Shown here: in pieces, positions 1 through 64,000 of the stretch
Numbering within the stretch: the first letter of the stretch is position 1
Layout of the letters: each line of letters begins with the position of its first letter
DNA from: Prinia subflava
Taxonomy: Eukaryota; Chordata; Aves; Passeriformes; Cisticolidae
Length of the DNA: 64,000 bases
Direction: 5' to 3'
Assembly (NCBI RefSeq): GCF_021018805.1
Contig: NC_086251.1
Location: 19,201,098 to 19,265,097, forward strand
Program-made: the position numbers and the translations under genes
Notes under the pieces: generated by a model
Seen by the model: only the letters and a program-made list of their open reading frames with translations
Database searches by the model: none
Told to the model about the DNA's origin: nothing

Positions 1-3000
1 CTTTTCAAACCTCCTGTAATTATTAGAACTGTCATTTAGAGCAAGAGAACCAAGCATTTTCTGCTGGCATCATCATTCTATATTTTTAGTTGGAGCTCTG
101 TGTGGGTGTGTTTTATGTATTGCTTATTTCTGTCTGGATTGTATCAAAAAGATACCCTTCATATCACAGGGTTCCACCTTCTCCATACACACTGCCACAA
201 TCTTTTAAAAATGTTTCTGAAAACCTGAAATGTGCTTTGTTCCTTCCTGAACACTTATGTTTGTGTAAAGATGTTCACATTCCTGCTTGACTGAATGAAG
301 CTAATGTAGCATTTGGAAGGGTGGAGGGTGGAAATCGACTCCTGGGATTCTTATATGAAGGCTCCTTAAAGGATTTCCTTACATTTACTTAACAGGCTCT
401 AATAGGAAGGGTTATTTTAAAAAAGGGATAACTTTGCATTTGGAATTCTTAGGAAAGTAAGAGTTCATGATAAAACTAAGGAATAAGTTCTAACTTGGAG
501 TTTGGTTTTCTTTCACCTCGTTTGAAAGACAGTGATTCATTTCATGCCGTGTATGTTTGGTATGAACAGTCACCTTCCTTAACATGCATGGAAGAACTCG
601 GCTACAAATGTACCATTTTTAATAATTAGTTGAGGAGTCTTATTATAGATCTTAATGACATTGTCTTTGTTCTGCCTCCTTAGTAGGAAGGTTTTGTTGT
701 GTTGAACTGGACAGTACTTTTAAGGACAGTTCATCTGTCCTTTTAGAAGGAGCATGGATGTACTATGAGAGGCTCTCTGTGGATTTAATTCCCTTTCTGA
801 GAATCCCTGCTCTGTAAGGAGATGCCTGACTTTTAGCTATTAAAAGTATTTTGATGTGCTTATCTTACAAATATGTAAATGCATCTCTGCACGATTGGGG
901 ATCTGCTGGAGCTTCTGCAGCGCTAAAGCTTCACTGAAGTTTGGCATGTTATAATAGATCCTGAATACTTTGGCTGTGAAATAATTTTGCTGTAGAGCTA
1001 AGTTCTTGCTCTGTATGTGGTGGTGTCAGGAGTGGTTTTATTTATGTGGCTTGAAATAATGATAAACCTGTTTCAGATATGGCTTGTACTGGACTGATTT
1101 CACTGTGAAAAGGCAAAATGATTGCTGTATTTGGTTCTTCCTTGAAGGGAGGAATTTCTTGCTCATGCAAAGTATTTAATGCATTTTCATTGTTGAGAAA
1201 ATACTGTAAGTTCTGAAGTCTTACTATTGCACAGTGGTTATTAATTGTGGGGGTCTTAAAATGTTCAAGTAAGTTGAGAGAATTCTTGCTTAAGAACTGT
1301 CTCGAGCAAGAATTATTTTTACTTAAACTCGCAAATGCCTGCTTAACTGTGTCTTGTCATGCACTTGAATGTTTCCCAAAATCGTGAGATTTTGGGAATC
1401 TTAGTTTTCTTTAATGTAACAACTATATGCCTGCTACCAAAGAACACAGGATACAGAAGGGTGAAGACAGAAGTGTGACACAGGGAAGCCCGAGGGTTAC
1501 AAATCCTTGAAACTAGGGATACTGCATGAAATAAAAAATGCATTTGAGCACAACCCTAAAATGACTTTTAATCCACACTGTTTTCCTGAGATAACCTATA
1601 GCTAGTGAAACCTGTTGCTGTGGTTAAATGTAGAATGTAGCAGGAAAAATCACTTACTAATTTTATGACAGGGAAATATGCTGTGTAGGAGTCCTCAAGT
1701 GCATTTCAGTGCCATTTCAGTTAGTCTGTCATTGATTTAGGGGCTATTTTGCTAGTAACTACAACTAGCATGATGTGAGGGTCTGTCACAAATTATGGTC
1801 ATAAATCCTCTTGAAATAGTGAGGAAATACTGAAAGTTCAGGTTGACTCTGAAGTTTAAGTTGATACTTTCAAAGTACTGAGTCTTCTCACTCCAGGGAA
1901 AGTTAAATGGGTTTAACTGTCTTTAGATATGGTATGTGAACTAATTTGTTACTATTTAATTTTAAATTAAATTATTTAAATTTATTTTAAAGCACACAGA
2001 GATGCTTTAAAATTAATATGTAGATCAGCATGACACACAAAGTCAGTACTTAGAAGAATGTGAATATATTTCATTGATACCCCCATGAAAGTTCTACCCT
2101 TGCCTCTTGCTGCTTTAGCTTAAGATTTTTTTTTTAGTTGTTTATTATGTAGTTTTTAGTAAAACAGGCTATGGGTTTGTCCCATCTGTAGATTTTCTCA
2201 GTCCTGCGTATTTCTTGAATAGGGCAAGCCAAGGTAACTTTTTAGCAAACAGAGATTGTTTCTGGGAACTTGTTATCCTTTAGTGTTAAGGTAAGATTTG
2301 GCAGCGTAACAAGAAATAAAGGTTACAAAACCTCTCCTGGAATATAGACACACCTGACTTACTATATAAGGGTATCTACTGTAACTCTGCCTCTAGTTAA
2401 AAATTAACCAGCAGTGTACATTTCAAAGCAATTGTCTCTCTTTTTGTCAAAACAAATAAATTTCACTTGGTGAATTTCAGTTGGTGGTGCTCAGAAACAA
2501 CTATAATGACAAGGTTTAGTTTCATGTTAGATCTGTATTTCTGGTGAACTTACTGTATTGTATGAAAGCAGCCTGCCATCTTGAGACTGAGGACAAGAAT
2601 TAGGTTTAAATTCCTTCTTAGAATGAAGAGAAAGTTACCTACAGTATCTTCTTTCTAAGAAATCCTTTCTTTTTTTTCCTTATGTCTTTAACCCAAAGGG
2701 CTATTAAACATTCAAAATGTTTGGCTCTTTTAAGTTCAGAATTTCTCTTGTGAGTTGATGAGGCTGAAAAAAACCCCACAGCACTGAGAACACTTGAAAG
2801 AAATGGATGTTATTTTCTGCTCAAGACATTTGTGGACAGCTCAAACTCAAAGGCTGGTACCTGAGCTTCAGGGGAGGAATGACAGTAAAACAATTATGCC
2901 CCCCAATTTGTGGCACAGACCAGCAACAACGAAGCTCTACTGTGCACAGTGGAGAACAGCATTTTCCTTAGATTTTGAGGCATGTGGATTGTTGTTCTTT

Positions 3001-6000
3001 TTTTTCTTCCCTATTCTTTCTGACAGGATATGTCTAACAACACTGCAGGTTCACTCAGGACAGGAGCAAATACTTAAAATGATGGCTAGGTATGCTGGCT
3101 AGCCAAACCCGTGTGCTGTTGGACACAGAGGTCTTTCTGAAGAAGGCAAAGATGTGCCATCTCCTGATAGATCACATCTGGAACTTCTGAACTGGAAAAA
3201 GTAGTTCTGGAGAGTCCTACTGCCCTTAAGTTAGGCTATGGAAAAGCTTATGATAGAGTCAAAGGATATTTTTAGCAATTCTTGAGATTTTGTGTGATGG
3301 AACAGTTGTGGTGAGTGCAGGAAAGAAAATGGAAACGATGTCCCACAAAGTATTGTTCAGTACAGTTGTTTGTTAGGAGCTTATGGGCCAACAATTCTTC
3401 TGGTTTCTTCTCTCTCAAAAAAATTGGAATGTGGAACTTAGCAGTGGTTTCTCATCTTTGTGGTTTCTGTTTACTAAAGATTGAAAATATCTGTTAAGCC
3501 ACACAGTTCTACTGAGAAGCTCCAAAGAGTGTAAGGAATGGGTGATGGGCTGGTAAGGGTGTTGAGGGTCTTTGTAATGAACAAGATTTTTAATTTAGCT
3601 GTTCTTTCCTTTATTCTTGCTTGACTCACACTTTGCCTGCCAGCACAGACAGATGTAAGGTGTCATTTTGTATTGATATTCATTCCATGGATGACTTTTG
3701 CAAGGATGCCAATAAATTGATTGGCACATGCTTGATTTAAATTGGTGTGTTTGCTCTGGACGATAAAAGTGTGAAAGCAATTGAAACTGTTTTCAAACCA
3801 ATAAATAATTTGTGGTGTGTTAGATTAACTTAATGGAAACAACCTACTGGGAAAAGAGATTTCTTGACTGTAAATCAGCTACAGAATTGTCTTCATTTCA
3901 CAGTATGAAGGCTTTTTGCTGTTGCAATAAACAGCACTGACAGCAGATGCAGTAGTAACTTCTTGGTGAGATTGTCAGTGGTCTGAGAAGCTCAAGTGTT
4001 GGCATGTGTGTTTAAAAATGTGCCTGGTTAATAATATAATAATTGTTGAATTCTGTTTGGCACTTTTGCTTTCTGAAATGCTGTATGTATTTTTAGCTAA
4101 TTCTGAATGTTCTGCAAGGAGGACATCTATTATTTATCTATTATACATAAGGAAATTGAGCTTCCCCAGTTAAAGTTTACATACTTTAAACAGTAACAAA
4201 AGTTGTCTTTGTGGCACGCAGAATTTTTGAACTCTGGTCTTCCTGCTGAGACTATAGATGTAAACCAGGTAATTGTTCAGTAAATCAAGTGTATTCCTGA
4301 GCTATGGGGAAAGGTGATGCAACTGGAGAAATTAAGTTGCAAGTGTGTTAGGGTGTAACTCTTCCCTCTACTGTGGAAAGCAGAAATATGGAAATTGTAG
4401 TTCTGGTTTTTATTTGGTTACACAAAGGTCTTGATTTTCATTTTTTTCTCATGAATTCTCATTAAAGGGCATATGGTGTTGTGCTTTCAATTTGGTAGTT
4501 CTGTCCTTACAGGACACCTGTTTGCTTCAGTTTTGTCTGAGAGGGAGATAAATGACTGGGTTATACTTGACATCTCTTCATGTGGCTCAGAATGGATAAG
4601 ATTTTGTGATGGTGATTCCAGAGGTTCTCTCTTGCTGTTTCTTTAAATGCCATGACTGTATATTTAGTTTATCTCACCATGTTGCTGCATTAAGTGTGAT
4701 GCATTATACATTTTTTAGTAAAGGTTTTTGGAAGTGACTTGTTACACATGATTGCTAAGATGATAAATTAGCCTTGGGGGATTCTTATCCTCAGCCTTCA
4801 AGAATTGCACTGGAGTTAAGAGGGGACAGTGAGTAGAGACAGAAGCTTGACCCCTTCTTTCTGCAGTGTTTTTACACATAAAGCAAGGCCAGAGAGTGTG
4901 AATGAGTGTTGTCTGCTTTGTGTTCCTGCACCTCTGGGCAGGTGAGGAGTAGCAGTGGATTGAATGAACCTGCTTAGTGAACTTCTTGGCTTTGGGGTTT
5001 GGGAGTCAAATACTGTTACTGTATTGTGATTTTGCAGATGTTCTTTTTCTTTTCTTCCATTCAGTGCTGGTTTTAACTAAATCAAAAGGAAAAGGAGTAG
5101 AGAATCTGAGAATACTCAGATGATGAAAGTGTACTGTGCTGCTATAATCTATTGTTTGTTGATACATCATTTGAGAACTTCTATGGAATTCTGTGTGTAT
5201 TTATGGCTTAAGCCATATACTCCAGGGCTTGCATTAGGCACAGATTATGCCTTACAGCAGTAATATACTTAAATCCTGGTCAGTAACTTCAGCATGCCTT
5301 CTGTGGAAATTGTGATTCCAGTTTCATGGATGCTTTTTCCAGTTCTTGTACTGTTTTTCATTAATTTTGCACAAACACATTATTTTCTGTTCTTCCAGAT
5401 TGAACTTGTGCTAGCCGGGCTTAAGAAGGGGAAAAAAAATCTTTAGAACACAAGAATTGTAATTAAATGGTGTGATTTAGTTTTAATTGTTTTTTGTTAT
5501 CACACAACGTTATACTTAGAGTATGGCTATCAAGGAGGTCAAGTTGCTTCCCTTTGGCCTTGCTGTAAGAGATGAAATGCTTTTTCAGTGGACTTTCTAT
5601 GATGGTGGTGTTCAGAACTATCTTGTTTGTATTTTTATGTGCTCCTGAAGCAAACGGCTGGTTTTGCATGGGTTAGGTAAAGATTTCACAGGGCTCCCAC
5701 CATGACATATCTCTGGGGGCTTTCTGGCTTATGCCACCTGGATCTTGATTTCATTCTAGTTAAGATTTTTTTTCCTTGTTTCTCAAGCTTCCTAAATAGC
5801 ATGCCCTTTAAATCTATTCCTTCAGGTAAGACTGAAGGGTATTTTTTGTGATGTTGAGTGAGTGATCTGCCAGCTGCCTTACTGTTACGAGGTTTTGCTC
5901 TTCCTTGCACCCAGTGGGGCGCTTGGGCGCTTTGTGGTGTTGTTTTCCTTCAGCCCATCGTTTCTAGGATGTTGTGGAAGCTGTGCCATGCTCCTGAGTA

Positions 6001-9000
6001 ACCAGACTTTGTCCAAAGAGGCTGTTGAGCGTTGAAATCTCAGTGTGTCAAATTTTAGAAAGCCTTCTGAGCTGATTTCTCTAGTTTTAGTTCTAGAATT
6101 GGAACATACACGATGCTCACAGCAATGTGAAAGGCCTTATGTCTTCACTGTAATTATTATTGTTCAAGGGTTGTTTTCAAATAACTAGTACGGAACAGTT
6201 TCTACAAGTTTTTGTGCAGATACAAAAATAAGATTTAATTGTTTTAGAAGGGCAATCACAAAGCCATAGCACTTGGAAATGCTTCTGCTGCATATTTGTC
6301 TTCACAATACTGTTTTTAGTTCAGCGGTGGTTTGACCTTGGCTGGATGCCAGGTGCTCACCAGAGCTGCTCTGTCACTCCCCTTTTTGACTGGACAGGGG
6401 AAAGAAAGTTTAAGGGAGGGCTCACAGGTCGAGGTAAAGACAGGCAGAGATCACTGCCCAGTTTTGTTATGGGCAAAACAAACTCAGCCTGGGGAAATTA
6501 GCTGAATTTATTACCAATCAAATCAGGGTAGGATAATGAGAAGTAAAACAAAATCTTAAAAATACCTCTGCCTCACCCCTCCTTTCTTTCTGGTTTAATT
6601 TTATTCCTATTTTTCTCTCTCCTCCCTGCCAGCAGTGCAGGGGCACAAGGAGAAGGGTCTGCAGTCAGTTCACCACACCTTGTTGTCTGCACAAGAACTC
6701 TTTCTTCCTTGTTGATCTCCCCCTGGGACACTCCCACCATCGCCCATGGGCCCAGCCGTGGCCAGCAGTGGGTCCGTGCCTGGCACTGGTGTTACGGGTC
6801 AAGGAGGAAACTTCCAGCAGCTTCTCACAGAAACTGCTCCTGCAGCCCCTTCACTTACCCAAACATTGCCACACCAACCCAGTACAGGCTCAGTCACTTA
6901 GATCAGTGTCTTGCTGATGCCAGGAAAATATATTCTGAAGTAGAGCTATCTTTTTATCTGTTTTACATTTCATTATAGAGGAAGAGGAAAAGTGAGAGTT
7001 TGCCTCTTGGATAACAAGCTGTCTCTGCTGATGACAGTGAATGATTCAAGGAAGAAAAGGAATGGGAGGTTATGAGATGTATTCTTTGTAGTATAACTAG
7101 GCAATGTCTATATAATATGTTTGGTATTCTTTCTTAGCACTTGCAGCTAATACAAAAGTCAGTAGGCTGTTCCTTGAACTTCTCAAAGCAGCGGAACTTA
7201 AAAACCAAAACCCTAATCCTTTGTTTTATAGAAGGTGTCACCTTTGGCCACTGAATCATAAATTACCCAGTGTTAGATGTATATTGGTCCCTACTTACAT
7301 TGTGCATATTGTTCCAAGAGCTTTGGAGGCTTTGTGTGACTAGTTATTTCAAACAAATTGTCACTTACGCATTCTGTCCCCTATAAGGATGTTTACTTAT
7401 GGCCACCAAGCTTCCTATTTTCTCTGTCACCCTTTTCTTTGTTTTCAGTTGTTGAAAAGTTTCTGGTTTTAGAAAAAGTTCAGAATAGAGTTGCCTGCCA
7501 TATAGGAATGAATTTTGACATAAAATATTATATAAATGATACAAATAGTTTTGCTTTAGATTTTTTCCCTGATTGCTTCCCCTGCTTGACATTCAGCAGC
7601 TTGAAGTATGAGGTGTTTAGGCATCAATTTTTTTTTCCAAAGGAAAAATGTTTTAACCTCAGAAATCTGTATTGCTAGCTTACCTGGATGTGTCTATCCC
7701 AAAAGATATAAAAGCAAATTAAACTGCTGAGTTATTTGTGTTCCCTAGTGAGAACTAAGAGAATGAAAATGCACATGGGTGGCATTTCCCACATAGAAGG
7801 TATGCCCAGCTGTGGATGATTTAGAAGAAATCTATACATTATCTGCATCTTCAAGAGCTGAGTAAAAGAAATACATAGGGGGAGTTTTGGTCTGTCTGGG
7901 TTTTAGCTGTTTTTTACTGTCTGAATGTGGTGGACTATTACTTATGTTCTAAATCTCCAGTATGCAGGTGTTCAGTGATAGAAAGGGCACACTCAGAAAC
8001 AGTCATGCATCTGGACTTACTGAGGCAAGCTACATAGTGAGACTAGGTAGGGTGTGCCTAATGCAGGCAAAATTATAGTGGAGCCCAAATAAATTGGAAT
8101 TAAATCATTTGCAATCTTTCACTGCCCCTAAAACCTGTATGAACTTGGATTTTCATCTCATCTGGCCCATCTTCAACAGCCATCCCATCCTGAGCCACAG
8201 AATCCCCTGACTCAGTGTCAGCTGTGACTTTGGAATCTGTGCACAGGAGGAGGAGGTTTTCCATGGTGCTGTTAAAAAGGTGCACTTTTCAATTGCAAAT
8301 TCCAGGTGTGGTGACCAATAGAAGGAACCATGCATCCTCTAAGGAGTGGAGAAATACCCCTCGAGACTTTTTGAATGGAGTAACTGAATTCTTAAGGGTT
8401 CTCATAACTTAGTTTCTGTGAACGTTGCAGCTAATGGTGAAATTTGGGCAAATGTATAGACACCAGCAAAAATGTGAGTGTCGGATATACTTGCAGTGAA
8501 TAAACCATGATCTGCAGGTGTTCTGTAAGAGCTGCAGACAGCTCAAGTGAGCTCTATAGCTTGTGTGTAGCTACCAGACCATTCAGTTTTCCTGGAGCAG
8601 AGACAGAGTTGCTCCTAGTTTAGAAAAGTAATCTCTTGCAGGGTCCTGCCTAGTTTTATGGTGAAGTATTTATTTCACCAATAAGTGAGACTTTGGGGAG
8701 GTTTTCCTCATCTGTCTATGTGTGAGCATGTATACAATAAATATCTATGTTCTTGCATGCTTACACGCTTGGTTAACCAGTTTCTACTGCTCTGTTTTTC
8801 TCCCTTTCATTCTAATGGCTGTGTTACTGAATAACCTTCTGTTTCTGAAAAAAAACCCTCCATAAGCCAGAAAACCACAACTGTACTTTTTATGTAGACT
8901 TGAATGCCTGATGTTAGGTGTCGATACGGAATTTTAAGGAGGAGAGTTTCCCAGTTGCTGAGTATGGGACTGGAATTTAGTATACCTGGATTTGTGTTTG

Positions 9001-12000
9001 GTGGTGTTACCAAAGCGTGCCCTGAAGGCTGTGAACTCTCAGCATTTTGTCTGAGAACAGGTGACAGTGATGCAGAAAAGGTATGCATCATTGGAATGCA
9101 TCTTGGAATGTTCTGCACAAGTAGCACCTCAGGGCCATCTTCTCCTGTGAATATGGTTTTTAAATAACCATCTAAGAGTAAACCTGCTTTGTTTGACTCC
9201 ATTGCATTGTTTTCTTAATGATTGTTGTTCCGCTAGAGAGGAATGAGGCCTCAAACTAACATGATGATATGTAAGGTAATCCTTAAAAGGCAGGGCAGTG
9301 AGTATTTTATTCATCAAAATTGTATGCCTGATCAATGTTCTGCACCTAAATATTTGACCTTGCATAACCACTTTCCATACCTTTTGCAGTCTTTACAATT
9401 TCTGCATGCTGTATCGCTTTCCTATCTTGGTAGTATTTCTTCTTCACTTGAAAGCTCTTCTAGGGAGAAGTCTTGCATATTGTTTGTAAAACTTTTGGCT
9501 GCTTCCTTTGTGTTGTTCCCCCTTCTCCCCTGACTGTGTGAAGAACCAGGGTGGCTAAAGGCTGAAATGTCTGTAGGTGAGTAATTTTTATTACCCAGTG
9601 GTCAAGAGAGCTCTTGGGAACTTACTAGGTTACTTCCTTAAGTAGGATGATGAGGCAGCATCATTGAGTGAAAGGCAGAAAAACAAACCCTAAACAAAAC
9701 AGAAAACCAGCCCCAAACCACCCCTCTATTTCTGGCAGTTTGGAAAAGCTGCCTGCTGGCCCTTTAGCTTGTGGCTCCACTGACATTGTCTGCCCATGAC
9801 AGAATTGGTAAAACTGGAGAAGCTGCAGCTGAGTGTGTGTTTGAGGATTGCTGCTTTTCATTCAGTCTAGGGCACAATGGAGAGAAGATGAACACATGGA
9901 AATACTTTGCTTGTGACCTCTGTTGATGTTATCTCTCAACTTGCATGGTACAAATTAAGGTTTTCATTGTTACCTGCAGAAGATGTAAGTGACCTAGGAT
10001 TCATTAACCTTGGGTATTAACCACCTTGACACATCTGGTCCTTCACCATCTTGTGACTGAATTAGTTCATGGAAAATAACTCTGGTTGCTGATTCCCAGG
10101 TTGTGGAACTCCTGGCATCTGGAGATAGAGCACATCTGGTGCTGGTCCTCAGAGGCAGAGTACAGCCAGCCCGGAGCTTATTGCATGTGGGGAATGATGC
10201 AAGTGACTTGTTTTCTCTGAACAATGGCTATGGGATCTTTGTGAGTGTTGGCCTCTTGCCTGGTTGGGTTTTTTGGTTGTTTTTATTTTGCCTTCTTTTT
10301 TTTTTTTTTTTTCCTGAGGAAGTCTGTGTGCAGTGAGGGAGGATGTGGAGTACTGGAAGTTCTTGATACAGCTGGCTTGGGCCTCCAAGCAGTCTTTGCT
10401 TCTTGACATATGCAAAATGCCTGCTTCTACCTCTGTAGAAGACACTTGGTGGATACAGGTAAAGATTCCGGGGTCCTGTCTTCTGTGCTTTTCTGACCCC
10501 TGGGATTCTGTGCAGTCAGTGTCACAGGGCCTTGGAGGAAAGTTTTCTTTCTAAAGGAGATGTACTGAAGTGCCCAACTTTGAGGAACTTACTTGGGGCC
10601 TGTTAGAATCTCCTCCCTTGTATACATTATAAGGCTTTTGTAGGGTAACAAAACTTGCTTTGTTTGAGGTAGAATATGAATTCAAAATCTAACAGCTATT
10701 CCACAATTACTTCCCCTGGGGTGCTTATATTTGGGAATGCTTTCCCCACAAAGATTAGTTCTGGAATACTTTATTATGGTCTTATATTCATCTTGGTCTT
10801 GGAACTCATTTCACACTGTGGGGATTGAGAGTGAGTTACAGGCTCATGTTACTGAATCTGAGCATCTTCTGGTGTAAACTGTTTCATTATCATGGTTGTT
10901 TATAACATGTCCCATTTCCATACACTTGTTGATAGCCTCTTAGGACCCCTTTGTCCACAAATGGTCCTTTCTGAGGGTGGAAGCCTTCCAGGAGTCTGTG
11001 GGAACTTTGAGTCCCATGGCAAGAGTGTCTTTTAGACACATTTGGCCCTTGATTGGCAGTGAGGCAGAAGTAGATGGGAGGACTTGTTTTAATGGACAAC
11101 AGGAAAAATACTGATTTGTTTATGGTTTTTTTGTTGTGTGGATTTTGTTGTTGTATTTTTACTTATTTCAATTTTATGAATAAAACCTTGGTCTCTGTTG
11201 GAAACTGAAATGACTTTAGGTGTCTCTTTGCTGGTGCTCAAGTGCCATTGCTGTAGCAAGCCTCTGTGTTGGCAGGAGCTGATCAGTGGGTCACTAAAGC
11301 TTCACAGCACTTGAGGGATGATGTTCCAGTACTAGTGAAAAGCTTTTGCATGGTTTCTCAAGTCTTGGGCATCAACTGGAGGTTGCAGGGATAAAAATAT
11401 AATTTGTCAGCTGCTGTGCTCTGAATTACAGCTACATGCAGTGCTTTCTCCTGTGCAACTTGTCTTCCACTTTATTGTGAGGCAGAAGCAGTACTCCAAA
11501 TTCTGAAAAAACCTCCGATTTTCTCCAGGAACTAATTCTGAATCTTTTTTTTCTTTTTAAATTGAAGTGTTTTGTATGCAAGAATACAGCAGTCAAGCAC
11601 AGTGGGGGATGTTTAAGCATTATGTGCACACACTTAAAACTGCAATAAGAAATTTTAGCACCAGTTTGTTATTATAAAGTCTGAACTAATGTTGGCTGTT
11701 TATAAAAGGGAATGGACTTCACAGGGTTATTTTCATATTTATACTTCAGCAGGACACTGGGAACAGATTACTGTGAGTATTTGAGTAACTTGTGTTTGCT
11801 TAGTGTGCTTGGCAACATTTCTTTTAATGAAAGTTTAGCTTTTAAGCTGTTCAAATTCAATTCCAAAACTATGGCTTTCACCACGAAGGTGAGATGACTG
11901 GGAAGAAAAATCAGTGTGGGTTTTTTTTTGTTTGGTTGTTTTTTTGGGGGGGATTTTTTTTTTTGGAGTTACTGATGTGTATGATGTCAGTTGTAAGATC

Positions 12001-15000
12001 TCTGTTGTGTATGTGGCCAGACATGACTGTGTTTTATTATCTTTATTCAGAAAGACTTTGAAACATGGAATGCTAATTTATTCAAAGCCTCATCATAAAT
12101 ATTGCTTAATCCTAAGAGGAAAGTCTTTCCTGGGACGATCCCAAAACACTGACAGATAGATCAGTGTCCAGCAGATAGGCAGGCACAGAATGCTTTCTCC
12201 CACGTTTGGCTGAGCATGTGCCAAGTGTAGGGTCAGCCTCTGCTGGATACTAAAGATCTCCCAACTTCAGCTCCACCTGTTGCACTGGCAAAGCACTAAT
12301 GGTTTCAAAATTCTTCCCAGTGTCTGAAATGGCACAAAACTTCCTAGTTCTGACAGCTGCAAGTTCATGTTTAAAAAAACAAGGTTTCCTGAAACTCATC
12401 TATTGGCTACCTCAAAGCACATCTTTCTATGCAGTTGTAAGATTTGCATTACCAGAAAAGAGCTGAATTTGATTTCTTTGCAGTTTATTCTTTAGGTGGT
12501 GGTTATTTTTTTACACATCCCCAGAGGCTTATTTGACACAGGACTCAACAACTGATTTCCTCACTGCTTCTAAAATCCTGCAAAATGGTTGTGTGGGATT
12601 TTTTTTGAGTGTGGTTTTTTTTTCCCCCCTAATACAATATATAGGCACAGATCATGCAGGTGAAGTTGCAACAGTGTAATGCCATTCAATGAATTTACCA
12701 ATTTTATATGTTTTAGAGCCCACTGGGAACCTTTCAGAACTAATGGTGTTATGCTAAGCCAGAAGGAGCTTGTTGGCAATACCTGGTGTAGATCAGGACA
12801 AGGCTGTTTCAAATGGAGTGTTTTGTCCAGTGTTGAAGCAGCACACTGCTTCAATTCCACGCTCTTTCTAGTGACAGCACAAAAATGTGTGGCCATGTAG
12901 TAAACTAGGCCTGAAAGTAACCTGCTTAGTTAGCTTTTGTTTTGTGGGATATCTTATCCTTACTCATTGTTTTAATTATTATTTAACTTCCTTCTGTTCT
13001 TTGTCACCACTCTCCCCCCTTTTGTCAGACATATTATTAATAAATTTCTGCATCAGAGAGGAGAAAGAGCAAGATTGATCAATGACATAGGCTAAAATGT
13101 GACAAAAATCAAATTTTCTCTAGCCTAATAAAACTGTGATACTGAAAGATCAGGGATTTGATGGGTCTAACATATTCAGCTTTGAAGGAAGGATGATGCC
13201 ACATGTTTCTATGCAATTCACATGTTGCACAGCCTGTGACATGATGGTTCTTTGTGCTGGGTGTTCTTTTTTAAATAATGAAATTAAAGCTCTGAGTGTT
13301 ATTTTTGTGAGTCTTTAATTGTTTGTGCTGCATCTCATTAGTGACAAGAATAGCATCTTGGGGAATCTTCTGAGCAGTGCAGAAATGGAGCATGTGTTCG
13401 CATTTACAGTGTGATGTGATGTGAAGGAGGGTTAATTGTATGGATTAACTGTTCTCTGGAGTAGATAGATGTTTTCTCCTTTGATGTTGTGGTGTCCTTG
13501 GACAATTAATGCATGAGCTGAAGATTTTGGTTTGAAAATTTCGGCTTAAGTAGCCTTTGGAAATGTTTGGTGTCAAGTCTTATTACCTCATTAAACACAT
13601 ATATTTGTGTGTGTGTGTATGTGTATATCTAGATAAAAATGGCCTCTGTATTCTGAGGTTTTATAAAGGAAACAACTTAATGCTATAATCAGTGGAACAC
13701 ATTCTTGAGAGGTTTTAGATGCCCTAACTTCCTCCAAGTAAAACTTAAGAAAGCTGATGTTTCTCATATGTTGATAATAACATTGGGGAAACAAAGCATC
13801 TTCTCATTTCAGAGCTTCTTGATGCACAACAGTGAATGGGTGATAATGACTTGTAGTTACTGGCCCCTGGGTGGCTTTTATAAAGTTGGTGGTTTTGAAT
13901 CTCCTTGCTGCAGATGTGATAACATGTATTTAGGTTCCGTTTTTAAAGGAGAAAAAAATTAAATTTTCATTTGCGTCTTAGTTCATTTCTGTACCAGATG
14001 AAGAAAGTCCTTGATAAAGGACTTTCCTATTTCCACGTGGTACTACTATTGTTGCAATATTGCAGTATTTTCTGTAAGGACAAGGTGATGGTTGCCTTAA
14101 CTCTGAGCAATTATTTAGTTACTGGAGCTACCTTAGTTTAGTATAGAAATGGAGGGCTTTTGTCAGCGGTGCTTCGAGTTAGTGCTTGTTTGGTGTGGCT
14201 TGGCACGTTTTGTTGTTGGTTTTGTTGGTAGGTGCTTTTTTGGTGTTTTTGAGGAGAAAGCAGTTTTTCATAAAAAGTGAATGCTGTTGTGGTCTAGTTT
14301 ACATCTAGTTTTTAGAGAAGGTAGGTTTTTCCTCTAGTTTTAACAATTCTCTGTTCAGACAGGGCATCAAAGGTTAGGTGAATGCAGACACCATGTTCCA
14401 TTTTCTTGGATTTCACAAATGAAATTTAAGGTGTCTCCTGTTTGTTTTTGAAACTATTCACATGAACCTTACATTTGGGGCATATTGTATTTTTAAGCAA
14501 ATCTTCTATCTGCAGTATGTAGGAAAAAAAGCCCTTCCCTGTGCATGTAAATCTGTGGGTTAAATTGGGTTCACAAGCCTCTATTGTATTATAAGAGGGC
14601 AGATGTGTGTTTTGTATTTAGTCATTGTCATTCATACCTGGAGGGAGTTACTTAAATGCAAATGTTCATTTCTTGCATGCATTTCATGTTTATTAACAGT
14701 CTGCTGCACAGTCTTGGTTATAAAAAGTTAAAATGCATTTGGTACTTGGCAATGTGCTAGTGTCTGACTTTCTGGATTGGAAACATGATTTTAGGCTGTG
14801 GGTCACACATAGCTTTTTGTATTAACAGTTGTATTTTGTGGTGTTTTTAATAAGTAAAAGGATATGCACATGTTTAATAGGGAGGGTGAGATCCAGGACA
14901 TTTTAGCTCCGAAACAGTCTGCAACAGCTGGAAATAGAAGAGGTGTAAGACTGGTTGTAATAAGCTTACTGTGCTAAAAGGCTTTCACCAGGGAGAGGAC

Positions 15001-15004
15001 AATG
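1..15004 (+). other. LRP5: LRP5 intron 1, part left of the provirus
   Basis: AT-rich intronic sequence with stop codons frequent in every frame; the longest open stretches are about 100 codons, have no recognisable domain and lack flanking splice sites. No GC-rich first exon or CpG island is visible, so exon 1 of LRP5 must lie further upstream. Contents I can name are a degenerate LTR at about 6.3-6.9 kb, an AT-rich block around 1955-1995, T-rich tracts at 10298-10312 and 11918-11965, and a short GT/AT microsatellite at about 13603-13630. I see nothing else I can support. The assignment to intron 1 is inferred from exon 2 being the first LRP5 exon in the window. Confidence 0.8.
6323..6895 (-). 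mobile_element. degenerate avian ERV LTR (solo or fragment)
   Basis: A 0.57-kb block differing in texture from the surrounding intron: it opens with a segment around GGCTGGATGCCAGGTGC, runs through a purine-rich part to an A-rich middle, then through pyrimidine-rich sequence to a GC-rich end. From memory it resembles an LTR family that is very common in songbird genomes. The TTTATT at 6507-6512 would be AATAAA on the minus strand, hence the orientation call. No target duplication or internal retroviral sequence is visible, so it is old. Family name and exact ends are uncertain. Confidence 0.45.
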
Positions 15005-15009
15005 GCACT
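15005..15009. repeat. target-site duplication, left copy
   Basis: GCACT immediately before the TG of the left LTR matches GCACT immediately after the CA of the right LTR (25429-25433). Two LTRs with conserved TG/CA ends and a direct repeat outside them show one integrase-mediated insertion with no later rearrangement at its ends. Five bp is within the range used by retroviruses. Confidence 0.93.
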
Positions 15010-15054
15010 TGTAAGAAATATGGCTAGGAGACCTTCTGCTCCAATTAAAATGCC

Positions 15055-15060
15055 TTTATT
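15055..15060 (-). terminator. 3' LTR polyadenylation signal AATAAA
   Basis: TTTATT on the + strand is AATAAA in viral sense, 45 bp before the viral 3' end of the LTR. This is where the R/U5 boundary would be expected, implying a short U5. It would end viral genomic and env transcripts. It faces away from LRP5 transcription. Confidence 0.8.
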
Positions 15061-15686
15061 GGATCAGCTCTTTTGAGGGGTGGGGGCTCGAGGGGCTGCG
15101 CACACCGCCGCTGCTCCCACGGAGAGCACCGCCGAAGAGGAGGAGATGGTCGGTCCTGCTGCTGATGCTGCAGAGCCGGGGCTTCCGTCCTCACGGGAGT
15201 TCTCCGGAACGCCTGACGTGGCTCGTCGTGTCTAGGGGTGTCACCTCCCTAGAGTGCTGTTGCGGTGAGGGCGAGGAAGTTCGAGGCTCCGAGGCTCCGG
15301 CTGCTAGCTGGACAGTTGCTTAGTCCAACAGTGTCTCTTGCAGGCTCCAGTTTGGCCTTGGTCAGTGGCTCTAAAGGGCTATCTGCCCTAACTGGACTTC
15401 CGGGTTTGGAAGTGCATCCTGGGAGCCTTGGAGTCTTTTACATCGGAGGCGGAGTTTCCAGCAACCAGACAGAGGCGGAGCCCGGTGGAGCAGCAGGGGC
15501 GGTGTCGAGGGCGGTGCTCGCGTGACTGGCACGTGGGGAGCAGCGGAGGCAGTACACAGCAGGGGTGAAAGGGGCGGAGGAACTGGGAATACAGGGAACA
15601 GGGGTTACAAAATAGAACTTATAACTCTGAGCAAGATAACTACAATTGGGTAAGTATAACTGTTAACAAATTGTGACATTTCTTTT

Positions 15687-15744
15687 AACATTAACTTCAA
15701 ACTCATTTATCTCAATAACATTAACTCTGAACTCATTTCTCTCA
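15687..15744 (-). repeat. 28-bp direct repeat at the U3 terminus (3' LTR)
   Basis: Two 28-bp units, 15687-15714 and 15717-15744, are separated by AT and differ at only a few positions. The outer unit forms the very edge of the LTR (viral sense TGAGAGAAATGAG) and the inner one repeats it almost exactly (TGAGATAAATGAG). The same pair occurs in the other LTR. The viral terminus used by integrase therefore has a near copy 30 bp inside U3. Confidence 0.85.
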
Positions 15745-15759
15745 ATCCCCCCTCCTTTT
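15745..15759 (-). promoter_or_regulatory. polypurine tract
   Basis: In viral sense AAAAGGAGGGGGGAT directly abuts the TG of the 3' LTR. This is the position and composition of the RNase H-resistant primer for plus-strand DNA synthesis. It begins only 24 bp after the env stop codon, so there is essentially no extra sequence between env and the LTR. Confidence 0.9.
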
Positions 15760-15783
15760 ATTTGATCGGGCTCTACGCCCGCA

Positions 15784-17565
15784 TCAATTTACTGTTTTTA
15801 AATTTCTAGGGGCACTAATTCCCAATGTTTGATATTGATCATACACCTTTTTGGCAGTACTCAATTTTTCTGTTTCTGTTTTTACTTTCATTAATTTGGC
15901 TGACCCTTGGTTAAATGTCCCTGAGGTTTGAATACTTGTTTGTACACTGGAAGTTACTATTCGGATTAAGCATGGGATTAAACATGGGAGAAGCAAAAGA
16001 CTAGTTATGGCACACAATATCATAAACCCTAGTTTTTTCCACCACTCTCCTTTCCAACTCCAAAAGTTCTCCCACCAGTCCATGCTAGCTAAGGGCTGCC
16101 ATTCTTGGTTGCCTACATAAGCTATTTTTCTGATTTCTTTTGAAATGTTTCTAATAACTTCACTTCTGTCGTCTATTTCTAGGCAACATTCTGATGTATT
16201 AAATTTCCCGCAAATTCCCCCTTCATCAGCCAGTAGGTAGTCAACAGCTAACCTTATTTGGTAGATCGTGGATCTGGTTTGGGATAATTGGTGACTCACG
16301 TGATCTAGGGCCATTGCTGTTCTATTCGAGATAACTTCTAATACTGCTTGTAGTCTTATTATTCTATTCAACATGTATATGGGCGTCCTGTAACCCCATG
16401 ACCCATCTTGCGCCCAGGTAGCTGGCCCATATGTTTCTATTATTCTCTCTGGGGTCCAAATTTGATCTTTCCATTTCTGAGAACTTCCCAAATCGATGAT
16501 GGTTCTTCTCTTTCTACTGACAGGTTTTAGATGGTCATATAGGGGAACTCCTAATTCGTTTTCAAAATTTTTAGGCAACATGAAAAATGCAGGTTTAATT
16601 ATCCCAATTGTGCAGCTCCCAGCCCAATCCCCTGGTAGACGGGTATATGCCTTATTCCCACATATCCAAAATAAATAATTTGGGGCTTCCCAAAGAGAGG
16701 TATGTGTATAGAAGGGGCCTTCCCAATATTTTGCTATCTCCCGTATTCCCCAGAAAGGATTCTTCACGTGACTTGCACAATTGTATAGGTTATATCCCTC
16801 ATGATATATACATCCTTGCTTTTCCTTTTTTGCTGTCCAATAAGTCGAGGGCTCACTAGGTATCCACATTTGTTGTTGTTCTCTTATTACTAGATACCTT
16901 TTACAAATCATATCCCCAACATATGTTTTAAACCTTTCACCCACTCTTTTAATACACTCTTCTCCTATTATTTTCGACTTTAGCTCCCAATTTTCATCTC
17001 CCCTTTGGGTTTTCTTTAATTTCAGCTCTGGGTTTGTCTGTTTCCACCTGAGAATGTCTATAGCACTTAGGCTTGTCCCCTCCCATGGCCACATATCTGT
17101 CATCTGGGTGCTCCCACATATCCAACAATTGGTAACATTCAATTCACGACTTATTTGTTCCACAAGATTTATGAACAAATTTTTGTTATATATTTCACTC
17201 CTAGATTCTTGTCTTAAGGCTTTTTCTTTTATTAGGTCTACAGACTCTTCAGAACTTTCTAATGTTTCCAGGCAAAGCCAGTCTTCCATAGGACATTCTC
17301 CCGTCATCCGCTGTTTATAATTTCCAGAATTTTTTACTGCCCAGTATTGGTTCCCCTCTTCCTGACATGTGGTCAGGTGGACTAGGTCTAAACATTGAGG
17401 CTTTACATGGGTATGCACCCTAATTAAGGATTGTAATTTTTCCCCATCGTAAATTGGTTGGTAACACTTGGGGCAGGCTCCTTCAATGGAGACAAGTGTT
17501 AATAAAACCATTATTAACTCTTTCAGAAATTTTGTATAATTCACCCATCTCTTAGGCAGCCCCAT
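15784..17565 (-). CDS. env: retroviral envelope glycoprotein (Env), intact
   Basis: An intact Env of 593 residues. I start it at the ATG at 17565, which is followed by a signal-like hydrophobic stretch (LIMVLLTLVS, about residues 17-26); the frame stays open six codons further upstream but only to a GTG. The surface subunit is rich in Cys and Trp and has a CWIC motif at about 147-150, the disulfide-isomerase-like motif that pairs with the transmembrane subunit. A furin-type RKRR at about 351-354 separates the subunits. The transmembrane subunit has a heptad-like helix, a Cys pair spaced C-X7-CC (452, 460-461), a Trp-rich membrane-proximal segment and a membrane anchor at about 512-537 with a cytoplasmic tail of about 55 residues. 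No strongly hydrophobic fusion peptide follows the furin site directly. The layout resembles the ERV3-like group of class-I Envs more than murine gammaretroviruses; that comparison is from memory. No frameshift or internal stop is present. Confidence 0.96.
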   Translation of the reverse strand: MGLPKRWVNYTKFLKELIMVLLTLVSIEGACPKCYQPIYDGEKLQSLIRVHTHVKPQCLDLVHLTTCQEEGNQYWAVKNSGNYKQRMTGECPMEDWLCLETLESSEESVDLIKEKALRQESRSEIYNKNLFINLVEQISRELNVTNCWICGSTQMTDMWPWEGTSLSAIDILRWKQTNPELKLKKTQRGDENWELKSKIIGEECIKRVGERFKTYVGDMICKRYLVIREQQQMWIPSEPSTYWTAKKEKQGCIYHEGYNLYNCASHVKNPFWGIREIAKYWEGPFYTHTSLWEAPNYLFWICGNKAYTRLPGDWAGSCTIGIIKPAFFMLPKNFENELGVPLYDHLKPVSRKRRTIIDLGSSQKWKDQIWTPERIIETYGPATWAQDGSWGYRTPIYMLNRIIRLQAVLEVISNRTAMALDHVSHQLSQTRSTIYQIRLAVDYLLADEGGICGKFNTSECCLEIDDRSEVIRNISKEIRKIAYVGNQEWQPLASMDWWENFWSWKGEWWKKLGFMILCAITSLLLLPCLIPCLIRIVTSSVQTSIQTSGTFNQGSAKLMKVKTETEKLSTAKKVYDQYQTLGISAPRNLKTVN

Positions 17566-17693
17566 GTTTTCTTCTTGTTTCACTTAGCTTTATCTCTTGG
17601 GTGTAGATCCTTACTACTCAAGGTCCTGTTTGAGATGTCCTGATCTCCACTCCCTTTCTTGACTAAATTTAATTAGTCCCTCCGGGGTGTGTC

Positions 17694-17695
17694 CT
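17694..17695 (-). other. candidate env splice acceptor
   Basis: In viral sense, CTTCCACAG|GACAC ends at this AG, after a moderately pyrimidine-rich stretch and shortly before the env start. It lies in the roughly 210-bp gap between pol and env, where a subgenomic env transcript should be joined. Predicted by eye only. Confidence 0.45.
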
Positions 17696-17794
17696 GTGGA
17701 AGATTTAATCAATAAACTTACTTAACTCACTCAAAAACATTCAACTTTTCTTAAAAAGATTAACAACTGATTTTGCTTTGTTACTATCACCATA

Positions 17795-20700
17795 TTACTT
17801 CTGGTTAGGTTTTGACTGCTTCCTCAGAACTACTTTAAGGGGTCCAGGCTTTTTGACAATTGTCCATTCAGGAATTTCTGACGCTAGTGAAGCGGGAGTT
17901 GGCTGATTTCCAGGAGGTGGCACGGGTCCTTTTACTCTCACTATATGTGTCCATCCTTTTTCTCTTGTTCTGACAGCTGTGTGGGTGGTGAGTAATACCT
18001 GGAATGGCCCCTCGAATTTGGGTGTCAATGGAGTGTTACTCCAGGACTTGACCAAGACCCAATCCCCAGGTTTTATGTGGTGTACATCTGCGTCCAGAGG
18101 AGAGGTTTGAGGAAGATACCCCTTTTTCCTCAATTCTGCCAATGTTATCCCAATTGTTTCTATATATTTTTGGACTTCGGCTTCCCCTTCAAGATAATCC
18201 CCTGTGCTCCAAGGGGTTAGCAAGAAGGGGAGCCCAAACATCATTTCATAAGGGGAAGCCCCTATGTCAGACCGGGGTCTTGTTCGAATTCTTAATAGGG
18301 CTAGGGGCAGACACTTAAGCCAATTCATCCCGGTCTCAGCTATTAATTTTGTTAAAACGTTTTTTAGGGTTTTATTCATCCTCTCGACTCTCCCTGAACT
18401 CTGGGGATGCCAAGGGGTATGTAACCTCCATTTAATTCCTAAAGCTTTAATAATTCCGTGCAGAATTTGCGATGTAAAGTGAGGGCCTCTATCAGAATCT
18501 ATATTATTTACCAAACCATACCTCGGGATAATTTGTTCTAGTAATATTCTTATTACCACCTGTGCTGTTTCTCGAGTGGTGGGAAATGCCTCTACCCAAT
18601 GGGTGAGATGGTCTACCATTACCAATATATGACGATGTCCTTGTACTGGAGGCATTTCTGTAAAATCTACCTGCATACTCTGGAAAGGCCTTAGTGCGAG
18701 TTCCCGTCCCCCAGGTATGGTTTTTCTCATTGCCTTCTGATTGACTTTCTGACATATTATGCACCCTTCAGTGACAGTTTTCGCCAACCCATACATTCCC
18801 ACACATACATATTCCCTTTGGAAATGGTCACATAATCCCTGTGTTCCCCAATGGGTCAAGTCATGGATCTCGGCTAACACTCGCCGGGCCATAGCTTTGT
18901 TCAAGAACTTTTTACCATCTGATGTTAACCATTCTCCATGCTTCCCCTGTACCAACTTCAAATCTCTGATTGCTTTTTGTTCCACCTCTGTATAGATTGG
19001 CTTTTCCCCCTGTTCTGGTGGGGTATTTAGTTCAAAGATTTTTACCACCTTTTCTGACTTCTGGGCCGCCGCCTTTGCGGCTTGATCAGCAACTCGGTTC
19101 CCCCTTATTTCAAATGTGTCCCCGCTTTGATGTCCTCTTATATGCACCACTGCCACCTCTTTTGGCTTCATTAAGGACTCCAGAACAGACCTAACTAGCT
19201 CCTTGTGGGCTAGCCCTTTTCCCTTTGAATTTAAATAACCTCTTTCCTCCCAGATTTTTCCAAAAACATGCACCACCCCAAAAGCATAGCGAGAGTCTGT
19301 GTATATAGTTCCCGTGTCTTGCTCTAGCAAGTCCAGTCCTCTTTTGAGAGCATATATCTCACAACATTGGGCCGACCAGTTGGCAGGCAGCTTCCCCTCT
19401 TCCAGTATCTTAAAACCTTCTTCCTTCAGTCCTTCAGTCACTGCATATCCCGATGCCCTCTTTCCCTCTATTACTCTGGAGGAACCATCGGTAAACAAGA
19501 TCCTTCCATATGGCAATGGGGTGTCCTCTAGGTCTTCCCTTACCCTCGTTTGTAGATCAATAACCTCTAGGCAGTCATGTTCTATCTCTGGTAATGGTTC
19601 GCCAGAAAGGAATTGGGCAGGATTCAGACTCTTGGATGTAGTTAACTCCAGATCTTTTGTGTTTATAAAAATAATTTCATACTTTAAAATCCGAGGATCA
19701 GTAAGCCATTGTTGAGCCTTCTGGGAGAGTATAGTCTTTAAATCATGTGGAGTATGAACCACTATTTTCCCTTGGAGGGTTAACTTCTGGGCTTCCTCTA
19801 TGAGTACTGCTGCCGCTGCTATCGCCTGCAGGCAAGATGGCCATCCCCTTGCAACTGGATCCAAGAGTTTTGATAAGTAGGCGACTGGCTTCTTATACCC
19901 TCCCCATTCCTGAGTTAATACCCCATAAGCGATTCCCTCCTCTGCGTTTACAAACAGGTCAAATTTTTTCTTCAAATCGGGTAAACTAAGGACTGGGGCA
20001 GAGGACAGCTTGGTTTTTAGAGCTTCGAGTTGGGCCTCATCTTCTGGTGTCCATTTAACAGGTTCTGATTGTGCCAATTTTTCATATAGGAATTTCACAG
20101 CTTGGGAATACTGGTCTATCCATAATTTGCAGTATCCAAATAATCCTAACAACTTCCTCACATCACGCTTAGTTTTTGGGGCCGGGATTGACACTATCCC
20201 TGAGATCCGCTCGGGGCTTAATTTCTTATACCCTCCTCCTATAATATGTCCAAGGTAGGTAACTTGTGACTCTAAAAATTGTAACTTAGATTTTGATGCC
20301 TTCAAGCCTCCCTTCCCCAGGAAATTTAATAAGTCAATGCTGGTTTGTCTTACATCATCTTTTTCCTCCCCAGATACTAAAATGTCATCCACATACTGTA
20401 AGATCTGTATTCCATTTTTAGAGGTAAACTGCTTTAGTAGTTCCTCGAGGGCTTGTCCAAATAAATTGGGTGACTCTGTGAACCCCTGGGGAAGTCGTGT
20501 CCACCTCAGCTGTTGCTTTCTCTTAGTTTCGGGACACTCCCACTCAAAAGCGAACCAATTTCGACTTTCCTCCGCAAGAGGGCAGGCCCAAAAAGCATCC
20601 TTTAAATCTATTACTGTAAACCAATTGTGTTCTCGGGGAATTTGACTCAATAAAGTATAGGGGTTGGACACCACTGGGTATCTTGTAATAGTCCTCTTAT

Positions 20701-21367
20701 TTACTTCCCTTAGGTCTTGTACTAGTCTAAATTTTCCCCCAGCCTTTTTGACTGCTAGTATGGGGGTATTATGTGGTGACATACAAGGCTCCAATATTCC
20801 TTCGGCCAACAGATGGCTTACTACTGAGGCTAGTCCCTTTTTGGCTTCTGTAGAAAGAGGATATTGTTTCACCCTAACTGGAGATATCCCTTCTTTCATC
20901 TCCACTCTTATGGGGGAAATGTCTAGATACCCATATTTTCCATCCTCTGCCCATACCTTCTGATTAATTTCACCCAAATCTTCAGCCGTTAATTTCATCA
21001 TGCGAACTACCATCTTTCCCCCTTGTGGAATTACCCCTATCCCTAGCCGAATTTGTAAGTCTCTTCCTAGCAAATTTCCTTCTATCTTGGGTAAATACAC
21101 AAATTCACTAAACAAATATTTTGAATTTCCTCTAACCTCAACATCCTCTAACACAGGGGCCATAAATGGCTCTCCTTCTGCTCCTAAAACACTACACATC
21201 TTTTTCCCTACTGCAATTCCCTTTGGAAGATTATTCAAGCTAGATTTATCCGCCCCGGTATCTACTACAAACTCATATTCTTCCCGATAAGGACCCACTT
21301 CCAGTTTTACTATGGGCTCTTCTAGATGTTTAATGGGGTCCACCAGAGGAAAGAGCCCAAGACACCC
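17795..21367 (-). CDS. pol: Pol polyprotein (protease, RT, RNase H, integrase), intact, read through from gag
   Basis: Open from the codon after the gag UAG to a stop at 17795, in the same frame as gag, so it is expected as a Gag-Pol readthrough product and not from its own start. Using residue numbers from the GTG at 21343, the aspartic protease has DTGA at 28-31. Reverse transcriptase has Asp245 in VIDLKDAF and YVDD at 316-319. RNase H has Asp618, Glu661, Asp682 and Asp752. Integrase has a His-His-Cys-Cys zinc site (His826, His830, Cys860, Cys863) and a D,D-35-E triad at Asp892, Asp950 and Glu986. A GPF motif follows in the C-terminal domain. About 1,190 codons are open with no frameshift. 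Every catalytic residue I looked for is present, so an active enzyme set is plausible, though activity is not shown by sequence. Pol does not overlap env, unlike in murine leukaemia-type viruses. Confidence 0.97.
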   Translation of the reverse strand, partial: GCLGLFPLVDPIKHLEEPIVKLEVGPYREEYEFVVDTGADKSSLNNLPKGIAVGKKMCSVLGAEGEPFMAPVLEDVEVRGNSKYLFSEFVYLPKIEGNLLGRDLQIRLGIGVIPQGGKMVVRMMKLTAEDLGEINQKVWAEDGKYGYLDISPIRVEMKEGISPVRVKQYPLSTEAKKGLASVVSHLLAEGILEPCMSPHNTPILAVKKAGGKFRLVQDLREVNKRTITRYPVVSNPYTLLSQIPREHNWFTVIDLKDAFWACPLAEESRNWFAFEWECPETKRKQQLRWTRLPQGFTESPNLFGQALEELLKQFTSKNGIQILQYVDDILVSGEEKDDVRQTSIDLLNFLGKGGLKASKSKLQFLESQVTYLGHIIGGGYKKLSPERISGIVSIPAPKTKRDVRKLLGLFGYCKLWIDQYSQAVKFLYEKLAQSEPVKWTPEDEAQLEALKTKLSSAPVLSLPDLKKKFDLFVNAEEGIAYGVLTQEWGGYKKPVAYLSKLLDPVARGWPSCLQAIAAAAVLIEEAQKLTLQGKIVVHTPHDLKTILSQKAQQWLTDPRILKYEIIFINTKDLELTTSKSLNPAQFLSGEPLPEIEHDCLEVIDLQTRVREDLEDTPLPYGRILFTDGSSRVIEGKRASGYAVTEGLKEEGFKILEEGKLPANWSAQCCEIYALKRGLDLLEQDTGTIYTDSRYAFGVVHVFGKIWEERGYLNSKGKGLAHKELVRSVLESLMKPKEVAVVHIRGHQSGDTFEIRGNRVADQAAKAAAQKSEKVVKIFELNTPPEQGEKPIYTEVEQKAIRDLKLVQGKHGEWLTSDGKKFLNKAMARRVLAEIHDLTHWGTQGLCDHFQREYVCVGMYGLAKTVTEGCIICQKVNQKAMRKTIPGGRELALRPFQSMQVDFTEMPPVQGHRHILVMVDHLTHWVEAFPTTRETAQVVIRILLEQIIPRYGLVNNIDSDRGPHFTSQILHGIIKALGIKWRLHTPWHPQSSGRVERMNKTLKNVLTKLIAETGMNWLKCLPLALLRIRTRPRSDIGASPYEMMFGLPFLLTPWSTGDYLEGEAEVQKYIETIGITLAELRKKGYLPQTSPLDADVHHIKPGDWVLVKSWSNTPLTPKFEGPFQVLLTTHTAVRTREKGWTHIVRVKGPVPPPGNQPTPASLASEIPEWTIVKKPGPLKVVLRKQSKPNQK

Positions 21368-21370
21368 CTA
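21314..21370 (-). promoter_or_regulatory. gag-pol UAG readthrough site with downstream stem/pseudoknot
   Basis: The gag stop (21368-21370, UAG followed by G) is in frame with pol. Nine nt downstream, GGGCTCTT (21351-21358 on the complementary strand) can pair perfectly over 8 bp with AAGAGCCC (21314-21321), leaving a 29-nt loop. GGGGU overlapping the stop (21364-21368) is complementary to ACCCC in that loop (21335-21339), which gives an interleaved H-type pseudoknot topology. A structured element about 8 nt after UAG is the known readthrough stimulator of murine gammaretroviruses. The pairing is seen in the sequence; its function is inferred. Confidence 0.65.
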
Positions 21371-23164
21371 GTCGTCATCCTCTTCTCCTTTCAATATTTT
21401 TTCCAGGGCTTCTTGCTCCCTCATGATAGCTCTGTCAAAAGACTCCTTATTACAATCCTTCTTCAAATGTCCCACCTCTCCACAATAATAACATTTCCTC
21501 CCCTCACCTGGTTTCTGAGGGGTTTCCCAGGGGGGTAGGTCCTTCTTATTTCCCTTCCTCGGGGGAACTCTAGAGCCTTGCCTCCCTTGTAAGCCTTGGT
21601 CTCCCTTAACACTTTCTCTCGCTATGGCTACCATAATTCTCGCTTTTCCTTTTGCCTTCTCCTCATCTCTCCTTAAATATACCTTAAGAGCTTCCCTCAA
21701 TAATTCATTGGTCCCCCTGTCTTGCCAATCCTCCAGTTTTTCTAATTTTCTCCTTATATCGGGCCAGGATTTAGTTACAAATTGAATCTTTAAAAGAGCC
21801 TGGCCTTCAGGGCTATCCGGATCCAGATTGGAATATTGTTGAATATTTTGTCTCAGCCTGTTCAACCAGGCCGCTGGCGTCTCGTTCTTCTCCTGAGTCC
21901 CATCAAAAGCCATTTTAGTGTTGTTGTTACGGGGAACAGCCTCCTTAATTCCTTTTATTATTAAGCTTCTATAATCTTCCATATTTCGCCTGTCTATATC
22001 TCTGTTCGGGTCCCAACCAGGATTGGTTATAGGTAGCTTATAATCTCCTGGAGGGCCCATCCGATTTTCCCTTTCCCAAGCTTTAATCCCTGCAGTCCTA
22101 ATTAATCTAACTTCTTCAGGATTGAATAATATACCCAGGATGGAATTCATTTCCTCCCATGTGTAAATGTTTGGACCTAAAAATTGATCTACCTGATTGG
22201 CTACCCCCACAGGATCTTCTACTAAATTCCTGAGCTCCTTTTTGAATCCCCTAACTTCAGATGCCATGAGGGGTGCATTTACGAACCCCACTCCTCCCGT
22301 CATCCCTCCCATGGGGACTTCCCTTAGGGGAAAGAGCTTTGTCCTAGCACGTGTGTTGCAGTAAGGTCCTTCCGAAGTTCCTGGTCTTAGAGGGGGAGAA
22401 GATACTATCTCATTATGTTCATTTTGGGGAGAAGAACCCGGTTCCCAGTGCAGAGGGGGTGCTGGAATTACAGAGGGTGCTGGGGTCGGTTGGGATTCTA
22501 AGGGGGCTTGAGGTGGAGTGGGGAAATGGAAAGGGTTGGTTTTTGAGGGCTCCGGGTAAATCGGAGGGGACATTGAGGAAGCTGCTGTTGGGGAAGCACC
22601 TGCTAGGGTCTGTGGGGGTGGTGAAGGTGCAACTGCTGGGGGAATGTCTACTGGGGAGGTGATTGGGGGAGGGGTAGAGGTCTCTGGCTGGGCTCGAGGG
22701 CTAGAGGTTGGAGGAGGGTTCGGATAGCTCGGGGGTGGCAGATAATTAAGGGGGTCCCACCCCGGTTTGGCTATTTTCACTTCTTTTTCCTCTTTTTCTT
22801 CTTCCTCTGTTCTCTTAAGTTTACATATCTTTACTGTCCCTTCCTCCAATGCTATTTTCTTCCAACAGTCAGCATACAAAACCTGCTCTGGATCTATATC
22901 TCTGTGTGTCTTCAAATACCGACTCAGCTGTTCGCACATCCACGGATCCCTCGTGCCACACCATGACCACTCTCCAGCTAGGCTCAAGGTTGGCCAAACC
23001 TCCATACAATAATGGATCATCTTTACTCTATCTAGGCCTCTAGTCACTTCTTGGGTCTCCCACTGCTCCAGCACTTGTGCTAGGGGACTTCCTGGTGGTA
23101 TACTTTTTATTTCTTCCTTTCCTCTCTTCTCTGAGTTTTGATTCTTACTCAAGCACGCTCCCAT
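21368..23164 (-). CDS. gag: Gag polyprotein, intact
   Basis: An intact Gag of 598 residues starting at a true ATG, with Gly2 followed by a basic segment, consistent with N-myristoylated matrix binding to the plasma membrane. A long Pro/Ser/Thr-rich linker (about 140-260) holds two PPxY late-domain motifs, PPSY at 144-147 and PPIY at 200-203, which would recruit NEDD4-family ubiquitin ligases for budding. Capsid probably begins at Pro279 (PLREVP), and a major-homology-like segment lies at about 421-440. Nucleocapsid has one CCHC zinc knuckle (CYYCGEVGHLKKDC, 558-571) after a basic stretch, then an acidic tail ending GEEDDD. One knuckle is typical of gammaretroviruses; alpha- and betaretroviruses have two. 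The frame ends in UAG, through which pol is read. No disruption is seen. Confidence 0.97.
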   Translation of the reverse strand: MGACLSKNQNSEKRGKEEIKSIPPGSPLAQVLEQWETQEVTRGLDRVKMIHYCMEVWPTLSLAGEWSWCGTRDPWMCEQLSRYLKTHRDIDPEQVLYADCWKKIALEEGTVKICKLKRTEEEEKEEKEVKIAKPGWDPLNYLPPPSYPNPPPTSSPRAQPETSTPPPITSPVDIPPAVAPSPPPQTLAGASPTAASSMSPPIYPEPSKTNPFHFPTPPQAPLESQPTPAPSVIPAPPLHWEPGSSPQNEHNEIVSSPPLRPGTSEGPYCNTRARTKLFPLREVPMGGMTGGVGFVNAPLMASEVRGFKKELRNLVEDPVGVANQVDQFLGPNIYTWEEMNSILGILFNPEEVRLIRTAGIKAWERENRMGPPGDYKLPITNPGWDPNRDIDRRNMEDYRSLIIKGIKEAVPRNNNTKMAFDGTQEKNETPAAWLNRLRQNIQQYSNLDPDSPEGQALLKIQFVTKSWPDIRRKLEKLEDWQDRGTNELLREALKVYLRRDEEKAKGKARIMVAIARESVKGDQGLQGRQGSRVPPRKGNKKDLPPWETPQKPGEGRKCYYCGEVGHLKKDCNKESFDRAIMREQEALEKILKGEEDDD

Positions 23165-23196
23165 TCTTCCTTTGGGTCTAAAATTAAGAGAGATAC

Positions 23197-23593
23197 GGTG
23201 CCCTTACTCGAACGTAAACTTTAAGTTAGGGCAACTTAATTTATTAACGCTCGACCCTTGTCAAACTCAAGAGGTTTTCTAAGGTGCCCCTACTCGAACG
23301 GAAAACTACAGACGGGCAACTCAAATCTTAAATTATCATTCACACCTTAACACTTAGGAGTAGCTTGGCAATCCCCTTGGATTCTGGCCCACTACTCCTA
23401 CGCTCAAGGGTAGGCAACCCCTTCAGAGTTCTGGCCAAACCCCCTCGCGTTAGTGTTCCCTTTCACGCCTCGGTCCCCTGAAGGCAAGGCAATCCCTCCG
23501 GATTCTGGCCACTACCTCAGCTGGCACCGATTCCGCACCTAGGCAATAGTCTGTTGACCCCCGAGAGCAGGGCAACCCCTCTGGGTTCCGGCC
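23197..23593 (-). repeat. diverged direct repeats in the leader
   Basis: A GGTGCCC-TACTCGAACG motif occurs at 23197-23214 and 23283-23300, each followed by a GGGCAACT. A second motif, GGCAA(T/C)CCC...TTC(T/C)GGCC on the + strand, occurs at 23367-23389, 23413-23436, 23488-23510 and 23571-23593. Most spacings are about 75-86 bp (one is 46), suggesting an old, diverged tandem unit of roughly 80 bp. Repeated stem-loops for packaging or translation are one possible role; that is inference. Confidence 0.7.
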
Positions 23594-24007
23594 ACTGCTC
23601 GAGTCTCACTACTCCTAGTGCCTTTCCTTTCTCTCCTATACTACTGTCACCCCTGGTCAGCTTCCACGGCTTTCCAGGCGCTCGGAACAACCTAGCCTCC
23701 CAGCTGATGACCAGCGGTATAGTGTGCAACTCTCTCGTTCTGTTCCCTATAGTTTGGACTTCTTGCACTTGAAATCCCTACCTCTCGTGCACTGTGCCCA
23801 GTAGCTACCAGATCTGCAATAACTACCAGTCACACAGCTCCAGCCACTCCGGTGCTCCAGACGCTGCCCGACTCACTACACAGTTACCCCACTGCCGGCT
23901 TCACCCAGGTCCCCTGCGCCCCTCTAGGTAACCTCTCAAGCCGCCCGACTCACGCACAGCCTCTCGGTTGCCAGTCCCACTCCAGGGACCGTCCGGACTC
24001 ACACCTC

Positions 24008-24040
24008 TCACTCTCTCCTCTCACTCTCTCTCTCTCTCTC
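24008..24040. repeat. CT-rich microsatellite in the leader
   Basis: An uninterrupted (CT)n core at about 24024-24040 is preceded by imperfect CT/CACT units. In viral sense it is a GA-rich tract in the leader. Confidence 0.85.
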
Positions 24041-24477
24041 GCCGCAGCTCCAGACTGGCACCCCCTTTCACTCCCCGCCACTGCAACAGTCCCTCCCCTA
24101 GGTAACCCCTTCCTAAGGTTCACTGCCAGTGCGGTGCGCGCCTTGCTCCGCTCTTGGATACCCTGCGCGCTTAGGGTAACCCAGGCTGCCTAACCCTTGA
24201 TTGCGATGGGGGTGGCTTACTATCACTCGTCCCCTGACGTGTCACTCACTCCTTACTTGTGCCCTCCACACGTCCGGAGGGGGGGTGTCTATTACTCCCC
24301 TGGAGGCGCCTCTTTCTTCCAATCGCCTTTCGCTTCCCCACGGTCCCGGCCGGCCCACTCGCGTGAGTCCGGAAACGCGGTACTAGTGGGTCCTCACTCG
24401 CTTGGGGAGTCCGGCTGCCGGCCCCCCTCTCACTCACACACCACTCGCTCGCCTCCACTCCCGCCGCCGGGGTTCTT

Positions 24478-24479
24478 AC
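24478..24479 (-). other. candidate env splice donor
   Basis: In viral sense GTG|GTAAGAA, a good match to the donor consensus, lies about 180 nt after the primer binding site. It would join the candidate acceptor at 17694-17695 to make env mRNA. It was chosen by eye; other GT sites in the leader are weaker. Confidence 0.4.
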
Positions 24480-24520
24480 CACTCCTCGGCGCTCCTCCGC
24501 GGTGCTGGTCCCTCGCTGAT

Positions 24521-24572
24521 CCTCGGCGCTGGTCTTCGGCGCCGGTCCTCGGCGCTGGTCTTCGGCGCCGTG
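24521..24572. repeat. 26-bp tandem repeat, two copies
   Basis: 24521-24546 and 24547-24572 are near-identical units of the form CCTCGGCGCTGGTCTTCGGC plus GCC-rich end, with a degenerate partial copy just before. Very CpG-rich, consistent with little methylation-driven decay since insertion. Confidence 0.85.
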
Positions 24573-24661
24573 TGGGTCCCGCGTCGTCCGTGTAGCCGAC
24601 GATCCCTCGAAGATCCGAAGCAGGCGGCCGTCCCGTCGAATCTTCTTCGGTGGGCGTGGCT

Positions 24662-24679
24662 CTCCCGGACGAGCCCCCA
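24662..24679 (-). promoter_or_regulatory. primer binding site, tRNA-Pro type
   Basis: In viral sense TGGGGGCTCGTCCGGGAG lies 3 nt (AAT) after the 5' LTR. It matches the classical proline tRNA primer site of gammaretroviruses at 17 of 18 positions; the last base is G where T is usual. This sets the 5' end and strand of the provirus. Confidence 0.92.
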
Positions 24680-24727
24680 ATTTGTAAGAAATATGGCTAG
24701 GAGACCTTCTGCTCCAATTAAGATGCC

Positions 24728-24733
24728 TTTATT
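24728..24733 (-). terminator. 5' LTR copy of AATAAA
   Basis: TTTATT on the + strand is AATAAA in viral sense, 45 bp from the viral 3' end of this LTR, at the same place as in the other LTR. In the 5' LTR it is normally bypassed. Confidence 0.7.
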
Positions 24734-24761
24734 GGATCAGCTCTTTTGAGGGGTGGGGGCT

Positions 24762-24783
24762 CGAGGGGCTGCCGAGGGGCTGC
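24762..24783. repeat. 11-bp tandem duplication private to the 5' LTR
   Basis: CGAGGGGCTGC occurs twice in a row here and once at the matching place in the 3' LTR. It fully explains the length difference of 746 against 735 bp and looks like replication slippage during or after integration. Confidence 0.93.
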
Positions 24784-25370
24784 GCACACCGCCGCTGCTC
24801 CCACGGAGAGCACCGCCGAAGAGGAGGAGATGGTCGGTCCTGCTGCTGATGCTGCAGAGCCGGGGCTTCCGTCCTCACGGGAGTTCTCCGGAACGCCTGA
24901 CGTGGCTCGTCGTGTCTAGGGGTGTCACCTCCCTAGAGTGCTGTTGCGGTGAGGGCGAGGAAGTTCGAGGCTCCGAGGCTCCGGCTGCTAGCTGGACAGT
25001 TGCTTAGTCCAACAGTGTCTCTTGCAGGCTCCAGTTTGGCCTTGGTCAGTGGCTCTAAAGGGCTATCTGCCCTAACTGGACTTCCGGGTTTGGAAGTGCA
25101 TCCTGGGAGCCTTGGAGTCTTTTACATCGGAGGCGGAGTTTCCAGCAACCAGACAGAGGCGGAGCCCGGTGGAGCAGCAGGGGCGGTGTCGAGGGCGGTG
25201 CTCGCGTGACTGGCACGTGGGGAGCAGCGGAGGCAGTACACAGCAGGGGTGAAAGGGGCGGAGGAACTGGGAATACAGGGAACAGGGGTTACAAAATAGA
25301 ACTTATAACTCTGAGCAAGATAACTACAATTGGGTAAGTATAACTGTTAACAAATTGTGACATTTCTTTT

Positions 25371-25428
25371 AACATTAACTTCAAACTCATTTATCTCAAT
25401 AACATTAACTCTGAACTCATTTCTCTCA
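25371..25428 (-). repeat. 28-bp direct repeat at the U3 terminus (5' LTR)
   Basis: The same pair of 28-bp units as in the 3' LTR, at 25371-25398 and 25401-25428. It was therefore present in the infecting or ancestral virus and did not arise after insertion. Confidence 0.85.
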
Positions 25429-25433
25429 GCACT
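25429..25433. repeat. target-site duplication, right copy
   Basis: GCACT directly after the right LTR, matching the left copy at 15005-15009. Confidence 0.93.
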
Positions 25434-28400
25434 GCTCCTTAGTGCAGCAGTGAGTGTGTTCAGTGCTGGGCAGAGCTTTGCAGGGTGTGTGAGTGTGTTA
25501 CGTGTGCTCTGCCTCAGACTCCCAGTCCGGTGTCTAAGGACTGCAGTATTTGTTAATTCTTCTCAACTGTTGTGTGTGGTTGAAATAGTTGTTTGGAATA
25601 CCATTCATCTGAAATGCCCTGGATGTTTTCCAGACCCCGAGAGAGAAACACTCCTACTGTGAAAGTCCTGGGTCGTATCTTCATTGCTGAAACAGGTGTA
25701 ATTGCTACACTGATGCTGCAATCTTGACGTAAAATTCCCGACAGAGTCAGTGCAATTCCGTGCAGCTTATGAAATCTTGGGTGAGGAGTGAAATAATGCC
25801 ACTGACTTCTTACTTGATGTAAAATTTCCAGTTCTCCTCGGGCACCTTTACATTAAAATAGCTATCTCAATGGAAAATTTACATCTTTCTCTTTAGCAAT
25901 GAAGGCACAGCCAAGTAGTGTAAATGAAGGGTGGAGAAAGGCAAAATGGTGCATAAAACAGGATGATCAGATCACTCATGGCCACACATTGCTTGTGTTA
26001 GTTTTGTTATAGTATAAACAAATGCGTTTTGTTCTGCCCTTCCATGATACTGTGTAATGCTAACAGGCTTGTTCCCTTCCTTCTGAAGAAATCCTATTGT
26101 TGTTTATCAGAAATCCTGTTTCTTATTTGCAATTCACCTTGTCTAGGCTGCTAAAGGAATGGGAGATTTGGAGTGGCTGAGATCATTCCTAAACCATTCA
26201 TCGTAGTAAAATCTGTGCCTTTAAAAAAAAAAAAAAAAAGGGATTGCAAGGTAGCTTGAGGTATGAAAATATGTAAGTCACTCTTTTCTGGAAAGAAACA
26301 CTGGCAGTGGGTCTGCCATGGTCCTGGTTAGCATGCTGGGCTCTTGCCTTGGTTGTGCCGTGCACTGCCTGACCCTTAATCCTGGTCCTCTGTGGGTTTC
26401 TTTCATTCTTTGCCTTGTGTTGTTAGACAGCGAGGTTGTCAGCTGTGACAGTCCTTCCCAGTGTGTCCATAGTGAGTCTTTCAGGGTGCAAACCACAATT
26501 CTGGCTCAGAGGTGTCTCCATAGTATGAATGACCACAGTTCATGTTGTGTAAAGTTTGTTGTTTTCCTTTTTTTTTTTCCCCACCTCGTTTCTGTGCAGG
26601 GACAAAATTGACTTTCTTCTGATCCAACCCCCCCCTTCACCCTCCTTTATAATAAATTTCAGGTTTTTCCTGACATTAATTTCCTTTCTTGTTTGGGAAA
26701 GGCAGATATGTGTTGGGTTAAAACAATAATTAGGCTTGGCTGTTTATACAGGTGGGGAAATCACGTGTAGAAGTTAAAGGAAGAATTAAGTCTCACAATG
26801 ACCTGGGAAGAAAAGAATATATTTTTTTCTTTTTATTTTTTAGCTCTTTCTTTAACCTGCTGTCAAAGTTGAGGTGCACCATGCTTTTTTAGGACCTTTC
26901 CTGCTTTGTGTTTCTGTAATACCAGAGTGTTCAACAACATTGTGGCAGCTTCTCTTGCCTATGCAGTGCAGTTAACTTCTTATGCAGTTAATTTTCTTAT
27001 TCTTTCCACTAAGATGTTATTGAGATTTTTCACGTGAAAATCTCAAGAGGCAAAGAAGACTAACTTGAAAAATAGCTAATTTCTCATAGCTCTACATGGA
27101 AATATTTAAAAATCTTTAGTTTGGGAGTTTGTACGTGGCTAGGTTTATGCCTAAAGCATAAGAGTACAGCAGACCTGTGCATACCAATGTATTACTTTTT
27201 GTAAGCACAAAACTTCTTCTAAAGTTCCTTCCCCTGAGCACTGTGGGACAAGACACGGCAGCACAACAGAAGGTGCTCTGCAGGTCTGTCTGCAATATTC
27301 TGTCTGCAGCTGAGCTGGGCAAAGAAGTTGCCTGACAGCTTTTTCTAAAATCAGTATGCCTTTTAAAACCAAGATCCTTTTGGCAGGATCAGCTCAAGGA
27401 AAGCAGCTGTATGGGCAGATTTCAGGACACCAAAACTTCTGTGGTGCAGTGGCAGGCTGGGGGATGGGGAGTGACATGCCACTGGGGAGGGGCAGGAATG
27501 GGTGGCCAATTCAATCAGACAGTAGAACAAAACCCATCTGACCCAGCCCAATGCAAAGGGCATATTTAAATCAAGATCCCTCCTAACACAGTGTAGCTGC
27601 AGTTTGGTTTGCACAGTTTCTGGTTTTTTTTTGCAGTTCTCTAGCCTTCCCTTGGTGCAACATGCCAGCACTTCTTTAACATTGTTTTTAGTCTCCTTTT
27701 TGGGTTCTTTATTCTTGATTGTATATCACACTATCAATAAATGTATGTCATGCAATTCTGCAAACACCAGAATTCAGCAGGCACCAAGGAGAGTGACCAC
27801 TTAATAAACTTGAGATGATACAGAGCAGTAATTAAATGTAAAAACAACAAAACAAAAATGTTAAACAGCTCCTGTGTAACTTACCTTTAAAGCCCCAAAC
27901 TTCCATTGCCTCTCAGATTTTCTTAATTTTTAAAATTATTAATTTTTAAAATAATTGTCTAGATCAAAACCTTTTCCAAAAACCAAATGAGGCATTCTGG
28001 GGCTGAATTCTAAAACATGTTTCCCAAACTACCAGTCTGTAAATTCGGGTGCAGAGCTAATGCAGTCTGCTTTCTTTAGAATATTATCAACACTTCTCCA
28101 AATGTGGAGACTCTTTTATTCTGGAGCATTTGAGCGGAGAACTGTGTTTTCTGGAAATGTCCTTAAATTCTACATTGTGGAGAAACAAATAACATAGATG
28201 ATCATTCTTTGTTTCTTCAGCTAAACTGCAGAAGATCATCCTTTTAGTTGTTCCATTGGTACAAACATTCCAGATACCTTGCATGACAAATACTGACCTT
28301 AAAAAGATAAAAGGAGCCATAAGGAATTGATTTAGTTGCATCAGTGTTCTTGGCTAAAGCAGAGTCATCTTCTGCAAGGAGTGATTTGCAAAGCTTGGAA

Positions 28401-31400
28401 CAGGTTGTTCTGTTTATTTGCTGCCTTTGAGGTGGTAAATTAAGTATTACCAGTGGTATAAGTACAAGCACAAGGTTACAGATTTCATTATCTGAAATAA
28501 CCTTTTTCACCTCATCCTCTTTCTTCCCTCCTTCCTAACAAGCTCTCACAAAAACTAAGTCTTGAATATACGACTGGAACACAGTCTGCACAAAAACCAG
28601 AAGTCATGTCTGCAGCTTGGCACTAAAAACTTCTCTTAACCTTACACCCTCTAAAGCTCAGTATCATGTAGCAGGTTACATTTAACAAGGTGGTTTTATT
28701 TGGGAGTATTCTTAACTGTTAGAAGAAAACCACGACAAATTGTAGAACCTACATTTGAGACTTGACTGCATTTTTGTTCCAGTGAGTAATATTTGTTAGC
28801 AGCTGAGTCCAGCACATGCTATTTCTGAGTCTCTTTCTCTGCAATTTACAAATACAGTACATATTGTACCTTTGGTGGAAATAGAAGTAAAATATCTTTT
28901 TTTCAGCTTTCTAAAGAGTTGTATTTTTTGGAGTTAACATCTGGAACTGGAACTAAAAATTGGAAACAATTCAGATCAGAAACAAGCATACCTTTGTCAA
29001 GCCTGTATTTGTTCAAGTCCTGGATAAAGTTTGCAAGCCAAATTTTCCAAATTATATAGAACCACTATTTTATCCATTAAAAGTTTGGAACCCTCATCAC
29101 TGTGTAATCTACTATTATTGGCCAGACAGCTGTCTGCCAAACCAAGGAGGAATACTGAAAAAGAAAAAACAACAGAAAAGAACCTTGCTCCCACTGACAT
29201 CCAGAATCTAAAAAGGGGACACTGCAGGGTTTTTTTCCATTCAGGGATTGACCTGAACTGTTATTCCCAGAAAAAGTCATGTTTAGATGTTCAAGGAAGT
29301 CACCCTTTTGTCTGCATTCTTCTAAATCAGTTTATGCAGAAGTAGGACAAATCTTCAGTTTCCTCTACAGTTTTAAAATTGTTGAGCATATCATGGGGGC
29401 AGGGGGAAATCCACGCCTATTGCATTTAGAATAACAACAAGAAAATTGTTGCCGTGTACTCTGCATCATAGAATGTGAAACATCCAAGTATTTTTTTTTT
29501 CGTGTCACATCCCCCAACCCTATTTTTAAGCACTGCCTCCTGCACTTACCCATTTTGGCAAAGCCCAACAGCAGAATTGTGTAAGAGACTACTTCAGTGC
29601 CATTTCTGCTTATTTTAAAATCAGAAAATATCAGAAATCTCAGTGGACAGGCTGTTTCCCACTGTTGTGGGTACAAGCAGAGTGCCATATTAATTCTCAC
29701 AAAGAAAACTGTTGTTGAGTCCTGTGTGGAATATGGTGAACACTGGTATGGAATTGAAGCTTAATGGTATTAGGCAAAATGCAAGTTTGTACTTTAAAGA
29801 ATCCTTAATCAAAATGTGAAACCTCACTGACAAAGTAACGAACCCGCTGTTGAAGTGAATGTGCCTGTGATAAGAATCTCTGTTTCTATGATGATATCTT
29901 CTCAGTGACTTGCTGAATGATTTGCCTCAGAATGTAGTTGTCAGAGACTTCTGAACTGAGCTTCTGGCAGAGGTAGGGGCACTAGGGGCTTTTGCATGAG
30001 AAACACTGTAAAGCATTACTCCTCTTCCTTGAGTGCAAGTAATTTGTCATTAAAGGTTACCCATACCATTAGTTTTCTTGGCCCAGGGTTATAAATTGTA
30101 AATGCTTATACAGCATTTCACTCTTAGGGGCAGCAGCACAAAGACTATAGCTGTGTGCAGCTGGAGGAGTGAGCAGCCAGTGCAGCAGCCTGTGATGGGT
30201 CTGCAGGAGTTGCTTGGTACATCTTGAAGTAGCAGGTGGTGTGTGGGATCTGTGACAGCCTTCCTTGTGTCACACTGTTCCTGATTTAACACAGGGGAGG
30301 ACTGGAGGCTGCCTGTGGTGCCAGTGGATCACTCATGTGTCTGGGATGGGTCTGTGCTCTCCAGTTCCTCTGTTTCAGCACCGCGTTGGAATCAAACCTC
30401 TCAATGCGGACCTGTGAAGTACTGCTGCCTGCTTGTTCTTAGAGAAGGGAAGTTTTCACCTTTCTTGTGGGGTTTACTGTCTTCATTTAGAGTGGGGTTT
30501 TCAGTGTATCTTGGGAGCTTTGACCATCATCACTGAAGTTTGATGGAAATTGTCAGCTGAAGCTCCCCTGGAGTTCAGTGCAGGTTCTAATCTCCAACCA
30601 GCACCAAAGGTAAAAGCTGATTTGAGAGACTGGAGAATGCTCAGTTTAGCAGCCATTTTCAAAGTGCTAGTTTCCAGAGCTTGTTGGTGGTGTCTGTCTG
30701 AAGCCAATTCCCTAATCCCCAGTAGATGGTATATTTGTATTTAAGCTGTCATGTGCGCTGTGGTTCTTGAATAGCAAATTGCAGCAGAAGCCTCAGAAGA
30801 ACAAACAAGTGGTTGTGAACAGTACACTGCTTTTGGGAAAATCACATGTATATTTTAACCTCTGTAAGAGCTCGGGTGAGAACTTTCCTGAGGTCAGGAA
30901 GATGTGGGGGTTCAGACTGCAGAGATTTTATCTGCTTAACATTAGCTAGTCAGGATTGCATGAGGCTGCAATCTTTGAAACTGTTTGGCTGAGCACCAGT
31001 TGTGCGTTGCACAGAGAGGGATTGCCAAGATCCACTTTTGCAATAATGTTTAGAAATTTCCTCTAACAATACAGACCAAATAAAAATTGCTTTATGCTCT
31101 AATGAATCATATTCTTCTCTAAATGTTTAAAGTGCCAGTCTTATGTGATGAGTATCTCATTGTAAGTTGATGTGTCCCTGAATCACAGCTGATATTTTGG
31201 GTTTAGTTTAGTTTTTCAGTGGATCTTTAAATATGTTCTGTATGCTGCTTGGTGGTCCTTGCAGTGTTGTCAGCTCACATGGGCTTGGCTGTCATCCTTT
31301 CCGGCTGCTGAAGCTGTATTAGAAGATGAAATATGCTGTCCTATGTAACCAGTTTCAGTATTTGCTACAGCACGACTAAGGGAAGTCTGACAGAGGCATT

Positions 31401-34400
31401 GCCTGGTGCACCAGGAGAGGCATTTGTTTGGTGTGGCTTAATGGGTGGTCTTGTGAAGAGAGAGCAAGTTTGAGAAACCTCCCTTTAAAAGAATGTGTCC
31501 ACATAAAAGTGGTCTTGAACACGTGTAGCTTGCTTCCAGGATCTGCAGAGATGCAGTTGCACTGAAGTACGCTCACTGAATCAAATAATTTGGCTTTTTG
31601 ACTTTTTTTTTTTTTTTACTTGAAGTAGATAATATAGCTAGAAACTGGACAGAAGAAGAATGAAAAAGTTCAGGGCATGTTGTTGGAGATTTTAAAAATC
31701 TGTAATTGCCACCCGGCTACACAGAGCAAATCCTAAATTTGATATTTGTGTAAAGCACCTTTGCTGGAGTTCTTCAGAGCATGCTTGTCAGAGAAATACT
31801 TTCGCATCTCTAGACCGAGGGAAATGAACTGTGGAGATGAAATGGTATATAATCAGTGCTATATTTTGTTGTTACTGCTAACATTATTATTTAAAAACTA
31901 GGCTGCCAAACAAAACCAGTGGTCTGAAGTAACTCTCATCCTCCTAAAACCCCATCATTATTGTGTGTGTGGGAACCCTATGTAATGCGAAAATATAACA
32001 AGCTCTTCAAAAGAATTGATGCTTGTTTATTTAAAAAATAAAACAAAAGTAGCTCGAAGGTTATTTAACAATATTTTAACATTACTATTTGATAAAGTTC
32101 CCTGTTTCGGGAGGGCAGCAGAAACAGTGGTGTGAGTTACTGGGAAGTTCAAAGCTATTTTGTGTGAAACCTTGCATAAACACAATCAGTCCCAGACCCC
32201 CTTGGTCAAGATTTTCAGTGAAGCAATATGGGGAGTTCAGTCCACTGAGCCTTTTAAATTTCAAGACACATAAAAAAGGAAGACTCCTTTCTTGAGGCAG
32301 GAATTAACTGTACCAAAACCATACTAGGGAATGGCTATCCAACTGCTATTAAAGTCACCTTTTGCAAGCAGTTTTGTAGCTTCTGTAGTGTGCTCCAGTA
32401 TCTTCAGAACATGTTCCTCTGCATTGTGTCTGCATTCTCTTCCCCATCAATGAAAGCCACAAAGCCTAACCTGATCTAGTTTTTCAGGGTGTCCTGTCTC
32501 CACTGGCTAAGAAAAACTGAACTTCAGCCTCTCATGAAAGTGTTTGCTGATTGGTCTGTTGGTTTACTATATTTTTATCTCACAGCCTTCCCAGCTCCTC
32601 TTCTTGATGAGAACAAGCTTTGTATGTTTTCTAGACCCACATAAACCTTTTTTATATACTTTCTGTGGACCCTTTCCAGCTTGCTGTTGCTAAACCAGAT
32701 GTCCTTTAAACTTGCGTAATTTATTTACGTAACCTGCTTCCAAATACATTTGTGGCTAAAGCCATGTCACTTCTTGTAGGTGCACTAGTGGATGAACAGC
32801 CTTGCATCTACCATAGCCTGACAGCAAATAGATCTGAGCACTGAGATCCTGTGTGTCCTCTGGTATTCCACAGTGATACTCAAGATAATGCTTGGCATGT
32901 ATAAACAAAACTGCTACCAAATGCATTTTATAATATGGGATACTAGTGTGGACTGGATTACTGCACACTGGTGTATACCTGGTGTGGCCGTGTGAATAAT
33001 TTAAACTATAGGCTGGTAAAGAGGAAAGTTTGCAAAAATTGCCGAGTGCAATGTGTGTAAATGGATGATATTGTTAGCATATTAAACTCATCCTGAATTT
33101 TCAGACCTTGATTCTATTTAAAATCTAAGATAAAATGGAAATGAATCCTCCTTATTTGATAACCAGAACACCTCATGGTTTGGAAAGCAAAATTCCTATC
33201 AAATGGATTGAACAGGAGGGTTAGAGGAATGGGGTGTAATTTGAAGAAGGAGTGTATTTTCCTCTTCAAGTAGTGCTATAAACCAGCCATCACTGAGAGC
33301 TCACAGAGGAGTCTTAGCCATTCAGGAATGAAAAGCTGAGTGCATCACTGAGCCTTATGTTGGAATATCTTCAAGTGCCTTACTTGAGCATGAGTGGCTT
33401 CACTGCAGCCCTTTGAGATAATAAATAGCAGAAGGAAGGGTATGTTTGTAGTAGGAGGAATGATTTTTACAAATTGCTGGGCTGAGGTTTCTGCTCAAGT
33501 TCTTTGCTAAGGGAGAAGAAGGGTGTGGGACTGAAACCAAGGAGTCCTGATTTTTTTTTTGGTCTTGTGCCCTAAAACTCCTATTACTTACCTCTGTGTT
33601 GGAGCAAGAATATTTTATAATTTAGTTATTACACCGGGGATTCACTTTATTTTCAATAATGTGTTTTGAGGATGACAGCCATAGCCCTCAGAGGACTTTA
33701 GTCTTCAGAGGACTTTACCTGGCAAGCTGGAACTTGGGTTGAGTATGTGCAGTTAGTACAGGAAGATCAGCAGTGACTCTTATCTTTTGACATTGATGAT
33801 TTCCCAGCACTGGAAGGACATCGACCTGCTGGAGAGTCCAGAGGGAGGGCAGCAAGATGATTAAAGGGACTTTCTCCTACAAGGAAAGGCAGTGAAAATT
33901 TGGGTTGTTCAGCATGGAGAAAACAGGCATTGAGTTGACCTGGTTGTACCTGAAAGGGCCTACAAGGAAAATGGAGAGAGACTTTTTACAAGAACATGTA
34001 GTGACAGGACAAAGAGGAATGGCTTCAAACTGAAAGAGAGTGGGTTTAGATGGGATATTAAGCAGAAATGTCTTTACTGGGAAAGTGGTGAGACCTACAA
34101 CCAGAGAAGCTGTGGGAAGCCCCATCCTTGTCAGTGTTCCAGGCCAGACTGGATGGGGCTTTGAGTGACCTATTCAAAGGTCTCCCTGCCCATGGCAGGG
34201 GGAATTGAAAATAGATGATCTTTAAGGTCTCTTCCAACCCAAACCATTCTGTGATTCTATGACATGCAAGGTCTAAGCCTCCTTGTGCTCCAGAGAGTTA
34301 GAGCTGGACAAGAGGGATCACTTTGTGTTGTAGAAGTGGTTTCTCCAATTAATTATGGCTGTTAGGACCCTATGTACACAGTCTTGTTTCTGCATAGCAG

Positions 34401-37400
34401 CTATTTTTAGTGTAGAGAGCTGAGGCATGCTCATTCCGTATCCTCCCTAAGAGTTTCCGTAACATGGTGCAGCCTTGGGTGCAAGAGTTTTGACATGTTT
34501 GTTTTTTACCATCTTGCATGCCTGTGGTAGGGGTGTGTGGGGTGTTTTTTTCTCTTTGGTAATAAATGTTTTTGTGGTTTGGGACATTGACTGCTGCAAA
34601 AATTATGCTATTCTCTCTGTCCAGCCATACAGATGGCTTAACCACAGAGGTCTCCATTGCAATTGTCCTGTTAAGGATTGAAATAATATTTAAAATATAA
34701 GTTGGTGCACATGCTGTAATTTTGGATGGCTATTTTCGCTTGTATGCTTATTAAAATGAGACCGTCATTTTATGTTGTGTGCCAGATTCCCAAGATCCTC
34801 AGTTGCTTTTCTTAAAATCACAGTTAAAACCTTTCCATGAACTTCAGCCTAGTTAACTGGTTTAAGAACTTGTAAGTTAGGCTTTTCTCCTGTGCTATAC
34901 ATAGAATTTGTGTTTGTTCTGTGCTTCTGGTGCTTCCAAGGGTAGAAATCATGCATGTGCCTCAGTATTCTCATTTCTTTCTATTTTGGCTTTAAGGGGA
35001 AGGAGACAAAATGTAGGCATGTCAAAAAGTATGAAGCAGTAGTATAAATACAACTTTTTAAAACTCTTGCTCAGCTTGTCTTAGAACTGTTGCAGCTTTG
35101 CAAAAAACCAACCACTGATGACAAATGCACTATTGATTATCATTCATGATCATCTTAGTCTTAATATGTATGTTGGGGCTTGTCAAACTGGTTTTTAGAA
35201 AGCTATTACTGAAACTAATAGTGAAGATCATATAGTGCACTTTTTAGTTGTTTGTTTCGTGTGAGTTTACTGGGGCTAACAGGCACCCCTGAAGCACTTA
35301 ATACAATTCAATTGTGCTCTAAATGGGCACAATTAAAACAATGAAATTTAATGATTGAATTCAGAAACTGACACTTTATAGTGGTCAAGCAAATAAAGTA
35401 TACAAAAGTGTACAAATCCTCTAGTCTTAAGTTATGTCTGCACAAAACAACTTCCCTGATGCAGGTGAAACAAGTAAAATTTAGTAATTTGCCACAGACA
35501 AGGAATGAGCATTTAAAAGATCAAAGGCAAAGCTGGAAGTTGAACCCTTGCTTGATTCCTACCCTGCCTGATCAGGAGTATTCCTTTTCTGCAGTTAACA
35601 GACTGATGAGAAGCTCTGTTTTCACACAGTTGTACAATAGGCTTCTGTGTAGATAGCTCACTACATCGTCAAGTCAAGGGTGTGTTTTCCAGTTAGCAGA
35701 AAACCACAGGAAAATTGGTGAGGTTTTGCACAGAAATAATATGTCTTTCTAGAATGAAGTGGTTTTGATCAAGTACTGCACGATCCAAGTAAGATTGTAG
35801 AATTGCTGCAAGCAGAAATTCTGTAACTTTGTATAGTTCAGGCTGTTATCTGTTTATTTGAAAATTTGTGGGATTTCAGGTTCTTTTTTGCCCAAAGACT
35901 GTGAGCTGCAGCTACGTACAGACACTTTAAATATTGCCTATTATGGAAAAATATGAACTGTTCTAATTTTACTGAAAAAGAATACTTTTTTTTGTGACTG
36001 CATTAAAATGTTGTTTCAATTGGGTGGTGAAAGACTGGATATAAACAGTTTATCCTCCACATTCAGTATTCATCCTTTCACTGTTTATTCTTCTATTTTT
36101 TTCAAAATAGAAACTGGTGCTTCCCTTTTTGCAGTTGTCAAGAGTATTGCTGATCAAAATAGAGCATAAAACTCAGTTATGATTCTCTTAACCTTCTAAC
36201 CATGGAATAACTTCTCAAGGAAAGGATATTTCCTCCTGTGAAACAAAAAAGCTCATTTGAAGGTTAACGGTAGTCAGTTCTTGCTGCTTTTTTTGGGTCT
36301 CCCCTATGCCTCTCCTCAGAAACTCCTGTTAACTTACCTTCCAGTTTGCCTTCTCAAGAGCTGTGCAGTACAGAATTAAATGCATCAAGGATAGGAGTAT
36401 TTTGTGGACCATCAAGCCCAGTTCAGGACTGAGAGGACAGCACAATTTGGAAGGAGATTGGTCTTCATATTCTTGGAAATGAACTTTTGATTCTACTTTC
36501 ATGTGGGATTCAAAATAAACTTGTACCATGTATGAGTAGGATGACCTTGAATCTCTAGCATGGTTTATTGATGGCACAGCAAATCAGGTGTTTTGTCAAT
36601 GCCATTGGTTTTGATGCTTTTTGAGGTTTGTTTCTCATCCTCATGCCTTAAAAACTCTGTTGGTTGTCATTTTGTGGAGTATGAATGTATATTTTGAGTT
36701 GCTAAACTGCTGAGTTTAGTAATTTTATGAAACTAAATGCTATGTGTCTATCTTTCTAGAAACACATTTGCTGTCTTGGTTGCCTGTTTCAGATTTATTG
36801 CTTACTAACTGGGAAAGCTGAAAATTTGAAAAGTTCTGCGAGCTTTTCTTGGGACATCCTGGAAAGTGCATTTAGTGGAAGCTGCAGAGTTACCAGAACT
36901 AACTTTGCCTGCTCATGAGCCATTACATTCTGACCTGAAGTGATAAATACAAGACAGTGAAAGCAGAGCATTTCAGTACTTTCCTGACTTTTCTTTATTT
37001 CTTTATTTATATGAGACATGGAGTTTCTTCAGCAGCATTTCAGGCAAGAATTACTGTAGAGAAGATCACTGTTTTTGTTGAATTTTTTTTCTTTTTCTAG
37101 TTTGTTTGCTTGCTTATTTGTTTGTTTTCCCAACCAGTATCGCTCTAAAAGGGCGCTGTAACCATTTTTTAAAATAAAATTTGGAATCAAAAAATAGGCT
37201 GGTGGGGAGGAGCAGAGAAGTGAATATAGTTTTCAGAATCAGAGTTCTGCCTTCTCCTTTTGTCTTTTTCCAAAGGAAGAGGAATATTTACCTGTTCTCA
37301 AAGGGGGATGAAGCCTGGCTGTTTTCAGTAATCAGTCAGTTTAGGTGGGTGTGCAGTGCAGGGAGTTCTAACACAGCAGCAGGCAGGGCAGTGTGATTTC

Positions 37401-39555
37401 CCTGCTGGGTGCCCATGGCCAGCACAATGCGGCTGCAGCTCCATCAGGGCATCTCTGAAGAGCAGAAGTGACAGAGAACACGGTGGTTAACACGTTATCT
37501 GCGTGCTGCTGCCCCACTGGGTACATCAGCGGGGAAGAGATCCCTTGAAAGGGATGGGGAGCTGGGATAATGTTGATGTTGATTGGATTAGACACTTCTC
37601 ATGTCTGATCTTTAGTTTAAGAAGCTGTCGAGTTCCTATGCTGTTGATTGGACTTGATACTTCAGGTTTGTTTTTCCTTTGTAGTAGCATTAATAATGCC
37701 TTCAGCATGGAGATGTCTAGATGAAAATCCATCTGTTCAGATTCCTCCAGACATGTTTTTTGGAAAATATTTTTTAAAAAATTCTACATGGGCTTTTTAC
37801 AGTTTTAATCTTCGACTGGATGTGGGGCTGGTTTTGTGAGGTGGTGTGCAGAACTTGAGAAGGTCTCTGCCCCAAAGAATTTGTGACTTAAAGCCTTCTA
37901 ACATGAAACTGCCCAAGTGTTCAAATGGTTTGATACAGTGCCACTTAAAACAGACATGGCTCTGAGGAACCAATGAGCTGCAGAGAAGAAAACAAGGACT
38001 TGGTATTTTAAACCTTTTTTGTCTGTTTGCAATAACTAACCTGTTGGACTTTCCTGATACTATTCCTAGTGTTTTTAAAGACGACTGAGAGAAGGACTTG
38101 GCAAGCCAGCAAAATTAAATAGATGGGATACTGAGACTTCATTTCTTAACAAGTAATTCTCCTCAAGCTGTATAAACTTTCTTAAATTAAGTATAGTAGA
38201 GAACAAAGATACTACATCTTCAGTGAAACATTAATGATAACAATTGGTTCTCCTTACTGTCCAAGAGCCTCACTAAAAACATCGGGTGATGTAAATTGCA
38301 TCAACATACTCTTCCTTCAAAAAGCAAAATAAAACAATCTCTTTTCTGACTTAGGGGGAAAAAGAAGACCATGGTGAATGATAATAAAAATTCTAAATTT
38401 TTATGCATGTTTTTGAGTTCATCTGAAGTTGAGGTATACATTCTGACTGAGGTCCTTGGCCTGCACATAAACACGTCAGCTGTTGTCAGGGATGTGCAGA
38501 GGCACAGGCTGTCCAGTGAGAATGTAGCCAGAGCCAGAATTCACGAGAAAGGCAATAGCATCTGACAGGGCTGCCAGCACTGCAGACCTGCAATTCAGAC
38601 ACTCTATAAACTATCTTCTTTTTAAAAAAGTGCAGGAGGAATTGAATCTGACAGACAGCATCAAGGAGTAACTCTTATATATTACATGCAGTAACATTAA
38701 TTTATAACGAAAGGTATTTATTTGACAGGCTTGAACCATAGGAGGTACAATGCATGCTGTTCTATTCTTTGTGTTGTTCCTTGAGTAGTAAGTGATTGGG
38801 CCTGTGCTGACTGTGCACTGGAGGCAGCACATTGAATGAAGTGGTTGTACGTGAAGCTGGGAGTCAGCAGGTGACTGGTGTAGAACTCCAGCAGCTACTG
38901 CTTGAGTTAGAAAAATTGGGATGAGATTGGGGAAGCTGAGAAGCCTTTGTCCTTTTGCTCTTGCTGCCTCTTTCAGCTAACAGCATTCTTCACAAACACC
39001 CACAACCCATGTCATTGTCTGCATTCAAACTCGGTCTTGAATTTCTCTTGCTGTGGTGCAGGAGAGAAGACAGGAGTTCTGAAACTCTTACCAGTTTTTG
39101 CCCTTGGGAGTGTGCTTGGTAGGAGCATTTCAGGGTGTTGTGTCTAGTGCTGTTAGCTTTCAGCCTGCTACTTAAAGGCGTCAGAGCTTGCTTTCTGCTT
39201 GTTGTTACCAATTCAGCTGGTTGAACTAAGCTTTTAAACCATGAAGACTTTATTTGTTCTAGTTTGTCCTTTGTTAGAACAACAGACAGAAGGTGTTGTT
39301 GAAAGGTCTTGATCTGAACTCCTAACTATGTGGAAGATGCTGTTCACATCCCATAGATAAAGAATTGGGCCTGCTCTTCCATCTCTGGTTTACACCTCTG
39401 TCTGACATAGGGAAGGAAGAGACTTTTGGATACTTCTATACTCCCTGCCCTGCCGGTCTGGGAGGAGAAATCCTCCTCTGCCACGTACATGGTCAGCTCC
39501 TGAACATCTGTAGGTGCCTGTCATGCTAACGTGCTTTCATTTTCTCCCCCTGCAG
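25434..39555 (+). other. LRP5: LRP5 intron 1, part right of the provirus
   Basis: About 14 kb of AT-rich intron ending in a pyrimidine tract and CAG just before exon 2. It contains a 17-A run at 26223-26239, a CR1 3' end at about 33.8-34.3 kb, a short repeated AGAGGACTTTA near 33692-33717, and T-rich or GTTT-rich tracts at about 31601-31617 and 37083-37127. Open frames are all short, overlap on both strands and lack splice context. No RNA gene or exon can be supported. Confidence 0.8.
33804..34262 (+). mobile_element. CR1 LINE 3' fragment
   Basis: The segment runs from a GACCTGCTGGAGAGTCCAGAGG-like part of the reverse-transcriptase 3' end, through CCAGGCCAGACTGGATGGGGC, to a tail AACCCAAACCATTCTGTGATTCTATGA. 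That final repeated octamer (ATTCTGTG, ATTCTATG) is diagnostic of avian CR1 3' ends. It is 5'-truncated, as nearly all CR1 copies are, and degenerate, with no coding capacity. Confidence 0.9.
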
Positions 39556-39952
39556 CATCTCCCTTTCTGCTGTTTGCCAACCGGCGGGACGTGCGGCTCG
39601 TGGACGCGGGGGGCACGAAGCTGGAGTCCACTGTGGTGGTCAGCGGCTTGGAGGATGCCGCCGCCGTGGACTTCCAGTACTCACAAGGCATCGTTTTCTG
39701 GACAGATGTGAGTGAAGAAGCCATCAAGCAAACTTACATTAACCAAACTGGGAATGTGGTGCAGAATGTCATCATTTCTGGTCTGGTTTCCCCGGACGGC
39801 CTGGCGTGTGATTGGATTGGGAAAAAGCTTTATTGGACGGATTCAGAAACCAATAGGATAGAAGTAGCTAATCTCAATGGAACATCTAGAAAAGTCCTCT
39901 TCTGGCAAGACCTTGATCAGCCCAGGGCAATAGCTTTGGATCCGGCTCATGG
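39556..39952 (+). CDS. LRP5: LRP5 exon 2 (propeller 1, first blades)
   Basis: LRP5 is a single-pass cell-surface co-receptor that, with Frizzled, receives Wnt and starts beta-catenin signalling; SOST and DKK1 antagonise it. This 397-nt exon lies between a CCCCCTGCAG acceptor and a GG|GTAAAT donor, entering in phase 1 and leaving in phase 2. It encodes the mature N-terminus ([20 protein letters not shown]) and the first blades of the first YWTD beta-propeller, with FWTD and LYWTD motifs. Wording such as LANGTSRKV-type and [15 protein letters not shown] fits LRP5 rather than LRP6, as I recall the two. The exon is GC-rich against its intron. If exon 1 has the human length, the Asp of SPDG is Asp111, a residue mutated in human high bone mass. 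Confidence 0.97.
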
Positions 39953-42900
39953 GTAAATATTAATTTAGCTTAAATACTTAAATGGATATGGGGGTGATTT
40001 ATGTTGAGTTTTTAGTTCTAAAAAGAAAAGGAACACATAGCCTTTTGTTTTACTTTACATTTTCCTGAGGTATTTTTCTCAAGATCTGTAACTGAACATG
40101 TGTTCGAGCTTAAATATTTTGTGGCAGAAAATGGCAGCCCAGGCCTTGAGCCAAAAAGAAAAATACGGCTGGTTCTTAGGTGCCAAGCCAAATATTCAAC
40201 CAGTATAATTACCTGGCTTATCCCGTTGCACTTTGGAAAAGTAATTAATTTTCCAAGCATTCTTTTATTATTATTATTTTCTCAGTTACCTTCTCTGGTA
40301 AGTTAACTTTGATTTTATATGTGATGTCTATTTAATGCAGACAGCAACATGTGCAAGTCTGCATGTGTTGAAACAGGAATTCTCACTTGATATGCTCTGG
40401 TAAACCAAATCAGGATATTTTTAAGTGATGATGTTGAATAGTTGTGTTTGTGCCAGCAAGGGAAAGAATCCAGGTGAAACTGTGGATTCTCAATGCTGTA
40501 AAGTGACCATGTTGAGAAGTAGTAAGAGTGCAGGCTGCATGTATTGCTTCTAGTGCTCTTAAAAATACTCGTGTATGTGTATGGTTCCTCCATCGCTCTT
40601 CAATCCTCCCCAGGGTTTCACATGTGCTGTTTGCTCTCCCCTGTGCACAAGCAGTGCTGGTGCTGTGTCCTTTGGGCCTAGAATTTACTGCAGTGATGAC
40701 TGAAGATGTGCAGTGCTAGGTGGACCCTTATGAAAACAAGGAAAGAGAACTGAAGTGTATTTCTCTTGTGTGCACAGAGCCACACAAGTGAGCTGGTTTG
40801 CCACTGATCTGCTGCCATTTTCTCAATACTTTCTCGGAGATCACTTTATCTTTTTCTAGGGTATGCGTAGGTAGGATTCTCATCTGTGGGAAAATCTGGC
40901 ATTAACTGGTATTTTCACTGAGTCTGTCCTCTGCAAAATGATGCTGAGGTAATGCAAGGGCTTAGTGTAAACCATAAAAATAAAGTATTTGGTGTTTTAT
41001 CCTGCTCTGGGAGATGGGTAGTTTCTTGAGAAACTACCTGCTTTGAATGTGCAAGAAGTGAAAATGGAAACTGAGCAACAGAGGACAACTTTGGATCGCC
41101 ATGTCAGCATCTACCATGCCTCAAATTGGAACTTTGGTTTGTTTTTGCAGTGTTTCCTATATAAGATTTTCCAGATGAATGTGAGGAGTTATAGGTACAT
41201 TTATGATTAATACATAAAGGCCACGCAAAGGCTAAATGAAACTGTGTGTACCCAAAGAAACAAAATCCTTAGTTTTGTTGGCACGTCAAATGCTGGAGCT
41301 GCCTATATCCTTCACATAATGGTTGGAAAGCTACAGCCATTACCAGTGGAAGGGGAAGTGGAGTGATTTTGTTGGGCCAAAGGACTTTTCCAGAGGGGTC
41401 CTTATCCAGTCAGTCCTGCCTTCTTTACAGATGCCTTTATGTGAAGGAATTCTCCCCACAGCAGATTGTTGTATAGAGGTGTTTTAAATAAATTAACAGG
41501 AATCCTGTTGTATCCTGACAGCAAATAATCTATGCAGAATTAATTCATGTTGATTAATTAGATGTAGAGTTCAGTAGTACATTTGAAGAGATAATATGAT
41601 GTTAAATTGAGTCTTTCATGGTGAGGTGGATTACAGAGAGTGGTATGGCACTTGGCATAATGCACCAGTGCCGGGTTTACTTCTTGTAAGTGGATGCAGT
41701 TCCTTGCCTTTTGACTGATTCCTTAAGTGTTGAATCAAAGACAGGTTTGCCTGAGAAACTAATATATTAAACTTAGAAGAAAATTTGAAAAATCAGACAT
41801 CACGTATATTTGTGGAGTGAAACATTCAGGTTTGCTTTTTACAACCACTTCATTTCACCTGGTATTTCTGAAATACTTCCTAGGTGCATCTGTGAAATAA
41901 TGATCGTGACATTTGATTTTGGCACAGCAGGCTCTGGGGTTGAGCTCCCATAGAACCATATGTTCCTTGTTCCAGATAGTCTCAGGGAAAGAGAAGTGGG
42001 TGACAGTAGAAGAAAAGAATAATTTAATAATTTTTTGAAATCAGGTGGCTAATACTGTTCCTACAACTGTCAGAACTGTATTAGGTCAGAGCACCTGAGT
42101 AAGTTTGTGGGGTTTTTTCCTGGATCATGAAATCTGATGAAGTTCAGACTAGGATTCTTAAAACAGGTTGATGCAATCTGTCACTGGCTGGTCATTTGCT
42201 TTCAGTTTGGAAGAATTTCTATTCCACAGATGTGATTTTGTCCTTTTAGCAGTTTCTACTAGAGAAGTGTGGGTGGGAATCTTAGAAAAAGAGGAAGAAA
42301 ACTTCATTAGTCAATGTCAGTTTCCAGAAGCAAAATGGTACAAATAAGCAGTTTGCAAATCCGTAGCTGATACTATTAGTACCCAAACATGGGTTTGTCT
42401 GGGATGCTCCAAATCAAACAAATCTAATTTCTCTGTCTTGAGAAAATAACATGTTGTTGTCCAGAATGGTGACACCTTCTTTTGTCTTCTAGCTTTAGTG
42501 AGGCTGTTCTGCAGAGGTGGATGGAGGACTGTGTTGTGGTGTTTGCAGTGGGGTGTCATGCCCAGAGTGGCATTTGCTTAATAAGTAGCTTTAATTCCAT
42601 TTGGAGTGCAATTCTTCAAGACGGAGACTAGTTTGAGAGAATAGAGAAGAACATCTTGACTATACAGTTTCTCAGGAACATCAGAGGTGTAATGACCAAG
42701 CCTTAGGACATGGGAGAGGGGCTAAGTTGACTTCTGGAGTTTCCTTTTGAAGCCTGTTTTTCTGTGATTTCCAGTTGACATTCAGGAGTATGATTTTTCA
42801 GATGTTCTGATGGGCTCCCTAAGTAGTAAGTCAGATGATTGTGGTGTAGTGACATTTTTAAAGAGCTGCATCTTTTGCACACTCAGCCTATCTTCCTTCT

Positions 42901-45900
42901 TTAAAGGCAGGATTATCTCAAGGTTATGACTGAGAAAGAGAGATTCCTCTCACCTAACATTGTTCAGTACATTCCTAAAATTTCATTTTTTAAGGCAAGC
43001 TGTGAGTCTTAAAGCTTATCTGTGGGTCTCTCTTCTTCGCAGAGCTAGTGAAAATAATTAATTGTACAGGGTCTTCTGATAGTCTGAAAAAGTATCTTAC
43101 TTAACAGGACACAGCTTCATATGTAACATCATTCTTTCCCATACACATTAAAACTTTCTTGCTGCACCCACTGTATAGTCTAGGAATTAAAGGAAGCAGA
43201 ATATATAATAATCTAATTATTCTTGCCTGAAATGAAGGCTAAAGTAAGAAGACAGAGGAAGGTACAAAACATTTTTCTGCATATTTGCTGATGCTTTGTT
43301 TTGAACATTAGGATCCCAGTCCTGCTGTAGGTTATATTAAGGTGAGTTTAAATAATGGAGGACATTTGGCTAGAATTCTTGGTATTGTTTTTGTAGAACA
43401 TAGCATTTGTTTATTATTATTCTTGATAGGTAGACTGCTGATGGGGGATTCAGTAGTGTTGGTTATTGACTTTGAGCTTGCAGCCGTTGCATAAGTTTTT
43501 ACATGTTTTCAGTATTGCAACTTCTAACAAAACTGTATTTATTTTATGTGAAGATTTTACTCAAGCCCAGCTCAAAGAGGTAGCTCAAATTCCCTGCGAT
43601 GTAGTGCAAAACTTAAGTATCATGAACCTTGTCTGAAGGAGGAGGAATGTATTTGAAAAACAAGTTTTTATCACATGTCATGGCAAGCAAACTTCAGTTT
43701 CCTGAAAAGAAATCTTCAAAAGAATGCATGAATGAGTAGCCAAAACAAATGATTTAATTCTCAGTCCTGTAGCGAAGGTCTTAAATCTGAACACCCTAGA
43801 ATGTGTGTTGACAAGGGTCATTAAATCTATAACATAAAAATCTGAAGGCTTGCTGCCTTCTCCATGTAACACAGGGCTGTGATTCTGAGGATCTGTAGCA
43901 TATCCATAATCCTCATATCTGATTTTCACTTAGTGTTTAATGAAGTAGTTAGTTCACATTATTAAAGTCTACAAAGTATTAGAGATATTTACTTTGGTTA
44001 ATATAAATCTTGAATTTGTTCCTACTTGTGTGGTGGCTGCTGTACTGCCTGCAGTAAGCAGTGAGCTTACTGTCCAAATTCAGGCTGTATTTTCTGTAGC
44101 TTGGCTCGCTTAGCAGACAGTAATGCTTGAGAAATTTCTGCCCTCTCTGCTTGCTGAAGCACAAAGAGCTAAATGAGACATCTGTGAAATGTCTGTGAAA
44201 TGATTATTTTAAGGAAAGGTAAAAATTGCTTGCCTCAAGAAAAGGTGTGCTGTCTTGTGGGTTTTTTGGTGCAGGTATAACCACGGTCATTGCTTGGTGT
44301 AGTCGCTGGGGTTGTTGATTTTGCCACACCTGAGCTGGCCTGCTAACTCTGTGGGATCTGTAGAAATGGTGTTTGTGAAAGAGGAGAATAAGGACCTTTG
44401 AACTGGTTTGACTGACTGAAGGAAAGCTGCAAACTACTGTCTACATTTCCTCCTCATTTTAATTCTTAAAAGGCCTTCCATGGCGTGGTGTGGGCTGTTG
44501 GGCAGAGGCAGTGCTGGTGCCAGTGGACCACCACAGAAGCTGACTTCATTTATGGAGCATCTTCCCCTTTTGGAATAGCAAAGCTTCAGGGGAAGGAAAT
44601 AAGATACAAATTAGAATGCAGCAATAAGAAAAAAAAATCAGAGTACTAAAAATAAACCATCTGTTTTGGCATTCTGCAGAATGGGTATTAGTTTAGAGAT
44701 TAAAACAAGTCTAATCATGTCTGAACAGCATTAAGGGAGTGTGTGCCATAGCCTAGCTTAGCCATTGCCTCAGGTTGCTTATGGCAAATTAGCCAAAATC
44801 TGCAAGCAGTGGCTGTCATTGACCTTAAGTGTATTTGGCACTGAAGAAAGGATTAGGTGATAAATGCACCAAATGGGATATTAAAAAATGGTTATAGAAG
44901 GGACAGCTATCACAATTAGAAACCTTTCAGTTCAGAGTCTAAAATTAAAAGCCTCAGACATGCCTAGTTGTTAATCCAGTGTTTCCTCAGTGTCACAGCA
45001 AAGCCATGAACCAGACCTGGAGCTGTTCTAAGCCACAACTATGTTTGTGTCAGTACTTGAAGCTGCAGTGATTCACCAGGACTTTGGTCCCACACAGCAG
45101 CATGGCTGCTACTAAAGGTTAAGCATATTGGCCTGCTGTGTTAAAATATTGGGATATGTGTGAGCTGCAGTAGACTGAGGCTTCTGATACAAGTGTCAGT
45201 GATGACATCTTTTAAACATTGTATCTTCTGGTCTTAATGTCCTTTGGAATAGTTGAGAGGGAATACTAAAGAAAAACTTGTGACTGTTGCAAGTGGTGGA
45301 GGAGAAAAGCAAGAAACATCCTCTGAGTAAGGACTGTACTTTTTAGAAACCCTAACTCGTGGTTGCTTGGTTAAAATGCAGAAGATGCCCAAGTTTTGAG
45401 TGAAACATGCTTATTGCTGCCTGAAAGCTAGAGATTAGTTTATATCCTGTGTGCTTCTAGTTAGTAATTAATTGCAAGTATAAAATTATTTTGAAGCTTT
45501 TGGTTAGTTATTTGAAACTCTGTAATATATGAGTAGCACGATTATTATCTTAAAATGAAAGGAAAGTACTCAACTGTAAAATTGGTTCACAGTCATATCC
45601 AGTATCTTGGTATGGCTGTAATTTCTGGGACTTGGAAAGCTTTTGGTATGTGTCTCCAAATAGCTGCAAACAGTCTCATGCATAAGAAACTTGAAGTTTT
45701 TGTGGGAATTGTTATTTACTCTAATTTTCAGACGATTGTCCTTGATGGTGACAGCCTTTCTTTAAATAGTTCATTAGTCTCCTCTGCTTATTTCTCCCTT
45801 TTCCTGCTCATAGATATGACTATTGTTCAAAGACCTTTTGCTTCATTTGAGGGCAGACCTGCCTGTTCAGAGATGATGGAAAAAAAAGTGATTTACTTCT

Positions 45901-46620
45901 CCTTTACCCCCCAAAATTGCATGGAAAAGAGGTGGAAACGTGTAGACTTCTTAAAATGCCCATTGAACTCCCTCCCCTGTTTGCACTCTTTTGTTACAGA
46001 TTCTGTGATTCCTCCCATCCTGCATCCTGGAGTCTGATATTCCTTTCCCCTGTACACATTTAGTCTTACTGAGTTTGGGAATTGTATTCTCATCTTCTAA
46101 ATTTCTGCACCATTTCTCGAGGGACAGAAGGAACAACAGGATGGCTTTAGTGGTCAGCGTGTCACTGTGTGTTGCAGTGGTTTCTTGGGTGAAGTCAGGA
46201 ATGCTCTGGGACCAAAGAGGTGATGGAAGCTCTTTGATTAGATGACTTAATTGGGTGCATTTTATAGCTGTACAATGTGGAGATCATGGCATATACAACG
46301 TGTTGGCCTGGCTGGACAGGCACTCTTCTGTTTGTCATGAATGAGTTGCTTTGGTTTAACTCAAGACATGTTTCTAATTTGTTTGTTGTTTGTTTTTTTT
46401 TTTCCATGTAAAATTAAGCATTAGTGTAAGCTGGAGTAAGAATTTTTCTGCATAACCTGCTGAGGTGTTCTCAGGGTTTTGTTTGTTGCTGTGTTTGCAA
46501 TTGCAAGGATGCAAACAAACATGCTTAAGTTGCATGCCTTGGCAAATTCCTGTCTGTAGCTGGAGTGTACCTTTCCCTAAACACTGAGTTAAAGTGCACC
46601 AGCACAGTGAAATGTAAAAT

Positions 46621-46650
46621 GCTAAATGTTTGAGAGCTAAATGTTTAAGA
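46621..46650. repeat. 15-bp tandem repeat, two copies
   Basis: GCTAAATGTTTGAGA is followed directly by GCTAAATGTTTAAGA. A minor local duplication. Confidence 0.8.
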
Positions 46651-47044
46651 GCAATTGTGAGATCTGTGGGTAAGAGAGCCACCAGCACCTGACTTACACA
46701 GTTGGGGTACTGTGGTTCAATACATTTGCTGCACCCCATCTTCCATTAAGTCAGTACAACATGTAGATACAGGTTTTTTTGACTTGCCAGTATGTTTTAA
46801 TTCAGTGTTTCCTTATAGAGAGAAGAAGAAATCTAGGTTTAGCTTCAGGTAGATGTAGTTAAGTTGTGACTGGGTCTAACTCACAAGCTGGTGGAGAGTT
46901 CACCAGTTCATTTTGCACTTTTTCCTACGAGTATACCCTGAATTTTGAGCATCTGTGGTGTGTCCTAAAATGGGTTGAATGTAGTGAGGTTTGGACTATT
47001 TTTCCCATTCCTAAAATAAATCCCATTTTGTGAAACAAGAAGGG

Positions 47045-47275
47045 GACCTGGGGTCAGTGGGCTGAGTATGAGAGAGCAGTGTGCCTTTGCTGTCAAGAAA
47101 GCCACAGCACTCCTGGGCCTCATCAGGAGGAGTGCTTCCATCAGATCGAGAACCTCCCTGTCTGCTCAGTGCTGGTGAAATGGCCCTGGAAGGGCTGTGC
47201 CCAGTTCTGGGCCCCTCAGCAGGACAGAGACATGGACATGCTGGTGTGAGCTGATCAAAGGACCACAGAGATCAT
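47045..47275 (+). mobile_element. CR1 LINE internal fragment
   Basis: Sequence such as GTGCCTTTGCTGTCAAGAAAG, CTCCTGGGCCTCATCAGGAG and GCCCAGTTCTGGGCCCCTCAG follows the order of the CR1 reverse-transcriptase 3' region, in + orientation. It is truncated at both ends, contains stops and lacks the octamer tail. Confidence 0.8.
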
Positions 47276-48082
47276 TACGGGCATCTTATAGTGTGCATTT
47301 TAAAAGAATAAATCAGAATAAAAGACATTGTAGGAAAACTGTTGTGGAGAAGGCTGGTTCTCAAGGGGTTTGTTTGCTTTGTATACGTTTTTGAATACTG
47401 TGTGGTTAGTTGTTATGATTGCCTGCTGTGGCATATTTTTGGGTTTGATTTCATGATTTTGTCAAGAATATCCAGGTCTCAAAATTCAGTTCTTGAAAAA
47501 AAAAGAAAAAAAAATGTAATTTGAGTAAGCAATTTGCAGCTTAATGCTATGCAAGATAGACATTCTTTTCTTCTGTAAACCGTTGGGGATATTTAATTTC
47601 ACAGTGGAGTTTTTCTAGCTTTAAAGGTGGGATGGGGAAGTAAGTTATAAATGTGCAGGAATCTAAACCTCATAGCAATTTCCTGTAAACTCCTGTTTTG
47701 TGCCATGGGCTTGTATAAGTTCAAGAGCATTGTTGAAATTGGAGAAGTTTGTACTGATTTATATCATCTGTACAACTGGCCCCTTTTGTGTAAGCAGGTT
47801 ATGTAAGGTTTGGCAACTGTGCTGCATTTTGGGAGATGGAAAAAGTGTTTGGGCAATGTTGGCTGCTTTTTATTATGTCTGTGATACCTTCCAGCTCAGA
47901 TGGCTGATCGGCTGCTCTTGGAGGGCACAGCCCTGATTTCTAATCTTTGTGAAAACGATGACAGGAGACATGAAGCATCAGGAAATAAGAAATGACTTGC
48001 AGCTTTAAAACTGAGGAGAAATATGGTCTTCATCCTGGTTTTGCTCCTGCACCTGGAATTTTAAAGTTAGTTAAGCAGGGAA

Positions 48083-48200
48083 AAGAAAACAAACCAACCA
48101 ACCAAAAACAAAAACAAAAACAAAAACAAAAAAACCCCAAAAAACCCCAAACCACCCAACAAAAACCCACCCAAAAACAAAGCCAACAAAAAACCCCACT
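48083..48200. repeat. A/C-rich low-complexity tract (ACAAAA)n
   Basis: Starts with ACCAACCAACC, continues as several perfect ACAAAA units, then AAAACCCC-type units. Open frames across it on both strands are artefacts of composition (runs of Lys/Gln, or of Phe/Trp/Gly/Cys on the other strand). Confidence 0.85.
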
Positions 48201-51200
48201 GGGGTGCAGTTTGCCAACTTCAAAATCTGATTGGTTTTGCAAGGTGGTTTTCAGTCCCTTTCTTCTGATAGGAGGGAAGCACCATTTAAGCCCTGATTCA
48301 GTGTGGTAATTTATATGCCAAAACCCAGTGACTTGTTGACTGCAGTTGAATTGCATTTAATTAAGTTCTGCCTAGAAAGCTTGGTGGTGAAGCTTGCAGC
48401 TACTGTGCTTACATACACAGTAAGAGCAGAAAGTGGATTTTATGTGCTCTCTTGGGTCTGGTGCTTCTGGCTGCTGGACTGGATGGACTGTTAGTGGCTT
48501 ATACATTTACATCATAGCTTTGCTGGAGCTTTGACTTTTGCTCTGCTTTGTTCCAGCTCGTTTCTTTGGTGTAGCGAAGTGCAGTTCAGTTTAGGGACAG
48601 AATTGGTGCAAGTGCTGTGAAATTATCATTTGATGTTAGTCTCTTTTTCACCCTGCCCCTCCTTCGTTTCTGCCTTGAAAGTCTGGAGTTAAGGTTTAAA
48701 ACCAGCCATGGGGGGAAGACACTGGAGCATCTCTGAAGAACTAAAGTAACCCACAAGTCTGTCCAAGGTCTGCTTTTTGTTTAGAGCTTCTGTTGTGCTG
48801 CTTGGTTACTTTTGTTTTTAAAGAGTATCGATTTGTAATAGCTGCTTAGCAGTGAATTTTGCTCACAAGGACTTTTTTTTTCTCCCATTAACTCTTTAGG
48901 AATTCATGTTTTCATTTTCTTTTACAGCCTCAGTGCTGTTAGACTTTTATTGACCTGTTGCAATGCAAGCAGGATATAAAACTCCTAAGATGGCAGATCT
49001 CAGCCCGAAAATGTGATCGATGTAATGTGTACAAAGATACTGGTTTTGATATTTTTAGTGTCTTACAACTGTTATGGCGTGCCCTGGCCCAGGGGTATTT
49101 AAAACTTTGTAATTTACATTTAAAAACAGCACCACCAGCAAGAAAATCAACCAAACAAAACCTACCCAAATGCCTGCCTTGGGCTCTTCATTGTTATTCA
49201 GTGTGCATCTTTTCAGCTGGCTTCAAAAACTAGGAGGCATAATAGCACAGGTAGTAGCAGACTGAGATTCTTTGCTTAGTCTACTTATTTTTCTGAAATA
49301 TTATTTGGGCTAAATACTGGGGGTTTTTAAATGGTGAAATGAAAACGGTAGGGATTGTTAATATACTGGACACCTGAAAATAAGTTTTAATTGAAAAACA
49401 AACCAGTCATGAACTGTCATTTGAAAGTGCTTGTTGTTTTTTTTTTATTGAGCTCAGTAAGAGATATGAACTCTTGAGCATTCTTTAAAACATAAATTTA
49501 GGAAAGCATTTCTTTCCCCCCTACAGAAATAATATGTCAGTTACTGCTCCAGGCTCCTGAATTAAGGTTAATTTAAATTAGGATGAATCAAATCAGTTCC
49601 TACATATAAACTCTTAAAGCATGCAGGCTGATTTCTTTTTCTCAGAAGCCACTTGGAGCTTTTTGTCATTTTTTCCCCCTGTCCATAAAGTTCCAATCAG
49701 AAGTGTCTGCTCCTTGTGCAAGAGTTGATCCTGTGTACTGGAGGCATTTGGAAGCTGTAAGGCCTAATGATTCCTTCAGGACATTACCAAAATCTTTAAT
49801 TTCTTCACTGTTTTTCCTGGATTGCTCTTTCTCTGATGAACCAGCTAGTGCAAGCAGATTTCATCACTTTTGACAGGAGACTAATATTGTTAATCAGATC
49901 CATGGGTTATTTCAAGGATAGTTAACCTTTGTCTTTTTCTTCATCACTAATCATACCAAGGCAGCTTTCCTGCTGCCCCAAAGTTTTCTCTTTACTAAGT
50001 TTACTCTTATTAGTTCCAGTTAAGTTTGCAGTGCTGGTTTAGCTAAGTTTGTGTCATTCTTTTCATAATAATCATGGTCATTCCTTTTCTCTAGGATTTA
50101 TAACTTGTGCAAAAAAAAATCTGTCTTAGGTGACTCTGTGTTCCAGCCAGGACACTGTATTTTTAACTTGGTTTGAACTAGCTTTGTCACTCAAAATAGA
50201 GGAGGGCAAAAAAGGGGAAAACTTGACACTTGGTGCATTCTTGAAAATCCCTCACAGGCATGCAGTTAACACACAACATTTTATGGCCTGTTAGAATCTC
50301 ATGTCCAGTGCTGTGTTGTGCCTTATGCTGCCAGAAAATGTCAATAGCGCCTAGATGTTAGAGTGGAGAAGGGTGGGAGAAGAGGGATGGAAAGGATTGC
50401 CCTAGCTAGTTGTAGAGTCAAAGGTGAGTGACTTGCCATGGGGCAGTGGCTGAGAAATGCCTCTTTCTCTGGTGGCTTCAGCTGCCTGGTTGCTGCCTTT
50501 ATTTGCTCCCGTTTAGGCACCACTGCTGCAGGAACATTGGTAACACTGATCATTGCTAAGATGACTGAAAAGTTTTGGGTGTTCTCGATTCGTTTCCTTG
50601 TAGAACGCTAGTGCCAACACCAGGGGTGGGCACTGGGGAGGAAGTGCTCCATTTGGCAGTGGCATGGCTATAAATGGGCTGCTTAGACCAGAGAGGATCC
50701 CTCCTGCTGCAGGAGCAGCCGATCTCTGCTTACATTGATTTTACAATTCAGGGTCTTGATGTGCTGGGAGATCCCCAAACCAGAGCAAGTTTCCTAGAAT
50801 TCATGGCTATTCAGCACCTGCTGCCCGATGAAAGGACAGAAGCCTCTTTGAAAAGGAGAGGGGCGTTAAATGGATGCAAAAATTGTATTTGCTGTTCCAT
50901 GGCTTGGCATGCACTCCTGTGATGGACCACAGGGGCTCTGTGGAGCACCCAGAGGGAAGGAAACCTTTACCTCTTTAGGTATTTGATTACTTCAGAGACT
51001 CAGTATACTCTGAAAAGTTAATTGAGAAGATCAGCTTTATGATACTTGAGGGTTTGCAGAGACACGCTGTAGTCAGGCGAAGATGGTGATAGGGCATGTT
51101 GCTTTAAAAAAGTCCAAACTGGGAGAGAAGTGCTGTGAAAGAAGGCTGCCTGCATTCAGATTGTTCTCCATGTAGCCTAAGTGCATCTTCATCCTGCTTA

Positions 51201-53807
51201 CCCCTTCCTTTATGGTGCAGTTACTTTGCTAATACCATGCAGTATTAAACCTTTGAATAACATTGAGCTTGGTGCCTGCTACTGAGCTGAAATGTAGAGA
51301 TGCACTTTTCCTGTTGCAAGTTCGTGTGTGAATTTTAATTTACTGCTTTTGTACGGCAGTTTCTGTGAGGCCAAGGGTAACACACATCACCTATGAAATT
51401 AAACAATGCTATTTTTTGGGAAGAGGCTCTTGAGTTGGAGCTCATTTAATATCATAGAAAAGCCATAAGGACCCTTTGGCTTACAGATTTTTTTTTTCCT
51501 TCATTTGAATGCATTGAGACTGCAGGCTGAAATCTTTATGGAAGGCTTGAGGAGAGGAATTTTCTTCTGTGATAATTTAGGGGATGTTTTTTCATCCTTT
51601 TAACCCGCGTTAAAGGTTTAGTAGGACTTAACTAGTTTTGTCCCCTTCACTTTTTCTTTTAGGTAACTTTCATGGGATTTTACCTTTTGGTCTAAGCTCT
51701 TTTTTAGTCTGCACTAACACATTTCAATAGCCACATGATAAGGCCCAAAGTCACTTCTAATAGCCACGTTTTTCCTCATTCAAAGTCTATCTTTTGTTGG
51801 TTTTTATTCCTGTAGAGTTGGTTGCAGGTGGTGCAAGCTAGTGCAGATGAGCTGGATCAGACAACGGATTTGACCTGACCAAAAATGAGTATTGGGCCAT
51901 ATCACTTTCACAGCGTGATTGGGCAGCTGGTTGTGCAGACAGGTTTTTTATGTCGGCTTTTCTCTGTCTTTAGTTGTTTGTCGATAGCTGCTTCCCCACA
52001 CAGTCTGAGTTCCCACAAATTACAGCCTGACTTACTAAGGAAAACCAAAATGAGTGGCAATTTACATTCATAGGTTGTCCTGTGAACTGGGGCAGCTCTC
52101 AGCTGCTGCTGCTTTTTCAGGAGCAGTCAGTCTGTCCTGGTTGCTGGAGCCGGGGAAGATTTGGAAAGGCATCTGGGGACATGAGTGTGCCTCAGCCACT
52201 CTAACGTGAGCTGTCACAGAAACCTGAGGACTCACCTGCGTGGAAGTTTTTCATTTCAGCTAGAAAACTTGTTTGATCCTCACACTCAGGTGTATGTGTG
52301 TTGTGATACAAGTGAGCAGTTTGTATCTGTCTCTCTATCTGTGTGGTTATCTATATTCCCCTCTTTAGTGGAGTAAAGTGCTCATGGTTATATATGCTGC
52401 TGTGTAGGAGCTGTGACTGCCCTGGAACTGGAGAGGTGCCTAAACTGGGGTGAGGATGCACACGGAGATCAGAGCATTTTAAGGTCAAGTGTGTTGGGAG
52501 GGCATTTGCTGGTGATGACTGTAGAGCTGCTTGTTCCTCCTTGGCTGAAATTGTGGCCCCAGCTGCAGGTAAAGCAACTCCAGAGCCTGTGCAGTCTGCA
52601 GGAGGGGAGACTGCCCTGCAGAGGAACATGGCAGCAATTACCAATGTAGTCCCTACATCATCCCTGAAGTGTACAACATTCTCTCTCATAAAGCGTGAAG
52701 CTTTTTTGGTATAAGTGTGTTTTCACAATCCAAATTAATTTACTTCCCTCATAGTTCCTACTGTGATTGCATAGTGAGTGCTGTCTTCTTCAGGGCAGCT
52801 AAGGGTCTGGGATAATCCAGGTTATGAAGCATCTGGCTGAGATTTGTGCAGGACTGAAGAGCTGTCTCTCTACGGTGCTTTTCTGGAGCTCCAGTGTCAG
52901 GAGGCCTTAGCTCGGGTGCAGCTCCGTGTGCTTGCCCAGCTGGTGCCCAGCTGGTGCTCCTGTTGGTCTGATCCTGTTGGGGAACCCGGGGAGGGGATGG
53001 ATCCAGTGCACAGACACCTGGTTGTGTTTGGGAGCTTCCTCGGGGCAGAGGCTTTCTCACACAGCCCCCTGCCCCAGATGGCTGTAGTGGCACTGGGAAA
53101 GCAGTGTCGTTTCTCTGGCCAGCCTGGGGCAGCTGAGGAGGAGTTGGCTGTGTTGTGTTTGCATGTTGAATTTGCAAGCTGGATATGTGATGCTGTGCAA
53201 TGTTTACCAGCTGTGAACTGGCTGACCTCTCCTCACCAGACCATTTCTCTTGTAACTGTACAATCTCAACTTTGCATGCAGATGTTGTGTGATTTGCCAC
53301 ACTTTGGTCTGATCCTTTCCAATTGGTACATGCTGTTAATGTCTATTCAGGCTACTTAAATTGCCCATAGGTGGAGTGACAGGGAAGCTGGGACATGGAT
53401 GGGAATGGGGGAAAAATATCCAGAAATTTAATATCTTTCTAAGTCTTCATGGGAACTTCAAGTTCACAATTTATTTTTTGACACAAACAAATTTCAGGAC
53501 ACTTGATTTTGTTTTTCTCTATGGATTTGTAAAAGGAGGTTAAGCTGTGGTCATTGCATACTTGGATAGGTAATTAGTTGCTTCAGAGTGTGATTTAGGA
53601 TATTAACTTCTAATAACTGACCACACAAGGATGGTACTCCATTGTAACTGCTTATAACAATCGGGTACTGCTCAGCAGTGGAAGAGAATGGTAAATACAT
53701 TACACAGAGGCAAAGCTTGTGAGATGATTTCATTAAGGACTTACTTTGTGCCCTGTGGGCCTGGGGTTTGATTTACTTTAATAAGTGTGTTAAAGCTTTG
53801 GGAGTAA

Positions 53808-57765
<3,958 letters not shown>

Positions 57766-57962
57766 GCAAAAAGTTGTTGAGGGCAGCCTTACGCATCCCT
57801 TTGCCCTGACGCTGTCTGGGGACACTCTGTACTGGACGGACTGGCAGACGCGCTCCATCCACGCCTGCAACAAGCGGACGGGAGAGAAGAGGAGGGAGAT
57901 CCTGTCTGCCCTCTACTCGCCCATGGACATCCAGGTCCTGAGCCCGGAGCGGCAGCCCTACT
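57766..57962 (+). CDS. LRP5: LRP5 exon 4 (propeller 1, last blades)
   Basis: 197 nt between AAAAAG and a T|GTACGT donor, phase 2 in and phase 1 out. It encodes [20 protein letters not shown] and then a Cys- and basic-rich strand, ending at the conserved [15 protein letters not shown] turn that closes propeller 1. With human exon-1 length, the Ala of PFAL is Ala242 and the Thr of YWTD is Thr253; both are high-bone-mass positions and both are conserved here. The exon is strongly GC-rich compared with flanking introns. The acceptor has a short A-run between the pyrimidine tract and the AG, which is slightly weak. Confidence 0.96.
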
Positions 57963-60044
57963 GTACGTCCTGCTTCCCCTCAAACCCCTGCGTGCCTGTC
58001 GGGGAAAACCTTACCAGAGGAGTGGTTACTGTGGAGTTCCAAAGCTTTGCACACTTGTCAGAGGGTTGGTTGTGGTGCCTCAAGTTTTAGCTTTTTTTCA
58101 GATTCTGTGCTAACTAGGGGTGTAATTCTGAGCCTGGTATTAAGTGCCAGTAAGCTCTCTTCACAGAGTGGGGAGACAAAACAAATCCTTTTCCTGCTGA
58201 GGACCAAGGACAACTTTCAGGCCCAAAAGCATAAACAACAGTGAAGGGAGAAACAAGGATGAGACCTCACAACCTGAAGTTGTAATTGGACAATTAAACC
58301 CCACTATGCAAATGGACCAAAACTTATAAAAGTGTGAGACCTTGTGACCAGTGGTCCGTTTTTTGTGGCCATTTTTAGTCCACATTGGGTTGTAGCCCTG
58401 GTCAGGTCCTTCTCTGCCCAAGGTGTACCCTAAGGGCCTTTCAATCAATACCTACTTTATTTTCTGGCTCTGTCCAGTCTCTGTTTCTGGTCGTCATTCA
58501 AGGCATCAGTTGCTCAAGGTAGAAGTGCTTGAATCCTGTGCTTTGAGTATTCCGGCCCAAACTGGTGTGAGCTCACTTAACTGTCCCAGTTGGCAGCAAA
58601 ATCCAAAATCCAGTGCAGCACTTCAGTGCCTTTTTTTTGAACGAGAGTGGTACCAGCTTACCTGGCATCTTTTTAATGCCATTGCTTTAAAGACAACTGT
58701 AAGAAATGCTTATAACTACTTTTTTTTTTTTAATAAGTAAAATAGCCACAAAATATATAATGTTCATGTTGTACTTATAAGTGCCATTTTTGCAGTCCAG
58801 CCTTGATTATGGTTGTCTTCAATACATATCAAATAGTTTGTGAAAGTGTTAGTATGGAAGGGTTTTAATTTTGAGCTTTCATATGAATACATATGTGCCT
58901 CTATTTTTCTATATATTCTCTGGTGCTACTTGCAAGGAAGTAGAGTATTGAAAATTGAGTAGAGCTGCATATATTTTGTATTTACATGTGATTCTGTGTG
59001 ACAGCCAGTCTACGTTTTGGAGTTCTTTTTAGGATTGTGAGAATGGGACTTAAAAGCAGTGTTGAAAAATGTATATAATTGAGTAGCTCTGGGAAGAATC
59101 AAGTGTTGTCCAGAGGAAATACTCTTGCCCTTTGGACTGGCTTCTTTCTTGATGCCAATTGTAAAATCTGTTTCCCTAAAGATAACATTTGTTATTTCAA
59201 TGAAGTTTATACGATGTGAGTAAATAGACCTGAAAGTAAACAAAAGGAATTTGGAGATCATCTTGGGGATGGAACATGGGCAAGTTTTCCTTGAGGTTGC
59301 TGGGTATGCACAGCACCCTGGTCTATCTCACAGCTCCAGATAAGAGTTTGTCTGTGCTGAATTCTTGTCATTGCTTTTAGCTCCAGGAATGTCCCAGCCT
59401 AGGGTCATAGTATTTGAGTCAGTCACAAAGAAAATACAGCACATAGAGAAAGAGCATATGCTGAAAATAGCTCAGATGCCATTGACTTCATTAAGATCAG
59501 GCTTGGATTCCTTCCTCACCATTTTTTTTGCTCTGTGAGTGTCAGTGGAAGTAACAAAAGTCAAATTAGGCAGACATTTTGTGCCTTTATAATAATGTGC
59601 TTTTATGTTTCAGATGATGATTCAAACTACAGAAATCTTGCAAAAGTTACAAATATATTTTATAAATGGCAATGTTTCTCCATAGTTATTTATTAATATG
59701 ATTTCATGTCTTGCTGCCATTTTTTCCCCCATCTAAAGGAGAAAGGAGTGTTCAGTTGTTGTGTGTCCATCTCTGTCCTGTACATGCAACAGTACTGTAA
59801 TGTAGGAATTGTACGAATTGTTATGTTTTCTTTTCTTCCATAGAACTGGTCATCCCATTTAGATGCCCCTAGAGTTAAGATGCTGGGGAGGGGGTGCAAT
59901 CAAGTATTTTATATTGTGATTCCTCTGGTTTTTAGCACGAAAGCTTATGCCAGTCATTTGGGAGCTACAATTTCTTCCTCATGGAGAAAACAGGATTTAT
60001 GGGTTTCTAGAACAATTAGAATAAATCTGTTTTGTTTCTTGAAG
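57963..60044 (+). other. LRP5: LRP5 intron 4
   Basis: 2,082 bp, from GTACGT to a TTGTTTCTTGAAG acceptor. The left part contains a solo LTR at about 58.15-58.51 kb; the rest is AT-rich, with a T-run at about 58721-58731. No other feature is supported. Confidence 0.9.
58150..58510 (+). mobile_element. solo avian ERV LTR, sense to LRP5
   Basis: It contains, in order, an A-rich segment, the stretch GGACAATTAAACCCCACTATG, a TATAAAA box at 58325-58331, CAGTGGTCCGTTTTTTGTGG, CATTTTTAGTCCACATTGGG, a decayed polyadenylation region (CAATCAATACC near 58443-58453) and TTATTTTCTGGCTCTGTCC. The TATA to poly(A)-region spacing of about 115 bp and the layout fit a short retroviral LTR; I recall similar LTRs in bird genomes. 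No internal retroviral sequence adjoins it. The left end is uncertain, and I see no clear target duplication. Confidence 0.6.
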
Positions 60045-60176
60045 TTCACACTCCATGTGAAGAAAACAACGGTGGTTGCTCCCATCTGTGCCTGCTGTCT
60101 CCGAGGGACCCCTTCTACAGCTGTGCCTGTCCCACTGGTGTGCAGCTGGAAGATGATGGCAGGACGTGCAAAGCAG
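60045..60176 (+). CDS. LRP5: LRP5 exon 5 (EGF-like module 1)
   Basis: 132 nt from a TTGAAG acceptor to a G|GTAGGA donor, phase 1 in and out. It encodes a complete six-cysteine EGF-like module, with NNGGCSHLC, a CAC pair and a final Cys in GRTCKAG. The module packs under propeller 1 and links it to propeller 2. The exon length equals the vertebrate exon 5 length as I recall it. The acceptor AG is preceded by GA and a mediocre pyrimidine tract. Confidence 0.96.
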
Positions 60177-63100
60177 GTAGGAACTTGGCTTTCTTCTGCA
60201 GTCACAGTGTTGGCGTGGTTTGGGTTCACTGCTGATCCTTGAAGAAGTGGGTTGAGAGGAGCAGCCTGGTACACTGAATGTCATTTTACATCCAAACCTC
60301 CCACCAAGCTACCAAAGACAGTGATTTTTATGAACGAAAGTAATCCCTTGTAGTAGAAATCAGAGAATTTTGTCTGTATTTAGGGTTGCCACTTCTCTGT
60401 AGAAATGAAGCACTTGTGTGGAACCCATTGCTGAAGGACTTTATTAGAAGTAAGTTAATGTATGACATCTTCCTATTTGTACAATGGAGAAACTTCTGCT
60501 GCTTCCTATTCACTGTCCAGAAGAGATCTATGATAAAGTGGTGGTGGCTGAGTTGTTGAGATCACTGAGAAAATACTGTTCTAGGTGAGTTGTCCATGTC
60601 CCTGAGAAATAGGAGAGGGTTGTGTGTCACCAATAAAAAGCTGTTTAGAGAGTATAGCTAGAGTATATCCTTTAATTAGAAAGTGTAAATAGATGCATAT
60701 TTTGTATCCACAGGTTGAATGAGCCTGGTGGTATACTTTGAAAACTTGTTTTTTTTCATTGATTGAGAAGTCTCTTTTAAAGATGCATCTTACAGAAGCA
60801 GGCAGCTGACACTGATACGGTGGTAGAACACTAGGAGGTAAGGTTTTGGAGAGTGTTCTGCTGACTCTGCTGCCTGTCTCCAGTGTGCTTATGAGTCTGG
60901 TCGAATAATAAAATCTTTTTCTGATGGGGCTTGATTCCTCTGTGTACTAGAGCAAGCATAAGAGATGCCTTTCATTTGAGAACTAGAAAACACAATTTAA
61001 ACACTGAATCTCCAGGGTTTAAGGGCCGGCTTTATTAGCTCATCCTGCTGTAATTGGAAGGCTTATAAGGTAGTTTAGCAGCTGCTAAGAGACTTTTCCC
61101 TTTACTCCTTCCAGCTTTGGAAAGTTTCTCTTTCGCAGCTTTTAAGCAAACCTCACTGAATGCTCAGGACAACCTTTTAAGACGTTCATATTGACCTCGT
61201 GTTTCTGGCAGCAGGAATGAAGTTCACCCTGCTTTTGGCACTTTGGCAGATAGCACAAGCAGGACCGACTGCTTATACTGTGCTTTCACCTTTCCATTGT
61301 CAGGCCAGACAGTCTGCCAAGGGCTTGCTGTCAGAGGAGGGCAAAAAAGTGGGATGAGAACAGGAAATCTGGTTTTGCATAAGAATGCGGCTTTTTGGTT
61401 CAGTTTTATGGATTATTTCTTTCCCAAGCTCCACTTCTTTTGTTGCCCTGTCTGCTTTATGCCAACATCCATGTGCTTCTCTTTCCCATCTTACTAATTA
61501 ACTCCTTGGTTGCGAGGAGCTGACTTTTTGTTCTCCACACGAGCCCTTTGTAGAGATGTTGTACCAGGAGCTGCAGATCCACGGGTGTTCACCACCTCTT
61601 CATTTTGTTCCCTGTTGGCTTGGGCAGAGGTGCAAAAGTACAGAATCACTTGGGCAAATGAGCTTCTTTGACTTCAGTCTGTTAAGTGAATCACACAAAA
61701 GCTGCTTCAGGTTTATCTGCAGAAGGGAAAAGCATTCTGTTCTCAAAATCCCTGTCCACATGGGGAGTTTACTGGTTCAAATATAACTATATAATGTTAC
61801 TGTATGTATCTGTCAGAAAGAATTTTTGAGCGGAAAAGCCCTGGGGTGCTTCGGTAGCACTCTTAAATATTGAATTTTAGCTCTCTTGAATATTGAAGTG
61901 TACGTACATTGGTAATGTTCAAATGAGAGCACTCCGTAGCTCTTTACAAATGATAAAGAGCCTAGATAATTAACAAAAAATATGAATTCAAGGACAGGCT
62001 GTGCTAGTATTTGCCTTGCTGAATTACATCTGTGTGTAATGAAACTCTGAAACTTTGGATTTTTATACTTTGACTAAACTAACCATTGATATGCTGGAAC
62101 CTTAAGTATTGTGCCTGTGTTAAAATAAAAGTTCACTGTCCTGTTTTTTTAGTTTTTGGTGTTGATTCATTCTTGCTTTCAGGTGATACCTGTCACCTCT
62201 TTTGAGCAAATTGACCTTCCTCGTGCTTCTCACTTTCCACAGTGCACATGAATTTATCTGTTTCTCACCCCAGCTCTGGTGCAGCTTTGGTATAATTTGT
62301 ACCACTTAAAATGAATATTTCCAGATAAAATGGAGCTGGATCCTTGCACCCTGTTCTGCTTTTGTGGAGCAGGTTTGTTTTTCTTTGCTGGGCAAAGCTG
62401 CAGTCTCAAAACATTGGATGACTCCCCCTGCTTTTTCCTTCCTTTTGTGACTTGACCATGTGGTTCAGTTTAATGACTTTCAGGGAAGTCTAGATGTTTT
62501 TTGTGTATCTTGCCAGCTAACTGTGATTAAACCCTGATCCCAATCTCTTGTACAGCAGCTCTGTGTGTGCATCCTTCCAAGACTGAGCTGGTTTTTGTAA
62601 ACAGCACTCAGCAGCATGTTTCTCCTGTGTTTCTGGAAAATACATAATTTCTTTCTGCTGTGTTCAGTGTCAGTGGCATACAGCTATCACTGCAGACCTT
62701 CTGAAGGAATGTCAAAAGCCTCCTTTTTTTTGTAAGTGGATATATTTCCTGTAAGTGGTCACTCTGACTTCCTAAATTCCCTCTGCCTGTCAGTGTTGCA
62801 TTCCCAAAGGTTCTTACTCTCACTGCACACAATGTTCTGATCTCGTATTATCAAGTTAGTCAAATTAGTCAAAATATATGAACTAGAATTAGTTGGATAG
62901 TATTTTAAAACCTATTATCCATGGTTGATACCTGAAAAATATTTTCAATGTTATGCACCTCGCAGTCCCAAGTCTTTATTACTTGGCTCTATGGCTATGA
63001 AGCTGTAGTACGTGGGATAAACTAGACTTCATCTAATGTTCTTCTTTATTCTATATTTTTACATTCAGCAAGAGTGCTCAGAGTTACACAACGTCAGAAT

Positions 63101-64000
63101 TAGTCCAGATCCATGTAGCTTCTGGAAGCTTCTGGAAGCTGTGTGCCCCTAGTTATAAAAAAAATATTTTTTGGGATTTTGTTTAGCTTCTCATTAAATA
63201 TGTAATGCTTGCTGCAATATATAGATAAAATATTTCAGTTAATGCTACAGAATTTTACTTCAGTCATTATGCAAATTCATTGCAGCAATTTGACATGGCC
63301 TGGATACCATTAATTCTTGATCCATTTTACATACCTAAATTCCTCTCTAACCAAACTTAAGTCTCTACTAAGAGGAACCTTTTTTTTACTTGCTTATATG
63401 TAAAAACACAAACCAAAACAAGCCAAGACTTTCTGTGACACTGGAACCTCTTAGAGATTTAATTTTACTCTGATTTATTGTCTTTCCATTGGTGTTGGGA
63501 AAGGTCATGATTCTGTTGCCTCTTGTGTTTGAAAGCAATGTGAGAGGCCTCTTGGTAAGAAGGCATAAGGGTGGTTGAGGTCTCGGTGTATTTGCATGCC
63601 ATGCAGAGAGCAGATGACAAATGTGATATCCAAGTTTGCCATAGTTTTGGAGAAAAGTTTTTTGCTATTTTAAAGCTTGCACAAAGGAGTGATGCCTGGA
63701 AATAAGGGCAGTGCCAGCTGAAGTATATTCCTTCAATACACTAGATATTGGCTCAGTGTAGATGTAAGCCAGAGGGTGTCTGGATGATGTTCTTGTTCAT
63801 AGGGTTTAGTTTTAGGTAGTCCTGGAAAGAACAGGCAGTTGAACTCAATAGTCCTTTACAACTTCAGATATTCTATGGTTTTAAGTAGACCAAGCAAAAT
63901 TGTCTCTTGGAAGGGCTATAAAAACCATAAATGAGCCTCTGCCATAGCTGAAGACAAAGAATTTGGCTGCAAAAGCAACCATATATTTAGAGTACTTTAG
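60177..64000 (+). other. LRP5: LRP5 intron 5 (partial)
   Basis: Starts GTAGGA and runs past the window edge; the next expected exon (first part of propeller 2) is not reached. Contents are AT-rich intron, an 11-bp repeat GCTTCTGGAAG near 63118-63138, and a CR1 3' end at about 63.77-63.89 kb. Nothing else can be named. Confidence 0.85.
63768..63885 (+). mobile_element. CR1 LINE 3' tail fragment
   Basis: Sequence from AGAGGGTGTCTGGATGATGT through TTTAGTTTTAGGTAGTCCTGG and TTGAACTCAATAGTCCTTTAC to GATATTCTATGG follows the terminal part of a CR1 subfamily, ending at a single octamer. A short, old copy. Confidence 0.7.

What the first reader, a model, noticed from the sequence alone, without database searches (positions are those of the whole stretch)
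15010..25428. Apparently complete, coding-competent gammaretrovirus-like provirus in a bird genome
gag, pol and env are all open from end to end, every catalytic residue inspected is present, and the cis elements (both LTRs, primer site, polypurine tract, polyadenylation signals) are in place. Most avian class-I ERVs are broken. Seen: the frames and motifs. Inferred: possible residual activity, or expression that the host tolerates.
Basis: partly seen in the sequence, partly recalled or inferred. Interest (0 to 1): 0.85.

Follow-up and report, generated by a model that had tools for sequence, protein, structure and literature searches.

The report
Young, coding-complete songbird endogenous retrovirus
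A songbird chromosome carries a recently inserted retrovirus whose genes are all still readable; it is a genuine provirus of a known kind, and the same genome holds others with similarly open genes.

Summary
Window 15010-25428 is a complete provirus on the minus strand: TG...CA LTRs of 735 and 746 bp that differ by one substitution and one 11-base unit, flanked by the 5-bp target duplication GCACT. It has a tRNA-Pro-type primer site, a polypurine tract, and open gag (598 aa), in-frame UAG then pol (1190 aa), and env (593 aa). The interpretation needs three corrections.
(1) It is class I, but its Pol is not in the MLV-like clade; it sits among songbird ERVs. Env belongs to an ERV3/ENR1-like group with a CX7CC fusion subunit (108 of 120 listed hits) and a suppressyn-like N-terminal domain.
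(2) Intactness is not unusual here: at 16 of 39 scored pol places, this one included, the gag, pol and env matches hold no stop, and a sister family expanded very recently.
(3) Its own subfamily is small: 3 proviruses (two defective) and 13 LTRs without a partner.
The host is almost certainly Prinia subflava (two exact contig lengths). The provirus lies antisense, about 14 kb upstream of an LRP5/LRP6-type exon. Expression and infectivity are untested.

The parts
15005..15009 (.). target-site duplication copy GCACT (3' side of provirus)
15010..15744 (-). 3' LTR, 735 bp, TG...CA
15055..15060 (-). AATAAA polyadenylation signal of the 3' LTR
   Evidence: 5' LTR copy
15745..15760 (-). polypurine tract next to the 3' LTR
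15784..17565 (-). env, 593 aa; hydrophobic N-terminus, CWIC in SU, RKRR cleavage site, CX7CC in TM, one C-terminal membrane anchor
17260..17535 (-). SU N-terminal domain matching suppressyn (E 1.5e-8 single sequence; 2.2e-17 with the 20-row Env profile)
17584..17794 (-). 211-bp gap between the pol stop and the env reading frame (no pol/env overlap)
17795..21367 (-). pol, 1190 aa: protease, RT, RNase H, integrase
21368..21370 (-). in-frame amber stop between gag and pol (UAG followed by G in 8 of 8 loci compared, this one included)
21368..23164 (-). gag, 598 aa: Gag_p30 core, one CCHC knuckle, MGAC N-terminus, two PPxY motifs
23165..24682 (-). 5' leader, 1518 nt, 59% GC, one ATG against 11.4 expected
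24662..24679 (-). primer-binding site, tRNA-Pro type (identification of the tRNA recalled)
24683..25428 (-). 5' LTR, 746 bp
25429..25433 (.). target-site duplication copy GCACT (5' side of provirus)
39504..39953 (+). stop-to-stop frame holding a host exon with LDL-receptor class B repeats, LRP5/LRP6 type; a second such exon near 53.8 kb, a third near 57.7 kb recognised by eye only

Best explanation
A recently integrated, full-length class I endogenous retrovirus of a songbird, at one site of the germline, antisense to and about 14 kb upstream of an early coding exon of an LRP5/LRP6-type gene (probably in an intron of it). Shown: two near-identical LTRs, a 5-bp target duplication, and three open genes in retroviral order. 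Inferred: transcription starts in the 5' LTR; full-length RNA gives Gag, and Gag-Pol by reading through the UAG; a spliced RNA gives Env; a tRNA-Pro primes reverse transcription. The gene products look functional by conservation. Whether the host lets this copy be expressed is unknown.
For: LTR pair, ends and target duplication; ORFs and motifs; domains; relatives in songbirds for Pol, Gag and Env and a Pol tree; 19 near-full-length LTRs of the family in the same genome, 13 of them without a partner, of which 8 have 5-bp, 3 have 4-bp and 2 no convincing duplication; a second young provirus of the family with LTRs identical over 736 of 736 aligned bases and its own duplication GAAGA, but internally deleted; host contig lengths equal to those listed for two Prinia subflava proteins.
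Against: The LTRs are not identical (one substitution, one 11-base unit). No expression data. The stem after the UAG is no more stable than shuffles (z -0.81, 40 of 200 fold as well). Splice sites and transcription start were not located. Two ATGs lie in the LTR at 302 and 328, downstream of the only TATAA at 122, so the leader is AUG-poor only after the LTR.
Confidence: 0.93

Rival explanations
1. The open genes are kept by selection because the host uses one of them (a co-opted Env, as with syncytins).
For: Env keeps all 100 conserved columns; the LRP5/LRP6-type neighbour is a developmental gene (function recalled).
Against: The insertion is so young (1 substitution in 735) that open frames need no selection; gag and pol are equally open; stop-free copies of other families sit at many places.
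Confidence: 0.04
2. An assembly artefact: a collapse or mosaic of several copies that hides defects.
For: The C27 copy of the family is itself odd: its LTRs differ by 11% and show no matching duplication although its genes are within 3-7% of the window's.
Against: For the window copy the two LTRs match each other far better than they match any other listed copy (next best 95%), the duplication is perfect, and the other copies are resolved at their own places.
Confidence: 0.04
3. A currently spreading (invading) retrovirus of the species.
For: Young LTRs here, identical LTRs at C7.
Against: Only 3 proviruses of this subfamily were found (a lower bound), 2 of them defective; the other listed LTRs of the family are 85-95% identical to the window's; another family fits this description better. 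The criterion of identical LTRs (PMC10435555, passages) is not met.
Confidence: 0.15

Closest known systems
Unnamed class I ERVs of songbirds (Hirundo rustica P0122, P0129; Taeniopygia guttata P0130; Pol)
   Same: Pol 72% identical over 1159 columns to P0122; these are the three nearest rows by path; the smallest well supported set that holds the window has 5 rows (SH-aLRT 96), these three and Lonchura P0124 with it
   Different: Other species; no DNA-level comparison made
ERV3/ENR1-like Env group (Vidua, Serinus, Hirundo, Cyanoderma, Ficedula; also sharks and rays, reptiles, mammals)
   Same: 56-67% identity to the ten best hits, seven of them named and all of those songbirds; CX7CC in 108 of 120 hits; TM start without a strongly hydrophobic stretch in the 59 hits tested
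   Different: Most listed relatives from mammals, reptiles and amphibians align only from about residue 102-136 on, whereas sharks and rays P0038-P0047 align from residue 16-25, so the N-terminal SU domain is more restricted
Suppressyn and syncytins (human, solved structures)
   Same: SU N-terminal domain matches suppressyn; TM core matches syncytin-1 and -2
   Different: CX6CC in syncytin-2 (alignment); domesticated human genes (recalled); receptor of this Env unknown
MLV-like gammaretroviruses (genus Gammaretrovirus)
   Same: Gag_p30, one zinc knuckle, in-frame UAG, RT closest to MLV-type RTs among solved structures, GPF-type integrase tail, tRNA-Pro site (MLV features recalled)
   Different: Pol in another well supported clade; CX7CC; 5-bp duplication; no pol/env overlap (overlap in MLV recalled)
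XtERV-S of Xenopus tropicalis (PMC8278194, abstract seen)
   Same: An intact ERV with three open genes in a wild vertebrate
   Different: Class III gag and pol, tRNA-Ser primer, identical LTRs

Membership tests
Endogenous provirus | paired LTRs with TG...CA ends and a matching target duplication | tested here: met
Class I (gamma-related) ERV | Gag_p30 core and one CCHC knuckle | tested here: met
Class I (gamma-related) ERV | gag and pol in one frame separated by a stop | tested here: met
   8 of 8 loci
Class I (gamma-related) ERV | GPY/F motif after integrase, no dUTPase | tested here: met
   MLVIN_C match just under its cut-off (27.7 of 29.2 bits) and no dUTPase match; GPF read
Class I (gamma-related) ERV | 4-bp target duplication (general value, PMC4299795) | tested here: not met
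   5 bp here; among 13 unpaired LTRs of the family 5 bp at 8, 4 bp at 3, none convincing at 2. The paper says the length is not consistent within classes
Genus Gammaretrovirus (MLV-like) | Pol within the MLV-like clade | tested here: not met
   outside the clade of P0236-P0239; root at midpoint, no exogenous virus in the tree
Genus Gammaretrovirus (MLV-like) | CX6CC in TM | tested here: not met
   CX7CC
ERV3/ENR1-like Env group | full-length Env similarity and CX7CC | tested here: met
ERV3/HERV-I lineage as a whole provirus | Pol grouping with HERV-I or HERV-R Pol | not tested
   no human HERV-I or HERV-R Pol was in hand
Invading ERV (ERVi, PMC10435555) | identical LTRs | tested here: not met
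   1 substitution and an 11-base gap
Invading ERV (ERVi, PMC10435555) | insertional polymorphism | not testable with these tools
   one assembly only

The most novel reading that the evidence does not exclude
This is a recently infectious member of a widespread but little-described retroviral lineage (birds to sharks) whose Env combines a CX7CC fusion subunit lacking a strongly hydrophobic fusion peptide with a suppressyn-like receptor-binding domain, and whose RNA has an AUG-starved 1.5-kb leader; exogenous relatives may still circulate in songbirds.
Probability: 0.25. Interest if true: 0.6.

Novelty: new member of a known kind. Interest (0 to 1): 0.3.

Why it matters
Coding-complete young proviruses show which retroviral lineages were infecting a host in the recent past. 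This one helps to describe a songbird class I lineage with an Env type (CX7CC, suppressyn-like N-terminal domain) that is not mentioned in the passages I read of two reviews of retroviral Env types (PMC3758190; PMC9967133). As a single finding it is ordinary, because the same genome holds other class I proviruses with similarly open genes, some of a family that expanded more recently.

Tried and rejected
Considered and set aside: a glyco-Gag extension (the gag frame is open only 13 codons above the ATG); a gene in the leader (160-codon open run across LTR and leader; the longest run inside the leader, 144 codons, is reached by 24 of 400 shuffles; no Pfam match); a significant readthrough hairpin (z -0.81); a second copy of this ERV in the window (none); RNA families (0 at gathering score); tRNA genes (0, bacterial-code ARAGORN). 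AUG-poor leader: strong in this subfamily (1, 1 and 4 ATGs in the window, C7 and C27 leaders against 11.7, 10.9 and 12.1; 0 of 500 shuffles each), weaker in five relatives (6-9 against 11.8-15.1; 5 to 20 of 500 shuffles reach it). The C7 and C27 leaders are partial, three of the relatives include some LTR, and the five relatives fall into two groups with nearly the same ATG places, so they are not five independent tests. Structure prediction was not run.
Full report
What is there. The window holds one provirus, read on the minus strand. The two LTRs span 15010-15744 (735 bp) and 24683-25428 (746 bp). They align over 747 columns (one flanking base included) with one mismatch and one 11-base gap, and end in TG...CA, with GCACT on both outer sides. 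Moving inward from the 5' LTR come a primer site matching the 3' end of a tRNA-Pro (identification recalled), a 1518-nt leader, gag, an amber stop, pol in the same frame, a 211-bp gap, env, a polypurine tract and the 3' LTR. gag is 598 aa, pol 1190, env 593. Pfam finds Gag_p30, one zinc knuckle, protease, RT, RNase H and integrase, with a match to an MLV-type integrase tail just under its cut-off. The motifs DTGA, YVDD, HHCC and D,D35E, PPxY and CCHC are in place. Chance cannot give such runs.

Is the coding really sound? At columns at least 95% conserved among 16 relatives, the window Pol differs at 4 of 266, all mild changes; the relatives, each tested in the same way, differ at 0 to 21. Env differs at 0 of 100 (16 relatives, 0 to 9). 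Gag, at 90%, differs at 3 of 145 (11 relatives, 1 to 29). Nothing suggests a hidden missense lesion, but the test cannot show activity.

Age. One substitution in 735 gives 0.31 million years at 2.2e-9 per site and year, with Poisson limits 0.008-1.72; at 1.5e-9 and 3.3e-9 the point values are 0.45 and 0.21. The rates are recalled, and the 11-base unit is not counted.

Host. The window lies at 19.2 Mb of contig C5 in a genome of 1.12 Gb. Contig C1 is 153,903,191 bases, the contig length listed for P0240, and C4 is 73,964,738, the length listed for P0017; both proteins are named Prinia subflava, a songbird of the family Cisticolidae. The exon at 39.5 kb matches LDL-receptor-related proteins in the structure bank, LRP4, LRP2 and LRP6 first; no LRP5 chain is listed. 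Its best other match in the genome is a 69% paralog on C4, as expected of an LRP5/LRP6 pair; that C5 holds LRP5 is my guess from memory. A second exon of the kind lies at 53.8 kb (Pfam); a third at 57.7 kb had no Pfam match and was recognised by eye. All are on the plus strand. No upstream exon was recognised, so 'intron' is inferred.

Copies in the same genome. With Pol as query, 39 places were scored (of 6400 candidates, so a lower bound): the window; C27 at 97%; C7 at 97% for residues 400-1182; six at 73-75% over nearly the whole length; two at 70-72% with many stops; 23 at 61%; five at 56-62%. 28 of the 39 have no stop in the match. Combined with the Gag (97 matches) and Env (98 matches) searches, 16 of the 39 places, the window included, have stop-free matches for all three genes. 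The matches are often partial, those places are the best-scoring ones, and for several others the gag or env search listed nothing, so this is neither a count of full ORFs nor a rate. The LTR search (40 of 112 candidates scored) gave 47 matches, 19 of them at 85% or more over nearly the whole length: 6 belong to the three proviruses and 13 have no listed partner nearby, which I take to be solitary LTRs; 8 of the 13 have a 5-bp duplication, 3 a 4-bp one and 2 none that convinces. The C7 provirus has LTRs identical over 736 of 736 aligned bases and a duplication GAAGA, but lacks the stretch between gag residue 264 and pol residue 400, and its env holds two stops. The C27 copy has one stop in each of gag, pol and env and a frame change near the end of pol; its LTRs differ by 11% and have no matching duplication, while its genes are within 3-7% of the window's, which suggests a recombinant.

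Relationships. Pol's nearest rows are Taeniopygia and Hirundo ERVs; the placement next to Taeniopygia has support 91, and the smallest set with support over 95 has 5 rows. A clade of 33 rows that includes it (birds, reptiles, a skate, unnamed rows) is separated with full SH-aLRT support from 13 rows that include the echidna ERV P0238, listed with PF01140. The tree used 45 of the proteins, chosen by coverage and name, midpoint rooting and a short search. Env's 130 relatives (120 listed) run from songbirds (56-67% in the ten best hits, three of them unnamed) to sharks and rays (36-39% in the seven that cover most of it, P0038-P0050). The cysteine motif is CX7CC in 108 of 120; the other 12 were not examined one by one. 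An Env review calls CX6CC rigidly conserved in gamma-type Envs (PMC3758190, passages); PMC9967133 holds neither ERV3 nor HERV-R (passages and term counts). CX7CC occurs in none of the 9 and 5 papers listed; other ways of writing the motif were not searched, nor anything outside that library. The first 60 residues of TM have a maximum mean hydropathy of 1.17 over 15 residues, against 2.67 at the membrane anchor, so a strongly hydrophobic N-terminal fusion peptide is lacking, as in 59 relatives with the same block (0.37-1.57). The SU N-terminal domain matches suppressyn at 1.5e-8 alone and 2.2e-17 by profile, and syncytin-1 more weakly. Suppressyn and syncytin-1 bind ASCT-type receptors (recalled), so a related receptor is a lead, not a result.

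Leader. The 1518-nt leader has one ATG where shuffles give 11.4 (0 of 1000 as low). gag, pol, env and the LTR in the coding direction show no such lack; the reverse strands of leader and LTR show a mild one (36 and 62 of 1000). The partial C7 and C27 leaders share it; five other relatives, in two groups, show it weakly. The likely reading is selection against upstream start codons in a leader that ribosomes scan; two ATGs inside the LTR do not fit if transcription starts at the TATA-like site.

Literature. Beta- and gamma-related ERVs are the most abundant in 48 bird genomes and more numerous in three oscine songbirds (PMC4272516, passages, and start of the abstract). In birds with strongly different sex chromosomes the W holds over half of the full-length, potentially active ERVs (PMC8310711, abstract and passages). 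Birds form solo LTRs more often than reptiles and mammals (PMC11009239, passages). A survey of 2004 vertebrates found at least 412 invading ERVs in 123 species (PMC10435555, abstract and passages). No paper in the library holds both 'Prinia' and 'endogenous retrovirus'.

Verdict. A real, young and coding-complete provirus; a new member of a known kind; of modest interest on its own.

Noticed in passing
L047-L058 (host genome C37, C4, C6, C7, C8, C14, C53, C1, C5, C36): A sister class I family (61% in Pol) has 23 listed places, 22 without a stop in the Pol match; in a 1-kb pol stretch of 12 of these, 11 differ by only 0-4 bases and the twelfth by 73-75: a very recent germline burst and a better candidate for ongoing activity than the window provirus.
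   Followed up: partly
host genome C7:6169463-6177639 (L011, L012, L015, L016): Provirus of the window's family with identical LTRs but an internal deletion, gag and pol parts lying in one open frame listed as 1057 codons, and two stops in env; a young defective copy, perhaps mobilised by another.
   Followed up: partly
host genome C27:1345098-1355439 (L002, L009, L010): Copy whose LTRs differ by 11% and lack a matching duplication though its genes are only 3-7% from the window's: probably a recombinant between proviruses.
   Followed up: partly
window 23165-24682: 1.5-kb leader with one ATG against 11.4 expected.
   Followed up: yes
window 15686-15746 and 25370-25428: Imperfect 30-bp tandem repeat at the U3 end of the LTR; its copy number seems to vary between family members.
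   Followed up: partly
host genome contigs C26 and C27 (4.6 and 4.1 Mb): Many gag, env and LTR matches for their size; possibly W-linked pieces, not tested.
   Followed up: no
window 34246 and 46000: Octamer runs like the CR1 LINE 3' end (pattern recalled, also given in a passage of PMC6523648), as expected in a bird.
   Followed up: no
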